Source: Anatilimnocola aggregata (GTDB lineage: Bacteria > Planctomycetota > Planctomycetia > Pirellulales > Pirellulaceae). From it: DNA of 64,000 bases. Location of the stretch: the NCBI RefSeq assembly GCF_007747655.1, contig NZ_CP036274.1, forward strand, positions 1,550,001 through 1,614,000, written 5' to 3'. This document shows positions 1 to 64,000 of this stretch, one piece after another. Every line of letters starts with the position of its first letter. Within the stretch, counting starts at the first letter, position 1. A program made the translations under genes and the position numbers. The notes under the pieces were generated by a model that was not told where the DNA came from, did no database searches, and saw only the letters and a list, made by a program, of their open reading frames with translations.

Positions 1-2027
1 GTGGCATGGGCATCGTCTATAAGGCGCGACACCTTAAGCTGAACCGCGTCGTGGCCCTGAAGATGTTGCTGACGGGATCGTACGCCAGTCCCACCCAACT
101 TCTGCGTTTTGAACGGGAAGCTGAGTCGGTTGCGGCACTTCGACATGCGAATATTGTCCAGGTCTTTGACATCGGCGAATTTGAAGGGCTTCCGTACTTC
201 ACAATGGAGTACGTCGGTGGCGGAACTCTCTCGGAGCGGCTGAATGGCGTCATCCAGCCCGCGCGCGAGTCGGCGAAAGTGGTGCGCGATTTGGCCCGGG
301 CCGTTCAAGTGGCGCACGACTGCGGAATCGTCCATCGCGATCTGAAGCCGGCGAATATTCTGCTGGCCGAGGGGGATGCACCCACAATCACCGATTTTGG
401 GTTAGCCCGCTGGCTGGAACGAGACAGCGGCCTGACCAATACCGGCGCGCGGATGGGGACCCCCAGCTACATGGCTCCGGAGCAAATGACCGGCGCATCC
501 AACTCGGCAGCTCCCGCCGTCGACATCTTTTCGCTCGGTGCTATCCTCTACGAAATGCTCACCGGCCGCCCGCCATTTCGAGGCGAGAACTTGTCGGATA
601 CGGAGCGCCGACTGACGACGGAGGAAGCGGTTTCGCCGGGACGCTTCAATCCGATGTTGCCGCGCGATCTTGTGACGATTTGCCTCAAATGTCTCGAGAA
701 GGATCCGCGCTCTCGGTACTCTTCCGCGCAAGCGTTGGCGGACGATCTGGATCGGCTCTTGCGGCACGAGCCGATTCTGGCCCGCCCTGTCGCCCCCTTG
801 GAACGCGGGGTTCGTTGGATTCGACGCAACCCCTTTCCCGCCGCGTTGGCATTCGCCTCGTTTTTAATGGTGGGTTTGATCAGCGGTCAGGCGATGCGGG
901 AAATGGCGCAGGGCGCCGCCGACCGCGCTGAAAAGGCACGATTAACTTCTCGTTTCGAGTCGGGTATCGACCTGGCCGACTCGGGACGATTTGCCGAGGC
1001 CCGAGCGATTCTCGGCAAGCTGGGGGACGGCGGATTCACCGATCTGAGACAGCGAATCGATCGCGCTCGGAGTGATATGGAATTGGCCGAAAAGCTGGAA
1101 GCCATCGGCATCAAACGCTCCATGTCCCTTGTTGCTCCTGACTCGACCTGGCAACCCCATCGGCAAGCGGCCGCGGCCTATGAAGAGCTGTTTGCCCAAT
1201 CGGGCCTCGGGAAGGTTGGCGACTCGCCAACGACGATTGCCGCGCATATCGGCATGTCAGATATCGAGCCCCCGCTCATTGCTGCGCTCGATGATTGGGC
1301 CGTGTGTGAGGCCGATGTTGCTCGCCGAAATTGGATCCTGCAAGTTCTGCAGCATGCCGATCCCGCCGGGCGAAGCGACTGGGAACGCCGCTGCCGTGAT
1401 CCCGCCACGTGGAGCGATGGCGAAACGCTCGGTCGCTTGGCCGAGTCCGCCATTTCTGCTCGGCCGTCCGTGCAGCAACTGCGAGCCCTCGGAGATCGCT
1501 TGTCGGCCGCCAGTCTCGATGCGACCGCCTTTCGTTTACGTGTGCAGCAGCAGCATGTGGATGACTTTCTCGCCAATTTGTCATTGGCCGACGCGATTCG
1601 CCCCACCGACCCCAGGGAATCGATTCGCTACTATCAAGCTGCTCTCGCCATCCGTCCTGCATCGGCCACGGTACATAACAACCTGGCAGTCGCGTTGACG
1701 AACTTGGGCCGCTCCGAAGAGGCACGCCTGCAATACGAAGAATCGCTGCGGCTCGATCCAAATTCTGTGGCGTCTAGGGTCAATTTGGGTCTCGCACTGG
1801 CGAAGGAACGGCCGCAGGAGGCCATTCAGCTTCTGCAGCAGGCTATCAAACTGGACGGAAAACTCGCGCCTGCTCATCGGGTACTAGGAGAGATCTTTCT
1901 GCAGGAACAGCGCTTCTCGGAAGCGAAGGCCTCGCTGCAGACGTGCCTTTCGCTGCTAGAAGACAGCACCCAACGCGAGGAAATCGCCGAACTCCTCCAA
2001 AAACACTCAGCAAATCTCTTGCCGTAA
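1..2027 (+). CDS. Ser/Thr protein kinase with transmembrane segment and C-terminal TPRs (5' partial)
   Basis: Hanks-type kinase that would phosphorylate Ser/Thr on unknown partners at the inner membrane. The reading frame is open to the window edge and the first residues form the glycine loop (GGMGIVY), so the true start lies upstream; only the 5' end is missing. Numbering from the ATG at position 6: invariant Lys19 in VALK, HRDLKPAN with Asp112, DFG at 130-132, APE at 157-159, a hydrophobic membrane segment at about 277-294, then a long helical region and TPR-like repeats at about 550-650. Kinase-TM-TPR is a common planctomycete layout. Substrate unknown. Confidence 0.93.
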   Translation, partial: GMGIVYKARHLKLNRVVALKMLLTGSYASPTQLLRFEREAESVAALRHANIVQVFDIGEFEGLPYFTMEYVGGGTLSERLNGVIQPARESAKVVRDLARAVQVAHDCGIVHRDLKPANILLAEGDAPTITDFGLARWLERDSGLTNTGARMGTPSYMAPEQMTGASNSAAPAVDIFSLGAILYEMLTGRPPFRGENLSDTERRLTTEEAVSPGRFNPMLPRDLVTICLKCLEKDPRSRYSSAQALADDLDRLLRHEPILARPVAPLERGVRWIRRNPFPAALAFASFLMVGLISGQAMREMAQGAADRAEKARLTSRFESGIDLADSGRFAEARAILGKLGDGGFTDLRQRIDRARSDMELAEKLEAIGIKRSMSLVAPDSTWQPHRQAAAAYEELFAQSGLGKVGDSPTTIAAHIGMSDIEPPLIAALDDWAVCEADVARRNWILQVLQHADPAGRSDWERRCRDPATWSDGETLGRLAESAISARPSVQQLRALGDRLSAASLDATAFRLRVQQQHVDDFLANLSLADAIRPTDPRESIRYYQAALAIRPASATVHNNLAVALTNLGRSEEARLQYEESLRLDPNSVASRVNLGLALAKERPQEAIQLLQQAIKLDGKLAPAHRVLGEIFLQEQRFSEAKASLQTCLSLLEDSTQREEIAELLQKHSANLLP

Positions 2028-2223
2028 TCGCCTCCTGGGTTCCGGGCCGCGCGGTCCTGTGACCGCGGTCATTCTTGGTCAGATTGGTGGGAAAAATACG
2101 CACCCACCGAGATTGAAACCTGCACAAACGCTCAGTAATTCTCTTTGTGTCCAGGCCATCCGCTCAGTTGAAGCACAGGAGCGGGTTCGAAGACCGCTCC
2201 AATTCAACTGGGAGGGTCTTTCA
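2028..2223. other. Intergenic leader of the efflux operon
   Basis: About 195 bases between the kinase stop and the efflux operon. No convincing gene. A GGGAGG ribosome binding site at 2210-2215 precedes the ATG at 2224 and sets the start of the membrane fusion protein. The frame is open further upstream to 2059, but that part has no secretion-protein character. Confidence 0.6.
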
Positions 2224-3780
2224 ATGAATCGTGACGATACCAGTCAGCTTGAGCAGCCGATTCCGCCGCGCGAGCCTCCTGCCATCAATCACCAGCCGCA
2301 GGTTGCGCCGCCAGATGCCCCTCAGCCGGAGACCGCCGCTTCGACAAGTCGGCACAGCGTCAGCCTGCAAAGCGTGTGGATGTATGTCGGAATCGCCGCG
2401 GCTGCTCTCCTCGCGGTCTGGGGTTCTTGGTCTCCGCTCAAGACGGCGTTCATTTCCGTATCGACGGACGATGCCTATGTGAACGGGCACGTGACTTTTT
2501 TGGCGCCGCGCGTGCCGGGACAGGTGACCAAAGTTTTGGTTGACAACAACTACCGTGTGAAGAAAGGCGACATCCTGGTCCAACTCGACCCAGAGCCTTA
2601 TCGAATCGCGGTGGAGCAAAAACAAGCTGCTGTGGTGCTCGCAGAAGCTGATTTAGTCGCGGCGAATGCGCAGGTTCGCGCGCTCGTCGGTCAGACGCAG
2701 GCCGATCGATACGAGTTGGAGTATGTGATCGAGATGGTCGACAACAAAATCGCCGGCCTGCAAGCGAGCGTCGCAACCCACTCCAGCCGAAAGGCGGATA
2801 TGGAACTCGCACGCATCAATCTTGTGCGAGCCGAAAAGTTGGTTACTTCAGGCGCCATCAGCCAACAGGAACTGGACGTTGATCGACAAACGTTCAAAGC
2901 GGACGAAGCCAATGTGGACGAAGCCCTGCAACTGGTTCGCGCTAACCGATCGGGACTGGGTTTGTCGCTCGAACCGCCAGAAGGCAAAGAGCTGAGCTAC
3001 GTCCCAATGGACTTAGATCAAAGCTTCGCCACCGTTCGGGAAGCACTGGCGAAGTTTATCGAGAGTTCGGCTCAACTCGGATATGTTGCCCCCTCGATTG
3101 ATACCTCGCCGAAGCACGTCCTTGCGGACTTCGACAAACAAGATGCGAGTGGGGATCTCGACCGGATTTACGCCGCCCTGATCCCGAACGCGCCGCCGAT
3201 TCGACAGGCGGAAGCCAAGCTGCTGCAAGCGAAGCGTGATCTGGATCAAGCGAAATTGAACCTTCGCTATTGCACGGTGGTAAGCGATATCGACGGTGTG
3301 ATCACGAGCCGCAACGTCAATCCCGGCAACAACGTTCAAGCCGGCCAGACCTTGATGGCGGTCCGCTCGTTGTCCGAAATCTGGATCGATGCCAATTTCA
3401 AAGAAACGCAATTGTCGTACCTGCGCATCGGCCAGCGAGCGGTGTGTGAGGTCGATATGTACGGCCGCAAGCAGGCGTTTGAGGGACGCATCACCGGCTT
3501 CACCATGGGTACCGGCCAAACCTTGGCGTTGCTCCCTCCGCAAAATGCGACGGGAAACTTCGTCAAGATCGTGCAGCGCCTGCCGGTTCGCATCGAACTC
3601 ACCAACTACGACGCCGACCAATCGCCACTCTTTGTCGGACTGTCCGTCACTCCGTATGTCTATTTCAAGGAGCCTCCCAGCGGTCCCAATGCGGGGCAGT
3701 TCCTGCAACCGAACGCTCCTTTGCCACAAGGCTCCGTCGATCCGACACCGAGCACTTTGATGCGAGGGAATCATGAATAG
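2224..3780 (+). CDS. HlyD/EmrA-type membrane fusion protein of an efflux pump
   Basis: Periplasmic adaptor that couples an inner-membrane exporter to the outer membrane for drug or toxin efflux. The protein of about 518 residues has a proline-rich cytoplasmic N-terminus, one membrane helix at about 51-69, a biotinyl-lipoyl-like hairpin beginning STDDAYVNGHV, a long alpha-helical hairpin, and the second lipoyl half with TVVSDIDGVI. The start at 2224 is chosen for the GGGAGG site and sensible N-terminus. Its stop overlaps the start of the next gene by 8 bases (3773-3780), so translation is coupled with the DHA2-family pump. The substrate cannot be read from sequence. Confidence 0.9.
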   Translation: MNRDDTSQLEQPIPPREPPAINHQPQVAPPDAPQPETAASTSRHSVSLQSVWMYVGIAAAALLAVWGSWSPLKTAFISVSTDDAYVNGHVTFLAPRVPGQVTKVLVDNNYRVKKGDILVQLDPEPYRIAVEQKQAAVVLAEADLVAANAQVRALVGQTQADRYELEYVIEMVDNKIAGLQASVATHSSRKADMELARINLVRAEKLVTSGAISQQELDVDRQTFKADEANVDEALQLVRANRSGLGLSLEPPEGKELSYVPMDLDQSFATVREALAKFIESSAQLGYVAPSIDTSPKHVLADFDKQDASGDLDRIYAALIPNAPPIRQAEAKLLQAKRDLDQAKLNLRYCTVVSDIDGVITSRNVNPGNNVQAGQTLMAVRSLSEIWIDANFKETQLSYLRIGQRAVCEVDMYGRKQAFEGRITGFTMGTGQTLALLPPQNATGNFVKIVQRLPVRIELTNYDADQSPLFVGLSVTPYVYFKEPPSGPNAGQFLQPNAPLPQGSVDPTPSTLMRGNHE

Positions 3781-5377
3781 CATTAAACTCGCACCCGCCG
3801 CTCGGCCAGCATTTAATCCCTGGCTCATCGCCTTCGCCGTTGTGATTCCCACGTTTATGGAAGTCCTCGATACGACCATTGCCAACGTGGCATTGAGATA
3901 TATCGCGGGAGGTCTGTCGGTCGCCGAAACGGACAGCGAATGGGTCATTACGAGCTACTTGGCGGCCAACGCGCTTGTCTTATCCATTAGCGGCTGGCTG
4001 TCGGCGCGACTCGGCAGGCGTAACTACTTCCTGATCTCGATCGCGGTGTTCACCATTGCGTCCGGACTGTGCGGCATGGCGACCAGTCTCGGCCAAATCA
4101 TTGCGTTCCGTATCCTCCAAGGATTCGCGGGAGGAGGGCTGCAGCCGTCCAGTCAGGCGATACTGATTGACAGTTTTCCGCCCGAAAAACAAGGCACAGC
4201 GATGTCCGTGTTCGGCATCGCCGCCCTAATAGGTCCCATTATCGGTCCGACGCTGGGAGGTTGGTTGGTCGTCAATTACGATTGGCGCTGGATCTTTTAC
4301 ATTAACGTGCCAGTCGGAATTGCGGCCTTTGCAGCGAGCCATTTTCTGGTTCGTGATCCTGAATATCTCCAAGCGGAACGACAATCGCTGCGGAAGAAAC
4401 CGCTGAATTTCGACTTGATCGGCCTAGGACTACTGGCACTCGTTGTAGCCAGTTGGGAAATTCTCCTGAGCAAGGGTCAGGAATGGAACTGGCTGGAAGA
4501 TCCATTCTGGCGGATCCAGACACTCGCGTCTGTCTTGACGTTTGGCCTGCTCCTGTTTGTGCTGCGCGAGTTGCGGAGCGCCAATCCGCTCCTGGATCTG
4601 CGGGTCTTAAAGGAGCGTAACCTGGCGGTGTCAGGCATCGTGCTGTTTTCCGCGTTTGCGGTTTTGTACGCGGCCAGCATCGCGCTGCCCGCCATGCTGC
4701 AAACACTATTCGGCTACGATGCTCTTTACGCGGGACTCGTTTTGTCTCCAGGCGGCATTTCGTCCATCACGATGCTCGTGATCGTGGGTGTGTTGCTGGG
4801 ACGCGGCACCGATGCCCGCTATCTAATCGCAGCGGGATTGGTTGTCCTGGCCGTGTCGAACCTTTGGATGGCCTCTCTGAACATCGAGATCAGCCCGTGG
4901 CAAATCATCGGGCCGCGCATGGTACTGACCGCCGGACTCGGCTTGATCTTCGCGCCCATCAATGTCGCAGCTTATCTCTACATACCCAAAGACAAACGCG
5001 GGTCGGCCATCGCCCTCCTAAGCCTGCTTCGCAACGAGGGGGGAAGTGTCGGAACTTCCATGTCGCAAACGATTCAGCAACGGCGTGAGCAATTTCATCT
5101 GGCGAGGCTGAATGATTTTCTAGATCCGACGAATCCTCATGTGACGTCCTTTCAGGAACGCGCCAGCGCATTGTTCTATCAGACCAATGGCGACCACGTC
5201 GCCTCGCAGCTGATGTCTGTGAATGCCCTCGATGACCTGCGCCAGCAACAGGCTCTTTCCCTGGCCTACTTCGACGTTTTCTTTTTGGCCGGGGTGCTCG
5301 CGATCGTGTTGGTTCCCCTGGTGCTGCTGATGCGGCGGAGCGTGGCCGGCAAGGGGACGCATATCGCAGCGGACTAG
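3773..5377 (+). CDS. MFS drug transporter, DHA2 (EmrB/QacA) family
   Basis: Proton-driven exporter of the 14-helix DHA2 family, the inner-membrane partner of the preceding fusion protein. At 534 residues it has the usual family length. The N-terminal LDTTIANVAL motif is the characteristic DHA2 motif D1, followed by the loop GWLSARLGRR (motif A) and the PIIGPTLGGW region (motif C). The start ATG lies inside the 3' end of the fusion protein gene, a typical emrAB arrangement. No outer-membrane TolC-like gene is adjacent, so that partner must be encoded elsewhere. Confidence 0.92.
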   Translation: MNSIKLAPAARPAFNPWLIAFAVVIPTFMEVLDTTIANVALRYIAGGLSVAETDSEWVITSYLAANALVLSISGWLSARLGRRNYFLISIAVFTIASGLCGMATSLGQIIAFRILQGFAGGGLQPSSQAILIDSFPPEKQGTAMSVFGIAALIGPIIGPTLGGWLVVNYDWRWIFYINVPVGIAAFAASHFLVRDPEYLQAERQSLRKKPLNFDLIGLGLLALVVASWEILLSKGQEWNWLEDPFWRIQTLASVLTFGLLLFVLRELRSANPLLDLRVLKERNLAVSGIVLFSAFAVLYAASIALPAMLQTLFGYDALYAGLVLSPGGISSITMLVIVGVLLGRGTDARYLIAAGLVVLAVSNLWMASLNIEISPWQIIGPRMVLTAGLGLIFAPINVAAYLYIPKDKRGSAIALLSLLRNEGGSVGTSMSQTIQQRREQFHLARLNDFLDPTNPHVTSFQERASALFYQTNGDHVASQLMSVNALDDLRQQQALSLAYFDVFFLAGVLAIVLVPLVLLMRRSVAGKGTHIAAD

Positions 5378-5513
5378 CGCTGCGCGACCCGTGAATCGGC
5401 AGCCGGGTGTCCAGCGGATTCGCTTAGTTAATTGTTCGCGTGTTGCAGGGCAGTAGTCAGGCGACGCTGTAGCAAGGTCGCGAAGAGATCGCAGTTCACG
5501 CAGGTACGCCCTC

Positions 5514-6251
5514 ATGACGACCGCACTTACCTTGTACCCGACCGACGAGGCAGATCACCGGCTGCAGCGCTTGCGGGCTTATGTGTTCGCCGGCGTTGCG
5601 GGCTATGTCGATGCGCATGCCCTGATTCGCTTCCATGTCTACGCCTCGTTTATGAGCGGCAATACAACGCGGCTGGGCGTCGACACCGCTTCCGCGTTGC
5701 CGTTCCCTGCCGCGTTAAGCGCACTCGCGATCGTTTGCTTTGTGGCAGGGGCCTTCCTCGGAGTCGTGATGGTCCATGCTCGCCGCTCCGATGCGACCCG
5801 CATCGCCATTGCAACCGCACTGGCCCTATTGCTCGCCGATGCTGCTTTAGATTGGCTGCACCCAACTCCCGTTGGTTCGGTCGCCCTGCTCAGCTTGTCG
5901 ATGGGTGCGCTCAATGCCACGGTCTCACGGATCGGCGGGCAAGCCATCAACATCGGCTACGTTTCCGGCGGTTTGCACAAGTTGGCTGAGCACCTGGCAT
6001 TCGCGTATCTTCGTTTTCCTGTCGACTCGCCACAGAGTCCCCACGACACCCATTTTCATCGAGCGGCAATTATCTTGCGCGTGTGGAGCGTATTTCTCTT
6101 CGGTGCATTTCTCGGCGCCATCATCGAAAGCCACTTCCGCCGCTTTGTCCACTGCTTGCCGGCAAGCGCGATCACAATCGTCTTGCTGTCTGCAGACCTC
6201 GATCGACGCTTACATTCGACGATTGGTTCTGGTGGCAATGGGAGCCCTTAA
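5514..6251 (+). CDS. DUF1275 (YoaK-like) membrane protein
   Basis: Integral membrane protein of 245 residues with about six hydrophobic helices. The signature segment GVAGYVDAHALIRFHVYASFMSGNTT is diagnostic for DUF1275, whose function is unknown. It lies 136 bases after the efflux pair on the same strand and could be transcribed with it, though no shared role is evident. The C-terminal third is rich in aromatic and histidine residues and less conserved. Confidence 0.85.
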   Translation: MTTALTLYPTDEADHRLQRLRAYVFAGVAGYVDAHALIRFHVYASFMSGNTTRLGVDTASALPFPAALSALAIVCFVAGAFLGVVMVHARRSDATRIAIATALALLLADAALDWLHPTPVGSVALLSLSMGALNATVSRIGGQAINIGYVSGGLHKLAEHLAFAYLRFPVDSPQSPHDTHFHRAAIILRVWSVFLFGAFLGAIIESHFRRFVHCLPASAITIVLLSADLDRRLHSTIGSGGNGSP

Positions 6252-6432
6252 AGGGGCCTTCCCATGCTTCCGACGGTTCATTTAGTAAGGCAACGCGAGA
6301 CTACTTGGAGCCTATCTGGGCAGCATACAGGATTGACCGACTTGCCGCTCACGGAGCGCGGCGAGCAGAACTCGCGCAATCATGCGCTCTATCTACGCCT
6401 GACCGACCGACCCGCACAATAGATCGCTTGAG

Positions 6433-6915
6433 CTAGTGCACATCGGGAATGCCAGGATGCTCGGCCGGCCGTGGTCCCGGAGCAGGCCAAAAGAAGCGGC
6501 GATCCGTTGCGGCAATCGCAAGATCGTTGATGCTCGCTTCGCGGCGTCGCATGAGGCCGTGCTCGTTGAACTCCCACAGTTCGTTGCCGTAGCTCCGGTG
6601 CCACTGTCCCGCCGCATCATGCCATTCATATTGAAAGCGGACGGCGATCCGGTCGCCGCCAAACGACCATAAGCTCTTGCAAAGTCGATAGTCGATTTCA
6701 CGAGCCCATTTTCCCGCCAGAAAGCTTTCGATGGCGGCCCGGCCGACAATGAACTCGTTTCGATTGCGCCAGACCGAATCTTCTGAATATGCCTGTGCCA
6801 CACGTGCGGGATCGCGAGAATTCCACGCGTCCTCTGCCAGCCGTACTTTGCGTACGGCATCTTCTAGCGTAAATGGCGGCACGATTGCTACTCGGGCTGA
6901 GGCGCTAGTAGTCAT
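6433..6915 (-). CDS. DUF1348 / SnoaL-like (NTF2-fold) protein
   Basis: Protein of 160 residues with the NTF2-like cone fold, family DUF1348. Recognisable stretches are [38 protein letters not shown] and [23 protein letters not shown]. Family members are small cytoplasmic proteins of unknown activity, often found beside oxidoreductases and hydrolases in stress clusters, as here. It is divergent from the hydrolase-to-SDR gene set that starts at 7377. Confidence 0.85.
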
Positions 6916-7376
6916 TCTCTGCTCCAGGAAATGTTTGACTTAGGCGACTATGAAGCCTGCCGGCATCAACACGCGGTGTCAACAGACGGCCGAACATCGA
7001 AGCGTGAGAGGTGGACGCGCCGGCCAAATTCAACGTTTGGTCGAACCGAACGGCCTCACCATGGATGAAGACGAATTCACACGCTTAGCTGATTTATAGT
7101 GGGGGATTCTATCTGACCGAAGCCAACTTGCCAGCGTACGCTGTGCCCTGGGAATGAGGTTGATCTGTTTGCAGCATTTGCGGCAAAGCGTCACTCGGCG
7201 CGATTCATGTGGGCACCGCCATCCAATCGCTGCTTGCACTGTCCACCTGTCACGCTTAGCTGTTGTGAAGCAAGCAAAGGAGCGGCGACGCTCAGCTTCT
7301 GTAAGGTATTCGAGTTTGGACGGTAGTTGTTCCCGGACTCGAAGTGACTCGCGTTTCTACTTTTGGAGAATTTGAA
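6916..7376. other. Gene-free divergent region
   Basis: About 460 bases between the divergent DUF1348 gene and the alpha/beta hydrolase gene. Short open frames occur on both strands but none resembles a known family. A 12-base direct repeat CACGCTTAGCTG lies near 7080 and near 7252. This region must hold the promoters for both directions, but I cannot place them. Confidence 0.4.
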
Positions 7377-8339
7377 ATGATCGGCACGAAAATTCGGACT
7401 ATGACATTCGCTCTGCTGTCGAGCGCAACGCTGCTACTTGCACAATCGCCCGCTCTGTTAGCCGAGCAACCGCAGGTGCTGCACAAGACGGTCAAGGTCG
7501 GTGATCTTGAGATTTTCTATCGTGAAGCAGGTCCGAAAGACGCGCCAGCAATTCTGCTGTTGCATGGCTTTCCCACCAGTTCACAAATGTTCCGCAATTT
7601 GATTCCCGCTCTGGCCGACAAGTTTCGTGTCGTCGCGCCGGACTATCCGGGGTTTGGCCATAGCTCGATGCCTTTGCATGACAAGTTTGCCTATACCTTC
7701 GACAATCTTGCGAAAGTCGTCGACGAGTTCACCGAGAAAGTAGGGCTCACGAAGTACGCGATCTATGTGCAAGACTACGGCGCGCCGGTCGGCTATCGAC
7801 TTGCTTCGCAACATCCGGAGCGTATTACCGCCATCGTCGTGCAGAATGGGAATGCTTACGACGAAGGAATCGACAACGATTTCTGGAAGCCCATCAAGGC
7901 TTATTGGAATGAACCGAAGAGCAAAGTGAAACGCGATGCCATCCGCAATCTGGTGACCTACGAAGCAACCAAATGGCAGTACCTGACCGGCGCGAAGAAT
8001 CCCGAGTTAATCAGCCCCGATGGAGCTGCGCACGATCAGTTTCTGCTCGATCGCAAGGGGAATGACGAAATTCAACTTGACCTGTTTCTGAGCTACGGCA
8101 GCAATCCGCCACTGTACCCCAGGTGGCAAGAGTATTTCCGCAAGCATCAGCCGCCGATGCTGATCGTGTGGGGCAAGAACGATCAGATTTTCCCGCCTGC
8201 AGGAGCAGAACCTTACAAGCGCGACTTGAAGAACTTGGAATTTCATCTCATCGACGCAGGGCATTTCGCGCTCGAATCGAACGGCAACGAAATCGCCGGG
8301 CTGATGCGCACGTTTCTCAGTAAGAATGTGAAACAGTAG
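7377..8339 (+). CDS. Secreted alpha/beta-hydrolase (epoxide hydrolase / haloalkane dehalogenase-like)
   Basis: Alpha/beta hydrolase of 320 residues. A signal peptide covers about residues 1-29, ending LLAE. Residues 63-66 are the oxyanion HGFP motif, Asp133 in VQDYGAPVG sits at the nucleophile position, and the catalytic His is in DAGHFALES near the C-terminus. An Asp nucleophile points to the epoxide hydrolase / dehalogenase branch. The ATG at 7377 is preceded by GGAG; an upstream in-frame ATG at 7344 would spoil the signal peptide. It heads a same-strand series with the FMN-binding, isochorismatase-like and flavoprotein genes. Substrate unknown. Confidence 0.85.
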
Positions 8340-8349
8340 GAACGATCTC

Positions 8350-9012
8350 ATGTCGACCACAACCACCACTTCGACGCGCCGAGAGTTTTCCAGCGATATT
8401 GCCTTCACTCCCGCGGTGAAGGCAATTCAGAATCAGAAAGGTTCTCGCAAAACGTATGCCCGCATGGAGCGAGGCGGTGCGTGGGAAACTGCCGTCACAC
8501 CGGAACTGGCCGAATATATTGCTGACTTGGACATGTTCTATCTGGGAACCGCCAACGCTGCTGGCCAACCTTACGTTCAGTATCGCGGCGGGTCGCCCGG
8601 ATTCCTGAAAGTGGTCGACGAACACACGCTCGGCTTCGCCGATTTCGGTGGCAATCGACAGTACGTGACCTTGGGGAACCTGTCGGAGAATCCACGAGCC
8701 TTTCTGTTCCTGATGGATTATGCCAACAGCCGGCGGGTGAAGGTCTGGGGAACAGCGCGAGTGGTCGAAGGGGACGCTGCGCTCGAATCAAAGCTCAGCG
8801 ATCCCGCCTATCCCGGCAAGGTCGAGCGAGCAATTCTGTTTACCATCGAGGCCTGGGATGTGAACTGCCAGCAACATATTCACCCGCGATGGTCACAGCG
8901 ACAGATCGCGCCGGTCATCGAGCAATTGAAGAATCGGATTGCAGAACTAGAAGCGGAAAATAAGCACTTGCGTACAAAATCTCTCCTCAATCAAACCCCT
9001 AGCAAGGAATAG
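8350..9012 (+). CDS. Pyridoxamine 5'-phosphate oxidase-like FMN-binding protein
   Basis: Protein of 220 residues of the split-barrel flavin-binding superfamily. The core from about residue 55 (DMFYLGTANAAGQPYVQYRGG) through NPRAFLFLMDYANSRRVKVWGTARVV matches the PNPOx-like fold that binds FMN or F420. The C-terminus (residues about 185-215) is a short helical, coiled-coil-like tail. Only 10 bases separate it from the hydrolase stop and 4 from the next start, so co-transcription is very likely. A role in flavin-dependent reduction of small molecules is inference. Confidence 0.87.
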   Translation: MSTTTTTSTRREFSSDIAFTPAVKAIQNQKGSRKTYARMERGGAWETAVTPELAEYIADLDMFYLGTANAAGQPYVQYRGGSPGFLKVVDEHTLGFADFGGNRQYVTLGNLSENPRAFLFLMDYANSRRVKVWGTARVVEGDAALESKLSDPAYPGKVERAILFTIEAWDVNCQQHIHPRWSQRQIAPVIEQLKNRIAELEAENKHLRTKSLLNQTPSKE

Positions 9013-9016
9013 TCCG

Positions 9017-9664
9017 ATGCAATTCAACAACAGCGACACGGCACTGGTGGTGATTGATCCGCAGAACGATGTCTTGAGCGAACAGGGTATCTCCTGGGGA
9101 TTGGTCGGCGAGAGCATCCAGCAAAACAACACGGTGGAGAATCTCGCGTTGCTCTTTCAAGCTGCGAAGGATCGAGACTTTCCCGTTTTTGTTTCGCCGC
9201 ATTACCTTTATCCGCACGATCAAGCCTGGCAGTTCGGCGGAGTTGTGGAGAAGATGATGCTCGACAGCAAAGAGTTTTATCGGCCCGCTCCACTCAGCGT
9301 CACAGGGTTCACGAGTTCCGGTGCGGATTGGCTGGATCGCTATAAGCCGTTTATTGAAGATGGCAAGACAGTCGTGGTCAGTCCGCACAAGATGTGGGGG
9401 CCGCAGACCAATGATTTGGTCTTTCAACTGCGTAAGCGGCGTGTGAGCAAGGTCATTTTGTGCGGGATGCTGGCAAACCTTTGCGTGGAGAGTCACCTGC
9501 GCGAACTACTGGAGCAGGGCTTCGAGGTTGCCGTCGTGAAGGACGCCACCGCGGGGCCCAGGCATCCCGAAATCGGCGATGGCTACGCGGCTGCCATCAT
9601 TAACTATGGCTTTCTCGCAAACGCAGTACTGACTACCAACAGTGCCGTGAGCGTGATGGGTTAA
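9017..9664 (+). CDS. Isochorismatase-family cysteine hydrolase
   Basis: Protein of 215 residues with the isochorismatase/nicotinamidase fold. The Asp-Lys-Cys triad is visible: Asp14 in VVIDPQND, Lys125 in VSPHKMWG and Cys156 in LCGMLANLCVES. The cis-peptide region follows the Cys as in the family. Such enzymes hydrolyse amides or related bonds of small metabolites; true isochorismatase activity is not implied. It lies 4 bases after the flavin-binding gene and 32 bases before the disulfide oxidoreductase, in one likely operon. Confidence 0.88.
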   Translation: MQFNNSDTALVVIDPQNDVLSEQGISWGLVGESIQQNNTVENLALLFQAAKDRDFPVFVSPHYLYPHDQAWQFGGVVEKMMLDSKEFYRPAPLSVTGFTSSGADWLDRYKPFIEDGKTVVVSPHKMWGPQTNDLVFQLRKRRVSKVILCGMLANLCVESHLRELLEQGFEVAVVKDATAGPRHPEIGDGYAAAIINYGFLANAVLTTNSAVSVMG

Positions 9665-9696
9665 GGCGAGTCGGTTCACATCGAAAGGCAAGCATC

Positions 9697-11088
9697 ATGA
9701 CGGCAGAACATTATCAGAACCTGATAATCGGCAGCGGTGAGGCGGGGAAATATCTGGCTTGGAACCTAGCCAAGTTGGGGCAAAAGACGGCCATCGTCGA
9801 ACGCTCGTTGATTGGCGGTTCATGTCCCAACATCGCGTGTCTGCCGAGCAAGAACGTCATATACAGCGCAAAAGCTGCTTCTCTGGTCGACCCTGTAAAA
9901 GGCCTGGGCGTGGTCGCTGGTGAGTTTCAAATTGACATGGCCGGTGTCGCTCGTCGTAAACGCCAGATGGTCGACGAGTTGGTTGCATTGCATCTCGCCA
10001 ATTTCAAAGCCAGCGGTGCGGAACTAATCCTGGGAGAGGCCCGTTTCACGGCAGCGAAGATGGCAAAGATCGCACTGAATTCAGGAGATGAACGCCTGCT
10101 TCATGGTGAGCGCGTGTTTCTTTGCGTCGGTTCGCGGGCCAGTATTCCGGATGTGGCGGGACTAGCTGCTGCCCAACCGATGACCTATATCGAAGCGCTC
10201 AATTTGGAGCGATTGCCTGCCCATCTGGTGATCCTGGGCGGTGGCTATGTTGGCTTGGAGTTTGCTCAGGCCATGCGCCGCTTCGGCAGCCGCGTAACCA
10301 TTATTCAACACGGTGAGCGGCTGCTCGATCGCGAGGACCCCGATGTCTCGCAGGCGCTGCTCGAATTGATGCAGGACGAAGTGATCGACGTGCTCCTCTC
10401 CGCAAAGTTGCTGAACGTAACGGGCCAGTCGGGCACGAGCGTCAACCTGACTGTCACTTTCGGCGGGGAAGAGAAACTCATCGAAGCCACTGACATTCTC
10501 GTCGCAGCAGGCCGAACCCCCAACACGGACCGCCTTGATGTGGGGCGAGCGGGCGTCGCTTTGAACGCTCGCGGATATATTCAAGTTGACGAGCGCTTGA
10601 GAACTACGGCTGCCGATGTCTGGGCGATGGGCGACTGCGCAGGCAGTCCACAGTTTACACACGTTGGCTATGACGATTTCCGCGTTGTCTTAAGCGATCT
10701 CACGGGCGGCGACCGCACGACTGGCGGCCGGCTCATCCCCTACTGCTTGTTCACCGACCCCGAGTTGGCACACGTCGGCCTGAGCGAAACAGAAGCCCGA
10801 GCGCAGAACGTGTCCTATCGACTTGCCAAAGTTCCCATGTCGCTGGTCATGCGCATGCGAACGCTGTCGCAAACGCGCGGCTTCATGAAAGCGCTGATCG
10901 GTGCCGACGATCGAATCCTGGGCTTTACTGCCTTTGGCGCGGAAGCCAGCGAATTGCTGGCCGCAGTCCAGACGGCGATGCTTGGCGGTCTCCCCTACAC
11001 CGCTCTGCGCGATGCTATCTTCACACACCCAACCGCCGCGGAAGGCCTAATCCCACTGTTCACGAGCGGTTTGCCGAAGACCCAATAA
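9697..11088 (+). CDS. FAD-dependent pyridine nucleotide-disulfide oxidoreductase (mercuric reductase-like)
   Basis: Flavoprotein of 463 residues. It has an N-terminal FAD site GSGEAG at 12-17, the redox pair Cys43 and Cys48 in GGSCPNIACLPSK, an NAD(P)-binding GGGYVGLEFA segment near residue 178, the FAD motif VWAMGDCAG, and the dimer-interface motif HPTAAEG at the C-terminus. It lacks an N-terminal HMA domain and the C-terminal vicinal Cys pair of true MerA, so general thiol or quinone reduction is likelier than mercury detoxification. It follows the isochorismatase-like gene. Confidence 0.9.
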   Translation: MTAEHYQNLIIGSGEAGKYLAWNLAKLGQKTAIVERSLIGGSCPNIACLPSKNVIYSAKAASLVDPVKGLGVVAGEFQIDMAGVARRKRQMVDELVALHLANFKASGAELILGEARFTAAKMAKIALNSGDERLLHGERVFLCVGSRASIPDVAGLAAAQPMTYIEALNLERLPAHLVILGGGYVGLEFAQAMRRFGSRVTIIQHGERLLDREDPDVSQALLELMQDEVIDVLLSAKLLNVTGQSGTSVNLTVTFGGEEKLIEATDILVAAGRTPNTDRLDVGRAGVALNARGYIQVDERLRTTAADVWAMGDCAGSPQFTHVGYDDFRVVLSDLTGGDRTTGGRLIPYCLFTDPELAHVGLSETEARAQNVSYRLAKVPMSLVMRMRTLSQTRGFMKALIGADDRILGFTAFGAEASELLAAVQTAMLGGLPYTALRDAIFTHPTAAEGLIPLFTSGLPKTQ

Positions 11089-11167
11089 AGTCATCTGTAA
11101 GGTGGTGAGCACTTCGTCGGTACACCTACCAGAATCAGATCCATACGACTCAAACAGGAAGCTAGTC

Positions 11168-11920
11168 ATGACAACTAAACTGGCAGGCAAAATTGCAGTT
11201 ATCACCGGTGGCAATAGCGGGATGGGTCTTGCCACTGCGCGGCGCTTTGTCGCCGAGGGGGCTTATGTTTACATCACCGGGCGCAGGCAAAAGGAATTAG
11301 ACGAGGCCGTGCAGTTGATCGGTAGCAATGTGACGGCGGTTCAAGGCGATGTGGCCAATCTTGCCGACCTTGATCGATTGTACGATTTGGTGAAGCAACA
11401 GCACGGTCGCGTCGACATTGTGTTCGCCAACGCGGGCGCGGGTGAACTTGTCCCCATTGCCGACGTCACGGAAGAGCACTTCGATAAACTATTCAGCATC
11501 AATGTGAAGGGCTTGGTCTTCACCGTGCAAAAGGCACTGCACCTAATGCCAGATGGCGGTTCGATCATCCTGAACGCTTCCATTGCGTCGATTAAAGGCT
11601 TCGAAGCGTTTAGCGTGTACAGTGCCACGAAAGCAGCGGTGCGGTCGTTCGCCAGGACCTGGACCGCCGACTTGAAGGCCCGCAAGATTCGAGTCAATGC
11701 TCTTAGCCCCGGTACGATCGATACTCCCATCCTCGACGGTTTGGGCACAACGAAGGAAGAAGTCGATCAGGCGAAGGCCGGTTTTGCGAGCCTCATCCCA
11801 CTCGGTCGGATGGGGACTGCCGACGAGATTGCCAAGGTGGCCCTGTTCCTGGCCTCGGACGACAGCAGCTTCGTGACCGGCGTGGAACTGTTCGTCGATG
11901 GCGGTGCCGCGCAGGTCTGA
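11168..11920 (+). CDS. Short-chain dehydrogenase/reductase (SDR)
   Basis: Classical SDR of 250 residues using NAD(P)H. It has the TGGNSGMG cofactor loop at 13-20, NAG at 88-90, and the catalytic Ser138, Tyr151 and Lys155 (YSATK). The start at 11168 is preceded by AGGAAG; upstream in-frame codons from 11102 add no family sequence. The C-terminus SFVTGVELFVDGGAAQV is typical. It lies 79 bases after the flavoprotein gene and completes the redox cluster. Confidence 0.9.
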   Translation: MTTKLAGKIAVITGGNSGMGLATARRFVAEGAYVYITGRRQKELDEAVQLIGSNVTAVQGDVANLADLDRLYDLVKQQHGRVDIVFANAGAGELVPIADVTEEHFDKLFSINVKGLVFTVQKALHLMPDGGSIILNASIASIKGFEAFSVYSATKAAVRSFARTWTADLKARKIRVNALSPGTIDTPILDGLGTTKEEVDQAKAGFASLIPLGRMGTADEIAKVALFLASDDSSFVTGVELFVDGGAAQV

Positions 11921-12004
11921 AGCGGACTGACGGATTTCACGCGTGCGTTTGCAGGCCGTAAGTAGCTGTCTAATTTTTTGTAAAGTTACCGCTGAAAGCC
12001 GCGC

Positions 12005-12529
12005 GTGAACAAATGCCGTTGCAGATTTCTAACGTTTCATCCTGAGCAATATCAAAGGCATGTTCAGCTCGATTCGCGCAGTGCGAACTCGCAACTGGCA
12101 CGAGGGTTGCCGGATGCGAATACGACGAGCGAGAAAGGGGCCCGCGGCCGTCGCATTCGCGAGCGCTATCAAGCTGCCTCGGCGACCTGCGCTGCCTGTC
12201 CACTCCGCGCGCGCTGCGTGCTGAGTAAGAAGGGTCGGCCGCGCGGCCGGCAAGTTTCGCGCGAGTATTTCGAACCACACCGCGAACGCCACGCTCAGAA
12301 GATGGCGACGCCGGAGGCGCAAGAACTGTATCCACTGCATCGTCATCCGAGCGAGCGTCCGTTCGCGATGATCAAGCGCCACTTCGGCCTGAGTCAGTTC
12401 CTGCTGCGCGGCCTAGGTGCCGTGCGCGACGAATGGCGTTGGGCCACGGTCCCCTTCAACCTGCACCCCCTGCTTTCGCTCATCCCCAGCCGCGCGTGGG
12501 GCCCGGGGGAATTCCAACAACCAACCTAA
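12005..12529 (+). pseudogene. Remnant of an IS1182-like DDE transposase (C-terminal part)
   Basis: The frame encodes only the C-terminal part of an IS1182/IS5-superfamily transposase. It has a Cys cluster (CAACPLRARC) as in the transposase insertion domain, then the block EAQELYPLHRHPSERPFAMIK with the final catalytic Glu environment, and FLLRGLGAVRDEWRWA. The N-terminal DNA-binding part and the first two catalytic Asp residues are missing, and the first 35 or so codons look unrelated. No terminal inverted repeats were found, so it is a dead fragment. Confidence 0.8.
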
Positions 12530-12977
12530 CCACGGCAATTAAATCAATAGTCCGTAACAGCAGGGCTATCTTCTTAGCATGTGATTCAGAAGCAACTTCT
12601 AGGGGTTGCCGCAACCGTTACCGACGCCGGCAACGTGCAAAATCAAGTAGATAAGACCACCGTCGCTACGAAGAGCGAGTAGCTTATTCGCCGCGCCGAC
12701 TCTCTGGACTTTGTACAATCTCATGTCCCGCTGTTGCGGCCCGCAAACGTCATGATAGAAGTCGCTTAACGGGAGTTTGTCGCCAGCTACTCCTCCTGAA
12801 TTGGGCCCACGAGCAGGCCTCGATAGGTTGCGATGAAATCGACGTTTTACTCGCGTGAAGTCCCCGTAGCGAATCTCGTCAATCCTTGACGACGTTCATA
12901 TACGGAGTTAACGATAACAATGAGGCTATACAGCCCTTCCTGTCCTCTCACGCTCAGGGATCATTAGAAAGTTCGTC
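12530..12977. other. Gene-free region after the transposase remnant
   Basis: About 450 bases with no coding frame that I can support and no tRNA-like cloverleaf found by eye. It separates the transposase remnant from the cytochrome protein gene and presumably carries that gene's promoter. Its composition is less GC-biased than the genes on either side. Confidence 0.4.
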
Positions 12978-14363
12978 ATGAAAGCTGTCTGCACCGTCCT
13001 TTGTCTATTGCTCTCCGCGGGATTGGCTCGTGCTCAGGGGACGGTTCAGCTCCAGCCGGAGATGCTCTCCAGATTTATCGGAAAATATTGCTCAAAATGT
13101 CATGGAGCGAACGAGCCGGAGGCCGACCTAAGACTCGACAACGTCAGTCCCCAAATCAGCCGTGACAAGACCGAGAGGACCTGGCGACGCGTGCTTGAGG
13201 CCCTGCGGGAAGGGGACATGCCGCCCGAAGGCGAACCTCGGCCTGACGCCAAGGAGTTGAAAGCCGTTGTCGATCACTTGGCCATCGCCATCTCCAGATC
13301 GACGACGCTGCTTGAGCCCCTTCCCCAGTACAAAACGGCAGGCATCGAGATTCCCCATGCCACCGCTGACGAGCCGAAACTCAAGCGCTTCAGCCAGGAG
13401 GCGGCCGTGAAGTATCTGGATGATGGTGCGGTCGCGTGGGTTCGCACTTATAAGTGCATCACCTGCCACTCAAGCGGAACCTATATGGCCGAACGGCCAG
13501 GCCTCACGAAAATGTTCGGACCGCCCCCGGTGGAAGTCCACAAGAATTTCACCGACGCTGTTTACATCGAATCCGCCGACAAGGGCGACTTCTGGTTTGT
13601 TTGGCGTACCTTAGGCTTGGCCGAGTGGGACAAACACGTGGCTGGCGAGCTCTCCGACCACACCGATAAGGCATTAAAGGAGATGTTTTCCCGGCAGCAA
13701 AACAACGGCGCGTGGAACATCGCTGAGCGCAGGATCCAGATCCCCCACGTCATCTCAGAATTCGAACTGGCCGTGCAGGCCGCTCGCGCCATCACTGCGG
13801 CACCCGGCTGGCTGGAGAAGCTCGAAGACGAAAACCTGCGTCAGCGTGTTGAGCGTCTGAGGAAGTATTTTCGCGAGTACCGACCACGTAATGATTACGA
13901 ACTCGCCTTGTTGCTGCGGGTTGATACGCTGCTGCCGGGAGTCGTGTCGCCCGAGCAACGGCGGCAAAGCATCGGCATGCTCCGCCGCCGACAGCAGGAA
14001 GACGGTGGTTGGTCGACGCGGCGCATGTCCAACGTTCAAGACTGGAGCGTCGTCGCCGATCCCCGGATCGCCGACGCCTGGCAGAGTAGACCTGACGCCA
14101 ACAATCCGGGCAGCGATGCTTACATGACGGCGTTTGCCATCGTCCTGCTGCGCGAAGCAGGCGTCCCCGCAACCGACGAGCAAATCCAAGAGGGGATCGC
14201 TTGGTTAAAGGGCAATCAGCGAAAAAGCGGCCGCTGGTGGGTGCAGAGCCTGACTTACCCGGGCGACAATCGCAGGCATTTCACGACTTACATCGCCACC
14301 GCGCAGGCCCTGCGAGCCTTGCATCTCTGCGGTGAATTGGAACCGGCGATTGCGACCGAATAA
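12978..14363 (+). CDS. Secreted planctomycete cytochrome c fused to a terpene-cyclase-like (alpha/alpha-barrel) domain
   Basis: Exported protein of 461 residues with a signal peptide (1-20, ending ARAQ). Residues about 25-110 are a planctomycete cytochrome C domain with heme motif C38-x-x-C41-H42 and the family phrase WRRVLEALREGDMPPEGEPRP. A second CxxCH lies at 160-164 (CITCH). The remaining about 280 residues resemble squalene-hopene cyclase / prenyltransferase barrel repeats (QEDGGWSTRR, NQRKSGRWWVQS). Planctomycete genomes often carry such proteins; the barrel probably serves as a binding scaffold, not as a cyclase. Function unknown. Confidence 0.85.
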   Translation: MKAVCTVLCLLLSAGLARAQGTVQLQPEMLSRFIGKYCSKCHGANEPEADLRLDNVSPQISRDKTERTWRRVLEALREGDMPPEGEPRPDAKELKAVVDHLAIAISRSTTLLEPLPQYKTAGIEIPHATADEPKLKRFSQEAAVKYLDDGAVAWVRTYKCITCHSSGTYMAERPGLTKMFGPPPVEVHKNFTDAVYIESADKGDFWFVWRTLGLAEWDKHVAGELSDHTDKALKEMFSRQQNNGAWNIAERRIQIPHVISEFELAVQAARAITAAPGWLEKLEDENLRQRVERLRKYFREYRPRNDYELALLLRVDTLLPGVVSPEQRRQSIGMLRRRQQEDGGWSTRRMSNVQDWSVVADPRIADAWQSRPDANNPGSDAYMTAFAIVLLREAGVPATDEQIQEGIAWLKGNQRKSGRWWVQSLTYPGDNRRHFTTYIATAQALRALHLCGELEPAIATE

Positions 14364-14812
14364 CAATCGCCAGCAGAATCGCGCAAACTTTCTGTCTTCC
14401 CGCCAACGTTTGAGGGAGGCTTCGTTATTGGCCCTGCCGAGTGTCACGACATTCTGGACTTTTGAGCGCGAGTTCTCGTCACTCCTTCCCGTGCGTGCCC
14501 CGGCTTTGGTGACCTGACCACCCGCTCGTTTGTCAGATGTACTCTATCGACAATCATCGCCTGCACTCGGCGGAGCACGGCGCGATAAGCTTGGCTGGCG
14601 TACAGACGGTCCTTCTTTATTCCTCTCGGAATAAGACGTTGGACTCTCCACAAATACCCGAGCACCTCATTCCGATGGCAGACTGCCAAGATTACGAGTG
14701 CTACACTAGGCGATCGCTCACGGATAATTTCGAACCTCTTTCTGATGGCAGTCGGCCGTTCGTGAAGGAACTTGAGTCGCCGACTTGAAGCTATCGATTC
14801 GAGCAACTTGCA
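14364..14812. other. Gene-free region before the first sulfatase
   Basis: About 450 bases. Weak open frames exist on both strands (14537-14788 plus, 14444-14806 minus) but neither shows a family signature, a ribosome binding site or protein-like composition. I see no RNA gene. Confidence 0.35.
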
Positions 14813-16273
14813 ATGACGTCCAAAGTATTCGTGCTTAATCTTGGCTTACTGTTGGTCGCTTGCGCATCGTTGTCATCGGCCGCAGAACGCCAGCGGATGA
14901 ACGTCTTGCTCATTATGTCGGACGACCTGACGGCGACGGCACTATCGTGCTATGGCAATTCGCTCTGTCAGACCCCGCACATCGATCGCCTCGCCGCGAG
15001 CGGCACCCGGTTCACTAACGCGTTTTGCAACGCGACTTATTGCGGTCCCTCGCGCGCGTCGATGTTATCGGGCTATTACCCACACGCGACGGGTGTGTTG
15101 GGTTACACAAGTCCACGTGCTGCCATTGGGGACCGCTCAACCTGGCCGCAGCACTTCAAGAACACAGGCTACTATACCGGCAGAGTGAGCAAGATTTTTC
15201 ACATGGGCGTGCCAGGCGGCATCGAAGATGGCGGTGATGGCGCGGACGACCCCGCCTCCTGGACCGAGAGGTTCAACAGTCTCGGTCCCGAATGGAAAGC
15301 CGCCGGCACAGGCGAGACACTTGAAGGGAACCCCGATGGCAAGAAGCCTGTCGTCGGCGGCAATACGTTCGTCGTGGTCGAGGCCGATGGTGACGACATG
15401 GTCCACTCCGATGGCAAGACCGCAGCGAAAGCAGTCGAACTTATAGAGCAGCACGCCAAGCAATCGTTTTTTCTCGCGGTGGGATTTGTCCGGCCACACG
15501 TGCCGTTTGTTGCGCCCAAAAAATACTTCGAGCCATTCCTGCCCTACGACAAGCTGCCGTTGCCGACGAAAGTCCCCGGCGACTGGGACGATATTCCCAA
15601 GGCGGGCATCAACTATAAGACCAGCCTGAACATGAAGATGGATTTTCGCCGTCAACAAAAGGCGGTGGGCGGCTATTACGCAGCTGTTTCTTACCTGGAT
15701 GTTCAGGTTGGCAAGGTACTCGACGCACTCGATAAGTCCGGGCAGGCGGACAACACCATCGTCATCTTTACGAGTGACCATGGCTATCATCTGGGCGAGC
15801 ACGATTTCTGGGCCAAGGTCAGCCTGCGCGATGAATCGGCCAAAGTGCCGCTCATCATTCGCGTTCCAGGCAAAAAGCCGGCGGTCTGCCAGTCATTCGT
15901 TGAACTCATCGACCTCTATCCAACCATCGCCAGCTTGTGCGGACTAGCAGTGCAGCCTCGACTGCAAGGGCGCGATGCTTCTGCCCTGTTCGACGACCCC
16001 ACCAAGCCGATTCGTGAAGCAGCCTTTTGTGTAGCACCTTCCAGCAAGGGGTTTCTGTTGCGCGACGACAAGTGGGCTTACTTACAATATGGCGAAGACG
16101 CGGCTCGAGGAATTGAACTTTTCGATATGCAGAATGACTCCAAGCAGATAACAAACCTCGCGAACAGGCCCGAGTTTTCGGCGACTGTCGCAGCGTTCAA
16201 GGCAAAGCTTGACGCGAAACTCCACAACCTGCGTGAAAACGATCTGGGGATCAAGGATCAAGTACGCAAGTGA
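14813..16273 (+). CDS. Sulfatase, iduronate-2-sulfatase-like
   Basis: Exported type I sulfatase of 486 residues with signal peptide 1-23. The formylglycine motif is C77-G-P-S-R81, the metal-binding pair Asp37-Asp38 is in MSDDLT, and the second metal site is FTSDHGYHLGEHDFW. The layout (PHIDRLAASGTRF, FVRPHVPFVAPKKYF) matches the iduronate-2-sulfatase-like group used to desulfate polysaccharides in the periplasm. Cys77 needs oxidation by a formylglycine-generating enzyme, not encoded here. A second sulfatase follows on the same strand 133 bases on. Confidence 0.92.
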   Translation: MTSKVFVLNLGLLLVACASLSSAAERQRMNVLLIMSDDLTATALSCYGNSLCQTPHIDRLAASGTRFTNAFCNATYCGPSRASMLSGYYPHATGVLGYTSPRAAIGDRSTWPQHFKNTGYYTGRVSKIFHMGVPGGIEDGGDGADDPASWTERFNSLGPEWKAAGTGETLEGNPDGKKPVVGGNTFVVVEADGDDMVHSDGKTAAKAVELIEQHAKQSFFLAVGFVRPHVPFVAPKKYFEPFLPYDKLPLPTKVPGDWDDIPKAGINYKTSLNMKMDFRRQQKAVGGYYAAVSYLDVQVGKVLDALDKSGQADNTIVIFTSDHGYHLGEHDFWAKVSLRDESAKVPLIIRVPGKKPAVCQSFVELIDLYPTIASLCGLAVQPRLQGRDASALFDDPTKPIREAAFCVAPSSKGFLLRDDKWAYLQYGEDAARGIELFDMQNDSKQITNLANRPEFSATVAAFKAKLDAKLHNLRENDLGIKDQVRK

Positions 16274-16406
16274 TATTGAGAACGGTGCCGAGGGAGGCAT
16301 CGACTCAAGCCGACCAGCCGGCGAAGATCCTCAAGAACGCATCGGCCAGGCCAAAATCGAAGTAAACCGCATCATTCAAATCATTGCACCTCTCCTGAGA
16401 GCCATC

Positions 16407-18320
16407 ATGAAATCTCTCCCGCATGCTCCCCTCGGTTTTCTACTTCTGCTGCTAGTCTGCACGCTCGGCGTGGCGGCGGACAAACCCAATATCCTCTGGC
16501 TGACCAGCGAGGATCATGGTCCGCAGATGGGCTGTTATGGTGATAAACTCGCCCGCACTCCCAATGTCGATGCACTGGCAGCGAAGGGAATGGTCTTTAA
16601 TCGCGCGTGGTCGGTCGCGCCGGTCTGTGCACCCGCCCGTACGGCGATTATCACGGGCCTGTATACCTCCAGCAGCGGCGGTCAGCACATGCGCTCAATG
16701 GTCTCGCTGCCGGATGATATCAAGCTGTATCCGCAGTACCTGCGCGAGGCAGGATACTATTGCACGAACAACAGCAAGGAGGATTACAACGTCCGCAAGC
16801 AGCGCGATTTGTGGAGCGAGTCATCCGGCAACGCTCACTGGAGCAAGCGGGCTGAAGGGCAGCCGTTCTTTGCGGTTTTCAATTCAACCAAGAGCCACGA
16901 GAGCCAACTGCGCACTCGCCCGCACAAGCAAATCACCGATCCGGCGAAAGTGCGCGTACCGGTCTATCATCCCGAGACGCCCGAGGTGCGCCAGGATTGG
17001 GCCCAGTACTACGACAAGGTGAGCGAAGCCGATGCCGATGCGGGCAAGCGCTTGCAGGAACTCGATGCGGCCGGTCTGTCGGCGGACACGATTGTCTTCT
17101 ATTACGGCGACCATGGCAGCGGCATGCCTCGCAGCAAACGCTGGCCGTGCAACTCGGGCCTACATGTGCCGCTGGTCGTCTTTTTTCCCGAGAAATGGAA
17201 ACACCTCGCCCCGAAGGAATATCAGGCTGGCAGTAAGAGTGACCGCCTGGTCAGCTTTGTCGATCTCGCCCCCACGCTGCTAAGCATCGTCGGCACCGAG
17301 CCACCCCAATGGATGCAAGGTCACGCCTTTGCCGGTAAGTATCAGACCGAGCCGCAGCCTTACTTGTTCGGCGAGCGGGGGCGCATGGACGAGCGGATGG
17401 ATCTCGTCCGCAGCGTTACTGACGGGCGTTACGTCTACCTACGCAACTACTTCCCGCATGTCTCGCAGGCCCAGCATGTCGATTATCAATTCGCCACGCC
17501 CACCACGCGCGTCTGGCGGAAACTGTTCGACGACGGCAAAGCGACCGAGGCGCAGGCCATCTTCTGGCGCGAACCGAAGGCGCCGGAAGAGCTTTACGAT
17601 CTGCAGAGTGATCCCGATGAGGTCCGCAATCTGGCCGGTTCCGCCGAGCACCGCGCTGTGTTGGAAAAGCTGCGGAGGGCCCAACGCGAGCACCTCGTCG
17701 CGATTCGCGATGTTTGCTTTCTGCCCGAAGGGGAATTGCATTCGCGGGCGGAAAGTAGCACGCCCTATCAGTTGGCTCGCGATGACGAAAAGTATCCGCA
17801 GGCCCGCATCGTCGCCGCTGCGGAACTTGCTTCCAATCTCTCGCCCGCCGCGCTGCCGGAGTTGAACAAGCTGTTGAAAGACACCGACAGCGCCGTGCGC
17901 TGGTGGGCGACACTTGGCTATTTGATGCGAGGTCAGGAAGCTGTGGCCGGGAGCGAAGGCGCATTTCGTGAGGCGTTAAGCGATCATTCGCCTCAAGTCC
18001 GCATTGTCGCCGTTCAGGCGCTAGGGATGTATGGCAGCGAAGAAGCGCGCACTGCGGCGTTGAAAGTGCTGGGAGAAGCAGCTTCGCCGAAAGTGAACGG
18101 CGTGCTCGTCTCGATGTCTGCTCTGGCCGCCATTGAGGCGCTCGGTGACAAAGCGTCGTCGTTGCACCCGCTCGTTCGCGAACTCAATCCCGCCGGCCCT
18201 TCGCCCGATGCACGCTACAACAGCTACGTGCCTCGCCTCATTCAGAATATTACTCCTAACGCGACACCTGCGGCCAATCCGCCGAAGGATAAGGCCAAAG
18301 CGAAGGGTAAGGCCAAATGA
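16407..18320 (+). CDS. Sulfatase with C-terminal HEAT-like repeats
   Basis: Exported sulfatase of 637 residues. The ATG at 16407 begins a clear signal peptide (FLLLLLVCTLGVAA); the frame is open upstream to 16209, overlapping the previous gene, but that part is not protein-like. Formylglycine motif C74-A-P-A-R78, metal residues in LTSEDHG and YYGDHGSGM. Residues from about 515 form HEAT-like helical repeats (AVRWWATLGYLMRGQ, PQVRIVAVQALGMYG), and the last 15 residues are Lys/Ala-rich. Likely degrades sulfated glycans with its neighbour. Confidence 0.92.
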   Translation: MKSLPHAPLGFLLLLLVCTLGVAADKPNILWLTSEDHGPQMGCYGDKLARTPNVDALAAKGMVFNRAWSVAPVCAPARTAIITGLYTSSSGGQHMRSMVSLPDDIKLYPQYLREAGYYCTNNSKEDYNVRKQRDLWSESSGNAHWSKRAEGQPFFAVFNSTKSHESQLRTRPHKQITDPAKVRVPVYHPETPEVRQDWAQYYDKVSEADADAGKRLQELDAAGLSADTIVFYYGDHGSGMPRSKRWPCNSGLHVPLVVFFPEKWKHLAPKEYQAGSKSDRLVSFVDLAPTLLSIVGTEPPQWMQGHAFAGKYQTEPQPYLFGERGRMDERMDLVRSVTDGRYVYLRNYFPHVSQAQHVDYQFATPTTRVWRKLFDDGKATEAQAIFWREPKAPEELYDLQSDPDEVRNLAGSAEHRAVLEKLRRAQREHLVAIRDVCFLPEGELHSRAESSTPYQLARDDEKYPQARIVAAAELASNLSPAALPELNKLLKDTDSAVRWWATLGYLMRGQEAVAGSEGAFREALSDHSPQVRIVAVQALGMYGSEEARTAALKVLGEAASPKVNGVLVSMSALAAIEALGDKASSLHPLVRELNPAGPSPDARYNSYVPRLIQNITPNATPAANPPKDKAKAKGKAK

Positions 18321-18363
18321 CCAGTTGTTGCGAGACGGCAGCGGAGTTGTGCGCGTGAGCGTC

Positions 18364-19863
18364 TCATCGTTTCTCCGCCTTAAGCTCGCCGAGCATCTCG
18401 ACCAATCCGTCCACCATCTTCACCGAGGCGTCGAGTTGCACCTTGTTGACGCCGATCCACGTTTCGTACCCGCCGAGCCGGTGTTGCTCGGGAGTCGGCA
18501 GGTAGCCGTGCGAGCCGTTGGCGATGGAGATGTTCATCAGCGGCTGGATCGGGCTGCGCTGCTTGAGGTCTAAGCCAATCTCTGCGAACACCTCGAACGG
18601 CATCGCGGCCACAGCTAGATCGCCGATGCGATGCGTCTGTACGATTACGTCGATGGTCGGCGGCATCTCCGGCGAGTTATAGGCAAGCACCGTACTATAA
18701 GTGCTGTATCGGCTCGTGCTCATGGGCTTAATCTTCTTAGCCTTCACCGCTTCGGCCCACTCCACTTCCTCCTTCGTCGGGTAGCGCCGCTTGAACGTGA
18801 GCGTCCGCTGCACCGACGTAAGTTTCACATGGTCGTGCCACTTCAGCGTCTTGTGCGCCTCCGTCACCTTTTCCGCACACAGGTTCGCCACCTCTCGGGC
18901 CTTCTCATAAGGCTGATATCGTTTGGTTGGCTGCGGGCCTCGCTTGGCCAACTCTTCATCGGAGTAGCGCGCCAGATTGTTCACGTCGCCGCTGGTGCCG
19001 TTGGCCATGAGGCCGACAAACGGTGGATCCTGATGTTGGTCGGCACCGAGTAACTCGCCTACGCGATTGGCGAACATTGCGAAATAGTCGGCCGAGATCG
19101 TATTTGCCGGTATCCCGCCCACATAGTGCAGACCATAGGAAGCAAACAGCGCGATCGGCTTACCCGAGGTCGACTGTACCGAAACGAAGGTAATTTGCGG
19201 ATCCACGGGACCGGCAGGCCGAAGCAGGCCGCTGTAACCCGGGTTTGTATCGACTTGCTCGATGTTATCGTGCGCGCCGTAGATCGGGCCGCGTTTTGGA
19301 GTCAGAAACCAGCGACGATTGAAGACTTGCGTCCGCTCCTCGGCAACGCCCCAGCCGATCCGCGCCGGTTCGAGTTGATTTACAGCACGCAGCACACCCT
19401 CGGCAATCCGCCACGGAAGAAGCGCGCCGTAGTCGTAATACGCCACACCCTCTCCCTCTTCCAGTTTGGCACCGGTCGAGGTGTGTGTATGAGTTGCTGA
19501 GACGAGCACGCACTGCGGCGGGATCCCGGTCGTTTTTTGAATGATCTGCTTGGCGTTAGCAACGACTTCTGCCGAAATGTGCCGCAGGTCGCAGACGACT
19601 AGCGCGAGCTTTGATTGCCCGTCGTCGAGGACCAGGCACCGAGCATGCAGTTCGTCATGCACGTGCGTCGCTGGCGGCTTACTGGTGCGAACATTCGGGT
19701 CTGCGCCGATCGACGGAGTGATGTTGCTCGTCGCAGCACCGGCGCGAAACACCGGGTCGTCCGGCGTGGCGGCGTCGGCAAGGCCAAGAGAAACAAATGC
19801 AAGGCAAACTCCTGTGAAGATGAATTGACGTGGGATACGCATGGAGGAGATTCTTTTGTTCAT
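18364..19863 (-). CDS. Neutral/alkaline ceramidase-family secreted hydrolase
   Basis: Exported protein of up to 499 residues with a signal peptide ending LADA; an ATG seven codons in (19842) is an alternative start. The N-terminal domain carries the neutral/non-lysosomal ceramidase signatures: AGAATSNITP, ALVVCDLRHIS and SATHTHTS (zinc-binding His). Planctomycetes carry many such proteins, and substrates besides ceramide are likely. It converges with the sulfatase gene, leaving 43 bases between stops. Confidence 0.87.
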   Translation of the reverse strand: MNKRISSMRIPRQFIFTGVCLAFVSLGLADAATPDDPVFRAGAATSNITPSIGADPNVRTSKPPATHVHDELHARCLVLDDGQSKLALVVCDLRHISAEVVANAKQIIQKTTGIPPQCVLVSATHTHTSTGAKLEEGEGVAYYDYGALLPWRIAEGVLRAVNQLEPARIGWGVAEERTQVFNRRWFLTPKRGPIYGAHDNIEQVDTNPGYSGLLRPAGPVDPQITFVSVQSTSGKPIALFASYGLHYVGGIPANTISADYFAMFANRVGELLGADQHQDPPFVGLMANGTSGDVNNLARYSDEELAKRGPQPTKRYQPYEKAREVANLCAEKVTEAHKTLKWHDHVKLTSVQRTLTFKRRYPTKEEVEWAEAVKAKKIKPMSTSRYSTYSTVLAYNSPEMPPTIDVIVQTHRIGDLAVAAMPFEVFAEIGLDLKQRSPIQPLMNISIANGSHGYLPTPEQHRLGGYETWIGVNKVQLDASVKMVDGLVEMLGELKAEKR

Positions 19864-20115
19864 GGTTGAGAATGTAGGAAGGCTTCAACGGATCTAGACT
19901 TGTTACGCCCCAACGGTCAGACCGAACGTCCTCGAATTAGGGTTATTATTTGCTATCGGCCTGCGTGCACTTCGTCGAGTATAGAGTTGTTTTTTTGAGA
20001 ACAAAGTGGATTCGCAACAGCGCTGCGGCATTTGGCCTCGTCGTTGCGGTTCTTCTTCAGCGAACCGCAGCGTCTACTCTTCAAGTGGCTCCCATTTTTT
20101 GGACCACACGGATAG
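19864..20115. other. Intergenic region upstream of the ceramidase-like gene
   Basis: About 250 bases upstream of the minus-strand hydrolase. Promoter not identified; no gene supported. Confidence 0.35.
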
Positions 20116-20610
20116 ATGGAAAGTCGGGTTAGAATCGAGGAGAACAGTAAGCATCGTGGCGGAGCCAACAATGGAGCGAGGCGATGCCTCGGAAGCGATG
20201 GCTATTCGATGACCCTGGACTTTCATCTCACGCAACGGAATGGAGTGAACTGTCTCAGCCGCATCCGGCAATATGATTCACTCGTGTCCATGATTGCGGT
20301 CTCTGGCACGGCGACGTACGAAATTGCTGCCGTCCCTATTACGGTCAGAGCGGACGATTATCTCGCAATGCAAGCGTTGGACAGTCGAATCCTTGGCCAA
20401 AGCGTGCGCAACGTGCTCACTCGAGCACAAGCATTTCAGTCTCGCTTCGTGGCAATCAGGAATTGAGCAGACGAGACTTTGACTTGCGCAATTGCGATCG
20501 ACTGCTTCGGTTGCCCCGCTCTGAGTACCGGTGCAGACAAGGCCGAGATCGAGCGACTCTCGGATCTCGCCAAAGTCTGGAAGTTGAGGCTGCCGATCGA
20601 GTACGAGTAG
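20116..20610 (+). pseudogene. Possible broken gene with one in-frame TGA
   Basis: A frame of 116 codons stops at TGA 20464-20466, but the same frame stays open for another 47 codons to TAG 20608-20610. Both halves look protein-like (ITVRADDYLAMQALDSRIL before, AIAIDCFGCPALSTGADKA after). No family is recognised, and I cannot exclude chance openness in GC-rich DNA. If real, it is a nonsense-interrupted gene. The first 30 codons look non-coding. Confidence 0.3.
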
Positions 20611-20816
20611 ACGGGAGCTCAGCAGGATCCGGTTGCGGCTTCAGCGCGGAATGAAGCAGCGGTTGGCGGGTCATTCTGCCCGTTCCATTCCACCTTCCAG
20701 GCGAACATTTCGCCCCGTCACAGGCCGGAAACACTAACAATCACCCGGGCGGTGTGGTATAGGTAGAACTTCACTCGTCGTACCCTCTTCAGAGCCGCTG
20801 CAGCCGAGCCTAACGC
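20611..20816. other. Intergenic region before the uronate isomerase-like gene
   Basis: About 200 bases, with no gene seen. No clear ribosome binding site precedes the ATG at 20817. Confidence 0.35.
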
Positions 20817-23120
20817 ATGTCGCTTGAACTTCGTCGCCGGATTTTCGACCAACTCGATTCGCTGGTGATCGTCGATCCCCACACGCACATTAACCCGCTC
20901 GATCCGGCGTCCCACTCGCTGGCGGACATCCTGGGTTATCACTATTACACCGAACTGGCCCACTCGGCCGGACTGCCACAAGCGGCCATCGAAGATCCCA
21001 GCTTGTCTCCGAAGGATAAAGTCGGCCTGCTGATCGAAAACCTAGGCCCGATCAGCAATACGATTCAGTGGAGCTGGTTCGTCGAAATGGCCCAGAAGCT
21101 GTTCGGCTTTCAGGGGGACAACATCGACGCGAGCAATTGGAGCCAGTTGTACGACGATGCCGAAGCACAGATGGCCTACGACGGCTGGGCGCAGAAAGTG
21201 CTCGACACGAGCAAGCTGTCCGCCGTCTTCCTCACGAACGAATTCGACGACCCGCTCGAAGGCTTCGACACCAACACGTACATCCCCTGCCTGCGCACCG
21301 ACGACCTCGTGTTTCATCTGGCGAAGGGGAGTGTCCGCGACCGGCTGGAGCGATTCTCTGGCATTCGCCCCAGTTCGCCCGAAGCTCTGCGGCAGGCCAT
21401 CGGCACACTGTTCGATCACTTCATCAGCCGGGGTGCGCGAGCCTGTGCTATTTCGCTGCCGCCGGACTTTGCCCCGCAAAAGGTGTCGGCCGGCCGCGCT
21501 GCTTCGGCCCTGGAAGCCATCGAGCAGTCAGGTGTCGATGCGGCCGATACGCACAAGAAGGCCATTGCGAATTTCGTCTTCTGGACCTTGTGCGAATACT
21601 GCTCTGACTATGGCCTGCCGTTCGACCTGATGATCGGCGTCAACCGCGCGGTCTATCCAGCCGGCGTTCATCAAGGGCGCGATTTATACGACAGCCGCGT
21701 TTCGTTGCATCAGTACAAAGAGGCCTTCAACGCCTTCCCCGGCGTGAAGTTTCCGCTCTCAGTTCTCGCCAGCGTGACGAATCAGGAACTGACCAGCTAC
21801 GCCTGGATCTTCCCCAACGTCATCACCAGCGGACATTGGTGGTACTCGAATACGCCGACGTTCATCGAGCACGACCTGGGTGCCCGTTTGGAAGCGGTGC
21901 CGCGGACCAAGCAGATTGGCTACTACAGCGACATGTACAAGCTGGAATTTGCCCTGCCGAAGTTCGCCATGTACAAGCGGTGCCTGGCAAAAGTCCTGGC
22001 CGAGAAGTTCGTGCAGGATCGCGGTTGGAGCGAAGAGCAGGCCGTCGCCCTCGGCACGCAAGTGCTGCAAGGGAACACCGAGTCGATCTTCCCCGCCGTG
22101 CCGATGGACAAAGTCATCATGCGCCGCGAAGAGCGCGAAGCCGAACTCTCCGCAGCTGCACTGGCCGCTCCTGTCGCCGCGGCGTATACCGGCGGATTTC
22201 CCGATGAGGGCGATACCTTCGATTCGGTCGCTGGGCCCAAGCTGGGTGATATTCCCACTTCGTCGCACGGCTCGGGCTTGCCGATTGGTGGAGTCAACGA
22301 AGGCTCGCTGGCATCGCTGGCCACCGCCTCGCTGCTACCCGGCAGTTTCGACGAGCGAATCGAACCGACCATTCACATGGATCAGGCCGAAACCGAACAC
22401 TCGGCCATACATACGGGTGCGCTCTCGCCCGAAGTGCACCTGCCCATTCCACATTTCGCCCCCACCGAACCGCAGACCGAAGAAGACCTCGAAGCGCTCG
22501 ACGACGAACTGGCACTCGATCCCGAATGGAAGCAGGACTTGCATCCTAGTGAAACCGATGTTCCGCACGTACACACGGGCGACCCGGCCCACGATAACAT
22601 GCTCGACGAGCAACTTTCCCTGACGGACGAAAATTTGCTCGAGGACAAGCCCGCCACAGGAGATTGGGCTGACGAGCCACTGGTAGCGGGCGAAATGGTC
22701 GAAGCCGGTGACGATCTGGTGCTGGAGAACTTCGACGAAACGCCGCTTGCTGAGGAAGAACCGCTGGAGATCTCCCTCGAAGACCCGACCGCAGAGCAAG
22801 AGGTGGCCGCGGAGCAAGACACTCCCGAGCAGGAAGATGAGTTCCTGCCGCAGGAATTCACCGCCCGCGAAACGGTGGTTTTCGATCCCACCAAGATGTT
22901 CGGGCAGAAGGAAGAGACGACGGACGAAATCGTGTTCGAAGAAGAAGAGATCGTCGCCGCCGAAGCTCCTACGCTCAAGGCGAGCAAGCCCGATGACTTT
23001 GACGATATGCTCGACGCGCTCGATCTCGAACCCGAGAAGCCGGACGAAACAGAGCCCCCGAAAACAAACGACCCGCCGAAGGCCGATCCGGATAATCCGT
23101 GGGCTTTCTTGAAGAAGTAG
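20817..23120 (+). CDS. Uronate isomerase-like amidohydrolase-fold protein with long acidic C-terminal tail
   Basis: Protein of 767 residues. Residues 1 to about 440 resemble the glucuronate isomerase (UxaC-like) family: metal-binding PHTH at 21-24, LMIGVNRAVYPAG, TSGHWWYSNTP and GYYSDMYKLEFALPKFAMYKR. The family is normally about 450 residues long; here some 320 residues of Glu/Asp/Pro-rich, apparently disordered sequence follow, ending PWAFLKK. The tail is unrelated to catalysis. No other hexuronate genes are adjacent, so the isomerase reaction is not certain. Confidence 0.78.
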   Translation: MSLELRRRIFDQLDSLVIVDPHTHINPLDPASHSLADILGYHYYTELAHSAGLPQAAIEDPSLSPKDKVGLLIENLGPISNTIQWSWFVEMAQKLFGFQGDNIDASNWSQLYDDAEAQMAYDGWAQKVLDTSKLSAVFLTNEFDDPLEGFDTNTYIPCLRTDDLVFHLAKGSVRDRLERFSGIRPSSPEALRQAIGTLFDHFISRGARACAISLPPDFAPQKVSAGRAASALEAIEQSGVDAADTHKKAIANFVFWTLCEYCSDYGLPFDLMIGVNRAVYPAGVHQGRDLYDSRVSLHQYKEAFNAFPGVKFPLSVLASVTNQELTSYAWIFPNVITSGHWWYSNTPTFIEHDLGARLEAVPRTKQIGYYSDMYKLEFALPKFAMYKRCLAKVLAEKFVQDRGWSEEQAVALGTQVLQGNTESIFPAVPMDKVIMRREEREAELSAAALAAPVAAAYTGGFPDEGDTFDSVAGPKLGDIPTSSHGSGLPIGGVNEGSLASLATASLLPGSFDERIEPTIHMDQAETEHSAIHTGALSPEVHLPIPHFAPTEPQTEEDLEALDDELALDPEWKQDLHPSETDVPHVHTGDPAHDNMLDEQLSLTDENLLEDKPATGDWADEPLVAGEMVEAGDDLVLENFDETPLAEEEPLEISLEDPTAEQEVAAEQDTPEQEDEFLPQEFTARETVVFDPTKMFGQKEETTDEIVFEEEEIVAAEAPTLKASKPDDFDDMLDALDLEPEKPDETEPPKTNDPPKADPDNPWAFLKK

Positions 23121-23129
23121 GCCGCGTCA

Positions 23130-23654
23130 CTACAAATCCATATCGAGAATGATGGTAGGGCTGCCGCAGCGACAACACTTGCCGGCGAACAAGATGTTCG
23201 TAAAGAAATCCTGCGCTGGTGCCTTTGGTTCGTCGTCGAGCAGATCGACGACGGCATCGCCATAGTCGAACTGCACGGTCACTTCGAATTCCTGCCGCTT
23301 GCAATTGGGACAGGCAAAGGTCGTCGGCGGGCCTGCGCCGTGCAACTTGGCCGCTGAGCCCAGTTCGCCGTGATAGCCGTGTACGGCGCTATCGAAGGCG
23401 AGCGTTTCTTGGCCATCGGGCCAGCGCAGCCTGAGGGGCGAGATGAAATCGAGTTCACCCTGGCACTCCGGGTTGTAGTCGCCGAGCAAATAGCCCAGCA
23501 CCTGCGCGGTGGCGATCTTCGTTTCCTGCTGGGCCAGGGCATAGGCCGCGAAGTAATCGCTCCGCTCGTCGATCGGGAACCGGGCCTTCGTCACCGCCAA
23601 GCCGGCAAGACAGCGCGGGACGTGCTTCTGCAAGTGCTTTTTCAGACTGGGCAA
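23130..23654 (-). CDS. Hypothetical protein with two CxxC zinc-ribbon motifs
   Basis: Protein of 174 residues, not assigned to a family. CPNC and CCRC near residues 114-117 and 160-163 form a probable zinc ribbon in the C-terminal half. The N-terminal half is helical (YFAAYALAQQETKIATAQVLGYLLGD). It converges with the uronate-isomerase-like gene, with 9 bases between stops, and lies just upstream of the DUF1501 gene on the same strand. Confidence 0.7.
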   Translation of the reverse strand: MPSLKKHLQKHVPRCLAGLAVTKARFPIDERSDYFAAYALAQQETKIATAQVLGYLLGDYNPECQGELDFISPLRLRWPDGQETLAFDSAVHGYHGELGSAAKLHGAGPPTTFACPNCKRQEFEVTVQFDYGDAVVDLLDDEPKAPAQDFFTNILFAGKCCRCGSPTIILDMDL

Positions 23655-23681
23655 GCGAAGATCTCCATATCTCGCTGATGC

Positions 23682-24998
23682 TTAAAACAATTCCGTAATT
23701 AACTTGCCACCTTCGACCAGTTTGAGGGGCTGCTGTTGATCGGTGATGTATTCGTCGTGCGGATCGAGGCCGAGGATGTGGCAGAACGAAACGAACAGGT
23801 CTTGCACGCCGACGGGTCGATCGCTGACCTTCACCCCTTCGGCATCGGTGGCCCCAATGACCTGCCCGGTCTTCACACCGCCACCGCTGAAGCCGCAGAG
23901 CCAGCCGTCGCTGTAGTGATCGCGGCCGCCGTCGGCACCGAACTTGGGCGTGCGGCAGAACTCGCCCATCCAGACCACGAGCGTGTTGTCGAGCATGCCG
24001 CGATCTTGCAGGTCGTTGAGCAACGTGGCGTAGCCAGAGTCGGTTTCAGCTGCCAATACCGGATTCTCTTTAAAGCCCCGCTTGTGCGTGTCCCAGCCTT
24101 GGTCGCCCGTGCTGCCGCCGTTAATTACTTCGATAAAGCTGACGCCAGTCTCGATCAGACGGCGAGCGAGCAAGCAACCTTGACCGAAGTAATTGCGGCC
24201 GTAAGCATCGCGCAGCTTTTCGGGTTCACTATCCAGATTGAACGCCTTGAGGAGCGGGCTGAGGACGAACCGGCTGGTCCGCTTGTAGATTTCCTGCTGT
24301 TCCCGAGCGGCCTTGGCCGAACCGGCATCAGCAAACTGCTGATCCAGTTCGGCGGCCAGAGCCAGGCGGCGCTGCAGCACTTCGGGCGAAACGCGTGGCA
24401 GCACGTCTTCGGGCAGTTTGCCTGCTTCGTCTATTTTGAACGATTCGAAGCGAGTCCCCAGGACGCCAGCGGTGACGTCGCGGGTCTTGATCCGCGGCTT
24501 GCCAATGCGGACGAACGCGGGCAAGTCGAATTCAGGGTCGTAGCGATCGCGGGCGACCACCGAACCCCACGTGGGGTAGTTGATGGTCGGCATGATTGGG
24601 TAGCCCGTCCGCACGAGCTTGATGGCGCGAAAGTGATCGCGCTCGGCACTTTGCATGCTGCGGATCAAGGCGATTTTGTCCATCACCTGGGCTGTTTTTG
24701 GCCAATACTCCGCGAACTCCACCCCGGGCACATTGGTGGGAATCGCCGTGGCTGGACCTTGAAACTTCGAGCCAATCTTGGGATTGAAGGTTTCGAACTG
24801 GCTGGGCCCGCCGTCCATCCACAGCAGGATCATGCTCTTGCCGGCCTTTTGCACTTCTTTGGCCTTAGCCATCAGCATGTCGCGCCACGATAGCGTCAAA
24901 GCCCCGGCACCCAGGCCGGCTGCCATTTGCCCGAGAAAGCCGCGGCGACCAATGACGCCACTGCCAGAAGTCGTGATGTTTGCAAAAGATCGAAGCAT
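23682..24998 (-). CDS. DUF1501 protein, Tat-type signal
   Basis: Exported protein of 438 residues of family DUF1501, an alkaline phosphatase/sulfatase-superfamily fold abundant in planctomycetes. A twin-arginine signal (GRRGFLGQMAAGLGAG) starts near residue 17. Family phrases visible are ILLWMDGGPSQFETFNPK, TGYPIMPTINYPTWGS, ETGVSFIEVINGG and VVWMGEFCRTPKFG. It lies downstream of the DUF1549/DUF1553 gene on the same strand, the normal pairing in this phylum. The pair's biochemical role is not established. Confidence 0.92.
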   Translation of the reverse strand: MLRSFANITTSGSGVIGRRGFLGQMAAGLGAGALTLSWRDMLMAKAKEVQKAGKSMILLWMDGGPSQFETFNPKIGSKFQGPATAIPTNVPGVEFAEYWPKTAQVMDKIALIRSMQSAERDHFRAIKLVRTGYPIMPTINYPTWGSVVARDRYDPEFDLPAFVRIGKPRIKTRDVTAGVLGTRFESFKIDEAGKLPEDVLPRVSPEVLQRRLALAAELDQQFADAGSAKAAREQQEIYKRTSRFVLSPLLKAFNLDSEPEKLRDAYGRNYFGQGCLLARRLIETGVSFIEVINGGSTGDQGWDTHKRGFKENPVLAAETDSGYATLLNDLQDRGMLDNTLVVWMGEFCRTPKFGADGGRDHYSDGWLCGFSGGGVKTGQVIGATDAEGVKVSDRPVGVQDLFVSFCHILGLDPHDEYITDQQQPLKLVEGGKLITELF

Positions 24999-25035
24999 GG
25001 TTGATATCCCAGAGAGGATTTTAATTTTCTTGTCC

Positions 25036-25063
25036 CCCTCTCCTCGGTAATCCGGGGAGAGGG
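25036..25063. repeat. REP-like GC-rich inverted repeat
   Basis: CCCTCTCC and GGAGAGGG arms flank a 12-base spacer in the gap between the DUF1501 and DUF1549 genes. A related CCCTCTCCCC string follows at 25111-25120. The look is that of dispersed intergenic palindromic elements. It may also attenuate read-through between the two genes. Confidence 0.55.
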
Positions 25064-25148
25064 TTGGAGGTGGTTGGCTCAGTTAATTACGATTCAGCCT
25101 CGCAACCAAGCCCTCTCCCCAAAGTACTAGGGCTAGGGAGTTTGGACC

Positions 25149-27353
25149 TTATCGGCGGCTCAAAAACTCGGCGGAGTTAATCATGCTCCACAGCAGATCT
25201 TCGTAGCCAGTCTTGCGCTCGCCAACCTTCGCCAGATGCGTGCGACCGATCTGAACTTCCTTTTCCGTCGGCTTGCGAGCGAGCACCGATTGATACAAGC
25301 GGACAATCGCCTTGGCATCGTCGGCCTCTTCTGTAACGATCTTCGCCAGCACCGTACCGCTGCCCGGCGAGGCGTCGATCTGTTTTTGAATCTGGTCGTT
25401 GTTCATCAGGAACATCGCTTGTTGCATCGTGCGATTGACGTTCGACGCTTCGGCCGAGGGATCGAAACCGAAGGCGTCGTTGATGAGGTCTTGCGTGCTC
25501 TTGGGGGGCGGCGGGAACCGCACACCTTCCGGCACCGGTGGTGGTGGCGGAGTGATGTTTGGCAGGTCAATGCCGGCCTTGAGCGAAGCGAATACTTCGT
25601 CGCCACGCAAACGACCGGCAGGAACCACCGCGAAGGGCTTATCTTCGCCGGGGAGCGCGTCGCGCAGCGGGCGTTGATAGGCCTGGCTATTCACTACCGT
25701 GCGGAAAACGTCTTTAATGTCGAACTCGCTGGCCACAAAGTGTTCAGCCAGGGCCGCGTGAACTTCGGGTAGCACGCTGTCGGCCAATTCGCCGATTTCG
25801 TCAACAGGTTCGCAGAAACCGCGCCCCATTAAGCGGGCCCAAACGCGATTCGTGAACGCCTTGGCGAACCAAGGATTGTCAGCCCCGACGATCCACTTGG
25901 CCAATTCCGTGCGACGCAGGATGTCGCTCTGCCCCAGGTCGGACTTGTGCGAGAACGCGATGGGCTGCATTTCTTTGTTGGTAACCGGCATTTTGTGTTC
26001 GCCGGCAGCTTTGCTCGAAACAACGATCTGGTTGCTGTCGTTCCAAGGGAGTTTGGTCTGCACGCGGACGAAGAACGCAGCGACGTGGTGGAACGTCTCC
26101 TGCGGCATATCGATGAACTTATGGTCGTGGCATTCGGCACATTGAATTTGCGTCGAGAGGAAAACTCGCGTCGTTTCCGAAGCGAGACGCGACTTGTCAC
26201 CTTGATGGAAACCGACGTAAGTCGCAGCTGGGTTTTCGCCCACAGTGCCGCTGGCGGTGATGATGTTGTAGGTCATCTCATCCCAGCCGGTGTTCTTGTT
26301 GAACTCCTCAGCCAGCCAATTTTTGAACGGACGATAGTTGAGGAACGTGAGTTCGGGCTGCGGCGTGCGATAGCTAATGACGTCGCTGAAGTAGTCGGCC
26401 CAGTTGGTGCCGAACTCGGTCGAAGCGAGCAGTTTTTCGACCACGCGGGCTCGTTTGTCCATCGAGTGATCGGCTAGGAAGGCGTGCATCTCAGCCATCG
26501 TGGGCTGGCGGCCAATCAAGTCGAGCGATAGCCGGCGCAGAAAAGCTTCGTCGCCGGTAAGTGGAGCATTCACAATGCCGCCGACGAACTTCTCCATCAG
26601 CGTGTCGAGTTGCTCCGCCTTCAAGCGGCCGTTTACCTTGGTCGACTTGCTCCGTTCGAAAGCCAGGGCCTTTTCAGCGGTAACCTTGGGCGTTTCCTTC
26701 TTCATGGGCGCAGGCTTGGCGGTTTTCGGTTCGCCGGGCTTGGGTGCGGCCTTTGGTTCTACGGGCTTGATGGCGGCCAGCAACTTGGGGGGGGCGTTTT
26801 TTTCGCCTTCCGCCTTCAGCTTGGCCCATTGCTCGGCAGTCATGATCGCGAAGGCATCGGCGATGACGACACCCTTTTTGTTGTCTTCGGCTGAAACCAC
26901 AATCGTGGCCGGCCCAGCATCGAAGCTGAATTCGGCCAGCCAATGCAGACTCCACGCACCTACAGGGACGCGCTGCTGATTGACGACGTAATCCTTTTCC
27001 GTATCGCCGCTGCGAACGGTTACCTTGGCCGTCGTACTGCGATTGCCGCCGGGCGTGTACGAGAAGAGCACCTGATATTCCCCAGCCTCTTCCACATCGA
27101 AGCTGAAGGTGGCCAGGTTACCGGCACCGCCGGCACTGTACGAATAGCCTTCGCCGACGAACGGCTTCGTGTTCACCGAATCGGACCACGTGCCGGCAAA
27201 TTTGGCAGCTGAATCGTCGATGACGATGCCGGGCAGCTTCGCCGGATCGATAGCCACGCCTTCAGCGGCAAAAGCGGGTGACAGGCTGCTCAAAAGCGTC
27301 CCTTGCAACAGCGCGATGCTGGCAAAAGCGAACAGGGAGAATGGTCGCTGCAT
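25149..27353 (-). CDS. DUF1549/DUF1553 protein with N-terminal golvesin-like beta-sandwich
   Basis: Exported protein of about 734 residues from the ATG at 27353, which starts the signal peptide; the frame extends 13 codons upstream without coding character. After the signal comes a beta-sandwich resembling the golvesin/xylan-binding fold (EEAGEYQVLFSYTPGGNRS, SAEDNKKGVVIADAF), then a Lys/Pro linker, DUF1549 (FLRRLSLDLIGRQPTMAEM) with a CAECHDHKF motif, and DUF1553 (NPWFAKAFTNRVWARLMGRG). Such proteins pair with DUF1501 proteins. The CxxCH could bind heme but is usual in this family. Confidence 0.9.
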   Translation of the reverse strand: MQRPFSLFAFASIALLQGTLLSSLSPAFAAEGVAIDPAKLPGIVIDDSAAKFAGTWSDSVNTKPFVGEGYSYSAGGAGNLATFSFDVEEAGEYQVLFSYTPGGNRSTTAKVTVRSGDTEKDYVVNQQRVPVGAWSLHWLAEFSFDAGPATIVVSAEDNKKGVVIADAFAIMTAEQWAKLKAEGEKNAPPKLLAAIKPVEPKAAPKPGEPKTAKPAPMKKETPKVTAEKALAFERSKSTKVNGRLKAEQLDTLMEKFVGGIVNAPLTGDEAFLRRLSLDLIGRQPTMAEMHAFLADHSMDKRARVVEKLLASTEFGTNWADYFSDVISYRTPQPELTFLNYRPFKNWLAEEFNKNTGWDEMTYNIITASGTVGENPAATYVGFHQGDKSRLASETTRVFLSTQIQCAECHDHKFIDMPQETFHHVAAFFVRVQTKLPWNDSNQIVVSSKAAGEHKMPVTNKEMQPIAFSHKSDLGQSDILRRTELAKWIVGADNPWFAKAFTNRVWARLMGRGFCEPVDEIGELADSVLPEVHAALAEHFVASEFDIKDVFRTVVNSQAYQRPLRDALPGEDKPFAVVPAGRLRGDEVFASLKAGIDLPNITPPPPPVPEGVRFPPPPKSTQDLINDAFGFDPSAEASNVNRTMQQAMFLMNNDQIQKQIDASPGSGTVLAKIVTEEADDAKAIVRLYQSVLARKPTEKEVQIGRTHLAKVGERKTGYEDLLWSMINSAEFLSRR

Positions 27354-27766
27354 GTCAATCGACTCCATTATCTGCGGCGGGCAAATCAGCACGGCAACGG
27401 AACGTTGCCAGCTGGGGTGGGCGAAGGAATATTCTGAGTTATCAGTTTAAGTGCAAATTGGGGCCGCGGTCAATCAAAATGAGCCGCGGTTTGCCTCCAA
27501 AAGCGGGGACCGCGACAGCTTGTCGAAGTCCCCGCTATATCTGGAGATAGGACAGAATTCAGCAGGCCGCTACGCGCTCTTCTTTTCCATCGGGCGGCTG
27601 GTGTTGATCGCTGCAGATCGATCCGTTCCTGGCGCTGATTTCAGCTGATTGCTGGCAACCGGATTCCGCCCTAATCGGCCCGATTTGGCCTGCTTCGCCA
27701 ACTTCCGGCCAGTAGCAGCTGTCATCGCGCCGCGCGAGCCGCTGGAAATCGGACTATACTGCTGGC
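27354..27766. other. Divergent intergenic region
   Basis: About 410 bases between the divergent DUF1549 and MFS genes, expected to hold both promoters. It contains the palindromic element at 27502-27536. No gene is supported. Confidence 0.4.
27502..27536. repeat. Nested palindrome (double stem)
   Basis: Outer arms AGCGGGGAC and GTCCCCGCT (9 of 9 paired) enclose inner arms CGACA and TGTCG around a 3-base loop. The structure could be a dispersed genomic repeat or a transcribed hairpin. Confidence 0.6.
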
Positions 27767-29155
27767 ATGAAACAGAGCAGGAAGCACCGGACGACCGATG
27801 CCATGCAGACGCCGCGCGCAGGAAGCGCTGACGACCAGCCCACCGGCATTCTGGCCGGTGACGGGGCTCATCTCGGCCAGGGTCCGCCGGGCGAATCGCG
27901 CAACTTTATTATCCTGGTCATCTATCAGGCCCTGATGCGCACCGGCTGGATCTTCAAGACCGAAAGCGTGATTATGCCGGCCGTGCTCGAGTCGCTGGCC
28001 GGCGCACCTTGGATGCTCGGCTGCCTGCCGATGCTCAACCGCTTCGGCCAGAGCATTCCGCCGCTGCTGATTGCCCGCCGCATCAAAGTGCTGCCGCTCA
28101 AGAGCCGGGCGTTCATTGGCACGACTACGGCCATGACGCTGATGTTCGCCGGCATCACCGCCATCTGGCTGACCGGGCTCGATAATCATCCGCAGGCGGC
28201 TTCGTGGATTTATCTGCTGCTATACGCCATGTTTTTCACCGCCATCGGCATCAATCAACTGGCGTACAATACGCTGCAAGGAAAGTTGATTCGCCCCACG
28301 CGCCGCGGCCGCCTGTTGATGATTGCCGATGTCATTGGCGTGACCTCCGCCGTGGGTTGCGCCATAGTGCTGCTGCCGCGCTGGTTGCACGAGGGAAGCG
28401 CCGACTTCGAATGGATCTTTGGTTTTTCGACAGTCCTGTTCGCAGCTGCTTCGCTGATGGCGTGGCAGATTCAAGAACTTCCCGATCATCACGAAGAACC
28501 CCGCAAGCCCTTGCGGCGCTTATTCGAGGGTGCGTGGCGCACGCTGCGAGAGGATGCAAACTTTCGCCGCTTGGCAATGGTCTCCGCCCTCTTCACCACC
28601 GCGCTGCTGTTGTTTCCCTTTTATCAGTCGGTCGCGCGGACCAAGCTCGGGCTGGGCTTTCCGATGCTCGTGTGGTGGGTCGTGGCGCAGAACGCTGGCA
28701 CCGGCCTCTTCAGCATTCTTACCGGGCCCATCGCCGACCGCTTTGGCAATCGCCGGGCACTGATCATTGTGACATTACTCATCTGCGCAGCTCCGCTCCT
28801 GGCAGCGGTGCTCATCTCGCAAGAAGATCTGGGCAAGAACACGTTTTCGCTCGTGTTTTTGCTGATTGGACTCACCCCGGTCGCGCAGAAAACGTTCAAC
28901 AACTACACGCTGGAAATCGCGCCAGCCAGTGAACATCCACGTTACTTGAGTACGCAGAATCTGTGCATGGCTGCGCCGCTGTTTCTCTCGCCAGTGGCCG
29001 GTTATCTCGTTGGGCTGATTGGGTTTTTGCCGGTTTCGATTGGCATTACGGCGTTACTCTTCACCGGATTCTTGCTCAGCTTTGGACTGACCGAGCCGCG
29101 CGACCGCGTTCCCGGTACGCCCGTCTTCACTACCGGAGACGATAGCGCCATTTGA
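27767..29155 (+). CDS. MFS transporter of unknown specificity
   Basis: Membrane protein of 462 residues with about 12 hydrophobic helices. The first about 45 residues are polar, so the true start may be the second ATG (27803) or later. Features are PMLNRFGQSIPPLLIARRIK (a motif-A-like loop) and GPIADRFGNRRALI in the second half. Substrate unknown. It converges with the M14 peptidase gene at a hairpin terminator. Confidence 0.82.
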   Translation: MKQSRKHRTTDAMQTPRAGSADDQPTGILAGDGAHLGQGPPGESRNFIILVIYQALMRTGWIFKTESVIMPAVLESLAGAPWMLGCLPMLNRFGQSIPPLLIARRIKVLPLKSRAFIGTTTAMTLMFAGITAIWLTGLDNHPQAASWIYLLLYAMFFTAIGINQLAYNTLQGKLIRPTRRGRLLMIADVIGVTSAVGCAIVLLPRWLHEGSADFEWIFGFSTVLFAAASLMAWQIQELPDHHEEPRKPLRRLFEGAWRTLREDANFRRLAMVSALFTTALLLFPFYQSVARTKLGLGFPMLVWWVVAQNAGTGLFSILTGPIADRFGNRRALIIVTLLICAAPLLAAVLISQEDLGKNTFSLVFLLIGLTPVAQKTFNNYTLEIAPASEHPRYLSTQNLCMAAPLFLSPVAGYLVGLIGFLPVSIGITALLFTGFLLSFGLTEPRDRVPGTPVFTTGDDSAI

Positions 29156-29160
29156 CGTGG

Positions 29161-29179
29161 GATAGGCATCCTGCCTATC
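29161..29179. terminator. Bidirectional hairpin terminator
   Basis: GATAGGC and GCCTATC arms with a 5-base loop, followed on the plus strand by ATATTTTTG, lie between the convergent MFS and M14 genes. It fits a rho-independent terminator in the plus direction. Confidence 0.65.
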
Positions 29180-29204
29180 ATATTTTTGCCCCAGCCTATG
29201 CCAC

Positions 29205-30974
29205 TTATTCCGCTGTCTTACTGGCCTGGCCACCTTTGACGCTCTTCACCTGCACTTGCAGCGGGCTTTCACCTTCGACGAGCCAGCGCACATAGGTTAC
29301 GCCATAGCTGCCAATCGAATTGAGCTTGATTTTTTGCGGCTCGCGCTTTTGCTCCTGCGGATCTTTGAAGAACGGTTCGCTGCTCTTCAGCCCCAGCACC
29401 ACCTTCTGCAATTTCGCGCCGCTTAGTTCCACCGTATCGGGCGGCGTGATCCGCCGCTGCACATCGGCGGCCGAGTGCGTGGGAACCAGTTTGCGGTTCT
29501 CGATAATGGCAGTCACTTCGGTCAGTCCGCCGCCAAGATCTTTTTTCGTCACCGACTGGATCGAGACCAGCGGCAACTCGTCGGCATGGTAGAGAGTGAA
29601 GGCCATGTTCCGGTGGCATTCTTCTTCGAGCAAAAACGATGGCGGTTGCCGGATCCAGTTTTTGCGCATGCCGCCGACTTCGATCTTGCCGTACTGCGGA
29701 TGATTGATTTCTTTCCAGCCCGAGAACCCCTCGCCGAGCAGCAAGTACTTATCGAATAGGTGCTGCGTTTCGTTGCTGCCGAAAAAACCATCGTGGCCGG
29801 TCGTGCGAAAGAAATTGAACGGCGTGAACAGCTCATTTGTAAAGGTCCAGACGCCGCGGCTTTGATGCAGCCAATCGACTTCGCCACCCCACACTTCGTA
29901 CAGATCGTTGGCGATGTTCATGTAGCGATAACCAGGCAACATTTGCTCGGCCCGTTTGCCGAGCACGTCGTACACCTTCAGATCCGAGCCTTCAAAGCTG
30001 TCTTCTTTTGCGCCAGGGCCACGCAGGATCATGCCCCCCGCGTTGTGATAGGACTGAGCACCAGCGATGTTCGGCCGCGTCGCAATAAAGTCGGCCACAA
30101 AGCGATTCTCGAGGATCGAATACGGATAGCGATGCGCACCGTTCTGCACGTAATCAGGCTGCCAGTTCCAACCCCAATCGCGATTCGGGTCGTAATAGCC
30201 GTCGCTATCTTCGTTCACGCGGCCGTCGCCGTCGTTGTCCTTTCCTTCCTGACCGAGAATCGTGAACTCGCCCTTCTCGCCGTCCTTCACCGGCACCAGC
30301 AGGTTCGGATGATCGGCGTGCGGCTTGTAGCGGCCGTTCTTATCGCGCACGCGCATCATGGTGATGCTGCCGTCTCCGTCCAGATCGTCCGGGCCATCTT
30401 CATCGACGAGCCCATCTTTATCGTCATCCACCGGTCGCTGACCGCTGCGGGGCGAGTGCGTGGTGTTGGCTTCATAGAAGTGAGCATCGCGACTATCGGG
30501 GCTCATCATCGGCATCAGAAAGAAGACTCGCTCGTCGAGCAGCCGCTCGATGGTTTTGCTCTCGCCGCGCATTTCGAGCAGCGTCCAAGCGGTGTACAGG
30601 ACCACTTCGCTGGCTTGAATTTCGTTGGCGTGAATGGCACCGTCGATCCACATGGCCGGGCGACTCTGGTCGTCCCCCTTGGCAAAGTTCGTAACCGTGA
30701 GTACCCACATCTCGCGCTTGCCATAAGTCGTGCCGAGCGACTTCAGCTGGGCGAATTCCGGATAAGCCTTTGCCAGATCGTGCAGCAGCTTGGTGCTCTC
30801 GGCATAGTCGTGATATCGGTTCCACTGCGCGGGAACCTTCGGCGAGGACGGCGAACCGATGGCCTGGTAAGGAGTCTTTTCTTTGGGTTTGGAAGCTTCC
30901 TTGTCTTGTGCCGCCACGACAGAAGTCAGCAAGGTGACGATGCCAAGAACTGCCAATGTCCCCAATCTTTTCAC
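29205..30974 (-). CDS. M14 zinc carboxypeptidase, secreted
   Basis: Exported metallocarboxypeptidase of about 589 residues. I place the start at GTG 30974, preceded by GGGGAG, because it begins a signal peptide (VKRLGTLAVLGIVTLLTSVVAA). The frame is open 57 codons further to 31145, but that stretch is a translated intergenic repeat. Zinc ligands are in HANE (GAIHANEIQASE), the third His in YHNAGGMIL, and the catalytic Glu candidate in FTNELFTP. Asp-rich DDDKDGLVDEDG and DLDGDGSI loops look calcium-binding. It lies just downstream of its paralogue. Confidence 0.9.
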   Translation of the reverse strand: MKRLGTLAVLGIVTLLTSVVAAQDKEASKPKEKTPYQAIGSPSSPKVPAQWNRYHDYAESTKLLHDLAKAYPEFAQLKSLGTTYGKREMWVLTVTNFAKGDDQSRPAMWIDGAIHANEIQASEVVLYTAWTLLEMRGESKTIERLLDERVFFLMPMMSPDSRDAHFYEANTTHSPRSGQRPVDDDKDGLVDEDGPDDLDGDGSITMMRVRDKNGRYKPHADHPNLLVPVKDGEKGEFTILGQEGKDNDGDGRVNEDSDGYYDPNRDWGWNWQPDYVQNGAHRYPYSILENRFVADFIATRPNIAGAQSYHNAGGMILRGPGAKEDSFEGSDLKVYDVLGKRAEQMLPGYRYMNIANDLYEVWGGEVDWLHQSRGVWTFTNELFTPFNFFRTTGHDGFFGSNETQHLFDKYLLLGEGFSGWKEINHPQYGKIEVGGMRKNWIRQPPSFLLEEECHRNMAFTLYHADELPLVSIQSVTKKDLGGGLTEVTAIIENRKLVPTHSAADVQRRITPPDTVELSGAKLQKVVLGLKSSEPFFKDPQEQKREPQKIKLNSIGSYGVTYVRWLVEGESPLQVQVKSVKGGQASKTAE

Positions 30975-30990
30975 AAGACTCCCCGGGTGG

Positions 30991-31122
30991 CACGGGCCCT
31001 GCCCGTGTTGATCTGCCGAACAGGCTTCGACCAGCAACGACCCTTCGCAAAAAGGTTCGTTGTTCGCTTGGAGTTGCGAGGCGACGCTCCCGAGCCGATC
31101 CAGCACTGGCTGAATGCCAGTG
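30991..31122. repeat. Intergenic hairpin element in the leader of the M14 gene
   Basis: Two perfect stems lie in the 170-base leader: CACGGG/CCCGTG at 30991-31007 and CACTGGC/GCCAGTG with a 5-base loop at 31104-31122. The stretch reads as open frame in line with the peptidase but has no signal-peptide or family character. It resembles dispersed planctomycete intergenic repeats. Confidence 0.55.
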
Positions 31123-31149
31123 GCCCCCTCATGAGATGACTTCATGTTG

Positions 31150-32904
31150 TTAATCTTTCAGTTGAATCGTCTTGGTCACTTCGCCCACGGCCGGTGCCCA
31201 GAGCCGCAACTTCACTTCACTGGGGGCTTTGTCGGGAAAACGAAGGAGCCAGGTTTCTTCAGCAGTGCCGGTGAGCCCAGCAAGGCGTTTGATTTCGGTG
31301 CGGGCATGACCTTTGAGGAAAACCGTTTCCTTGGGGATTTCGATTTCGAGTTGCAGCGGATAGGGAATGCCATTCACGCTCCCCATTTCCGGCATCGTGG
31401 AGAGATAGCCCGCATTGGCAGCTGTGGCTTTCACGCGGTACACGCCGCCGCCGAGCGACTCCGCGGTGGCTGCGCGCAGTTCCAGGTTCGGCAATGATTC
31501 GGGTAGCTTCTGCAGGAAAGCGAGGTGCTTCTCGGCGAGCGCCTCGAGTTCCTTGGCTGGCGGATTCACATCGACGAGCGGCTTGAAGCCCCCCACTTCG
31601 ACTTTCTGACGCGGAAAGTCAGGATGTTTGATCTCTTTCCATTCGACGAAGCCATCCATGTCGTTGGCCTTGAGCCAGTTCAGCAGATTGATCTGCTCGC
31701 TGCCGCGCTTCTCGCCGGAGTGCTTTTTCTCTTCTTTCTTCTCGCCGTCCTTGTCTTCCTCTTTCACTTCCTCCTTTTTGGGCGAAGTCTTTGGCACCCA
31801 CCAGGCACGAGCATTGAGCGACCAACGGCCATAGTGAAAATAGGCCCAGCTGCTGAAGGCGCCTTGTACATCTGGCGGAGTGGGAGCATCGCTGCCACCG
31901 TGAGTCTTGCGATAGGCTTCGGCCAGGTAATCGATGGCTGTCGCATCGCTCCCCAGGATGTTCTTGCGAATGCGATCCTTTTCGGTTTGAGCGTTTGCCT
32001 TCCAAGGATGGAACAGGTTGTCGTCGGTCGAGAAAGTGAAGACCGCGGCGACGTTCACCTGGTCGAACAGAAAATCGGCGATTGCGCGGCACTCGGGTTC
32101 TGACACGGCATTCGGCCCCGTGTTGGGCTGGAACGGTTTGTAGCCAAACGTGAAGTTGCGATCGAGCGCCACGCCATCGCCGGCATCTTCGTTCCACTGC
32201 TCATCGTGGTCGTCGTCGATTCCTTCGCTCAGCAGCTTGTAGCGGCCGCGCTCGTTTTTCTTGGGGTCAGCAGTGATGAGCACTCGCGGGTCATCGGGAT
32301 GCAGCATCAGCGTGCCATCGGGGTCTTCGATCCGCATCTGCGTGATGTAGCCGTCGCCATTCAGATCGTTCGGCGGATCTTCGCCGAAAGCGAAATCGCG
32401 ATCGTCGTCGGTTTTCCGGTCGTTGCCCGCAGGCACGCGATAGGGACTCGCAAAGCACCTTTCGCTGCCATCCGGTTCGGGGCGCGGAATAATGTGCAGC
32501 GTGACGCGCTCGAGCAGTTGCTTCACCCCTTCGTCGTCGGCCTTGGCCACAATCTGCTGCGCCAGTCGCAGGGCCAGTTCGCCACCGATTAAGTGCGAAC
32601 CTTGCACGTTCCCCACGATGGCCAGCGCGGGCTTGTTGGTCAGCGGTTTGACTTCACCACGGGCAATGGTGATGAGCCAGATATCGCGGCCGCCGGCGCT
32701 CTTGCCGAGCGACTTTACCGTGACCAATTCGCTTTCGGCCAGCTTGTTGACAGCTGCCGAAAACGGCTCGAACTGCAAATAGCCATCCAGTGCCGGATTG
32801 ACCGGTTTCGCATCCGGCTCGGCACTCTCTTGAGCGACGGCCATCGTCACCAGCGCCAGCCAGACCGCCAAACCGCGTGAAAGAAGGGGCATAATCCGCA
32901 TCAT
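31150..32904 (-). CDS. M14-like carboxypeptidase paralogue lacking zinc ligands
   Basis: Exported protein of about 584 residues starting near the double ATG at 32904/32901, which begins a signal peptide (MPLLSRGLAVWLALVTMAVA). It aligns along its length with the M14 peptidase downstream (KSLGKSAGGRDIWLITIARGE, then NDLNGDGYITQMRIEDPDG). At the zinc site, HANE is replaced by QGSH, the YHNAGG histidine region reads FSTDDN, and the catalytic Glu segment is absent. A Lys/Glu-rich insert lies at about residues 375-395. It is probably a non-catalytic binding paralogue. Same strand as its partner, likely one transcript. Confidence 0.82.
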   Translation of the reverse strand: MMRIMPLLSRGLAVWLALVTMAVAQESAEPDAKPVNPALDGYLQFEPFSAAVNKLAESELVTVKSLGKSAGGRDIWLITIARGEVKPLTNKPALAIVGNVQGSHLIGGELALRLAQQIVAKADDEGVKQLLERVTLHIIPRPEPDGSERCFASPYRVPAGNDRKTDDDRDFAFGEDPPNDLNGDGYITQMRIEDPDGTLMLHPDDPRVLITADPKKNERGRYKLLSEGIDDDHDEQWNEDAGDGVALDRNFTFGYKPFQPNTGPNAVSEPECRAIADFLFDQVNVAAVFTFSTDDNLFHPWKANAQTEKDRIRKNILGSDATAIDYLAEAYRKTHGGSDAPTPPDVQGAFSSWAYFHYGRWSLNARAWWVPKTSPKKEEVKEEDKDGEKKEEKKHSGEKRGSEQINLLNWLKANDMDGFVEWKEIKHPDFPRQKVEVGGFKPLVDVNPPAKELEALAEKHLAFLQKLPESLPNLELRAATAESLGGGVYRVKATAANAGYLSTMPEMGSVNGIPYPLQLEIEIPKETVFLKGHARTEIKRLAGLTGTAEETWLLRFPDKAPSEVKLRLWAPAVGEVTKTIQLKD

Positions 32905-32978
32905 CGTTAGAGAGGGAAGCGCGCAACCAATCAACCATAGCATAGTCAAAAGCGGCGGACTTCTCCCGCCAGCTTGTC

Positions 32979-33371
32979 TCAGCGCCGCGCGGTCAGTTTT
33001 CGCAGGTAGGCAAAGCTGCTGAACACCGCCCAGACGAGCGCGATGATCGTCGCCGCCAGGCAGCTGAAGGCAAAGCGCTCCAGCTGCTGATTGGGGAGCA
33101 AATAGAAGAGGACCGCCGCCGCGGCAATCACCAGCCCGGCATAGAACAGTCGCCAGCCGGCAAAACAATTCGCCGCGTACCAGATGATCGGATCGTCCAG
33201 CGTCGCCTTCACCCGAAAACCATACAGCGGATTCGGGTTGACCCAGCCGCGCATCAGCGGCACCGCCAGCAGCGACATGAAGAGCCCAGTGGTCACATAA
33301 ATGGAGAGGAGAAGTAGCATGCGTGCGGAGAGGTCGAAGGTTCGAATTAGTTTTGCCCTGTTTGACTCCAT
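32979..33371 (-). CDS. SdpI-like small membrane protein
   Basis: Protein of about 130 residues with four hydrophobic helices. The segment VNPNPLYGFRVKATLDDPIIWYAAN matches the SdpI/YhfL family, whose best-studied member confers immunity to the SdpC toxin in Bacillus. No toxin gene is adjacent, so immunity is not implied. The start is uncertain: ATG at 33371 or at 33320. It begins 38 bases after the lipoprotein stop on the same strand. Confidence 0.65.
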   Translation of the reverse strand: MESNRAKLIRTFDLSARMLLLLSIYVTTGLFMSLLAVPLMRGWVNPNPLYGFRVKATLDDPIIWYAANCFAGWRLFYAGLVIAAAAVLFYLLPNQQLERFAFSCLAATIIALVWAVFSSFAYLRKLTARR

Positions 33372-33408
33372 TAGGCCCGAAGCGCCGGCGCTATGCCAGC
33401 CCGAAGCG

Positions 33409-34044
33409 CTATTCCTTGGCCCACTCTCGGAGCTTGCGGGCCTTTTCATGGAGCCGAGTTTGCGCGTCGGGCGAGTCGGCGATCGTGGCTATGCGCAAGT
33501 ATTCAGCAGCGCCGAAGAGGATCGCCGCGCGGTGAGCAGGGGAACTTGAACCCACTTCCAGCGTCACTTGCGGCTCAGCATCGCCGTGCATCGCTAGGGG
33601 CAACAAAGAATCCAAAGCCCTCTCTTGGGCTTCCAAATCATAGGCCGGGGTCCAAGCAATATGATCGACTTGTTCCAGCGAGTCGATTTCTACAAGTTCG
33701 AAGCCCGGACGGTATGCGCGCAGGGCCAGTGAAGCGCTCGACCGGTAGTCGTAGTTCAATGCCCCCATGAAAAGATAAACCCCGACGGGCAGAGATGGCT
33801 TAATTTGTGTTGCCACCTGGCCAGTCTCGGACACCGGAATCTCGGCAAGAGTTTCCCTCTCAGACCTCGAAAAATCAAGCTTGGACTGCACGCTATCAAC
33901 CCGAAAGACGCGAACCTCTCCCACTGGGGCGTCGAGTTGCAAAGCCTGCGTGTAGTCAAGTTTGGGGTAGACGTAGGGAATGACACAGCCGCCGACACAA
34001 GGCAGGCAGACGACGCACACGACAAAGAGAAAGGCTCGGTGCAT
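33409..34044 (-). CDS. Hypothetical lipoprotein
   Basis: Protein of 211 residues with a lipoprotein-type signal (FVVCVVCLPCVGGC, lipobox Cys20), so it is probably anchored in a membrane. The mature part has no recognised domain; the C-terminal helices are charged and Ala-rich. It lies upstream of the SdpI-like gene on the same strand and may be co-transcribed. Confidence 0.7.
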   Translation of the reverse strand: MHRAFLFVVCVVCLPCVGGCVIPYVYPKLDYTQALQLDAPVGEVRVFRVDSVQSKLDFSRSERETLAEIPVSETGQVATQIKPSLPVGVYLFMGALNYDYRSSASLALRAYRPGFELVEIDSLEQVDHIAWTPAYDLEAQERALDSLLPLAMHGDAEPQVTLEVGSSSPAHRAAILFGAAEYLRIATIADSPDAQTRLHEKARKLREWAKE

Positions 34045-34174
34045 GAGCTTTTAAGGGTGCCAGCGTCCACCGATTGCGGATTGAACATTCGTGGCGAGTT
34101 AAGTAGGGACTGGCGCGATTTCTGTCAACGTAAGATCGTCCAGAATGAAGTCGACGGTTGACTAACGGCTTTGA

Positions 34175-34576
34175 TCAATTGCTAGATCGAATGGTGAGAG
34201 CGGCGATCGCGATGGCTCCGCCGACGACATTCAGCAGCACGATCAGCAAGCCGACTCCGACGATGGTTTGCGTCCCTTCATCCATCTTCGCGCGCTTGTT
34301 GCGCGTGAATTGGGTGACCAGGATGCCGCAGACCCAGCTCCAGTGGAGCATCAGGTGCACGAGTATGCCGAGCGCGAGCGTGGCGATAACGCCGAACTGA
34401 AACGTGCTCCACTGCTGGTAGTTGTAGCCCCACAAATACCAGCCTGCGGCGTCGGGACCGGGGGGAAAGACAAACCGGACGATGACGGCGGTCGCCATCA
34501 ACAGGGTGAAGTTGACGAGCAGTAAAGCGTCGAGCAGGAAGTTGATTTGGGAACGCGACAAGTGCATGGTGATCAC
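34175..34576 (-). CDS. DUF4405-like membrane protein
   Basis: Protein of 130-133 residues with about three or four hydrophobic helices and histidines placed as in small cytochrome-b-like membrane proteins (LMLHWSWVCGILV). The family resembles DUF4405. GTG 34576 or ATG 34567 could be the start. It is the last gene of the cbb3 oxidase block, 15 bases after the TauE/SafE-like gene, so a role in oxidase assembly or electron transfer is plausible but inferred. Confidence 0.65.
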   Translation of the reverse strand: MITMHLSRSQINFLLDALLLVNFTLLMATAVIVRFVFPPGPDAAGWYLWGYNYQQWSTFQFGVIATLALGILVHLMLHWSWVCGILVTQFTRNKRAKMDEGTQTIVGVGLLIVLLNVVGGAIAIAALTIRSSN

Positions 34577-34591
34577 AGGCTGGGGACAAAG

Positions 34592-35350
34592 CTATTTCGT
34601 GGAGTTCGATTCGGCGGTGCAGAGCGGGCAACCGGCCGTCGGACGATCGCCCCACGAAACATACGAGAGACCACGAGCCAGCGACACGACGCCCGTGAGG
34701 ACGAGGCACCAGGCGGCAAAGCCGAACAACCAACGGCGCGAGCCCAGACTCAGCAGTTGGCCGGTGGTTCCTGCCAACACCAGCAGCGGCATGGTGCCAA
34801 GACCAAACACGAGCATGGTCGCGCCCCCCAGCAGTACCTGGTGCGTGCTAGCCGCCAAGGTGAGCATGCCGTAGAGCAAGCCACAGGGAAGAAAGCCGGT
34901 GCAGACACCCGCGATCAAGGCACCGGTATGACCTTGCCCGCGAAAGAACGGCGCGAAGAGCAAACCGCAACTGCCGCTGTGATGGAGATTTACGGGAGTC
35001 AATTGTTTCATGCCGAACAGGCGTTGAAGCAGTTGTCGGAGCTTCGTTGCGAGGCCCGTCTCTTGCAGCCCTTTAACGATGAAGACGACTCCCGCGATGA
35101 TCGCGAACATGGCCGGGACGTTGATCAGCGAGGCCGTGTGACGTGCGGTCCATTCGCCGCTGAAACCGGCCATCAGTCCGAGGAAAGAGTAACTCAGAAG
35201 TCGCCCCACGGAGTAGAGCAACTGTCGGACGAAGGCCACGGACCAGCTCTTGGCGCCGGTGCTAATCCCAATCGCCAGGGGACCACACATTCCCAGGCAA
35301 TGAGCAGTTCCGAGCACTCCGGCCACGAAGACCAGCGGCAATTCGATCAC
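34592..35350 (-). CDS. UreH/TauE-SafE-like membrane protein of the cbb3 cluster
   Basis: Membrane protein of 252 residues with about six helices. The N-terminal GVLGTAHCLGMCGPLAIGIS and the later GVCTGFLPCGLLYGML each hold a Cys in a conserved small-residue context, typical of the UreH-like/DsbD-related group found in oxidase clusters, and suggestive of copper handling. It overlaps the end of the copper ATPase gene by 4 bases (35347-35350), so translation is coupled. Role in oxidase metal supply is known for related proteins but not shown here. Confidence 0.78.
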   Translation of the reverse strand: MIELPLVFVAGVLGTAHCLGMCGPLAIGISTGAKSWSVAFVRQLLYSVGRLLSYSFLGLMAGFSGEWTARHTASLINVPAMFAIIAGVVFIVKGLQETGLATKLRQLLQRLFGMKQLTPVNLHHSGSCGLLFAPFFRGQGHTGALIAGVCTGFLPCGLLYGMLTLAASTHQVLLGGATMLVFGLGTMPLLVLAGTTGQLLSLGSRRWLFGFAAWCLVLTGVVSLARGLSYVSWGDRPTAGCPLCTAESNSTK

Positions 35351-37500
35351 GGGGACACCTCCGTGGCGATCGATAGAGGAGGATGTTCTTCATCCTCGAC
35401 AGGTCGTGGTGCTTCGAACCGCGCGAGTGCCAATGAGTTTGTGACCACAAACAGGCCGCTCAGGCCCATCGCAATTGCGGCGATGACCGGATGGAGCCAA
35501 CCGGCGGCGGCAAGTCCGAGGCCGATGACGTTGTAGCCCAGTGCCCAGACGAGATTCCAACGGAGTGCGTGGCGCGTAGTAATAGCCAAACGACGTAGAA
35601 ACAGGAGGGAACTCAAATCGTTACGCAACAGACAAATCGGAGCGGAGTGGCGGGCGATATCGGTTCCGCCGGCCAGCGAAATGCCGACATCGGCAGTCGC
35701 CAAGGCGGGGGCGTCATTGATGCCGTCGCCAACCATCGCCACGGGGCCGTTGCTATGAGAGAGCGACTTGATGGCCAGCAGCTTTGCTTCCGGCAGCAGT
35801 TCCGCTCGGTAGCTCAGGCCCAGGCTGGTCGCCAGATGCCTGGCGCGCGAGTCACGATCGCCAGTGAGCATCAACAGATTCAGCTGTTCGGCGGCCAGTT
35901 GTTGCAGCGTGTTCTTGACGCCGGAGCGCAACTGCTCGGAGAACAAGAACTGTGCTCGCACCCGGCCACCCCAGGCCACGAGCGTTTCCGCAGTTGCATC
36001 GTCAGCGGGCAAACTCAGTTCGCGGCAATCTTGGTGGCACGCTTCAAGCCAGCGGCGATTGCCGAGAAGGACATCGGTACCCAACTCGGGCGAGTAACCA
36101 ACAACACCTCGTCCTGGCAAGTGCCGGGAGTTGGTGACACCACTGAAACTTGCTTGATGAGAGTGCTCCTCTCGACACCAGTCAGCCAGAGATTGCGCCA
36201 AAGGATGGGTCGAGTCGATGACCAGATCGTTCACATGAGCGGAGACCTGAGAGAGCGAGACGCCGGGAGCGAGGTTGTAAGCGGTGAGTTGAGGCTGGCC
36301 CGTCGTGAGCGTGCCGGTCTTGTCGAAGCAGATCGTCTTCACTGCTGCGAACTGCGTGAGCGCATCTCCGCTGCGGATCAGAATTCCTGCCTGCGCGGCA
36401 CGAGCAATCGCAGCCCACAAGGCCATGGGAGTGGCCAGACCCAAGCTGCAGGGGCAGGCAATGACCAGCACAGCCACAGCCGCGAGCAGGCCCTGTTCGA
36501 ATTGGCCGCGGCTGACATGAATCGCCAACGTACCCAGGGCCAACATCAGCACAACCGGAAGAAACCAGCGGCTGATGCGTTCGGCAAGGCGCTCATAGTG
36601 CGAGCGGGAGGCCGTACCTTGTTTGACGGCTGCGATCATCTTGGCGATCGTTCCTTCGCCCGCAGCTGACGTGGCTGCGATGACCAGCGGACCATCCAGC
36701 ACCAGCGTGCCGCTGTAGACGAGTGCTTCGCCGAACTTGTGCGCGGGAGCGCTCTCACCAGTGACTGCCTGCTCGTCGACAAGGGCTTCCCCTTGTTGAA
36801 CGATTCCATCGGCGACGATTCGCTCGCCGGGCAAGACACGAAACCATTCGCCGGGCTGCAGATCGCTGGCCGGCACAATAGTCTCGACGTTGTTCATCCA
36901 CTTGCGCACCGTATCGGGCAACAGTTGCGACATCGCACGCAGGGCAGCGGTCGTTTGCAGCTTGCCGTTGGCTTCGAGCCATTTGCCGAGTGTGACGCCG
37001 AGCAGAATCGCGCAGGCAACTTCGCAGTAGATATGCCCGCCGAACATCACCGAGTAAACAGAGTAGCCCATCGCGGCGGCGACTCCCACGATCAGCAGCA
37101 CGCTCATCGAACTACGTCCCGCCAGGAGTTCGCGCCGCGCGTCTTTCACAATCGGGGGACCGAGCAGCAACAGCACGGGCAACGAGAACAGCAGCGAGGC
37201 CGAGCGAAACAGGCCATACCAGGCCGAGGCGAGTTCATTTGTGGCCGATGTCTCGGACCACAACAGCAGCGTGCAAACCATCACGTTCATCGAGAAGAAG
37301 ACGGACAACCCCAGCTTGGTCATCGTCCAGCGAGATTGCGCTTCGTCACCGCTGCTGGCAGCGATCGAAGCAGCAAACCGACAACCGTAACAGCAGTATT
37401 GATGTCCTGCTTCATCGGTGGCCGCGCCGTGCGTGATGGGCAGTTCGCAAAAATCGCACTGTGCGCGATCGTTGGCAACTTGGCCCGCGATAGATGCCAT
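35347..37500 (-). CDS. ccoI: Copper-transporting P-type ATPase of the CcoI/FixI type
   Basis: P1B-type ATPase of about 717 residues needed to supply copper to the cbb3 oxidase. An N-terminal Cys motif set (CDFCELP, CCYGC) replaces a classic HMA domain, as in FixI proteins. Membrane motif ACPCSLGLATP, phosphorylation site DKTGTLT and hinge GDGINDAPALATADVGIS are all present. The start is set at ATG 37500: codons further upstream lie in another frame over the preceding 58-residue gene. No Shine-Dalgarno sequence is obvious, consistent with translational coupling. Confidence 0.9.
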   Translation of the reverse strand: MASIAGQVANDRAQCDFCELPITHGAATDEAGHQYCCYGCRFAASIAASSGDEAQSRWTMTKLGLSVFFSMNVMVCTLLLWSETSATNELASAWYGLFRSASLLFSLPVLLLLGPPIVKDARRELLAGRSSMSVLLIVGVAAAMGYSVYSVMFGGHIYCEVACAILLGVTLGKWLEANGKLQTTAALRAMSQLLPDTVRKWMNNVETIVPASDLQPGEWFRVLPGERIVADGIVQQGEALVDEQAVTGESAPAHKFGEALVYSGTLVLDGPLVIAATSAAGEGTIAKMIAAVKQGTASRSHYERLAERISRWFLPVVLMLALGTLAIHVSRGQFEQGLLAAVAVLVIACPCSLGLATPMALWAAIARAAQAGILIRSGDALTQFAAVKTICFDKTGTLTTGQPQLTAYNLAPGVSLSQVSAHVNDLVIDSTHPLAQSLADWCREEHSHQASFSGVTNSRHLPGRGVVGYSPELGTDVLLGNRRWLEACHQDCRELSLPADDATAETLVAWGGRVRAQFLFSEQLRSGVKNTLQQLAAEQLNLLMLTGDRDSRARHLATSLGLSYRAELLPEAKLLAIKSLSHSNGPVAMVGDGINDAPALATADVGISLAGGTDIARHSAPICLLRNDLSSLLFLRRLAITTRHALRWNLVWALGYNVIGLGLAAAGWLHPVIAAIAMGLSGLFVVTNSLALARFEAPRPVEDEEHPPLSIATEVSP

Positions 37501-37511
37501 GAAGGGAGCGC

Positions 37512-37688
37512 TCAAAACCTTTGGAACAGTTCTACTCGCAAGGAAGGAAATACATATCGAATGGTGTAAACAATCGCGAAGATCCAAAAGCCGATCCAGA
37601 TTACGCGCACGTACCAGGGAATGGCGTTTCCCACGTAATCGTGAAATCGTTGATCGCTCTCGGGAGTTGTGGGGTCAGGCTGCGTCAT
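37512..37688 (-). CDS. Small single-helix protein resembling the CcoP N-terminal anchor
   Basis: A 58-residue protein with start ATG 37688 and stop TGA 37512-37514. A polar N-terminus precedes FHDYVGNAIPWYVRVIWIGF and a hydrophobic helix ending VYTIRYVFPS. The pattern, a charged stretch, NxxPxW and then one helix, is like the N-terminal anchor of CcoP (which has DGI-EYDNPLPRWW), but no cytochrome domain follows. It sits between CcoO-side genes and the copper ATPase, with 20 and 11 bases to its neighbours. Confidence 0.75.
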   Translation of the reverse strand: MTQPDPTTPESDQRFHDYVGNAIPWYVRVIWIGFWIFAIVYTIRYVFPSLRVELFQRF

Positions 37689-37708
37689 GGTTCACTTGGT
37701 TCGGGGAG

Positions 37709-38017
37709 TTACTTTTGTTGGTCGAGCAAGGCTTCGCGGTCGAGCATTTGCTGTTTGGGCTTTTCGATATCGCGGAACATACCGCGACCGGCTGCCCACA
37801 GCAGCAGGCAAAAAAAGCCCAGGCTGGCGAGCAAATAATTCATGATGGGTGCGACGGCAAACGCGCCGCCGGACTCACCGCGGGCGACGTTGATCAACTC
37901 GATGAACTTGCCAATGAAGCCGTAGCCGCTGGGAATGAGGATCAGGACCGCGAGCAGAATCGTCACGCGAAACTGCCACTCGCTGGCCTCTGGTTGTGAG
38001 GTTGATTTCGCGTTCAT
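37709..38017 (-). CDS. Small two-helix membrane protein of the cbb3 operon
   Basis: Protein of 102 residues with hydrophobic helices at about 18-38 and 58-77. No family is recognised; it could be an oxidase accessory protein. Its start ATGA overlaps the stop of CcoO by 4 bases (38014-38017), so translation is coupled. The charged C-terminus (EKPKQQMLDREALLDQQK) probably lies in the cytoplasm. Confidence 0.75.
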   Translation of the reverse strand: MNAKSTSQPEASEWQFRVTILLAVLILIPSGYGFIGKFIELINVARGESGGAFAVAPIMNYLLASLGFFCLLLWAAGRGMFRDIEKPKQQMLDREALLDQQK

Positions 38018-38739
38018 TCGGAACTCCGCAGATGATCGATTTCTTCATAGTAGGGATAGCTATCGAGCCAAGAGCCAAGCCATTGCACATAGGCGATGAG
38101 CGCCAGGCCGCGCCGATTCGGCTGATCCGGTGCGCCTTCGAACAGCCACGGATAGTCCGGCATCGGCGAATCGGTCGAGACTAAGGAGGGCTTGAAAAAG
38201 TGGACTGCGTGCCAGTCGTTACTGCGCCGGCCACCTTCGCGGCTCAGGTCGGGGCCGACGCGGCGAGTGCCAAACATCACGGGCCGCTGCAGTTCGTTTT
38301 GATACTCTTCGGTCTTGGCAACGGGTCCGAAGCGGAGCGACTCATTGGATACAGGACGCACAAACTGACTATGGCAATGCCAGCAACCTTCGCCCACATA
38401 AACCTGACGACCTAAACGGAGCGCTTCGGCGGAAGTGAGGACCACTTGTTCTTCGAGCTTGGCGTTGTCGGCTATCAGTGCTGCGCGCACATCAGCGGTG
38501 GCATCGGCGGGGATCTCTTTGGGTTCCGGCAGTTCGCCGAACGCCTTAAGGAACGCTTCCGGATAGCGATCCTGCAGATTGCGAAACTGACGAACGAGTC
38601 GCGGGTTGACTACTTGTTCGGCGGTCTTTTCGGGCAGGTCTTTGTACATCATCATCGGCAAGGCACCGTTGCTGACGAACGCGAAGACAAAGAAGCCAAT
38701 TCCCGCAATGAACAGAATGCCTGTTTTGCTTTCGAACAT
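38014..38739 (-). CDS. ccoO: cbb3-type cytochrome c oxidase subunit II (CcoO), monoheme
   Basis: Membrane-anchored cytochrome c of 241 residues that passes electrons to the CcoN core. One N-terminal helix (residues 6-28), a single heme motif C119-W-H-C122-H123 in GEGCWHCHSQFVRPV, then the family segments RVGPDLSREGGRRSNDWH and DSPMPDYPWLF with the Met ligand. Length fits the family. The next gene, CcoN, is 57 bases upstream on the same strand. Confidence 0.93.
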   Translation of the reverse strand: MFESKTGILFIAGIGFFVFAFVSNGALPMMMYKDLPEKTAEQVVNPRLVRQFRNLQDRYPEAFLKAFGELPEPKEIPADATADVRAALIADNAKLEEQVVLTSAEALRLGRQVYVGEGCWHCHSQFVRPVSNESLRFGPVAKTEEYQNELQRPVMFGTRRVGPDLSREGGRRSNDWHAVHFFKPSLVSTDSPMPDYPWLFEGAPDQPNRRGLALIAYVQWLGSWLDSYPYYEEIDHLRSSE

Positions 38740-38795
38740 CGACTAGAGTCCACCCAAGGAGTGCATTGATCCGGGAACTGGATTGCTTCGGAAGC

Positions 38796-40286
38796 TCAGC
38801 TACCGAGCACGACGACGGAAGTGCTGTCGCTGCTGGTCGGTTGCGTGACTTCGCCGCGAACAGTCATGGTCAGGTTGTAGAGAAAACAGAGCAGCCCGCC
38901 GAACATCATGAAGCCCGCAAAGGCACGCACGATCCAGAAGGGCTGCGAGCCGTTGGTCGACACTTCCCAAGGTTGCATCGAGGCCCAGTAATAACCTTGG
39001 AACACGCCAGCCAACGTAAGGTCCAAAAACATGATGAAGAGCCCCACGGCCGAGAGCCAGTAGTGCCATTCGATCAATGTGCGGCTGTACCACTCGCGCT
39101 TGAGCAGGAGCGGAATCAGGTAAGTCATGATGCCGAAGAGCCAGAGCGTAAACACGCCAAACATCACCAGGTGAGCATGCCCCACGACCCAGTCGGTGAA
39201 GTGAATCAACTTCTGAAAGGTCAGCGTGACTTGCAACGCGCATTGAAAGCAGGTGATGAAGTAAAACACCATGCCGGTATAGAAGTAGCGAATCGGCAGG
39301 TTGTCGATGAAGGCACGACCTCGGCCCCACAAGGTGCCGAAGAAGTTGATCACGACCGTCGCCACAACCAGTTCGACCGCAATCGTCGAGATCACTGCTC
39401 CATACTGCAAGAACATCGGAATCGGCGTGTAGAGGAAATGGTGAATGCCTTGCAACGGATAGAAGAAGGCGAGCCCCCAGAAACCCACCAGCGACAGACC
39501 GTGGCTCCAGATCGGCTTCTTCAGCATGATCGGGACGAAGTAGTACATCAGGCCCCAACCCAACGGCGTCACGAACAGCCCGACGAGATCGTGAATGAAT
39601 AGCCCGCCAATCGCGCCGGCGCTTGTTCCTGCGACTGTGTACTCGGGCAGGAGATTGCCCATCGCCACGGTGAGTGGTGTCCAGACAAACATCGCCATGA
39701 AGTACCACAAGCTGACATACATGGGCCCCTTGGTGCGGGCAATCGGCATCATGAAGTTGTACGCAACGAGCAGCAGACCGACGAGCGAAAGAGGATCGAT
39801 CCAGAAGGGAGTTTCGCCCCATTCCAAACCTTGGGCGCCGAGACCCATCGGCAGGTGATACGTCTTGGCAAGGTACATGACCCAAGGTTGATCTTGAAAC
39901 GTTGGGCCCAGGATGATGCCCGCCGCCGTGCTCAAGACGACGAATTGCCAGGCAAAGAAGATGAAGTACGACAGTTTGCGGCTGGCGACCGGGTGAAAGG
40001 TAAGTCGCGGAATGGCCCAGTGAATCGTCCCCAGGAACGCGTTCGCCAAAAAGCCATAGGCGATGGCATTCGTGTGGAGCATGCGCCAGCGACCGGGCGA
40101 AAAGAGCTCGATGCCGCTAAGCGGATTCGCCTTGATCAACTGGAACGCCATCAGGATGCCAGCGAGCATCGAGATCGTCAGGAATGACAGCGCCATGTAG
40201 TAGTACCACATGATCAGTCTGTCATCGACAAGTTCTTCGTGCCGGGGCGCTGATTCAGTCGGTGCAGCCAGTGCAGTCATGTTCAC
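38796..40286 (-). CDS. ccoN: cbb3-type cytochrome c oxidase subunit I (CcoN)
   Basis: Catalytic heme-copper subunit of 496 residues with 12 or so helices, reducing O2 to water and pumping protons at low oxygen. All expected metal ligands are seen: His71 (low-spin heme), His232, His282 and His283 (CuB), and His370 and His372 (hemes b3 and b). Tyr276 is at the position of the cross-linked tyrosine, six residues before the CuB His pair. Its start overlaps the preceding gene's stop (ATGA, 40283-40286). Confidence 0.95.
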   Translation of the reverse strand: MNMTALAAPTESAPRHEELVDDRLIMWYYYMALSFLTISMLAGILMAFQLIKANPLSGIELFSPGRWRMLHTNAIAYGFLANAFLGTIHWAIPRLTFHPVASRKLSYFIFFAWQFVVLSTAAGIILGPTFQDQPWVMYLAKTYHLPMGLGAQGLEWGETPFWIDPLSLVGLLLVAYNFMMPIARTKGPMYVSLWYFMAMFVWTPLTVAMGNLLPEYTVAGTSAGAIGGLFIHDLVGLFVTPLGWGLMYYFVPIMLKKPIWSHGLSLVGFWGLAFFYPLQGIHHFLYTPIPMFLQYGAVISTIAVELVVATVVINFFGTLWGRGRAFIDNLPIRYFYTGMVFYFITCFQCALQVTLTFQKLIHFTDWVVGHAHLVMFGVFTLWLFGIMTYLIPLLLKREWYSRTLIEWHYWLSAVGLFIMFLDLTLAGVFQGYYWASMQPWEVSTNGSQPFWIVRAFAGFMMFGGLLCFLYNLTMTVRGEVTQPTSSDSTSVVVLGS

Positions 40287-40921
40287 TTCGTCCGAGCTTG
40301 ATATGGTTCAAATTTGCCGAGCGGATACACCAGCGCCATCGTCCAGCCAAAGACCAGGTGGGTGAGCACTGCGACCCAAATCGGCAGATGTTCCGGGTTC
40401 ACGATCCAGTTGCCGCCGAACAGGGCTGGCTGCAACCAGGAGAGAATCAGATAGAAGTTGATGAGCCAGATCGCCAGCGACAAAACCGTGGCAATTGCGA
40501 GTCGCTTGGCCAGCCCACCCCCATTCGCAAAGCGGGTAAGGATGATTTGAAAGGGGATGCCGAGAAACATCCCAGTGGCGATGTACAGACAGCAACCGAA
40601 AATGAGAATCAAGCCGTCAGGCAGCGGCTCGAGTGCTCGTTCGCCTAGCCCAAACGTGAGATAAATTTTAATGAGTTGCAGCGGATGCTGATCCGGCGCG
40701 CCGAAGAGAACCGAGCCAACCACGTTGAAGGCCAGGCTGACGAGCGCCGCGATCATTCCCAGAAAGAAGCCGGCGGTTGCGTAGTAGGTTAAGTAGAAGC
40801 CGCGGGACCACTCGCGCGATGCCGGTGTTTCGTTTTCCACGGCTTCGGCTTCTAACTGAGCAACGCGGCCGCGTAACTCGGTTAGCTCTTGCAAGATGGT
40901 CTGAAGATTCTGTTCGGTCAT
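40283..40921 (-). CDS. Membrane protein of the cbb3 operon with N-terminal coiled coil
   Basis: Protein of 212 residues, family not recognised. Residues about 4-30 form a short coiled coil (LQTILQELTELRGRVAQLEAEA); the rest has four hydrophobic helices. The gene ends in a 4-base overlap with ccoN and follows the diheme lipoprotein by 61 bases. A role in oxidase assembly or anchoring is likely from position only. Confidence 0.72.
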   Translation of the reverse strand: MTEQNLQTILQELTELRGRVAQLEAEAVENETPASREWSRGFYLTYYATAGFFLGMIAALVSLAFNVVGSVLFGAPDQHPLQLIKIYLTFGLGERALEPLPDGLILIFGCCLYIATGMFLGIPFQIILTRFANGGGLAKRLAIATVLSLAIWLINFYLILSWLQPALFGGNWIVNPEHLPIWVAVLTHLVFGWTMALVYPLGKFEPYQARTK

Positions 40922-40982
40922 GGCGAGTCGTTGTTACGGAAGGGATGGCTCTGAAAGGACACTTCGAGCGAAGGTGAAACTG

Positions 40983-42110
40983 CTATTCGCTGGGGGCCGC
41001 GGCGGGCTCCACTGGTTGAGCCTTCAACTGCTCGCGAATCTCCGCGTCGATCACATCCATGGGCAAGGGCTGACCATTCGCCACACTGTTCACGAAGTGC
41101 GAAAGGTGCCAGATGGTATCGCTGCGTTGGGTCTCGGTTTCGCCTTTGTTCGCATCGGGCTGAGCGAAGGCGGGCATCGGAGTGCCATTGATACCAGAGT
41201 AGATTCGGCGATAGATATCGATCGGACGACCGCCACCGTGGAGCGTGCCCGTGGTGAGGTCCGCTGCACGCGCAACGCGGCCCCAATCATCTTTGCCGAT
41301 GTTTCCCGTCTTGATGCCGCGCCCATCATGTCCGTGGCACTTGTAGCAGTTGAGTTGCACAAAGGCCTTCGCGCCAGCGGCAATTGTCTCCTCGCTGGGA
41401 GTTATTTCTCGTGTCAGCGGGCGTACGATCTGTTGCTCTGCTTCGTCCCAAGATAGGGCAATTCCCTGAGCCTGTTCGGCGACGATGGCTGGAACGACAT
41501 CGTCTTCTTCGGTGAGATCAGCCTGCGCGACCTGTCCCAGCCGATATTCAAGTTCGCCGCGTGAACTGAGCAGCATGACGTAGTCAATCACGGCTTCAAG
41601 ATCGTCCTCCGTCATCCATGGGAACGAAGGCATGCTCGTCCCTTTCGCTCCACGACGAAGGACACGCTGCAGATCAGTTCGCCGAGGCTTTACACCACGC
41701 GGAGTGCTTGTGAATTTGAACTTACCTAAGCGATAGTCGCGCGGGGGAGGATCGAGGTACTTCGCCGCGGGACCTTGGCCGTCGCCGGTCACGCCGTGAC
41801 AACCGGCACACTGATTGAGATAAACGGCCTGACCGTGTTGCAGGTGTCCCCGATCTTCGCGCTCGATTAGCTTCGGCTGCGGAGCATCCGCAGGCTGTTC
41901 CTCAGCAGGCGCGACCGCGAGAAACTTCGGAAAGCGAGCCGTGCCAAAGTAGTCTTCCAGACTGGCTTGAATCTGCTGTTGATGCTTCGCAGGAAGCTGC
42001 TGCAGATCAACGCGCGACGTGTATTTTAACTCGACTGGTGCACCACAGCCGGACATGAGCATCGTCGCCACCGCAACGCAGGTCGCAATCCTACTACTTC
42101 CCAATAACAT
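40983..42110 (-). CDS. Diheme c-type cytochrome lipoprotein
   Basis: Exported lipoprotein of 375 residues (lipobox LMSGC, Cys22) with two cytochrome c domains: CAGCH at 101-105 with Met160 in GTSMPSF as the likely axial ligand, and CYKCH at 255-259 with the Met in GTPMPAF. It belongs with the oxidase genes downstream and would carry electrons to CcoO/CcoN, taking the place usually held by CcoP. The start ATG 42110 is followed directly by the signal. Confidence 0.85.
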   Translation of the reverse strand: MLLGSSRIATCVAVATMLMSGCGAPVELKYTSRVDLQQLPAKHQQQIQASLEDYFGTARFPKFLAVAPAEEQPADAPQPKLIEREDRGHLQHGQAVYLNQCAGCHGVTGDGQGPAAKYLDPPPRDYRLGKFKFTSTPRGVKPRRTDLQRVLRRGAKGTSMPSFPWMTEDDLEAVIDYVMLLSSRGELEYRLGQVAQADLTEEDDVVPAIVAEQAQGIALSWDEAEQQIVRPLTREITPSEETIAAGAKAFVQLNCYKCHGHDGRGIKTGNIGKDDWGRVARAADLTTGTLHGGGRPIDIYRRIYSGINGTPMPAFAQPDANKGETETQRSDTIWHLSHFVNSVANGQPLPMDVIDAEIREQLKAQPVEPAAAPSE

Positions 42111-42180
42111 CTACGTTCACTCGCTCGCTTCAAAAAATGCGTGTCAATATCGAGAGGAATTCGCTGGTTGTACTTTCGTG

Positions 42181-42630
42181 TTACTTCGACTCGCGCATTT
42201 GCTTATGGCATTGCACGCAACTCACCGTGAGTTGATTGAAACCCAGAGTGACCCCTTCGATGTTATCTTTGTTGGCTTGGCGAATGATTTCGTCGAGCGA
42301 CATGTCGAAGGCCTGCAACTGGCCGCGATAACCTGGATTTCGGCCACGCATAAACGCCTCGATTTTGCCTAGGCTTCGCATGGTCTGCGCGCTCTGAGCA
42401 ATCTTGTCGCAGTCTCCCGAGGCAATTCCCTCGAGGATGTGCCTGGAGAAATCGAGCTTCTTCTTCATCCAGAAGCTGACCGGTTCACCTTGGTGCATTT
42501 CAGTAGTTGCACTGGGCTTTGTTGCTTCCTTGTCGGAAGCTGGCGTCTGAGCAAGCGTCAATCCATAGGCCGCACAGATTGAAACAAAACCAACTACGAA
42601 GTAAATCATTCGTCCGATCGTGCTCTTCAT
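42181..42630 (-). CDS. Periplasmic cytochrome c, single C-terminal CxxCH (cytochrome c'-like)
   Basis: Exported protein of about 149 residues. Start ATG 42630 has GAGG at the right distance, and begins a signal peptide (MIYFVVGFVSICAAYGLTLA); upstream codons to 42792 are not protein-like. The heme motif CVQCH lies only nine residues from the C-terminus, preceded by four helices, as in cytochrome c' and c556 families. These bind NO or O2 or act in electron transfer. First gene of the oxidase operon. Confidence 0.8.
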   Translation of the reverse strand: MKSTIGRMIYFVVGFVSICAAYGLTLAQTPASDKEATKPSATTEMHQGEPVSFWMKKKLDFSRHILEGIASGDCDKIAQSAQTMRSLGKIEAFMRGRNPGYRGQLQAFDMSLDEIIRQANKDNIEGVTLGFNQLTVSCVQCHKQMRESK

Positions 42631-42680
42631 AAGTTGACCTCGGTGATGGAGAGGAAAATCGCTGTCGGCGAGCGCGTAAA

Positions 42681-42696
42681 TGCATTTCCCGAGCCA
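42681..42696 (-). promoter_or_regulatory. Candidate sigma54 promoter of the oxidase operon
   Basis: On the minus strand TGGCTC-GGGAA-ATGCA: the -24 GG and -12 GC are separated by exactly 10 bases as in sigma54 promoters, with two mismatches to TGGCAC-N5-TTGCA. It lies about 50 bases upstream of the cytochrome start at 42630. Confidence 0.5.
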
Positions 42697-42868
42697 AACG
42701 CAGAAAACACCAAGAGCGTGCTTCAGCTCTAAGAGAACCGTTGCCTGACCGAAATCCGTGCAACGGTGACAGCTGAGGGTAAAATTTGCCATTTTCAGCT
42801 GAAATCGAAGTCTCGATCCGTGTACTCACGACGCCTGCGGGCTCGATGCGAACGAAACTTGCACACAT

Positions 42869-42896
42869 TTCGGTTGATCTGTTTGCACAAACCGAA
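42869..42896. promoter_or_regulatory. Inverted repeat, possible regulator binding site
   Basis: TTCGGTT-N14-AACCGAA, seven paired bases per arm, in the divergent region 170-210 bases upstream of the candidate sigma54 site. The distance suits an activator site, but the regulator is unknown. Confidence 0.4.
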
Positions 42897-42928
42897 GGGA
42901 CACTGTCTTTCTCGATCTCGAATCACAG

Positions 42929-42946
42929 GCGCGCGAATTCGCACGC
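42929..42946. promoter_or_regulatory. Palindrome shared with the uspA upstream region (copy 1)
   Basis: Reads CGTGCGA-AT-TCGCGCG on the minus strand, with a perfect core GCGAATTCGC. A near copy lies at 49598-49615. It is 230-250 bases upstream of the candidate sigma54 site, a plausible enhancer distance. Confidence 0.5.
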
Positions 42947-43150
42947 TTTTGGAGTCGCAAGCGCGCGGTTCGGGTTGATTTGCTTACTCGATGCGCCATC
43001 TCGTCGAACCAATGCGGCTCAGATAGCATTATTTGGCACTCGGCACACCGGTTGCCAAGCTACGTCGCTGCGTCGTCGCTGCTCGCTGGTGCGGTCTGCG
43101 ATGTTGCGGTGTGTCTGTCCGAGTTACTTTCCTTTTGCCGCACAATCAGA

Positions 43151-44302
43151 ATGACCGCCTTTCTTCGCTATCAAGAGTTGCAAAGGTATGTTGGCTGGAC
43201 AGACGTCGATTCCGAGCGTGTCCAATCGGTAGGGCCGCTCCTTGCCAGCGCCTTCGGACTACTGATCGATGACTTTTATGCGGAGATTGAGCATCATCCC
43301 GACGCCAGTAAAGTCATCACTGGTGGTGCAGAACAGATTTCTCGCCTCAAGCGAAGCTTGCACCGCTGGCTGGAGGAGCTTTTCTCCGGCAAATACGACC
43401 GAGAGTACGTCGAACGGCGCTGGCGAGTGGGGCACCGTCACGTCGATATCGGGCTCAGCCAGGTTTATACCAATGTCGCTCTTTCGCGGCTCCGACACGG
43501 CCTGCTACGGACCCTGGAAGATCGCTGGGAGCGAACTCCAGCCGAGCTATTGGCCTGCCGTGGATCGCTGAATTCCCTCCTGGACCTGGACTTGGCGATT
43601 ATCGAAGATGCCTATCAGACGGAGTATCAGCGCAGGCAAGCCACCGCGGAACGACTCGCCACCATTGGGAAAGTAGCGGGCGGAATCGCTCACGAACTGC
43701 GCAATCCGCTTAACGTGGTGAAGACTTCTGTTTACTTTTTACTGAACGCCCGGGATCCTTCCGAGGAGAAGAAGCGTGTTCACCTCGAGCGAATCGAGCG
43801 ACAAGTCGGACTCGCGGACAGTGTAATTACTGCCCTGAACGACTTCGCTCGCCTGCCAACTCCAGAATTGCAGCCTGTCGAAATCGAGGCCTGTTTGCGA
43901 GATGTGCTCGACCTGGTTTGCTTGCCAACCAATATCCAACAGGAGTGGCATATTGCTAGCTCGGGACTCAAGATGCTGGGAGATCGCTCGCAACTGGGCA
44001 TCGTGTTTGGGAACTTAATTCGCAACGCCCGCGATGCCATGCCTCAAGGAGGAACCCTTCGATTCTATATTGCCGTCGAAAGTGAAATGGCGACGATCCG
44101 ATTTCAGGATACCGGTAAAGGAATTCCGCCGGAACACGTCCAGCATATCTTTGAGCCGCTCTATTCCACTAAGGCGAAAGGGATCGGGCTAGGGTTATCG
44201 ATCTCACGCGATATTGTCGATCGGCATCAAGGCACGCTCACCGTCGCCACCGAACCGAATGCCGGTTGCAGCTTCTACGTCCGTTTGCCAGCCGCTCGGT
44301 GA
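43151..44302 (+). CDS. Globin-coupled sensor histidine kinase
   Basis: Cytoplasmic kinase of 383 residues sensing O2 or another heme ligand. Residues 1 to about 150 are a globin-coupled sensor domain; His97 in the motif HVDIGL is at the proximal heme-ligand position. Then a HisKA region with HELRNPL (His181) and an ATPase domain with NLIRNARDAM, DTGKGIP and GIGLGLS. The ATG at 43151 is taken since earlier codons are not globin-like. The architecture and length are like AfGcHK of Anaeromyxobacter. It heads a gene set of five phosphorelay proteins and is divergent from the cbb3 oxidase operon. Confidence 0.9.
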   Translation: MTAFLRYQELQRYVGWTDVDSERVQSVGPLLASAFGLLIDDFYAEIEHHPDASKVITGGAEQISRLKRSLHRWLEELFSGKYDREYVERRWRVGHRHVDIGLSQVYTNVALSRLRHGLLRTLEDRWERTPAELLACRGSLNSLLDLDLAIIEDAYQTEYQRRQATAERLATIGKVAGGIAHELRNPLNVVKTSVYFLLNARDPSEEKKRVHLERIERQVGLADSVITALNDFARLPTPELQPVEIEACLRDVLDLVCLPTNIQQEWHIASSGLKMLGDRSQLGIVFGNLIRNARDAMPQGGTLRFYIAVESEMATIRFQDTGKGIPPEHVQHIFEPLYSTKAKGIGLGLSISRDIVDRHQGTLTVATEPNAGCSFYVRLPAAR

Positions 44303-44319
44303 CCAATGGGTGAACTGTC

Positions 44320-45069
44320 ATGAACACTAAGAACTCACGGCTGCTGATTGTTGATGACGAAGCAGACACCTGCGCCAATTTGGCGGACATTTTTGGCGAG
44401 TTGGGCTTCCATGTCGACACCGCCAACCATGGCGTTGCCGCGCTTGAACTCGTGACAACTCAGCCGCCTTACGACATTGTGCTGCTCGATTTACGCATGC
44501 CCGGCATGGATGGCCTGGAGCTTTATCGACGAATCAAGCAGATCTCGGCAGGGACCGTCGCGTTGATCGTAACTGCTTATGCCAGCAGCGACACCGCGAA
44601 AACCGCGATCGCTGCAGGTGCGCGGCATGTGATCTCGAAGCCTGTTAGTATTGCGAAGCTAATCGGACTAGTGGAGTCCGCCATGAATAGTCCACTGCTG
44701 CTTGTTGTCGATGACGATCATGATCTGTGTGACAATCTCTGGGACATCTTTCACAGAGTTGGCTACCGCATTCACCTGGCGCACGATATCGATGCGGCGA
44801 GCCTAACGCTGCAGAATTGCAGTTTTCAGGTGGTTCTGCTCGATATGAAATTGCCGAGCGGCGAAGGCTCCAGTGTCTTGAAGGTGGTTAGAGCCACCAA
44901 TCCGCAAGCTCGCACCATTGTCATTACGGGTTGCGCGAACGACCAGGAGATTCGCGTGCAACAAGCACTCAGGGAAGGGGCTGCTGCGGTGGCCTACAAA
45001 CCGTTCGACGTCCCTGTCCTGCTGGAAATGGTTACAGCCAACCTGCATCCATTCGGTGACAAATCATGA
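44320..45069 (+). CDS. Tandem-receiver response regulator
   Basis: Protein of 249 residues made only of two receiver domains. Phosphoacceptors are Asp57 (LLDLRMPG) and Asp175 (LLDMKLPS), each with the DD/DDD pocket (residues 12-13, 131-133) and a later Lys (KP at 107-108). This matches the two-receiver partner of AfGcHK, phosphorylated at Asp52 and Asp169. It lies 17 bases after the globin kinase and overlaps the next gene by 4 bases (45066-45069). No output domain, so it passes phosphate on. Confidence 0.9.
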   Translation: MNTKNSRLLIVDDEADTCANLADIFGELGFHVDTANHGVAALELVTTQPPYDIVLLDLRMPGMDGLELYRRIKQISAGTVALIVTAYASSDTAKTAIAAGARHVISKPVSIAKLIGLVESAMNSPLLLVVDDDHDLCDNLWDIFHRVGYRIHLAHDIDAASLTLQNCSFQVVLLDMKLPSGEGSSVLKVVRATNPQARTIVITGCANDQEIRVQQALREGAAAVAYKPFDVPVLLEMVTANLHPFGDKS

Positions 45070-46478
45070 AGCGGTTTCAGCCAGGAGCCAAGCTTACCAC
45101 CGCGCGAGTTTTCGTGGTTGACGATGACGAGGATACTCGCAACAACCTGCGCGATATTCTCGAACTGGATGGCTACGAGATCGAAGACGCCTCTTGCATC
45201 AGCCAGCTTTTTGCCTTGCCGGGGTGGGATACCGTTTCTCTGATCCTGCTGGATCGTAAACTTCCAGACGGCACCCCCGAAGACGTGCTGCCGCAGATCA
45301 AGCAGAAAGCTCCCCAGGCGAGCGTGATCATCATCACCGGTTACGCGGATGTTGCAGCTGCTGTGTCGGCACTACGAATGGGTGCGGCAGACTACATCAT
45401 CAAGCCCGTGAACGCCGGTGCTCTGCGCGCGAGTCTGCGGCGGGAATTGGAGCATCAGCAGTCCGAGCGGCAATTGGGCGCCCTATTCGAAAACGCGTTG
45501 GACGGTCTCGTCATTTTCGATCGTCAAGGCCACATCGTTGACGCGAATCCGGCCGCATGCTCAATCCTGGGCACCTCACGCGAACAACTGCTGGACCAGG
45601 ACTTGCAATCGCCGCTTACCTGCAGCGCATTCGATCCAGCAATGCAGGGATCACTCTGCAAACCCGCTAATCTCCGCGGCGAAAGTCGACTGAAGTGTCA
45701 CAACGGCAACGAAGTTCAGGTGGAGCATCAGGTGACTTATGATTTCTCGCCAGGATTGAATCTCATCTCCATTCGCGATGTGACGGATCGCAAGCGCTCC
45801 GAGCAACGCGCATTGCAGGCGGAGCGATTAGCGGCGATTGGAGAAACAATGACGGCGCTGGCTCACGAAAGTCGTAACGCGCTGCAGCGCGGCTCTGCGT
45901 GCCTCGAGATGCTGGCGCTTGAAGTCGAAGACCGCCCCGTTGCGCTGGATTTGGTGGCACGAGCCCAGAAAGCCCAGCAGCAACTGCGGCAACTGTATGA
46001 AGAGGTTCGGCAGTGGGCCGCTCCGATCAATCTGCAACTACAAGCCGTGGAATTGTGCGACGTGTGGCGTGAGGCGTGGCACCAGGTTACTCAAGTGCAT
46101 CTCGGAAAACGGCTTAAGCTCGTCGAGTTCGTCGAAAGCAAATCCAATTGTCGAATCGATCCGAACAAGTTCTCGCAGGTTTTTCGCAATATCTTTGAGA
46201 ACGCCGTGGAAGTATCGCCCGACGCTGGCGTGATTGAATTGAAGTGCAAGGTCAACGAAGCGAAGGAACTGACGGTGTCGATCCTCGATCATGGTCCTGG
46301 ACTCTCTGCGGAACAGGCCGTGCGATTGTTCGAACCATTCTTTACCACAAAGACAAAAGGGACCGGCCTGGGACTTGCTATCGCTAAACGTTTGATTCAG
46401 GCCCATGCAGGTGAGATCTCCGCGTCGTCGCCAGGCGGCGCTTGCATCGAAATTACCATTCCCCGAGGCATGGTATGA
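45066..46478 (+). CDS. Hybrid protein: receiver, PAS and histidine kinase
   Basis: Protein of 470 residues. Receiver domain at 14-125 with Asp63 (LLDRKLPDG); PAS domain at about 138-240 (GLVIFDRQGHIVDANPAA); HisKA with His267 in ALAHESRNALQ; ATPase domain with DHGPGLSAEQA and GTGLGLAIAK. The PAS may sense a small ligand or redox change. No membrane helix. It overlaps both neighbours by 4 bases, so the relay genes are translationally coupled. Confidence 0.9.
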   Translation: MKRFQPGAKLTTARVFVVDDDEDTRNNLRDILELDGYEIEDASCISQLFALPGWDTVSLILLDRKLPDGTPEDVLPQIKQKAPQASVIIITGYADVAAAVSALRMGAADYIIKPVNAGALRASLRRELEHQQSERQLGALFENALDGLVIFDRQGHIVDANPAACSILGTSREQLLDQDLQSPLTCSAFDPAMQGSLCKPANLRGESRLKCHNGNEVQVEHQVTYDFSPGLNLISIRDVTDRKRSEQRALQAERLAAIGETMTALAHESRNALQRGSACLEMLALEVEDRPVALDLVARAQKAQQQLRQLYEEVRQWAAPINLQLQAVELCDVWREAWHQVTQVHLGKRLKLVEFVESKSNCRIDPNKFSQVFRNIFENAVEVSPDAGVIELKCKVNEAKELTVSILDHGPGLSAEQAVRLFEPFFTTKTKGTGLGLAIAKRLIQAHAGEISASSPGGACIEITIPRGMV

Positions 46479-46918
46479 CGATTCGCTTGCGAATTGCGAT
46501 CGCCGACGACGAAGCCGATATGCGCGACTTCCTGGCCCGCATGCTGCCTCGTTGTGGCCACGAGGTAGTTTCCAGCGCCAAGACCGGTTTGCAACTCGTC
46601 GAGGATTGTCGTCGCGTTGTGCCTGATCTGGTCATCACCGATATCAAGATGCCGGAACTCGACGGCATCGAAGCTTCGACGCTGATTAATCGCGAGCGGC
46701 CGGTGCCAGTGATACTTATCTCGGCGTATCATGACCCTGTTCTCCTCGCGCGTGCCGCCAACGATCACGCCCTGGGATACCTGGTCAAGCCGATCACGTT
46801 TGCCGATCTGCAGCCCGCAATCGACCTAGCGATGGAACGTTTTAACGAGCTGCAGTCTCGATCCACTGGTGATCGCATATCACCGGATTCAGCTCCCACC
46901 TGCCAGCCCAAGCAATGA
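46475..46918 (+). CDS. Single-receiver response regulator
   Basis: Protein of about 147 residues. The ATG at 46475 overlaps the TGA of the preceding kinase. A receiver domain at 5-125 has DDE at 11-13, Asp56 (ITDIKMP) and Lys near residue 107 (LVKPIT). The last 25 residues are polar and unstructured with no ANTAR or DNA-binding domain seen. It may link the hybrid kinase to the sigma54 activator; this is inferred from position. Confidence 0.85.
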   Translation: MTIRLRIAIADDEADMRDFLARMLPRCGHEVVSSAKTGLQLVEDCRRVVPDLVITDIKMPELDGIEASTLINRERPVPVILISAYHDPVLLARAANDHALGYLVKPITFADLQPAIDLAMERFNELQSRSTGDRISPDSAPTCQPKQ

Positions 46919-46924
46919 TCAGTC

Positions 46925-48304
46925 ATGAAACCATCTGTTGTTGATGTTCTAGTAGTTGATGACGACGAAGACTTTCGCCCACTGCTGCTGCAGAAGTTGA
47001 AGCGGAGCGGCATGAACGTAGACGGTGCAGCCAATGCTGCGGAGGCACTCGATTTGGCACAACGTCGGCAGTTTGATGTGGCCATCTTCGATATGCAAAT
47101 GCCGGGAATGTCGGGGCTCGAATTGCTGGAAAAGTACAAATCGCAGTTTCCCGAAACCGAAGTCATTGTGCTGACCGGGCAAGGAACGATCGAGTCGGCC
47201 GTTCAGGCCATGCAGTTGGGCGCGTTCAACTATCTGCAAAAGCCCTTTGGCCTGAACGAATTGGAAGCGCAAATCCAAAAAGCAGCAGAACGCCGCGCGC
47301 TGCGAAAAGAAAACGAACAACTCCGCACGCTGCTCGCCCGCAGCCGGTACGGCAAACACATTATCGGCGAATCGCCATCGATGAAGGAAATATTTCGTCT
47401 CATCGAGCGGGCTGGTCCCAGTGACCGTGCCATTCTGATTCAAGGCGAAAGTGGTACCGGTAAGGAACTGGTTGCCGAAGCGCTCCATCGCTCGAGTTCG
47501 CGCGCCGATCGGCCGTTGGTGGCCGTTAATTGTGCTGCCCTGCCTGAGACACTACTCGAGAGTGAACTCTTCGGACACGAAAAAGGATCCTTCACTGGCG
47601 CAATTGCTGCCAAGCAAGGCTTGTTTGAAGCGGCCGACGGAGGAACTTTGTTCATCGACGAAATTGGCGAAATGCCGGGTGCACTGCAGGCCAAATTATT
47701 GCGCGTTCTCGAGAACGGTGCCCTCCGCCGCGTTGGTTCCATCCAAGAGCGCAAAGTGAATGTGCGTTTGCTGGCCGCCACCAATCGCGACCTGAGAAAT
47801 GAGATCAAGGCTGGTCGCTTTCGCGAGGATTTGTACTATCGCATCAATGTCATGTCTCTCGAACTGCCGCCGCTGCGCGAACGCCCCGGCGATATCGATT
47901 TGCTCGTCGATCATTTTCTCGGCGACGATTGGCACGTGGAAGACGAGGCCCTGCAACTTCTGAACGGGTACAATTGGCCCGGCAACGTCCGCCAATTGCT
48001 CAACGTGCTCGAACGAGCCAAAATTTTGGCGGATGACGATGTAATTCGTAAGAAGGACTTGCCCAAAGAGGTGCTGCAGGGACAATCGTCCGATCCGGCT
48101 ACTGTCGTGCATCGATTAGCAACGCCCGCCCAAGCGCCGGATGATCTGAACTCGTTTCAACGCGCGAAGGTGCTTTCGGTGCTGCAGCGCGAAGCGTTTA
48201 ACAAAGCCAAGGCGGCACGGGCTTTGGGGATCAGTCGCCGCAAGTTGTATCGACTGCTCGAGAAGTATGACCTGGCCGATGCGTCGTCTGGCACATTCCC
48301 CTAG
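46925..48304 (+). CDS. NtrC-family sigma54-dependent activator with receiver domain
   Basis: Response regulator of 459 residues: receiver domain with Asp56 (IFDMQMPG), AAA+ domain with Walker A GESGTGKE (174-181), the sigma54-contact loop GSFTGA (221-226, the usual GAFTGA with Ala to Ser), GGTLFIDEIGEM, and a C-terminal Fis-type helix-turn-helix (FNKAKAARALGISRRKLYRLLEKY). It is the output of the relay encoded upstream and would activate sigma54 promoters. A terminator-like hairpin follows. Confidence 0.94.
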   Translation: MKPSVVDVLVVDDDEDFRPLLLQKLKRSGMNVDGAANAAEALDLAQRRQFDVAIFDMQMPGMSGLELLEKYKSQFPETEVIVLTGQGTIESAVQAMQLGAFNYLQKPFGLNELEAQIQKAAERRALRKENEQLRTLLARSRYGKHIIGESPSMKEIFRLIERAGPSDRAILIQGESGTGKELVAEALHRSSSRADRPLVAVNCAALPETLLESELFGHEKGSFTGAIAAKQGLFEAADGGTLFIDEIGEMPGALQAKLLRVLENGALRRVGSIQERKVNVRLLAATNRDLRNEIKAGRFREDLYYRINVMSLELPPLRERPGDIDLLVDHFLGDDWHVEDEALQLLNGYNWPGNVRQLLNVLERAKILADDDVIRKKDLPKEVLQGQSSDPATVVHRLATPAQAPDDLNSFQRAKVLSVLQREAFNKAKAARALGISRRKLYRLLEKYDLADASSGTFP

Positions 48305-48324
48305 TCTGCAAACCGCAAAAGGGG

Positions 48325-48355
48325 GTGTCCAACAATCGTGGTCATTGTTGGACAC
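48325..48355. terminator. Hairpin, GTGTCCAACAAT arms
   Basis: A perfect 12-base stem (GTGTCCAACAAT with ATTGTTGGACAC) and 7-base loop right after the activator gene. No T-run follows, so it may end the plus transcript or be a protein site. It shares GTGTCCAA/TTGGACAC arms with the next hairpin. Confidence 0.55.
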
Positions 48356-48389
48356 CACTTAGCGCAACTCTCGGGATTGCGAGCAATGT

Positions 48390-48420
48390 GTGTCCAAGAA
48401 TGGGCACTCAAGTTGGACAC
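48390..48420. terminator. Hairpin, GTGTCCAA arms, near the end of the uspA pair
   Basis: GTGTCCAA and TTGGACAC arms with a 15-base spacer, just downstream (minus sense) of the His-rich protein gene. It could terminate the minus transcript or, with the copy at 48325-48355, form a paired site. Confidence 0.45.
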
Positions 48421-48438
48421 TTAGGGCGCAATCCGAGG

Positions 48439-48924
48439 TCACTTCGGATAGTGCGGAACGGTATCCATATGGGTGGAACATCCTTCATCGACGCCGAAGG
48501 CCTCGGCCAACAACTCACGCTCGCTTTCCTCGTATAGACGCAGGTCCGAGGCTAGTTGCTGGATCTCTTGTTCGACCATGAACGAGCAAGTCCCTAGGCG
48601 ATTCCGTCCTTCAAACTTCGCAACAATTCGCTCGATGGCCGCAACGAGTCGAGGCTGCTGCGCCTTCAGGTCCCGTGCTTGCAGAGATAACCTGGGGCAG
48701 CGACAAACGGCTTCATCAATGCAGCCTCCACCCTCTTCCTCAGCAATATGCCTAGCCAAGTGATCGCCGAGGTCGCTAAGAAGAAGCTTGGCATCGTCAA
48801 ATGCGAACGAGCAACCCTTGGCACCCACGACGAGCGATCGAAGCCTCTCCAGCAGTTGCTGCATGTGTTGATGCTGCAGTTGCACATGATTCAAGTACGT
48901 ACGGCATTCTTCGTGGTCAGACAT
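48439..48924 (-). CDS. His-rich helical protein, possibly hemerythrin-like
   Basis: Protein of 161 residues, predicted all-helical. Histidines at 13, 18 and 20 (HVQLQHQH) and 55 and 59 with Glu63-64 ([12 protein letters not shown]) resemble helices A and B of hemerythrin-like domains that bind a diiron centre. The expected His pair of the later helices is missing, so a full diiron site is not shown. Its start overlaps uspA's stop by 8 bases (48917-48924). Confidence 0.5.
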
Positions 48925-49384
48925 GAGCAGGCTCCTTGATAAATGCTGCTTTCGGCAATTTCACCGAATGACATTTCACCGTGATAACTGGGCAGGGTGC
49001 CTTGCGAACGACTTCCTCCGCGACACTACCCATCAGAAGTCGATACAAGCCGGTACGACCATGCGTCGGCATCACGATGTAGTCGATGTCGTGCTTGAGT
49101 GCAAAGTTTACAATGGCCGCCGCAGGCAGGCCGACAAGCAAGTGCCGCTGTACCACAATGTTGGAGTTGTTCACCTTGATTTCATCGAGCAATGCTTGCA
49201 AGTGCTCACGGTGAGGTTGCTCCAAACCGTAATAGAATTCCCCACCGCCGTAAGCCATGGGTGGCTCTTCAACGTGAAGAAGTACCAGTTCCGCGCCATG
49301 GTCTCTCGCTAGAGACTCCGCCAGCTTCAGAGCGTGTTCGGAACCAGCAGAGAAATCCACCGGGAACAAAATTTTGGTCTTCAT
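48917..49384 (-). CDS. Universal stress protein, UspA family
   Basis: Protein of 155 residues with the Usp ATP-binding motif [20 protein letters not shown] and the N-terminal [15 protein letters not shown]. The ATG at 49384 has an AGGAGG ribosome binding site; the frame is open a further 171 codons upstream through the enolase remnant but that part is not Usp. A sigma54 promoter at 49453-49468 is positioned for this gene, which is followed by the His-rich protein gene. Confidence 0.93.
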
Positions 49385-49452
49385 ACAAACCTCCTGCGAA
49401 TCATTCGCGAGCGACGAACCCACATTGCCAAAGCTAACTTGCCTCGAACATT

Positions 49453-49468
49453 CGCAAAAACAATGCCA
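49453..49468 (-). promoter_or_regulatory. Sigma54 promoter of uspA
   Basis: On the minus strand TGGCAT-TGTTT-TTGCG: 8 or 9 of the 11 consensus bases of TGGCAC-N5-TTGCA with exact GG-N10-GC spacing. A transcript would start about 12 bases on and give a leader of nearly 60 bases before the ATG at 49384. Confidence 0.65.
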
Positions 49469-49597
49469 CTTCGTGAGGTCAGCACTAGGATGCGTGCAAA
49501 TGATGTTTCCCTGCAGAATAATGTGCAAATCGTGGCATGTAAGTCGAAAGCGGTAAAACGAATTAAACGACCGTTTCACATCCTTTCGCACATACCT

Positions 49598-49615
49598 ACG
49601 TGCGATGTCGCACGC
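49598..49615. promoter_or_regulatory. Palindrome shared with the oxidase control region (copy 2)
   Basis: CGTGCGA-TG-TCGCACG, perfect 7-base arms (49599-49614). It lies about 130-150 bases upstream of the uspA sigma54 site. A further TCGCAC half-site sits 8 bases before it. Copy 1 is at 42929-42946. Confidence 0.55.
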
Positions 49616-49624
49616 AATGTGCAG

Positions 49625-50028
<404 letters not shown>

Positions 50029-50049
50029 CTACCGGGGAGCGAGCGAGTT

Positions 50050-50311
50050 GAGTCGTTCAGTATCCCACAAGCTCGCCAACGCCCACAATCTGCGCCGCAC
50101 GTTCGGCGAGAAGTGTTCGAAAGTCGTGATGCCGGCGGTGCTGCAGCAGTTGATGAGGTAACAGGGAATCAGCACGACGATGGCTTTTTACGTCGGCCAA
50201 AATGCAGAGTCGACCGCTGACACTGTGTGGGAAGCGGCCGGAAAATCAACTCTTTCGTCAACAGTCACGAAAAAAGCCTCGCAACCGGTGAGTTGCGAGG
50301 CTTTGAAGTAA
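50050..50311 (+). pseudogene. Tyrosine-recombinase (integrase) C-terminal remnant
   Basis: The plus frame reads NAHNLRRTFGEKCSKVVMPAVLQQLMR, then a TAA at 50159-50161, and in the same frame ISTTMAFYVGQNAESTADTVWE to TAA 50309-50311. These match the C-terminal box of phage-type integrases: HNLRRTF (HxxR) and YVG with the catalytic Tyr. The RHxS part that should follow LMR is destroyed. The N-terminal two thirds are missing. Confidence 0.72.
50276..50301. terminator. Hairpin at the end of the integrase remnant
   Basis: GCCTCGCAAC and GTTGCGAGGC, 10 perfect pairs with a 6-base loop, preceded by A6 and followed by TTT. It fits a rho-independent terminator in both directions and overlaps the end of the integrase remnant. 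Confidence 0.7.
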
Positions 50312-50631
50312 TTTTGTAAGCCCTTAATCTTTCGAGGCTTACGTCAGCGGAGGGCAAGGGCCTGGAAATCTCGCTGCAAAGCGACTGCTGCAAGGAATTT
50401 TGCAGTACAGAGTTACGTCGTATTGCCTGAGTCTTGCAGCAAGTGGTTGGTGCTCTTATCGAACGGGTAATCGGCAGCTAATCGAACGGCTCAAAAAATT
50501 TCTGATGGCGCGCGACATTTGGTCAATTTCGAGCTTCGGTCTTGGCACCAAATTCGGTTGGCGTTTGCGCTGAGAACAACTTCCGATGAATCGTCAGAGT
50601 TACAAGTTTTCTTGTGCACGAGCCGGGCTTA
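50312..50631. other. Gene-free region downstream of the LRR gene
   Basis: About 320 bases with no supported gene. It lies between the integrase remnant and the stop of the LRR gene on the opposite strand. Confidence 0.4.
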
Positions 50632-52884
50632 CTAGAAACGATCCGGGTTCATCGCGTTACGCCAAACTTCGAGATGGGGATGAGTTTGTCGAGCGCGGAC
50701 TGTTCCCTTGTCGTTCATCCTGGTTGTGTCGGCATACAAGGTTCGCAGTTCAGTAAAGGCGTCGAGGTGGGGAATACCTGCGTTCGTGAAGCCTGTGTTG
50801 GTGAGGCCAAGATGAATCAGCTTCGTCAGCGGCTTGAGTTTGGGCAAGCTCGCATCGGTTAGCGAGGCCCCAGCCACGTTTAAGTCCTGCAGCGACGTTA
50901 TCTTCGCGAGATCATCGAAGCAGCCATCGGTGAGGCGGTTGCGGGCGATGGTAATTGCTTCCAATTTCTGCAGACCTGTTAGCTTAGCAACCCCCGCGTC
51001 GCTGATCTGAGTAACGTCGAGGTTCAGTTTCTTAAGGCCAGTAAACTTCGCGACGTAATCCAGGCTGGCATCCGTGATCTTGTTGTTCTGCAGGTCCAGA
51101 TTGTCAAGAAGGGGCGAACCGGTCACATGCTGAAGCCCTGACCCGGTCAGGTTATTGGTTGCCAAGCCAAGAAATTTTAACTGTGGTAAATCTTTCAGAT
51201 GTTCAAGCCCCGCGTCGGTCACACCGCATTGTACGATGTTCAGCGACTTTAGATTCTTAAGTCTGCCGATATGCGCGAGGGCCTCGTCCGATAATTCACT
51301 TCCGAAGATGACCAGGTTTTCAAGATTCGTGAGAGTTACAAGCTGTTCTGCGTTCTCGGCGGTTAAAACGCATCTGTGCAATTGTAAGTCCTTCATGCTC
51401 TCAGCGGATAGATTGCGGAAGCCTTCGCCGACCAGTTCCCCGTGTTGCAGGTAGACGACGCGTAGGTTTTTCCAATTTTTCATCGCTGACAAATCTACTT
51501 CGACCGGTCCGTAATTAATCATCCGAAACTCGGTGACGTCCGTTTGCTTCGCAAGTGCTCGCAATACTTTTTCCCCCAGCGTCGCGCTAATCGAAAGCGT
51601 CTTGAGTTGTAGATGCGTTGTCGAGTCAAACGCTTCATCGGTCAGGTGTCCACCGTTCACCGCAACGTCGGTCAAGTCTGGCAGGTGCTTGAGAACTTGA
51701 AACGCTTCGTCCGTGAGAATCCGTGAATGGACGCGCAGCGTCTTTATCGCTTTAACAGATTCCAGGCGACGCAACCCTTCGTCGCTCACAGCTGTGTCGT
51801 GCAACACAAGATGTTGGAGCCACGGCATGCGGCTGATCGTGTTGATTGCCGAGTCGTCGATAAATCGTGAGCTGAGGGTCAGGTGCTCAAGTTTGTTCCA
51901 ACCTTTAATCTGCGAAATGCCGCCACCAGTCACGCGAGTTCCATACACATTGAGATTCACCAAGTTCGTCAGATCACGCAGTGCGAGCAGGTGCGAATCG
52001 TCGAACCAGTACGAGTGGGCGACATCCAGCGATGTGAGTGCGGGAAGCTTGGTTAGGACTGCGACATGCTCGGGTTTGATCGCACCAAAGGTTTGCACGA
52101 AGAAGATTTCTTCGAGGGAGGTGAGCCGGCTGATGACTTCCAGCTTCTTGGGCGTGAGCGTTCTTCCCTGCATACGCAGCATCTTGATTGGCCGGCCCGG
52201 AGCGTCTTCATCGATGACCCTATCGACCTTCCAGCTTTCTACTTCTTTTAGTGCTTCGGCGTAATCAGCCGTCGGAACGAATGACTTCGTAGTTCCACCA
52301 GTGAGCTTCGCGGCGCTTTTTTCGCCGAAATAAATGCCGAGGCTCATCACCTTATTCTGCACCGAGCCTTCGATCCCAGTAATTGGCTTCCCGTTGCCAG
52401 ACATGGTGAACTCTTGCTGCGATCGCCCACCGGCCCAACGGCTCAACCTTGGGGCCGCTGATTCCTTGCTGTCCTTAACCGGAGGCATATAGACAAGCCG
52501 CAATCCGATTACCTGCTCATTCTCGACATGCACGATCACGCTTGAGACAATCTCGCCCGCCGGCGCTTCGAGCCGAACCGTCTGCGCGCCCTTCAGGCCG
52601 AAGAGCGGACCAACTTCCCGGTTTTCTTTCGTTCCTCAGATCGGTCTCACCGAATAAATGCCCGCTTCAGGCTTAAGTGATTGGGGGCCGAAGATGCCGA
52701 CTTCCAATCCGACTAAAGGCGCGCCGTCGATCGATTCCTCGAGAAATTTCGTTCCCAACGGTTTACCGGCGGTTTGAAGTGCCGCCGAATCGGCATTCGC
52801 CGGTTGTGCGGCTTCTTGCGCGCTTGCAACCCTTAGCCCAACCATCACGGCACCGAGCATGCAACTGATGACAATCCTATTCAC
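50632..52884 (-). pseudogene. Exported leucine-rich-repeat protein interrupted by an in-frame TGA
   Basis: From GTG 52884 (preceded by GAGGCGG) the frame encodes a signal peptide (MNRIVISCMLGAVMVGLRVASA), then a jacalin-lectin-like beta domain, then many LRRs (LTNLENLVIFGSELSDEALAHIG and so on) to 50632. The frame has one interruption, a TGA at 52636-52638, between GIYSVRPI and GTKENREVGPLFG; both sides read as one domain. Without it the protein would be about 750 residues. A restart downstream would lack the signal peptide. Upstream neighbour (frameshifted) ends 14 bases before. Confidence 0.75.
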
Positions 52885-52898
52885 GTTCCGCCTCACGG

Positions 52899-53892
52899 TT
52901 AGGGAGTCTTTAGAAAGTGATCGCGATAGTCGGCTGGTCCGCCACCTAGTCGCCGCAAGCCGATGCCGGCCAGCGTACGGCTGTTGTGGCGAATTGTCGG
53001 CTGGCAAAGACAGTTGATATAGGCGTCCTTCGCCTTGGCGACATTGCCTGTCGCCTCATAGTAGCGCCCCAGTAGATAGTCGAAGTCCGTGCGGTTGAAG
53101 CTACTCATCTTCCCGGCATTCTCACGGGCGGCATCAAGATCGATTTCGCCTTTACCACCAGCTTTCAAATCCTTTTGAATGTCTTGGGCCAGTTTGATAA
53201 ATGGAGCAGCATCGCCGTCGAGACTTCGAAACTTCTTCGAATCACTGTTCACTCGTTGGATGAAGCGGTCACGAGTTTCAGGCTGCTTGAGATCAACAGC
53301 GACAAGGGCAGCGTGTAAACCCAAGGCCGGATCGTGCAACCGAAGGCGCTGCTGCACTGGTAGGCTTGTCTGCCGAGATCTTGCTCGGCGGCCAATCCTC
53401 CTTTAAAACCTTCGGAAATATGGAACGGCTGTACTTTTCAAGCCCGGCAAGTAAGAGTTCATAACGTAAATTGTCCGGTGGCAACTGCACCGGATGCTGC
53501 CACACCGAATCTTGCGACGGGGCTTTGCCGCGGAGCAACTCCAATAAGTTTGGATTGCCAGGACTACAGGCTAGTTCCCAATTCACTTCCGCCGAGGTTG
53601 CTTCGCCGATCGTCACATCACGAACATGCAACTGCAACTCTTCTCGCGCCGCCATCAACAGCGATTGTCGCAACATCTCGCGGACCAGCAGCCCGTGGTA
53701 AGTCTTTGGCCCCGATTGGATGCATATTCCTGAGCCGCTGCCCAAGACAATTCGAGGCGCTCGTTCACGCACCGCTGGCTCTTGAGCCGACAAGGTGGTA
53801 TTGAGGATCGCAGCTGAAATCCATACCGCCAGCAATCCCAGCCGATGTCGATTAGGAAGCATCCGCTTGGTGGTCATCAGCATTGATCTCAC
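52899..53892 (-). pseudogene. Exported hypothetical protein broken by a frameshift
   Basis: The 5' part (53892 to about 53365) encodes a signal peptide (LGLLAVWISAAILNTTLSA) and a conserved-looking domain ending SKISADKPT. From about 53360 the coding continues in another frame as VQQRLRLHDPALGLHAALVAV and later a TPR-like segment (DFDYLLGRYYEATGNVAKAKDAY) to 52899. Removing one base near 53362 would join them into a protein of about 330 residues. Its stop is 14 bases before the LRR gene, so the two form one damaged operon. Family unknown. Confidence 0.68.
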
Positions 53893-54384
53893 CTGAACGC
53901 CGGAAATGTCCGGATTGTAAGTAGCCTCGCCTTAACTCCCCAATTCATGCCTCTCGCCATGGGAAATGGTACGGCACCGGATTGCCGCCCACCAGCAGAT
54001 TTCGGTTTCGTACATGAACTACCGGCGTCAAGACGATCGGTCGCAGCTTCGTCTCTTCTGCGACAGCAAAAGCCCCTCTATCGCAGGGCCGATCGAAACA
54101 TAGACTGTTTGGCCAGATCCTTCGAGAATTTGAAAAAAGTGAGAAGTAGATTAAATCTATATTGGAGGCTGTTGGCTCTGATCCTTTCACGACGCCGCGC
54201 GAGGCTTTCACCGGTCACTAGACAATTGACGACCGCTTACTTCGACTCGTTCGGGATAGCATGGTCCCCAACGGCGGTCACGAAAAAGTAAATCTTTAAG
54301 CCTGCTGGATTCCACGCAGTGTCACAGAGGCAATTGGGCCCGCAAGACACGCTTACCACGAAAATCGCGTCGAAAACGCCGGAG
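53893..54384. other. Gene-free region with a TAGATT palindrome
   Basis: About 490 bases with short frames on both strands but no recognised family. A 13-base palindrome TAGATTAAATCTA sits at 54147-54159. The region is upstream of the damaged operon and may hold its promoter. Confidence 0.4.
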
Positions 54385-54717
54385 CTAATTGAGTGTCTGG
54401 GCCAAAGCATTCACTGCCGCTCGGGCGGCATCAATTCCGCCAAGCTGATCGATCAGCTTCTTGGCATGAATGAGTTGCTGGATATCGTTTGAGGCTGGCG
54501 TTGCAGCAGGACGTCCAGGCTTGCGGCCAAGCTTGCCAATTATTCCGCCTTTTCTCTTCGCGTTAGAGAGAACCGTGCTGACAAATTAGGCTGAAATTGA
54601 GACACCTGACTTGCTCAAAACCTCAGCAATCTCTTTAGGTGATGCTGCCGGGTTTGCCCCCTTGTAGTTGCGGATTTCCTGAGACTTGTTGGTTCCGCTC
54701 TTACTCTTCCTTGCCAT
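54385..54717 (-). pseudogene. Small Lys/Ala-rich hypothetical protein gene with an in-frame TAA
   Basis: A 111-codon frame from ATG 54717 to TAG 54385-54387 reads KSGTNKSQEIRNYKGANPAA at its start and DAARAAVNALAQTLN at its end, but codon 44 (54586-54588) is TAA in SISA-stop-FVSTVLSNAKRK. A CAA (Gln) to TAA change would explain it. The style, with KSQxIR, ASPKEIAEVL and KRKGG, is that of a small helix-turn-helix-like planctomycete protein of unknown function. Confidence 0.65.
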
Positions 54718-54834
54718 TTCTTACGCTCCGGTGGACGGAATTGCAGTGTTATATTTTTCTTCGAATAGGCAAAGCTATTCCCGCTCACCATTCTCGTCAA
54801 CCTAATGGTGCATCGGATGTTACGGAATTTGTCA

Positions 54835-54851
54835 GTGACAACAGATGTCAC
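54835..54851. promoter_or_regulatory. Palindrome GTGACA-N5-TGTCAC, copy 1
   Basis: GTGACA-ACAGA-TGTCAC in the gap between the small broken gene (minus) and the HTH regulator gene (plus). Copies at 59626-59642 and, with one mismatch, 61321-61337. A possible operator for the adjacent regulator. Confidence 0.5.
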
Positions 54852-54954
54852 CATCCAGCCAGAGTAAATGCACCAGCCAACAAAATAATGGTAAGGACGG
54901 GCCGGTTTCACGCACGCTTTGCGATTCACCAGTCGGGTCATTACGTTGATTTTG

Positions 54955-55494
54955 ATGTCGATGGTCGCGAAACAATCCATGCGAACGTCCTTGCAAACTG
55001 CCGAAGGTTCAGTTCAGCCCGGCAGTCGAGTGAAACGGCTTCTGCAATTGCTGTGGATTTTGCAAGGCAATCAAGGGTGGCACTGTTCGCGACTCGCGGA
55101 ACACTTTCAAGTTTCACGGCGAACCATCTTTCGAGATATTCAGATTCTCAGGGACTCGGGCATCCCAATTCACTCCTCTGGCTCCTCCATCGGATACCAG
55201 CTCTCGAACAACTCGTTATTTCGCTGCCCAGAACTAGAGGCGATTGAGCTGTTTGCGCTCAAGGTGATGCACACTTCCCCGGAACTGGCGAAAGTTCAGG
55301 TACTCCACCGTGCGGCCGAGGTTGCTGTCGCGAAACTGATGAATGCCGTTTCTGGCCGAGTTCGCAGTCGTGTGGAGCTGATGAACGAACGGCTTAAAGA
55401 CATCGTGGAGAGCGGAGCGGGGATTTCGAGCGATTTGCGGAAACTCGACTCGTTCTTAGAAAGTTGCCTCGGAGTAGCAACCAATCAACGTTAA
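54955..55494 (+). CDS. HTH transcriptional regulator, DeoR/HTH_11-like
   Basis: DNA-binding protein of about 170-180 residues. An N-terminal winged helix-turn-helix is clear (LLQLLWILQGNQGWHCSRLAEHFQVSRRTIFRDIQILRDSGIPIH), as in HTH_11/WYL regulators, followed by an alpha-helical C-terminal part without a WYL core; it is shorter than normal WYL proteins. Start codon uncertain among ATGs at 54955, 54961 and 54979. A GTGACA-N5-TGTCAC site lies 104 bases upstream of the first of these. Confidence 0.8.
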   Translation: MSMVAKQSMRTSLQTAEGSVQPGSRVKRLLQLLWILQGNQGWHCSRLAEHFQVSRRTIFRDIQILRDSGIPIHSSGSSIGYQLSNNSLFRCPELEAIELFALKVMHTSPELAKVQVLHRAAEVAVAKLMNAVSGRVRSRVELMNERLKDIVESGAGISSDLRKLDSFLESCLGVATNQR

Positions 55495-55550
55495 TACTGG
55501 GCCGCCTTGCCTGATGTTGCAAGTGCGGCCTTGTTTAATTATTTAACAGG

Positions 55551-56594
55551 CTAGAACGACAGCAGTTCCTCATTGGACCAGAGTCCGCCTGCGTCTTGCA
55601 CGATTGAACTCACGGTGCCAAGGCTCGCCATCTCAACGGTGAACGTAAAAGACCCGTCCTCCGCAACGAGAGTTCGGTGCCCCTCCAACGCTCCACCGAA
55701 GAGTACTTCAAGACCGTTTGGACTCACATTGTCAGCAACATATCCCGTGAAGGTATACAGATTGTCTTCCTGGCTATATCCAAAATCATAGATCACGGGG
55801 GCTGTATTAGTAGTGCTACCTGAGCCGCTCCCCGAACCGCTGCCACTTCCCGACGATCCACCCGAACCACTTGAACTTCCTGATCCACCTCCCGACGATC
55901 CACCCGAACCACTTGAACTTCCTGATCCACTGCCCGGCGATCCACCGGAGCCGCTTGAACTTCCTGATCCACTTCCTGACGAGCCACCGGAGCCGCTTGA
56001 ACTTCCTGATCCACTTCCTGACGAGCCACCGGAGCCGCTTGAACTTCCTGATCCACTTCCTGACGATCCACCCGAGCCACTTCCCGACGATCCACCTGAA
56101 CCACTTGAACTTCCTGATCCACTGCCTGACGAACCGCCTGATCCGCTGGATTGGCCGCCGCTGCCCGACGCTCCTTCACTTCCGTCGCCACTCCCTGAAC
56201 CATACGCCGCGCAAAAGCTCCAGCCTGAGCCACTTTCACAAGCTGACGAAGTTCCTTCCCAGCTCATTTGATCGGCGGAACCCAGCACGCTATCCGGGAC
56301 AAAGCCGGTGCCTGAGCCAGCCGCGTGAACCCACCCAAAGCCGCTGCCATCACCGTTACCATTCTGGTCGGCTGGTCCCGAAGGATCTGTGTAGTGGAGT
56401 GGTGGTGTGCTTGTTAACTCAACGCTCACATTCCCAGCATCGAATTCAATCGGACCGACCACTTCCACAAACGAGACGCTCGCCAACACACGCCTGGCCT
56501 CGACAGGCACGAAGTGAGATCTGCGAAATGGGTCACGCGGTCGACTTGACCAACCTCGAAGATAGCGCGCAAGGGCAGACAGAAATTGATTCAT
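55551..56594 (-). CDS. Ser/Gly-repeat surface protein with N-terminal planctomycete motif
   Basis: Protein of 347 residues. The N-terminus (RRSHFVPVEARRVLASVSFVE) is a planctomycete-type secretion/attachment motif found on large surface proteins. Residues about 140-265 are Ser-Gly repeats such as GSGSSSGSGGSSGS, and the last 80 residues form a beta-rich domain (YTFTGYVADNVSPNGLEVLFGG) like Ig-like modules. It is probably exported. Repeat copy number is likely variable. Confidence 0.75.
   Translation of the reverse strand: MNQFLSALARYLRGWSSRPRDPFRRSHFVPVEARRVLASVSFVEVVGPIEFDAGNVSVELTSTPPLHYTDPSGPADQNGNGDGSGFGWVHAAGSGTGFVPDSVLGSADQMSWEGTSSACESGSGWSFCAAYGSGSGDGSEGASGSGGQSSGSGGSSGSGSGSSSGSGGSSGSGSGGSSGSGSGSSSGSGGSSGSGSGSSSGSGGSSGSGSGSSSGSGGSPGSGSGSSSGSGGSSGGGSGSSSGSGGSSGSGSGSGSGSGSTTNTAPVIYDFGYSQEDNLYTFTGYVADNVSPNGLEVLFGGALEGHRTLVAEDGSFTFTVEMASLGTVSSIVQDAGGLWSNEELLSF
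55825..56160. repeat. 42-base minisatellite encoding Ser/Gly repeats
   Basis: About seven or eight degenerate copies of a 42-base unit (plus strand CTTGAACTTCCTGATCCACT followed by 22 further bases) with 14-residue periodicity. Neighbouring copies between 55940 and 56060 are nearly identical. It lies inside the surface protein gene. Confidence 0.8.
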
Positions 56595-56735
56595 GGGTCA
56601 CTCCTGGCGGCGCTCGCGCGAAAGTATGAAAACCCAGTACGCGAAAGAAGCGTTAGGCTGTTTGGTGCGGAGCATGAGCCGCCGCGCCAGGAATCGCAAA
56701 CTGACCGAGAAAGCGGGTCAGCAATTGAGAGAGAT

Positions 56736-56781
56736 CGTAATTCGCTGGAACGGGACTACGTAATTCGCTGGAACGGGACTA
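56736..56781. repeat. Two tandem copies of a 23-base repeat
   Basis: CGTAATTCGCTGGAACGGGACTA occurs at 56736-56758 and again at 56759-56781, perfect copies, in the gap between the Ser/Gly-repeat gene and the kinase gene. Confidence 0.75.
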
Positions 56782-56816
56782 ATTGACATTCGGGAGCGCT
56801 GAATTCGGCGAGTAGT

Positions 56817-58867
56817 TCAACGAAGCTCGGCTACCAACGGGCCCAAGTCATAAGATGCGGGTAATGGACGTACCATCGGGACGGCAACAACGCGTTCGTC
56901 TGGAACCGGTCCGGCCGGAGCAAGTGCATCCAGGTCGAATGACCTAAAAACCAATGCAGCGATCAAGTCCTTTTTCGAGTTACCGAGCCGCATCGCAGAC
57001 TGCAAAAGTTCAGCCGTGCGTTCGCGTAGCGAGGGATCTTGAGATAAGCCAGCGGCGTAGTTCCGGGCGGCATCGAACGCCACATAGCCGTCGTCAGGCA
57101 ACAGTGACAACGACGATTCCACGTCATCGTAGGTATCGTTGGGTGGAGGCGTTTTTTGCTTCCTGGCTACACCCACCTTGGCGAGAGCCCGATAGCGATA
57201 TGCGTCGCCAAAACTTGGATTGGCATCAATGGCTTTACTGAATTCAGTCACCGCTCGCGCCGGGGCGTCCAGTCTAAGGCTGCAACGTCCAAGGTGATAA
57301 TAGAGTTCACCGGTTGGATCTTCGTCAGGATTCGCTTGCTCGTAGTAATATCGAGCACCTTCAAAGTGCTTCGAGTGTTCGTTACAGAATCCGAGCCAAG
57401 CGGCGATTCTCGTATCACGGTTGCTGCTGCGTAACGCTGCTAACCGCTTGGCGGCAGTGATGAAGTCTTCTTCTCGGGTGTCTTGAATCGCGGCGACTAA
57501 CATCGCCTGAGAAGGATTGAGCGGCGGATTGAACCACCTCCAGCCGCCAAATCCGCTGGCAACAACAACTACAACCAGCAAGAACAAAGCTCCGAAACGA
57601 AACAAAAATCGAGATCGATTGGCCTGGGCGACGGTTTGTCGACAGAATCGAGCAAGTTCGTCGGCCAATTCACTAGTCGTGCTGAACCGAAAGTTCGGAT
57701 CATTCTGTAGGCATCGCTCGACAATGGCCTGCAGACGAGGCGGCACTTGTTGTCCCGCCACGTCAACTTGCGTTTCCGTGCGAAGGGTTAACTTTCGCCG
57801 ATACGAAGCCTTCTCGTCGTCGTCACGAAGTTCAAATGGCGGAGTGCCATATATCAACTCGAACAGAACTGTTCCCAGTGAAAATATGTCGCTGCGGAAG
57901 TCCTCGGCCGAATCTGCATGTTGCCTGTCTGCCAGACCCTCGATGCCAAGGAGGGCAAGTCTCTCTGGGGCCATGTACGGGGGCGTTCCGCCTAAGGGGA
58001 GACCTGTCGATTGCCCATCCACCGAAAGATTGAAGTCAAGTAACAGAGGATGGCCATCAAACCCGAGCAGAATGTTGGAGGGCTTAATGTCGCCGTGCAA
58101 TACTCCCAGTTCGTGAGCCGCCGATAGTCCGCGGGCGCCTTCTTCGATCGTTCGCACTACTACCAACAAATAAGGGAGAGATGGCTTCGTTGGTGTCCGG
58201 TGTTGGCCCTTCTCCGTGTTGCTTTCCGCGGAGGCCTCCAGCAGCGCTGCTGATACCTGATCTGGCTTCGTGCCAGCCAAGCGATCTAGAACATTCCCGA
58301 GCGTGACGCGTCCGAGATACGGCATGCAAATGCCAGTCAGTGCGCGCTCGGCGTCCGAACGAATCGAGTGGATCGGCATGACGTTGCGATGCGCCGATTA
58401 CCCAGTACGAATGCTTCGCTGGCCCCAAATCGTGAGCATTTGACGACTACCGGCCGATGGCCAAGCGACGGCTCTTCGGCCAGATAAACTCGCGAAAATG
58501 CACCTCGCCCGACTTCATCGATCAGCTTCCAATCAAGCCATTGCTCGCCCAGGTTTGGCCAATCGGTCTCGTGCGAGATGTCGCAACCCAGCGACATGCT
58601 TCGCATCATCCGGTGAATCGTTAGCACGCGTGTGAGCGAATGGCTCATCCCTTGAAAACGAGCGCCGAACTTCTCCGGCTCGACGGTCTCACCATGCTCC
58701 TCGCGCAAGCAGAACTCTTCATACGCGAGGTCAATGGCCAGGGATCGGTGCTGCAACAATTCGGGATGCTCGGCAAAGACATGGAGCGCATCCGGTTTTT
58801 CGCCAGCCCGCCATTTGTCAACAATCGTATCGACTTGGGATCGATAGAAACTGGCGGTGCTCATGCT
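56817..58867 (-). pseudogene. Ser/Thr protein kinase split by a frameshift
   Basis: The N-terminal frame (58867, MSTASFYRSQ, after a long coding-like region) carries a glycine loop VGRGAFSRVYLAEE and VVVKCSRFG with the catalytic Lys, then goes out of frame at about 58389. The rest is in another frame from AHRNVMPIHS to the end: HGDIKPSNILL in place of HRD (Arg to Gly), DFNLS in place of DFG, GTPPYMAPERL, a membrane helix near FLFRFGALFLLVVVVVASGF and TPR-like repeats. One missing base near 58390 would restore it. The HGD and DFN changes also suggest weak or no catalysis. ECF sigma gene is next upstream. Confidence 0.72.
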
Positions 58868-58897
58868 GTGGCCATACCTCAATGTCCTACGTGAGTC

Positions 58898-59527
58898 TTA
58901 CGTTGCCTGCTGCAAAAGTCGCTGAACAACCTTTCGGGCGGTCCGTTCGTGGATGTTCAACTCAGCAGCAATCGACGTAAACGTAACTCCCTGAAGACGC
59001 AATTCAACGATCTGTTTCACGTGTTCTGGTTCGCCGGCCAATAGTTGCTCCCAGCGTTCCTTCGCCATGGCAACCGAACTTGGCGTGGGAGAAGTAGCGG
59101 CTAGCTGCCCCAGCGTCTGCTGCATGTCGCTGCGATCAGCCTCCCGATTGAGGTTGTATTTAGCGGACTGTAGTCGGCGGCGAACCTCGGAAATCACCTT
59201 GAACTTGGCAACGGTCGCCAGGTAGGCCACCAGTTGTTCGGGCGTTTCTACATCCTTGATTCGATGCGGGGTGCGGAAAAACGAAGCCCACACGATTTGC
59301 ACAAAATCCAGCGAGTCGAATTTGGAACGCAGCCGACGGTTGAGTGTGCGGCGCACAATGCGATGCACATCGTGGCTGTATCGCTGCACGACATCCCAAG
59401 CTGCTTGCTGAGAACCAGCCTGTACTTGCTCCATCAGTCTCTGAAACTCAGCCGCTGATCCCGAACTTGATTCAGGTTCACTTATCATTTCCAACACACC
59501 TGCACTCGCACATATGTTCGCTGCCAA
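58898..59527 (-). CDS. ECF-type sigma-70 factor of the planctomycete kinase-associated group
   Basis: Sigma factor of up to 209 residues (ATG 59488 is an alternative start). Region 2 is visible (QVQAGSQQAAWDVVQRYSHDVHRIVRRTLNRRLRSKFDSLDFVQIVW) and region 4 (EHVKQIVELRLQGVTFTSIAAELNIHERTARKVVQRLL). ECF sigma factors adjacent to Ser/Thr kinases are common in planctomycetes and are thought to be controlled by them; here the partner kinase lies 30 bases downstream on the same strand and is frameshifted. Confidence 0.9.
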   Translation of the reverse strand: MAANICASAGVLEMISEPESSSGSAAEFQRLMEQVQAGSQQAAWDVVQRYSHDVHRIVRRTLNRRLRSKFDSLDFVQIVWASFFRTPHRIKDVETPEQLVAYLATVAKFKVISEVRRRLQSAKYNLNREADRSDMQQTLGQLAATSPTPSSVAMAKERWEQLLAGEPEHVKQIVELRLQGVTFTSIAAELNIHERTARKVVQRLLQQAT

Positions 59528-59625
59528 TTCCTGTCATCGGAACAGAGTTTTCTTTATTTCTGCGACTAACTAAACCGCTTGCGAAGCCGGATTGCGATTT
59601 ATCACTAGTGCCCAACGTATTCGAC

Positions 59626-59642
59626 GTGACAGCAAATGTCAC
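59626..59642. promoter_or_regulatory. Palindrome GTGACA-N5-TGTCAC, copy 2
   Basis: GTGACA-GCAAA-TGTCAC in the divergent gap between the ECF sigma gene and the glycosyltransferase-like gene, about 37 bases upstream of the latter's ATG at 59679. Confidence 0.5.
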
Positions 59643-59678
59643 TCGATTCTAACTGGCCGGCCACAATTTAGGGAGCTA

Positions 59679-60461
59679 ATGGGTAAGCCGATGAATAATG
59701 CCAATCACTCTTGCGTGATCCTGGTCCCGGTTGGATCGCATATCGAGCCCGCTTGTGAGGCGTCGCTGCACGAACTCGAACGGCGTGGCTATCCGGTCTG
59801 GCGTGTTCGCGGCTATTCAGCCATCGATCAGGGGCGAAATCAACTGGCAACCGATGCACTGGCCAAAGGCTTCGCCGAAACGATGTGGATCGACGCTGAC
59901 ATATCGTTTGAACCCGATGCTGTTGACCGCCTTCGACAGCATTGCCTTACAATCACCTGTGGCGTTTATCCCAAGAAGGCCAAACGAGAGCTGACGATTC
60001 ACGTCCTGCCAGGAACGAACAAACTCACCTTCGGTCGAGGCGGAGGTCTGACGGAAATCCGTTATGCAGCTACCGGCTTTTTGCATGTGAGGCGGGCCGC
60101 CTATGAGGCGATCCAGAGCAAATTGGGGTTGCCAAGTTGCAACACGCGTTGGAAGCGGCCAATGATCCCGTTCTTTCAACCGCTGATTCAGGAGGAGCCC
60201 TGGGGTAGCTGGTACCTCGCGGAGGACTTCGCCTTCTGCGAGCGGGCTCGTCGCTGTGGATTCAAGATCATGGCAGACACCTCATTCCGCTTGGGCCACA
60301 TCGGCTCGCATTGCTTTAGCTGGGAAGAAGCGGGCTGCGAAACCAAGCGGTTCGGGACGTTTGCATATCACCTGGGAACGGACAACACCGAGCCCGTCGA
60401 GCATCACGATCCCGCACGGGAGCAGTTCCAGGGATCTGACAGGCAATTGGTCCGGGCTTAA
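59679..60461 (+). CDS. Glycosyltransferase-like (GT-A fold) protein
   Basis: Protein of about 260 residues. Start ATG 59679 has AGGGAG at good spacing. ILVPVGSHIEPACEASLHELERRG, GRNQLATDALAKGFAETMWIDADISF with a DxD motif (DAD), and DFAFCERARRCGFKIMAD with a candidate catalytic acid resemble GT2-like glycosyltransferases without clear family assignment. It is followed 29 bases later by the polysaccharide pyruvyl transferase gene, so a surface glycan role is likely. Confidence 0.7.
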   Translation: MGKPMNNANHSCVILVPVGSHIEPACEASLHELERRGYPVWRVRGYSAIDQGRNQLATDALAKGFAETMWIDADISFEPDAVDRLRQHCLTITCGVYPKKAKRELTIHVLPGTNKLTFGRGGGLTEIRYAATGFLHVRRAAYEAIQSKLGLPSCNTRWKRPMIPFFQPLIQEEPWGSWYLAEDFAFCERARRCGFKIMADTSFRLGHIGSHCFSWEEAGCETKRFGTFAYHLGTDNTEPVEHHDPAREQFQGSDRQLVRA

Positions 60462-60490
60462 GAAACGACTATTCAGGCGGAGAAGACTCG

Positions 60491-61306
60491 ATGATCAAGA
60501 TGTACTGGTGGCAAGGCGGCGGTGGGACCGGAAACTTTGGAGACAAGTTAGCACCAGCGCTCGTGCAGGCTCTCACTGGGAAACAAGTTACTTATTCACC
60601 AATTGACAAAGCTGACATCGTCGCGATTGGCAGCGTGCTGGAGCCGTGGTTTTGGCCACAAGATTCATGGCTGACTTACGCCGGGTATATATGGGGTGCC
60701 GGCCGCATGTTTGGCAACATTGCGATGCCGTTCCCCAGAGCAAACATCGTGGGAGTGCGAGGTGAACTGACACTAAATACGCTCGGAGATGTTGGAACCC
60801 AGGACACAGTGGTCGGTGACCCAGGCCTGCTATGTGGCCATTTGCACCGATCCGAAGCAAAGGTGAAGTACAAGCTAGGGATTTGGCCGCATTGGAGCGA
60901 AGCTAAGCACCCCAAACTAAGTGCGTTATTGAACTCCTCTCCAGAAATCCTCCTGATCAACCCCTGTGGCGACATTCGCGCCACCATCGACCAGGCAGCG
61001 TCCTGTGAAGCAATCGCCGCGACATCTCTGCATGGTCTCGTCATCGCAGATGCACTAGCCGTCCCGAACTGCTGGTTACGACTCGGCACTGGCAAAGAGG
61101 ACAATGTGGGCATGCCCTTGTTCAAGTACTTCGATTACTTTTCCGCCTTTCAAGCCCCACCGCCAGCTCCTCACATACTGTCGACTGACGCGACTCTTGA
61201 TGAGTTGCTGCCGAAAGTCAACAGCAGAAGGCACGCCGACGTTGCACGACTTCAAGACGATTTACTCTCGGCATTTCCCTTGCAACGCTCACAGCAGTTC
61301 GTATGA
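60491..61306 (+). CDS. Polysaccharide pyruvyl transferase family protein
   Basis: Protein of 271 residues. The N-terminus MYWWQGGGGTGNFGDKLAPALVQAL and TSLHGLVIADALAVP are family signatures of pyruvyl transferases (CsaB/GumL-like) that add ketal pyruvate to glycans. Also visible are IGSVLEPWFWP, VRGELTLNTLG and VVGDPGLLCG. Acts in the cytoplasm on lipid-linked or nucleotide sugars. It is downstream of the glycosyltransferase-like gene on the same strand. Confidence 0.85.
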   Translation: MIKMYWWQGGGGTGNFGDKLAPALVQALTGKQVTYSPIDKADIVAIGSVLEPWFWPQDSWLTYAGYIWGAGRMFGNIAMPFPRANIVGVRGELTLNTLGDVGTQDTVVGDPGLLCGHLHRSEAKVKYKLGIWPHWSEAKHPKLSALLNSSPEILLINPCGDIRATIDQAASCEAIAATSLHGLVIADALAVPNCWLRLGTGKEDNVGMPLFKYFDYFSAFQAPPPAPHILSTDATLDELLPKVNSRRHADVARLQDDLLSAFPLQRSQQFV

Positions 61307-61320
61307 GAGTGCCAAGCCCA

Positions 61321-61337
61321 GTGACAGATTATGTCAG
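61321..61337. promoter_or_regulatory. Palindrome GTGACA-N5-TGTCAg, copy 3 (one mismatch)
   Basis: GTGACA-GATTA-TGTCAG, differing in the last base from the other two sites; it lies 15 bases after the stop of the pyruvyl transferase gene. Confidence 0.4.
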
Positions 61338-61926
61338 TGCAAGAATTTTCTAGCAGATTTGTGTCACTTAAATTTGGTTTTGCATTTCATATTTACCCTC
61401 CTGCGGAAGTTGACAAACACATAATGTCAAGTATAAGCGCCAGGTCGATTTCGCGGCCGTCAGTACAGTAACGTAACAACGCTGTGGCCGCGAATCCGAG
61501 CAAGGCGCAAACAATAGCCGAGTGCTTCTGTCTGCGCCATCAACATATTGCGTGCTAATGATGCGCGTTCTGGCCGGTTTTGGTGGCAAGGAAGTCCTTC
61601 ATGAGACTGCTCGTTGCTCTGCGGGGTTGTTCGCCTCACCCTCTCGGTCCTTGGCTGCGTTAGTTGTTCTGACCCACTAACCTTCGCCTGTACAGCCTGC
61701 TCTTGGATCCTGCAACTGAATCATTCCCTGCATTTATAGGACTTACTCCGATGCGATTTGTTCGTCATGGCAGCGACAAGATTAAATCTCTGCCGAAGAA
61801 GCTGCGCCGTTCAGCGATTGCTTGTAAACGACGGTCGAATAGTGCAGCGCGCGGCGGTTGAAAAGTGTGGCGCTGAGGTGGGGAAGGGTCTCAGTCTAAA
61901 TCAGGGTGTTGGGGCATTCCAGTAAG

Positions 61927-61956
61927 AATCCTTCCTCCTCCGGAGGAGGAAGGATT
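61927..61956. terminator. Perfect 30-base palindrome after istB
   Basis: AATCCTTCCTCCTCC joined to its own reverse complement with no loop, 20 bases downstream (minus sense) of the istB stop at 61976. Likely a transcription stop or structured end of the insertion sequence. Confidence 0.5.
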
Positions 61957-61975
61957 GCGACGGTTGTAACGACGG

Positions 61976-62797
61976 CTAGGATTCTGCCGTTTCATCGGCG
62001 GGTGACAAGGATGAGGTCGCCGGTTTCGGGCGCGATCCTTTGCGGCGGCGCCGCGCGTCTTGCAAGCGATAACTTTCGCCGGTCGATTCGAGGATGTGGC
62101 AGCGGTGTGTCAGCCGATCGAGCACGGCGCCGGTCAGGCGCTCGCTGCCCAGGACTTCGGTCCATTGCTCGAACGGCAGATTGGTGGTCACGATCAACGA
62201 TTGGCGTTCGTAAGCGCTACTGATGACCTCGAAGAGCAACTCCGCGCCCAGCTTACTGGCGGGGACGTAACCCAGCTCATCGAGGATCAGCAGATCGAAC
62301 TTGGCTAGTGACGACTTCATCCGCAGCAGCGTCCGTTCTTCTCGGGCTTCCATAAGTTGCGTGATCAGTTCCGTCACGCGGCAGAAGCGGACCCGTTTGC
62401 CCCGCTGACAGGCGGCAATGCCAAGCGCGATGGCCAGGTGCGTCTTCCCCGTGCCCGGATGCCCGAGAAAGATCACCGACTCGCGGCGTTCCACGAACTC
62501 GCACCGCAGTAGTTCTGCCACCAGCACGCGATTGAGCGAGGGCTGGGCGGCGAAGTCGAAATCACCAGGCGATTTCAGGTTGGGAAAGCGCGCTGACTTG
62601 AGCCGCCGCTCGCTGGCACGCTTCTCACGGTTGAGTAACTCCAGCTCACACAGTTGCAGCAGAAAGCCCAGATGATCGACGTTCTCCGTCGCACACCGCT
62701 GGGCCGTTTTCTCGCAGCCCTCCAGGAACGACGGCAACCGTAGGGCCTTCAAGTGATGCTTGAGCAGCACCGTGCTTTTGGTTTCGAGAGATTTCAT
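61976..62797 (-). CDS. istB: IstB-like ATPase of an IS21-family element
   Basis: Transposition helper ATPase of 273 residues. Walker A GHPGTGKT at 112-119, Walker B FDLLILDELGYVP, and the IstB phrase RFCRVTELITQLMEA. It assists the IstA transposase in target DNA handling. The start overlaps the istA stop by 4 bases (62794-62797), as usual in IS21. Confidence 0.93.
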   Translation of the reverse strand: MKSLETKSTVLLKHHLKALRLPSFLEGCEKTAQRCATENVDHLGFLLQLCELELLNREKRASERRLKSARFPNLKSPGDFDFAAQPSLNRVLVAELLRCEFVERRESVIFLGHPGTGKTHLAIALGIAACQRGKRVRFCRVTELITQLMEAREERTLLRMKSSLAKFDLLILDELGYVPASKLGAELLFEVISSAYERQSLIVTTNLPFEQWTEVLGSERLTGAVLDRLTHRCHILESTGESYRLQDARRRRKGSRPKPATSSLSPADETAES

Positions 62798-64000
62798 AAC
62801 ACACCTCCCGTCGTCAGCGCGCAGGTCAGTTCACGGTAAGACAGGAGATTGGGAGGAGGGATCGAGTGCGACTGCAGATGCGGATGATTGTCCAGCCGAA
62901 ACCACCGCGTCGGCTCTTCCAGTCCCTGCTGCACGAGCAGCCGAATCGCATCGACGGCCAGAACGTCGATCTCCAGTGCCCGCTCAATCGCCGCAGTTAA
63001 TGCAGCCAGCGAGATAGTCTCCAGCAGCCGCAAGGTTTTGATGAACTCCCGGCGGCCGTGTGCGCCGCCATCTGCTTCCAGACGCCGCCGGAGGAGATCG
63101 AAACAGTCCGGCAAGCCCCAGTTTTCCAGGGGTTTCGCGAAGTCCAAGCCCCCTGGCTTCCGCTCCAAGAGTGCCAGGTAATGCAGCGGGTTGTAATGGA
63201 CCTGCTCCTTCGACCAGTCGCGTGGATGCTGGGCAACCAACTTGTCGTTAACGACCAGCCGAACTTCCTCCAGGCCGCCAATTGCGGTCACTTTCTGATG
63301 AGCATACTGCGTCGGCACCGAGTAATCGTTGCCGTCGAAGCGAACCAAGGAAAGAGAGTTGGCCTGGGCCGGTTCGACTCGCCGCGCTTCAAAGCCCGAC
63401 TTCGGCAGCGGCAACAACGCAGCCTGCTCCTCTGCCAACAACGTGGCTTTGTTCGCCGGTTGTCCGCGTAACTGGCGTTCCAGATCTTCACAGCACTGCC
63501 GCTCGAGTTCGGCATTCAGCACTTCCAGGCTGCCGGTCCGTGGTACCGGCACCAGGAAGTTCCGCCGCGCGAAACCGATGAGGTTCTCCGTATGCCCCTT
63601 CTCCATCGGCCGTCGCACCAGGCAGAAGTGATGCTCAAACAGATAATGACTCTGCAGCCGTAGGAACTCACGCGTCGGCGTGTCACCCCGTTTCCCCACG
63701 AACCGGGCCACAGCAATCCGGCTGTTGTCGTAGCTGATCCGGCGGGGCACGCCGCCGAAGAACTCAAAGGCCCGCTGATGGCCCGCTTGAAACGTCTCGG
63801 TGCATTCGCGAGGAAAGACCTGCACGAAGAACGCGTCGCTGTACGGCAACGACATGACGCAGTACGCGACTTTCGTCGGCATGCCTTGCAGCACCACCTC
63901 CGCTTCGCCGAAGTCGAACTGGGCTTCGCCCGGTTGATGCGACAAGGGTAAGAACACCTCCGCCGTGGTCGTTCGCCACTCCCGCACGACCTCGCCGACC
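62794..64000 (-). CDS. istA: IstA-like transposase of an IS21-family element (5' end outside the window)
   Basis: DDE (rve-fold) transposase; at least 400 residues are present and the frame is open to the window edge, so the N-terminal HTH lies beyond 64000. Visible core: PGEAQFDFGEAEV with an Asp, ENLIGFARRNFLVPVPRTG with the Glu, and the C-terminal part with NDKLVAQHPRDWSKEQVHYNPLHYLALLERKPG. Overlaps istB by 4 bases. The element appears intact in the visible part. Confidence 0.92.
   Translation of the reverse strand, partial: VGEVVREWRTTTAEVFLPLSHQPGEAQFDFGEAEVVLQGMPTKVAYCVMSLPYSDAFFVQVFPRECTETFQAGHQRAFEFFGGVPRRISYDNSRIAVARFVGKRGDTPTREFLRLQSHYLFEHHFCLVRRPMEKGHTENLIGFARRNFLVPVPRTGSLEVLNAELERQCCEDLERQLRGQPANKATLLAEEQAALLPLPKSGFEARRVEPAQANSLSLVRFDGNDYSVPTQYAHQKVTAIGGLEEVRLVVNDKLVAQHPRDWSKEQVHYNPLHYLALLERKPGGLDFAKPLENWGLPDCFDLLRRRLEADGGAHGRREFIKTLRLLETISLAALTAAIERALEIDVLAVDAIRLLVQQGLEEPTRWFRLDNHPHLQSHSIPPPNLLSYRELTCALTTGGVL

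Follow-up and report, generated by a model that had tools for sequence, protein, structure and literature searches.

The 64,000-nucleotide stretch of DNA analysed here (the window) contains a minus-strand operon encoding CcoN, CcoO and a 58-residue single-helix protein, at the position reported by the first-pass annotation (Table 1). The 102-residue CcoS-like protein and the 212-residue membrane protein, on which that annotation was silent, are both conserved.

Table 1. Features of the oxidase locus, in window coordinates
Feature	Coordinates	Strand	Remarks
DsbD_2 membrane protein	34592..35350	-	adjoins ccoI
CcoI-like copper P-type ATPase	35347..37500	-	most likely start ATG 37500, downstream of the stop of the 58-residue gene
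58-residue putative heme-free CcoP-type anchor (mini-CcoP)	37512..37688	-	one TM helix, short tail
102-residue CcoS-like protein	37709..38017	-	start overlaps ccoO stop
CcoO (FixO)	38014..38739	-	one CxxCH
CcoN, H/G/Q type	38796..40286	-	PF00115 match; CuB His pair and cross-link Tyr
212-residue membrane protein	40283..40921	-	conserved in operons of the split type
Diheme cytochrome c lipoprotein	40983..42110	-	lipobox ...LMSGC; CxxCH x2
Cytochrome c'-like protein	42181..42630	-	one CxxCH; named by the first-pass annotation; no family match; most likely start ATG 42630

Conservation of the operon

Two samples were used, one of 30 loci fetched from the order (Pirellulales) and one of 80 named loci, in which a gene was counted only where the flank sufficed. 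The survey of gene order called for by the first-pass annotation gave one arrangement, diheme lipoprotein, 212-residue protein, CcoN, CcoO, 102-residue protein, 58-residue protein, CcoI and DsbD_2, in 30/30 order loci, save that the sequence fetched for L088 stops within CcoI and DsbD_2 is not seen there. Among named loci with sufficient flank, the diheme and 212-residue proteins are each present in 68/68, and CcoO and the 102-residue protein each in 67/67. The 58-residue gene is found in all 30 order loci and in 66 of the 67 named loci with room for it, L163 being without an anchor. Its pN is below its pS in 435/435 pairs and its third codon position is the most variable, indicating purifying selection; with the conservation of the gene, this excludes a chance open reading frame.

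The first-pass annotation had the operon begin with the diheme lipoprotein and a cytochrome c'. Both lie upstream and the diheme gene is conserved, but the cytochrome c' falls outside the conserved unit: same-strand upstream matches occur in only 4 of the 30 loci, the window included (opposite-strand matches in 2), and it was rejected as a conserved part of the operon.

CcoN, CcoO and the class of enzyme

CcoN matches PF00115 (E 7e-66), and the whole genome gives one match to the operon's CcoN. Aligned by its profile to PDB chains of solved CcoN structure, CcoN retains the CuB His pair and the cross-link Tyr. CcoO matches FixO above cut-off (E 9e-34), and exactly one CxxCH is present in CcoO of 30/30 order loci. 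The first-pass annotation had reported all expected ligands in both subunits. Against TIGR00780 (ccoN), the window CcoN scores 171 bits, the cut-off being 583. Three positions, which we take to be part of the K-type proton channel, carry Y/H/E in 8/8 aligned CcoN sequences with a linked CcoP and H/G/Q in 79/79 without one (hereafter split-type); in the window the replacing residues are H262, G268 and Q348.

Since these channel residues are replaced in 79/79 sequences, the enzyme might instead be a nitric oxide reductase or some other derivative of the HCO family, and NO reductases are without a normal proton channel. However, the CuB His pair and the cross-link Tyr are kept in 79/79, the operon includes a copper ATPase, and of the six PDB matches to the CcoN profile, five are CcoN chains at 9.6e-51 or better, the NO reductase subunit 4xyd ranking last at 1.6e-12. 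An NO reductase identity was rejected on the cross-link Tyr and this ranking, and we hold this to be the least probable of the alternatives weighed here; the cross-link Tyr and the copper ATPase argue for reduction of oxygen rather than NO.

The locus shares with canonical cbb3 oxidases (CcoNO(Q)P or FixNO(Q)P, C-family HCO) the CuB His pair and cross-link Tyr of CcoN, a CcoO with one heme c motif, and ccoI and a ccoS-like gene nearby. It differs in having H/G/Q for Y/H/E in CcoN, an additional 212-residue membrane protein, and no heme-bearing CcoP, there being instead a separate 58-residue anchor and a diheme lipoprotein. The 102-residue protein, with two TM stretches by eye and a C-terminal half resembling CcoS/FixS (Pfam E 0.012, below cut-off), probably fills the role of CcoS. 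The model of the 212-residue protein comprises four long helices and an N-terminal helix; sequence and fold searches gave no family or clear fold match (best Z 4.9), though the lack of a match does not show the fold to be new.

The 58-residue protein and the search for CcoP

CcoP is a standard subunit of cbb3 oxidases. The genome searched is 9.0 Mb in a single contig and 99.98% complete, and contains no FixP_N match at E ≤ 1e-3; at E ≤ 10, the best match has E 0.48 and lies about 4.5 Mb from the locus. No FixP_N anchor joined to heme c domain(s) in one chain, as in canonical CcoNO(Q)P, was found genome-wide. The first-pass annotation had described the operon as lacking CcoP, and was to be abandoned if a full CcoP lay elsewhere in the genome and copurified, or if the 58-residue protein proved not to be conserved; with the protein conserved and the genome search for CcoP empty, it stands on both genomic counts.

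The other multiheme proteins of the host genome, one of them with four CxxCH motifs, leave room for a CcoP encoded away from the locus and not recognised by FixP_N. This is highly improbable given the empty FixP_N search of so complete a genome, the conserved small anchor already held by the operon, and the absence of FixP_N above cut-off from 58/58 order genomes with split-type CcoN. Those 58, and 32 genomes with a second CcoN type, come from 196 sampled genomes of the order, and FixP_N above cut-off occurs in exactly the 32. The mutual exclusion of split-type CcoN and CcoP holds within the order sample only, G557 of the phylum sample being an exception, in which a split-type CcoN shares the genome with a FixP_N protein encoded by 262 codons.

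The 58-residue protein carries the motif H-x-Y-x-G-N-x-I-P-W-Y, then one TM helix and a short tail. FixP_N (PF14715) of CcoP likewise has H-x-Y-x-G and N-x-[ILM]-P ahead of a single TM helix in which a Tyr is conserved; by likeness to CcoP, the motif side would be cytoplasmic. In contrast to CcoP, the anchor stands alone, without a cytochrome domain. The known cbb3 proton route begins at a glutamate in the CcoP anchor, and the segment bearing this Glu is shortened or replaced here.

The resemblance to the CcoP anchor noted in the first pass is real, but weak for the protein alone, because its direct match to FixP_N reaches only E 0.34 (11.1 bits, below the curated cut-off of 24.9); it is stronger through profiles and intermediates. 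The 58-residue profile scores 21.8 against Pirellulales FixP_N, a score reached by 0/132 control windows (best 17.9). An initial profile comparison with FixP_N gave a probability of only 29%, and a wider anchor set gave 71 with E 3.8e-5. A stand-alone Phyllobacterium anchor matches FixP_N at E 0.0019. Stand-alone ORFs in G563 and G311, which were not among the sequences building the anchor model, exceed the FixP_N cut-off (30.6 and 29.2 bits) and match the anchor model at 1.1e-5 and 1.4e-4. In a diverse set of 25 anchors, E values of 1 or less against FixP_N were reached by only 6, the best being 0.0014. The S. meliloti anchor gave no family match, the anchor profile, searched against PDB sequences, matched none, and tblastn of the 58-residue protein against plasmids returned one match only, at E 3. 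At the level of sequence, the controlled profile comparison and the linking sequences show the anchor to be homologous to FixP_N, and a CcoP-type anchor without heme is the best reading of the 58-residue protein. Identity with CcoQ or CcoS was rejected: Pfam offers only FixP_N, and FixS fits the 102-residue neighbor.

Across genomes, 51 of 60 anchor matches lie within 10 kb of a split-type CcoN; since the anchor model (A5) includes 23 rows from the searched sample, 23 of these 51 are nearby by construction, and outside the model rows the count is 28/37. Seven of 62 genomes with split-type CcoN give no anchor match, two of the seven being full fusions.

An unlikely alternative is that the protein acts in assembly or as a small accessory subunit, in the manner of CcoQ, CcoM or CcoH, and merely looks like the CcoP helix, the enzyme then being CcoNO with a diffusing carrier. 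Small single-helix cbb3 partners do exist (CcoQ, and CcoM of 36 residues), and the low direct score, the 6/25 diverse anchors and the empty PDB search fit such a role. Against it stand the same-register likeness to FixP_N through intermediates above cut-off, the fact that split-type CcoN never occurs alongside FixP_N above cut-off in the order sample, and the 102-residue protein, which probably takes the CcoS role.

The diheme lipoprotein and the proposed enzyme

The closest chain of solved structure to the diheme protein, with its two CxxCH motifs and SGC lipobox, is Kuenenia Kustc0458 (PDB 6h5l_B, E 2.7e-51; Foldseek E 4.6e-13, TM by target 0.77). Kustc0458 is the partner of an HAO-like protein, whereas the lipoprotein is encoded with an oxidase. 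Against TIGR00782 (CcoP heme domain) the diheme scores 46.7 bits, below the cut-off of 179.95, and with the Kustc0458-like family nearer, it was rejected as an orthologue of the CcoP head. Because it is nearer to the cytochrome of the HAO-like complex, and a paralogue adjoins another oxidase in the host genome, it could be a general carrier. It is nevertheless likely to be the electron input of the oxidase, since a diheme of the same family is found joined to CcoO in relatives. A single ORF carrying three CxxCH motifs covers CcoO and the diheme in L208-L211, L214, L215, L216, L219 and L249, and on two alphaproteobacterial plasmids; CcoN, CcoO and the diheme form one ORF in L212 and L213. In relatives including Sinorhizobium pSymA, the diheme is fused to CcoO and the anchor remains separate. 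NF011054 (PRK14486) likewise describes a CcoO fused to cytochrome c, comparable to the tri-heme CcoO of relatives; in the window the two are separate and score below its cut-off of 447 (CcoO 91.8 bits, diheme 36.4 bits), and the model is silent on the anchor.

We read the locus, with a probability of about 0.73, as encoding an oxygen reductase of the cbb3 type (C-family), presumably of high oxygen affinity, that belongs to a distinct subclass without heme-bearing CcoP, in which the job of CcoP would be divided between mini-CcoP and a diheme of another family. Beyond the gene content, its conservation, the homology of anchor and FixP_N through intermediates, the diheme-CcoO fusion in relatives and the replaced residues of CcoN shown here, we propose that mini-CcoP would occupy the place next to CcoN that the membrane helix of CcoP has, and close or stabilize the complex at its cytoplasmic face. 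The diheme protein, lipid-anchored on the outer side, would accept electrons from the periplasmic pool and pass them through the CcoO heme and heme b to the heme b3-CuB site, where oxygen would be reduced. CcoI and the CcoS-like protein would provide copper and assembly, and proton uptake may be changed.

The proposal that CcoP function was split into an anchor and soluble carriers is retained for the conserved anchor and for the diheme as likely input, but the diheme is not the freed head of CcoP, and the cytochrome c' is not conserved. A rooted tree leans weakly against a once-whole CcoP that was later split. It is possible, if rather doubtful, that split-type oxidases, with their H/G/Q CcoN, mini-CcoP without heme and movable diheme input, form a separate and perhaps older C-family subclass with another proton route to the active site, textbook cbb3 (heme-bearing CcoP, Y/H/E) being one derived branch in which anchor and cytochrome became fused.

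CcoP-less operons may be mentioned in older reviews of cbb3 diversity. The split anchor and diheme arrangement was not found described in the literature searched, in which subscription journals are thinly covered, nor in the available portions of PMC10732223, PMC8780969, PMC7876108, PMC3084760, PMC13253579, PMC8509429 and PMC9109917. The closest account among these, PMC13253579, gives Scalindua ccoN, ccoO and ccoP on successive locus tags, with no clear ccoQ and without a canonical ccoNOQP operon. Ahn et al. 2015 (cited in PMC9109917) concerns V. cholerae CcoP reduced to its pair of TM helices, which according to the title suffice for assembly; this engineered two-helix protein is an artificial counterpart to the natural mini-CcoP.

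Across the 20 plasmid records listed, the small subunit appears as "hypothetical protein" or is left without feature or annotation (the gene table being incomplete); annotation can therefore miss the anchor, and such operons are read as short of a subunit. The design is common to many related bacteria, with a similar form in some rhizobia, and the related form on Sinorhizobium meliloti pSymA lies in a genetically workable host. With anchor and cytochrome kept apart and CcoN residues changed, these oxidases offer a natural test of the roles of CcoP in holding the complex, feeding electrons and admitting protons.

Operon structure and conservation

The first-pass annotation described a cbb3 operon with a 58-residue protein where CcoP would be expected, and this arrangement is real: the gene order in the window holds the small gene and no CcoP, and the whole host genome (9.0 Mb, one contig, 99.98% complete) has no FixP_N domain (PF14715, the N-terminal domain of CcoP) at E ≤ 1e-3. 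The window CcoN has one match in the host genome; scores differ at the four further sites of the COX1 family. A pair of 754-aa frames of that family, equal in score (C1:1137118-1138452 and C1:5333088-5334422), are perhaps duplicated NO reductases.

Genes of the window operon and the gene preceding it
Feature	Coordinates	Strand	Position
Cytochrome c'-like gene	42181-42630	-	precedes operon
Diheme cytochrome c lipoprotein	40983-42110	-	first
212-aa membrane protein	40283-40921	-	second
CcoN	38796-40286	-	third
CcoO	38014-38739	-	fourth
102-aa protein	37709-38017	-	fifth
58-aa protein (probable anchor)	37512-37688	-	sixth
CcoI-like ATPase	35347-37500	-	seventh
DsbD_2 protein	34592-35350	-	last

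Manual sorting of the match listing for 196 sampled genomes of the order gave split-type CcoN (window-like, without linked CcoP) in 58 and a second, CcoP-bearing type in 32. The latter is 27–32% identical to the window CcoN, in open frames of 764–865 aa that would be long enough for a fused CcoN–CcoO. FixP_N exceeded its cut-off in exactly these 32 genomes and in 0 of the 58. Second-type CcoP in the order carries one CxxCH, not two, in the chains read (19 among loci L031–L060; also L091, L093, L096). Four more genomes had a CcoN match, three weak and one a decayed relic. The relic carrier, G083, belongs to the same family and has no FixP_N over cut-off; its locus L097 (C23:31200-45600) is a decayed split-type operon with CcoN pieces. 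In the phylum sample, genome G557 carries both split-type CcoN and a FixP_N protein in a 262-codon frame (contigs C6, C2); mutual exclusion therefore does not hold throughout.

Thirty of the 58 split-type loci were retrieved with flanks. All have the seven genes from diheme to CcoI in one order on one strand, and 29 also have DsbD2; the thirtieth stretch stops within CcoI. A second survey covered 80 named loci, the best 80 of 290 and nearly all from metagenome bins. Where flank sufficed, diheme and 212-aa genes were each present in 68/68, CcoO and 102-aa genes each in 67/67, CcoI in 55/55 and the anchor in 66/67 (not found at L163 with two models); 45 of 49 loci complete on both flanks share the gene order, and the other four may differ merely through overlapping open frames. 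Carriers include Lacipirellula limnantheis I41 and Bythopirellula polymerisocia Pla144. With pN below pS in 435/435 anchor pairs (37 codons, 30 loci), the 58-aa protein, conserved in both sets of loci, is judged a genuine gene. The 212-aa protein, found in 30/30 fetched loci, gave no match in a family search and may be a new subunit or an assembly factor.

Outside the planctomycetes, a CcoN-like protein (33–35% identical to the window's) is encoded on Sinorhizobium meliloti pSymA and on a plasmid of Phyllobacterium zundukense, together with tri-heme CcoO (554 and 561 aa, respectively), an anchor (74 and 69 aa), a CcoS-like ORF, a P-type ATPase and TauE/SafE. Matches to the S. meliloti anchor occur in 39 plasmid records, of which 34 are from Sinorhizobium, four from Rhizobium and one from Phyllobacterium; among the 20 matches listed, it is a "hypothetical protein" or lacks a feature or annotation.

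Relation of the anchor to FixP_N

Against FixP_N, whose cut-off is 24.9 bits, the window anchor reaches 11.1 bits. FixP_N was the family matched most often by 25 diverse anchors, six of them at E ≤ 1 (best 0.0014); the Phyllobacterium anchor matched at 0.0019 and the S. meliloti anchor matched no family. Comparison of a 30-orthologue profile with FixP_N of 19 Pirellulales CcoP gave a score of 21.8 (probability 29%), reached by 0 of 132 equal-length control windows from other operon proteins (107 TM-like). Once more diverse sequences were used for both anchor and FixP_N, probability rose to 71% (E 3.8e-5), aligning anchor H-x-Y-x-G...N-x-I-P with FixP_N H-x-Y-D-G...N-P-L-P.

The weightiest evidence for this likeness is two linking sequences, stand-alone frames of 61 codons (genome G563) and 81 codons (G311) without heme motifs, 5–7 kb downstream of split-type CcoN on the same strand. 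At 30.6 and 29.2 bits, both exceed the cut-off for FixP_N, and both match the anchor profile model A5, of which neither is a row; their neighbours are tri-heme CcoO, DsbD2, CcoI and a CcoS-like ORF. Searching 392 phylum genomes with A5, given no positional hint, yielded 60 matches in 59 genomes. Fifty-one have a split-type CcoN no more than 10 kb away on their strand (23 had been rows of A5), five are in genomes with split-type CcoN on another contig and four are in neither case. A match was present in 55 of 62 genomes with split-type CcoN, counting CcoN places down to 228 bits and leaving out lower-scoring ones and two canonical ones above 228. A CcoP-type anchor is the best reading of the 58-aa protein.

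The diheme lipoprotein and its fusions

All 30 diheme proteins of the fetched loci have two CxxCH, and their lipobox Gly-Cys is nearly invariant. The nearest solved relative of the diheme lipoprotein is Kustc0458, the diheme cytochrome of the Kuenenia HAO-like complex (sequence E 2.7e-51, model E 4.6e-13), whereas sequence matches to CcoP chains, no stronger than 4.4e-11, stand among those to other c-type cytochromes, and none is in the 50 Foldseek matches listed for the model. A 415-aa lipoprotein paralogue (C1:8560554-8561801; L245:5055-6302, +) lies upstream of another oxidase cluster of the host genome. That cluster has open frames of 268 aa and 603 aa, the second of the COX1 family, besides others assigned by eye to CtaA, CtaB and CoxC, and is therefore probably A-family.

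In other lineages of the phylum, diheme and CcoO share one ORF with three CxxCH (L208–L211, L214, L215, L216, L219, L249). A separate anchor is present at L208–L211, L216, L249 and L248 (same genome as L214), and none was found at L215 or L219. At L212 and L213 a single ORF holds CcoN, CcoO and diheme, and the search for an anchor found none. At L217 and L218, a protein with seven CxxCH that matches the diheme model adjoins CcoN. Nearness to Kustc0458, the paralogue and the fusions together suggest that the electron donor to CcoO is most likely a recruited diheme rather than the head of CcoP itself. Of the proposal that CcoP function was split into an anchor and soluble carriers, the separate, heme-free anchor is supported; the diheme appears not to be a freed CcoP head.

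CcoN residues and origin

Helix 7 has H and G, and helix 9 Q, in 79 CcoN without linked CcoP, though not every one of these has an anchor found next to it; eight CcoP-bearing CcoN have Y and H, and E. All 87 retain the cross-link Tyr and the CuB His pair. Three PDB CcoN chains show the CcoP-bearing pattern, as do L091 and L093 in helix 7. By this alignment the residue pattern appears to change in step with the absence of linked CcoP. The three replaced positions, and the CcoP glutamate six residues before the conserved Pro, are presumably part of the one proton channel that C-family enzymes have. The window anchor and many others have Tyr there; the FixP_N-passing anchors of G563 and G311 retain Glu at that spacing, and loss of the Glu therefore does not strictly accompany the CcoN replacements.

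A CcoN tree of 54 rows was rooted on two taken as NorB, one so annotated and the other assigned from norQ/norD-like neighbours. CcoP-bearing rows form one clade (100/100) nested inside other CcoN. A very long stem leads to NorB, the tree program cautions that long branches meet, and basal forks are weak (90/81, 86/56); an order of split first, fused later is therefore a lean, not a result.

Nothing describing the anchor gene, the evidence from fusions or the CcoN residue pattern came up in the literature searches made. We infer the activity, assembly and proton path of the split-type enzyme. The finding is larger than the first-pass annotation stated: as read from sequence, these operons would encode a cbb3-type oxidase subclass that combines a heme-free mini-CcoP with a recruited diheme input.
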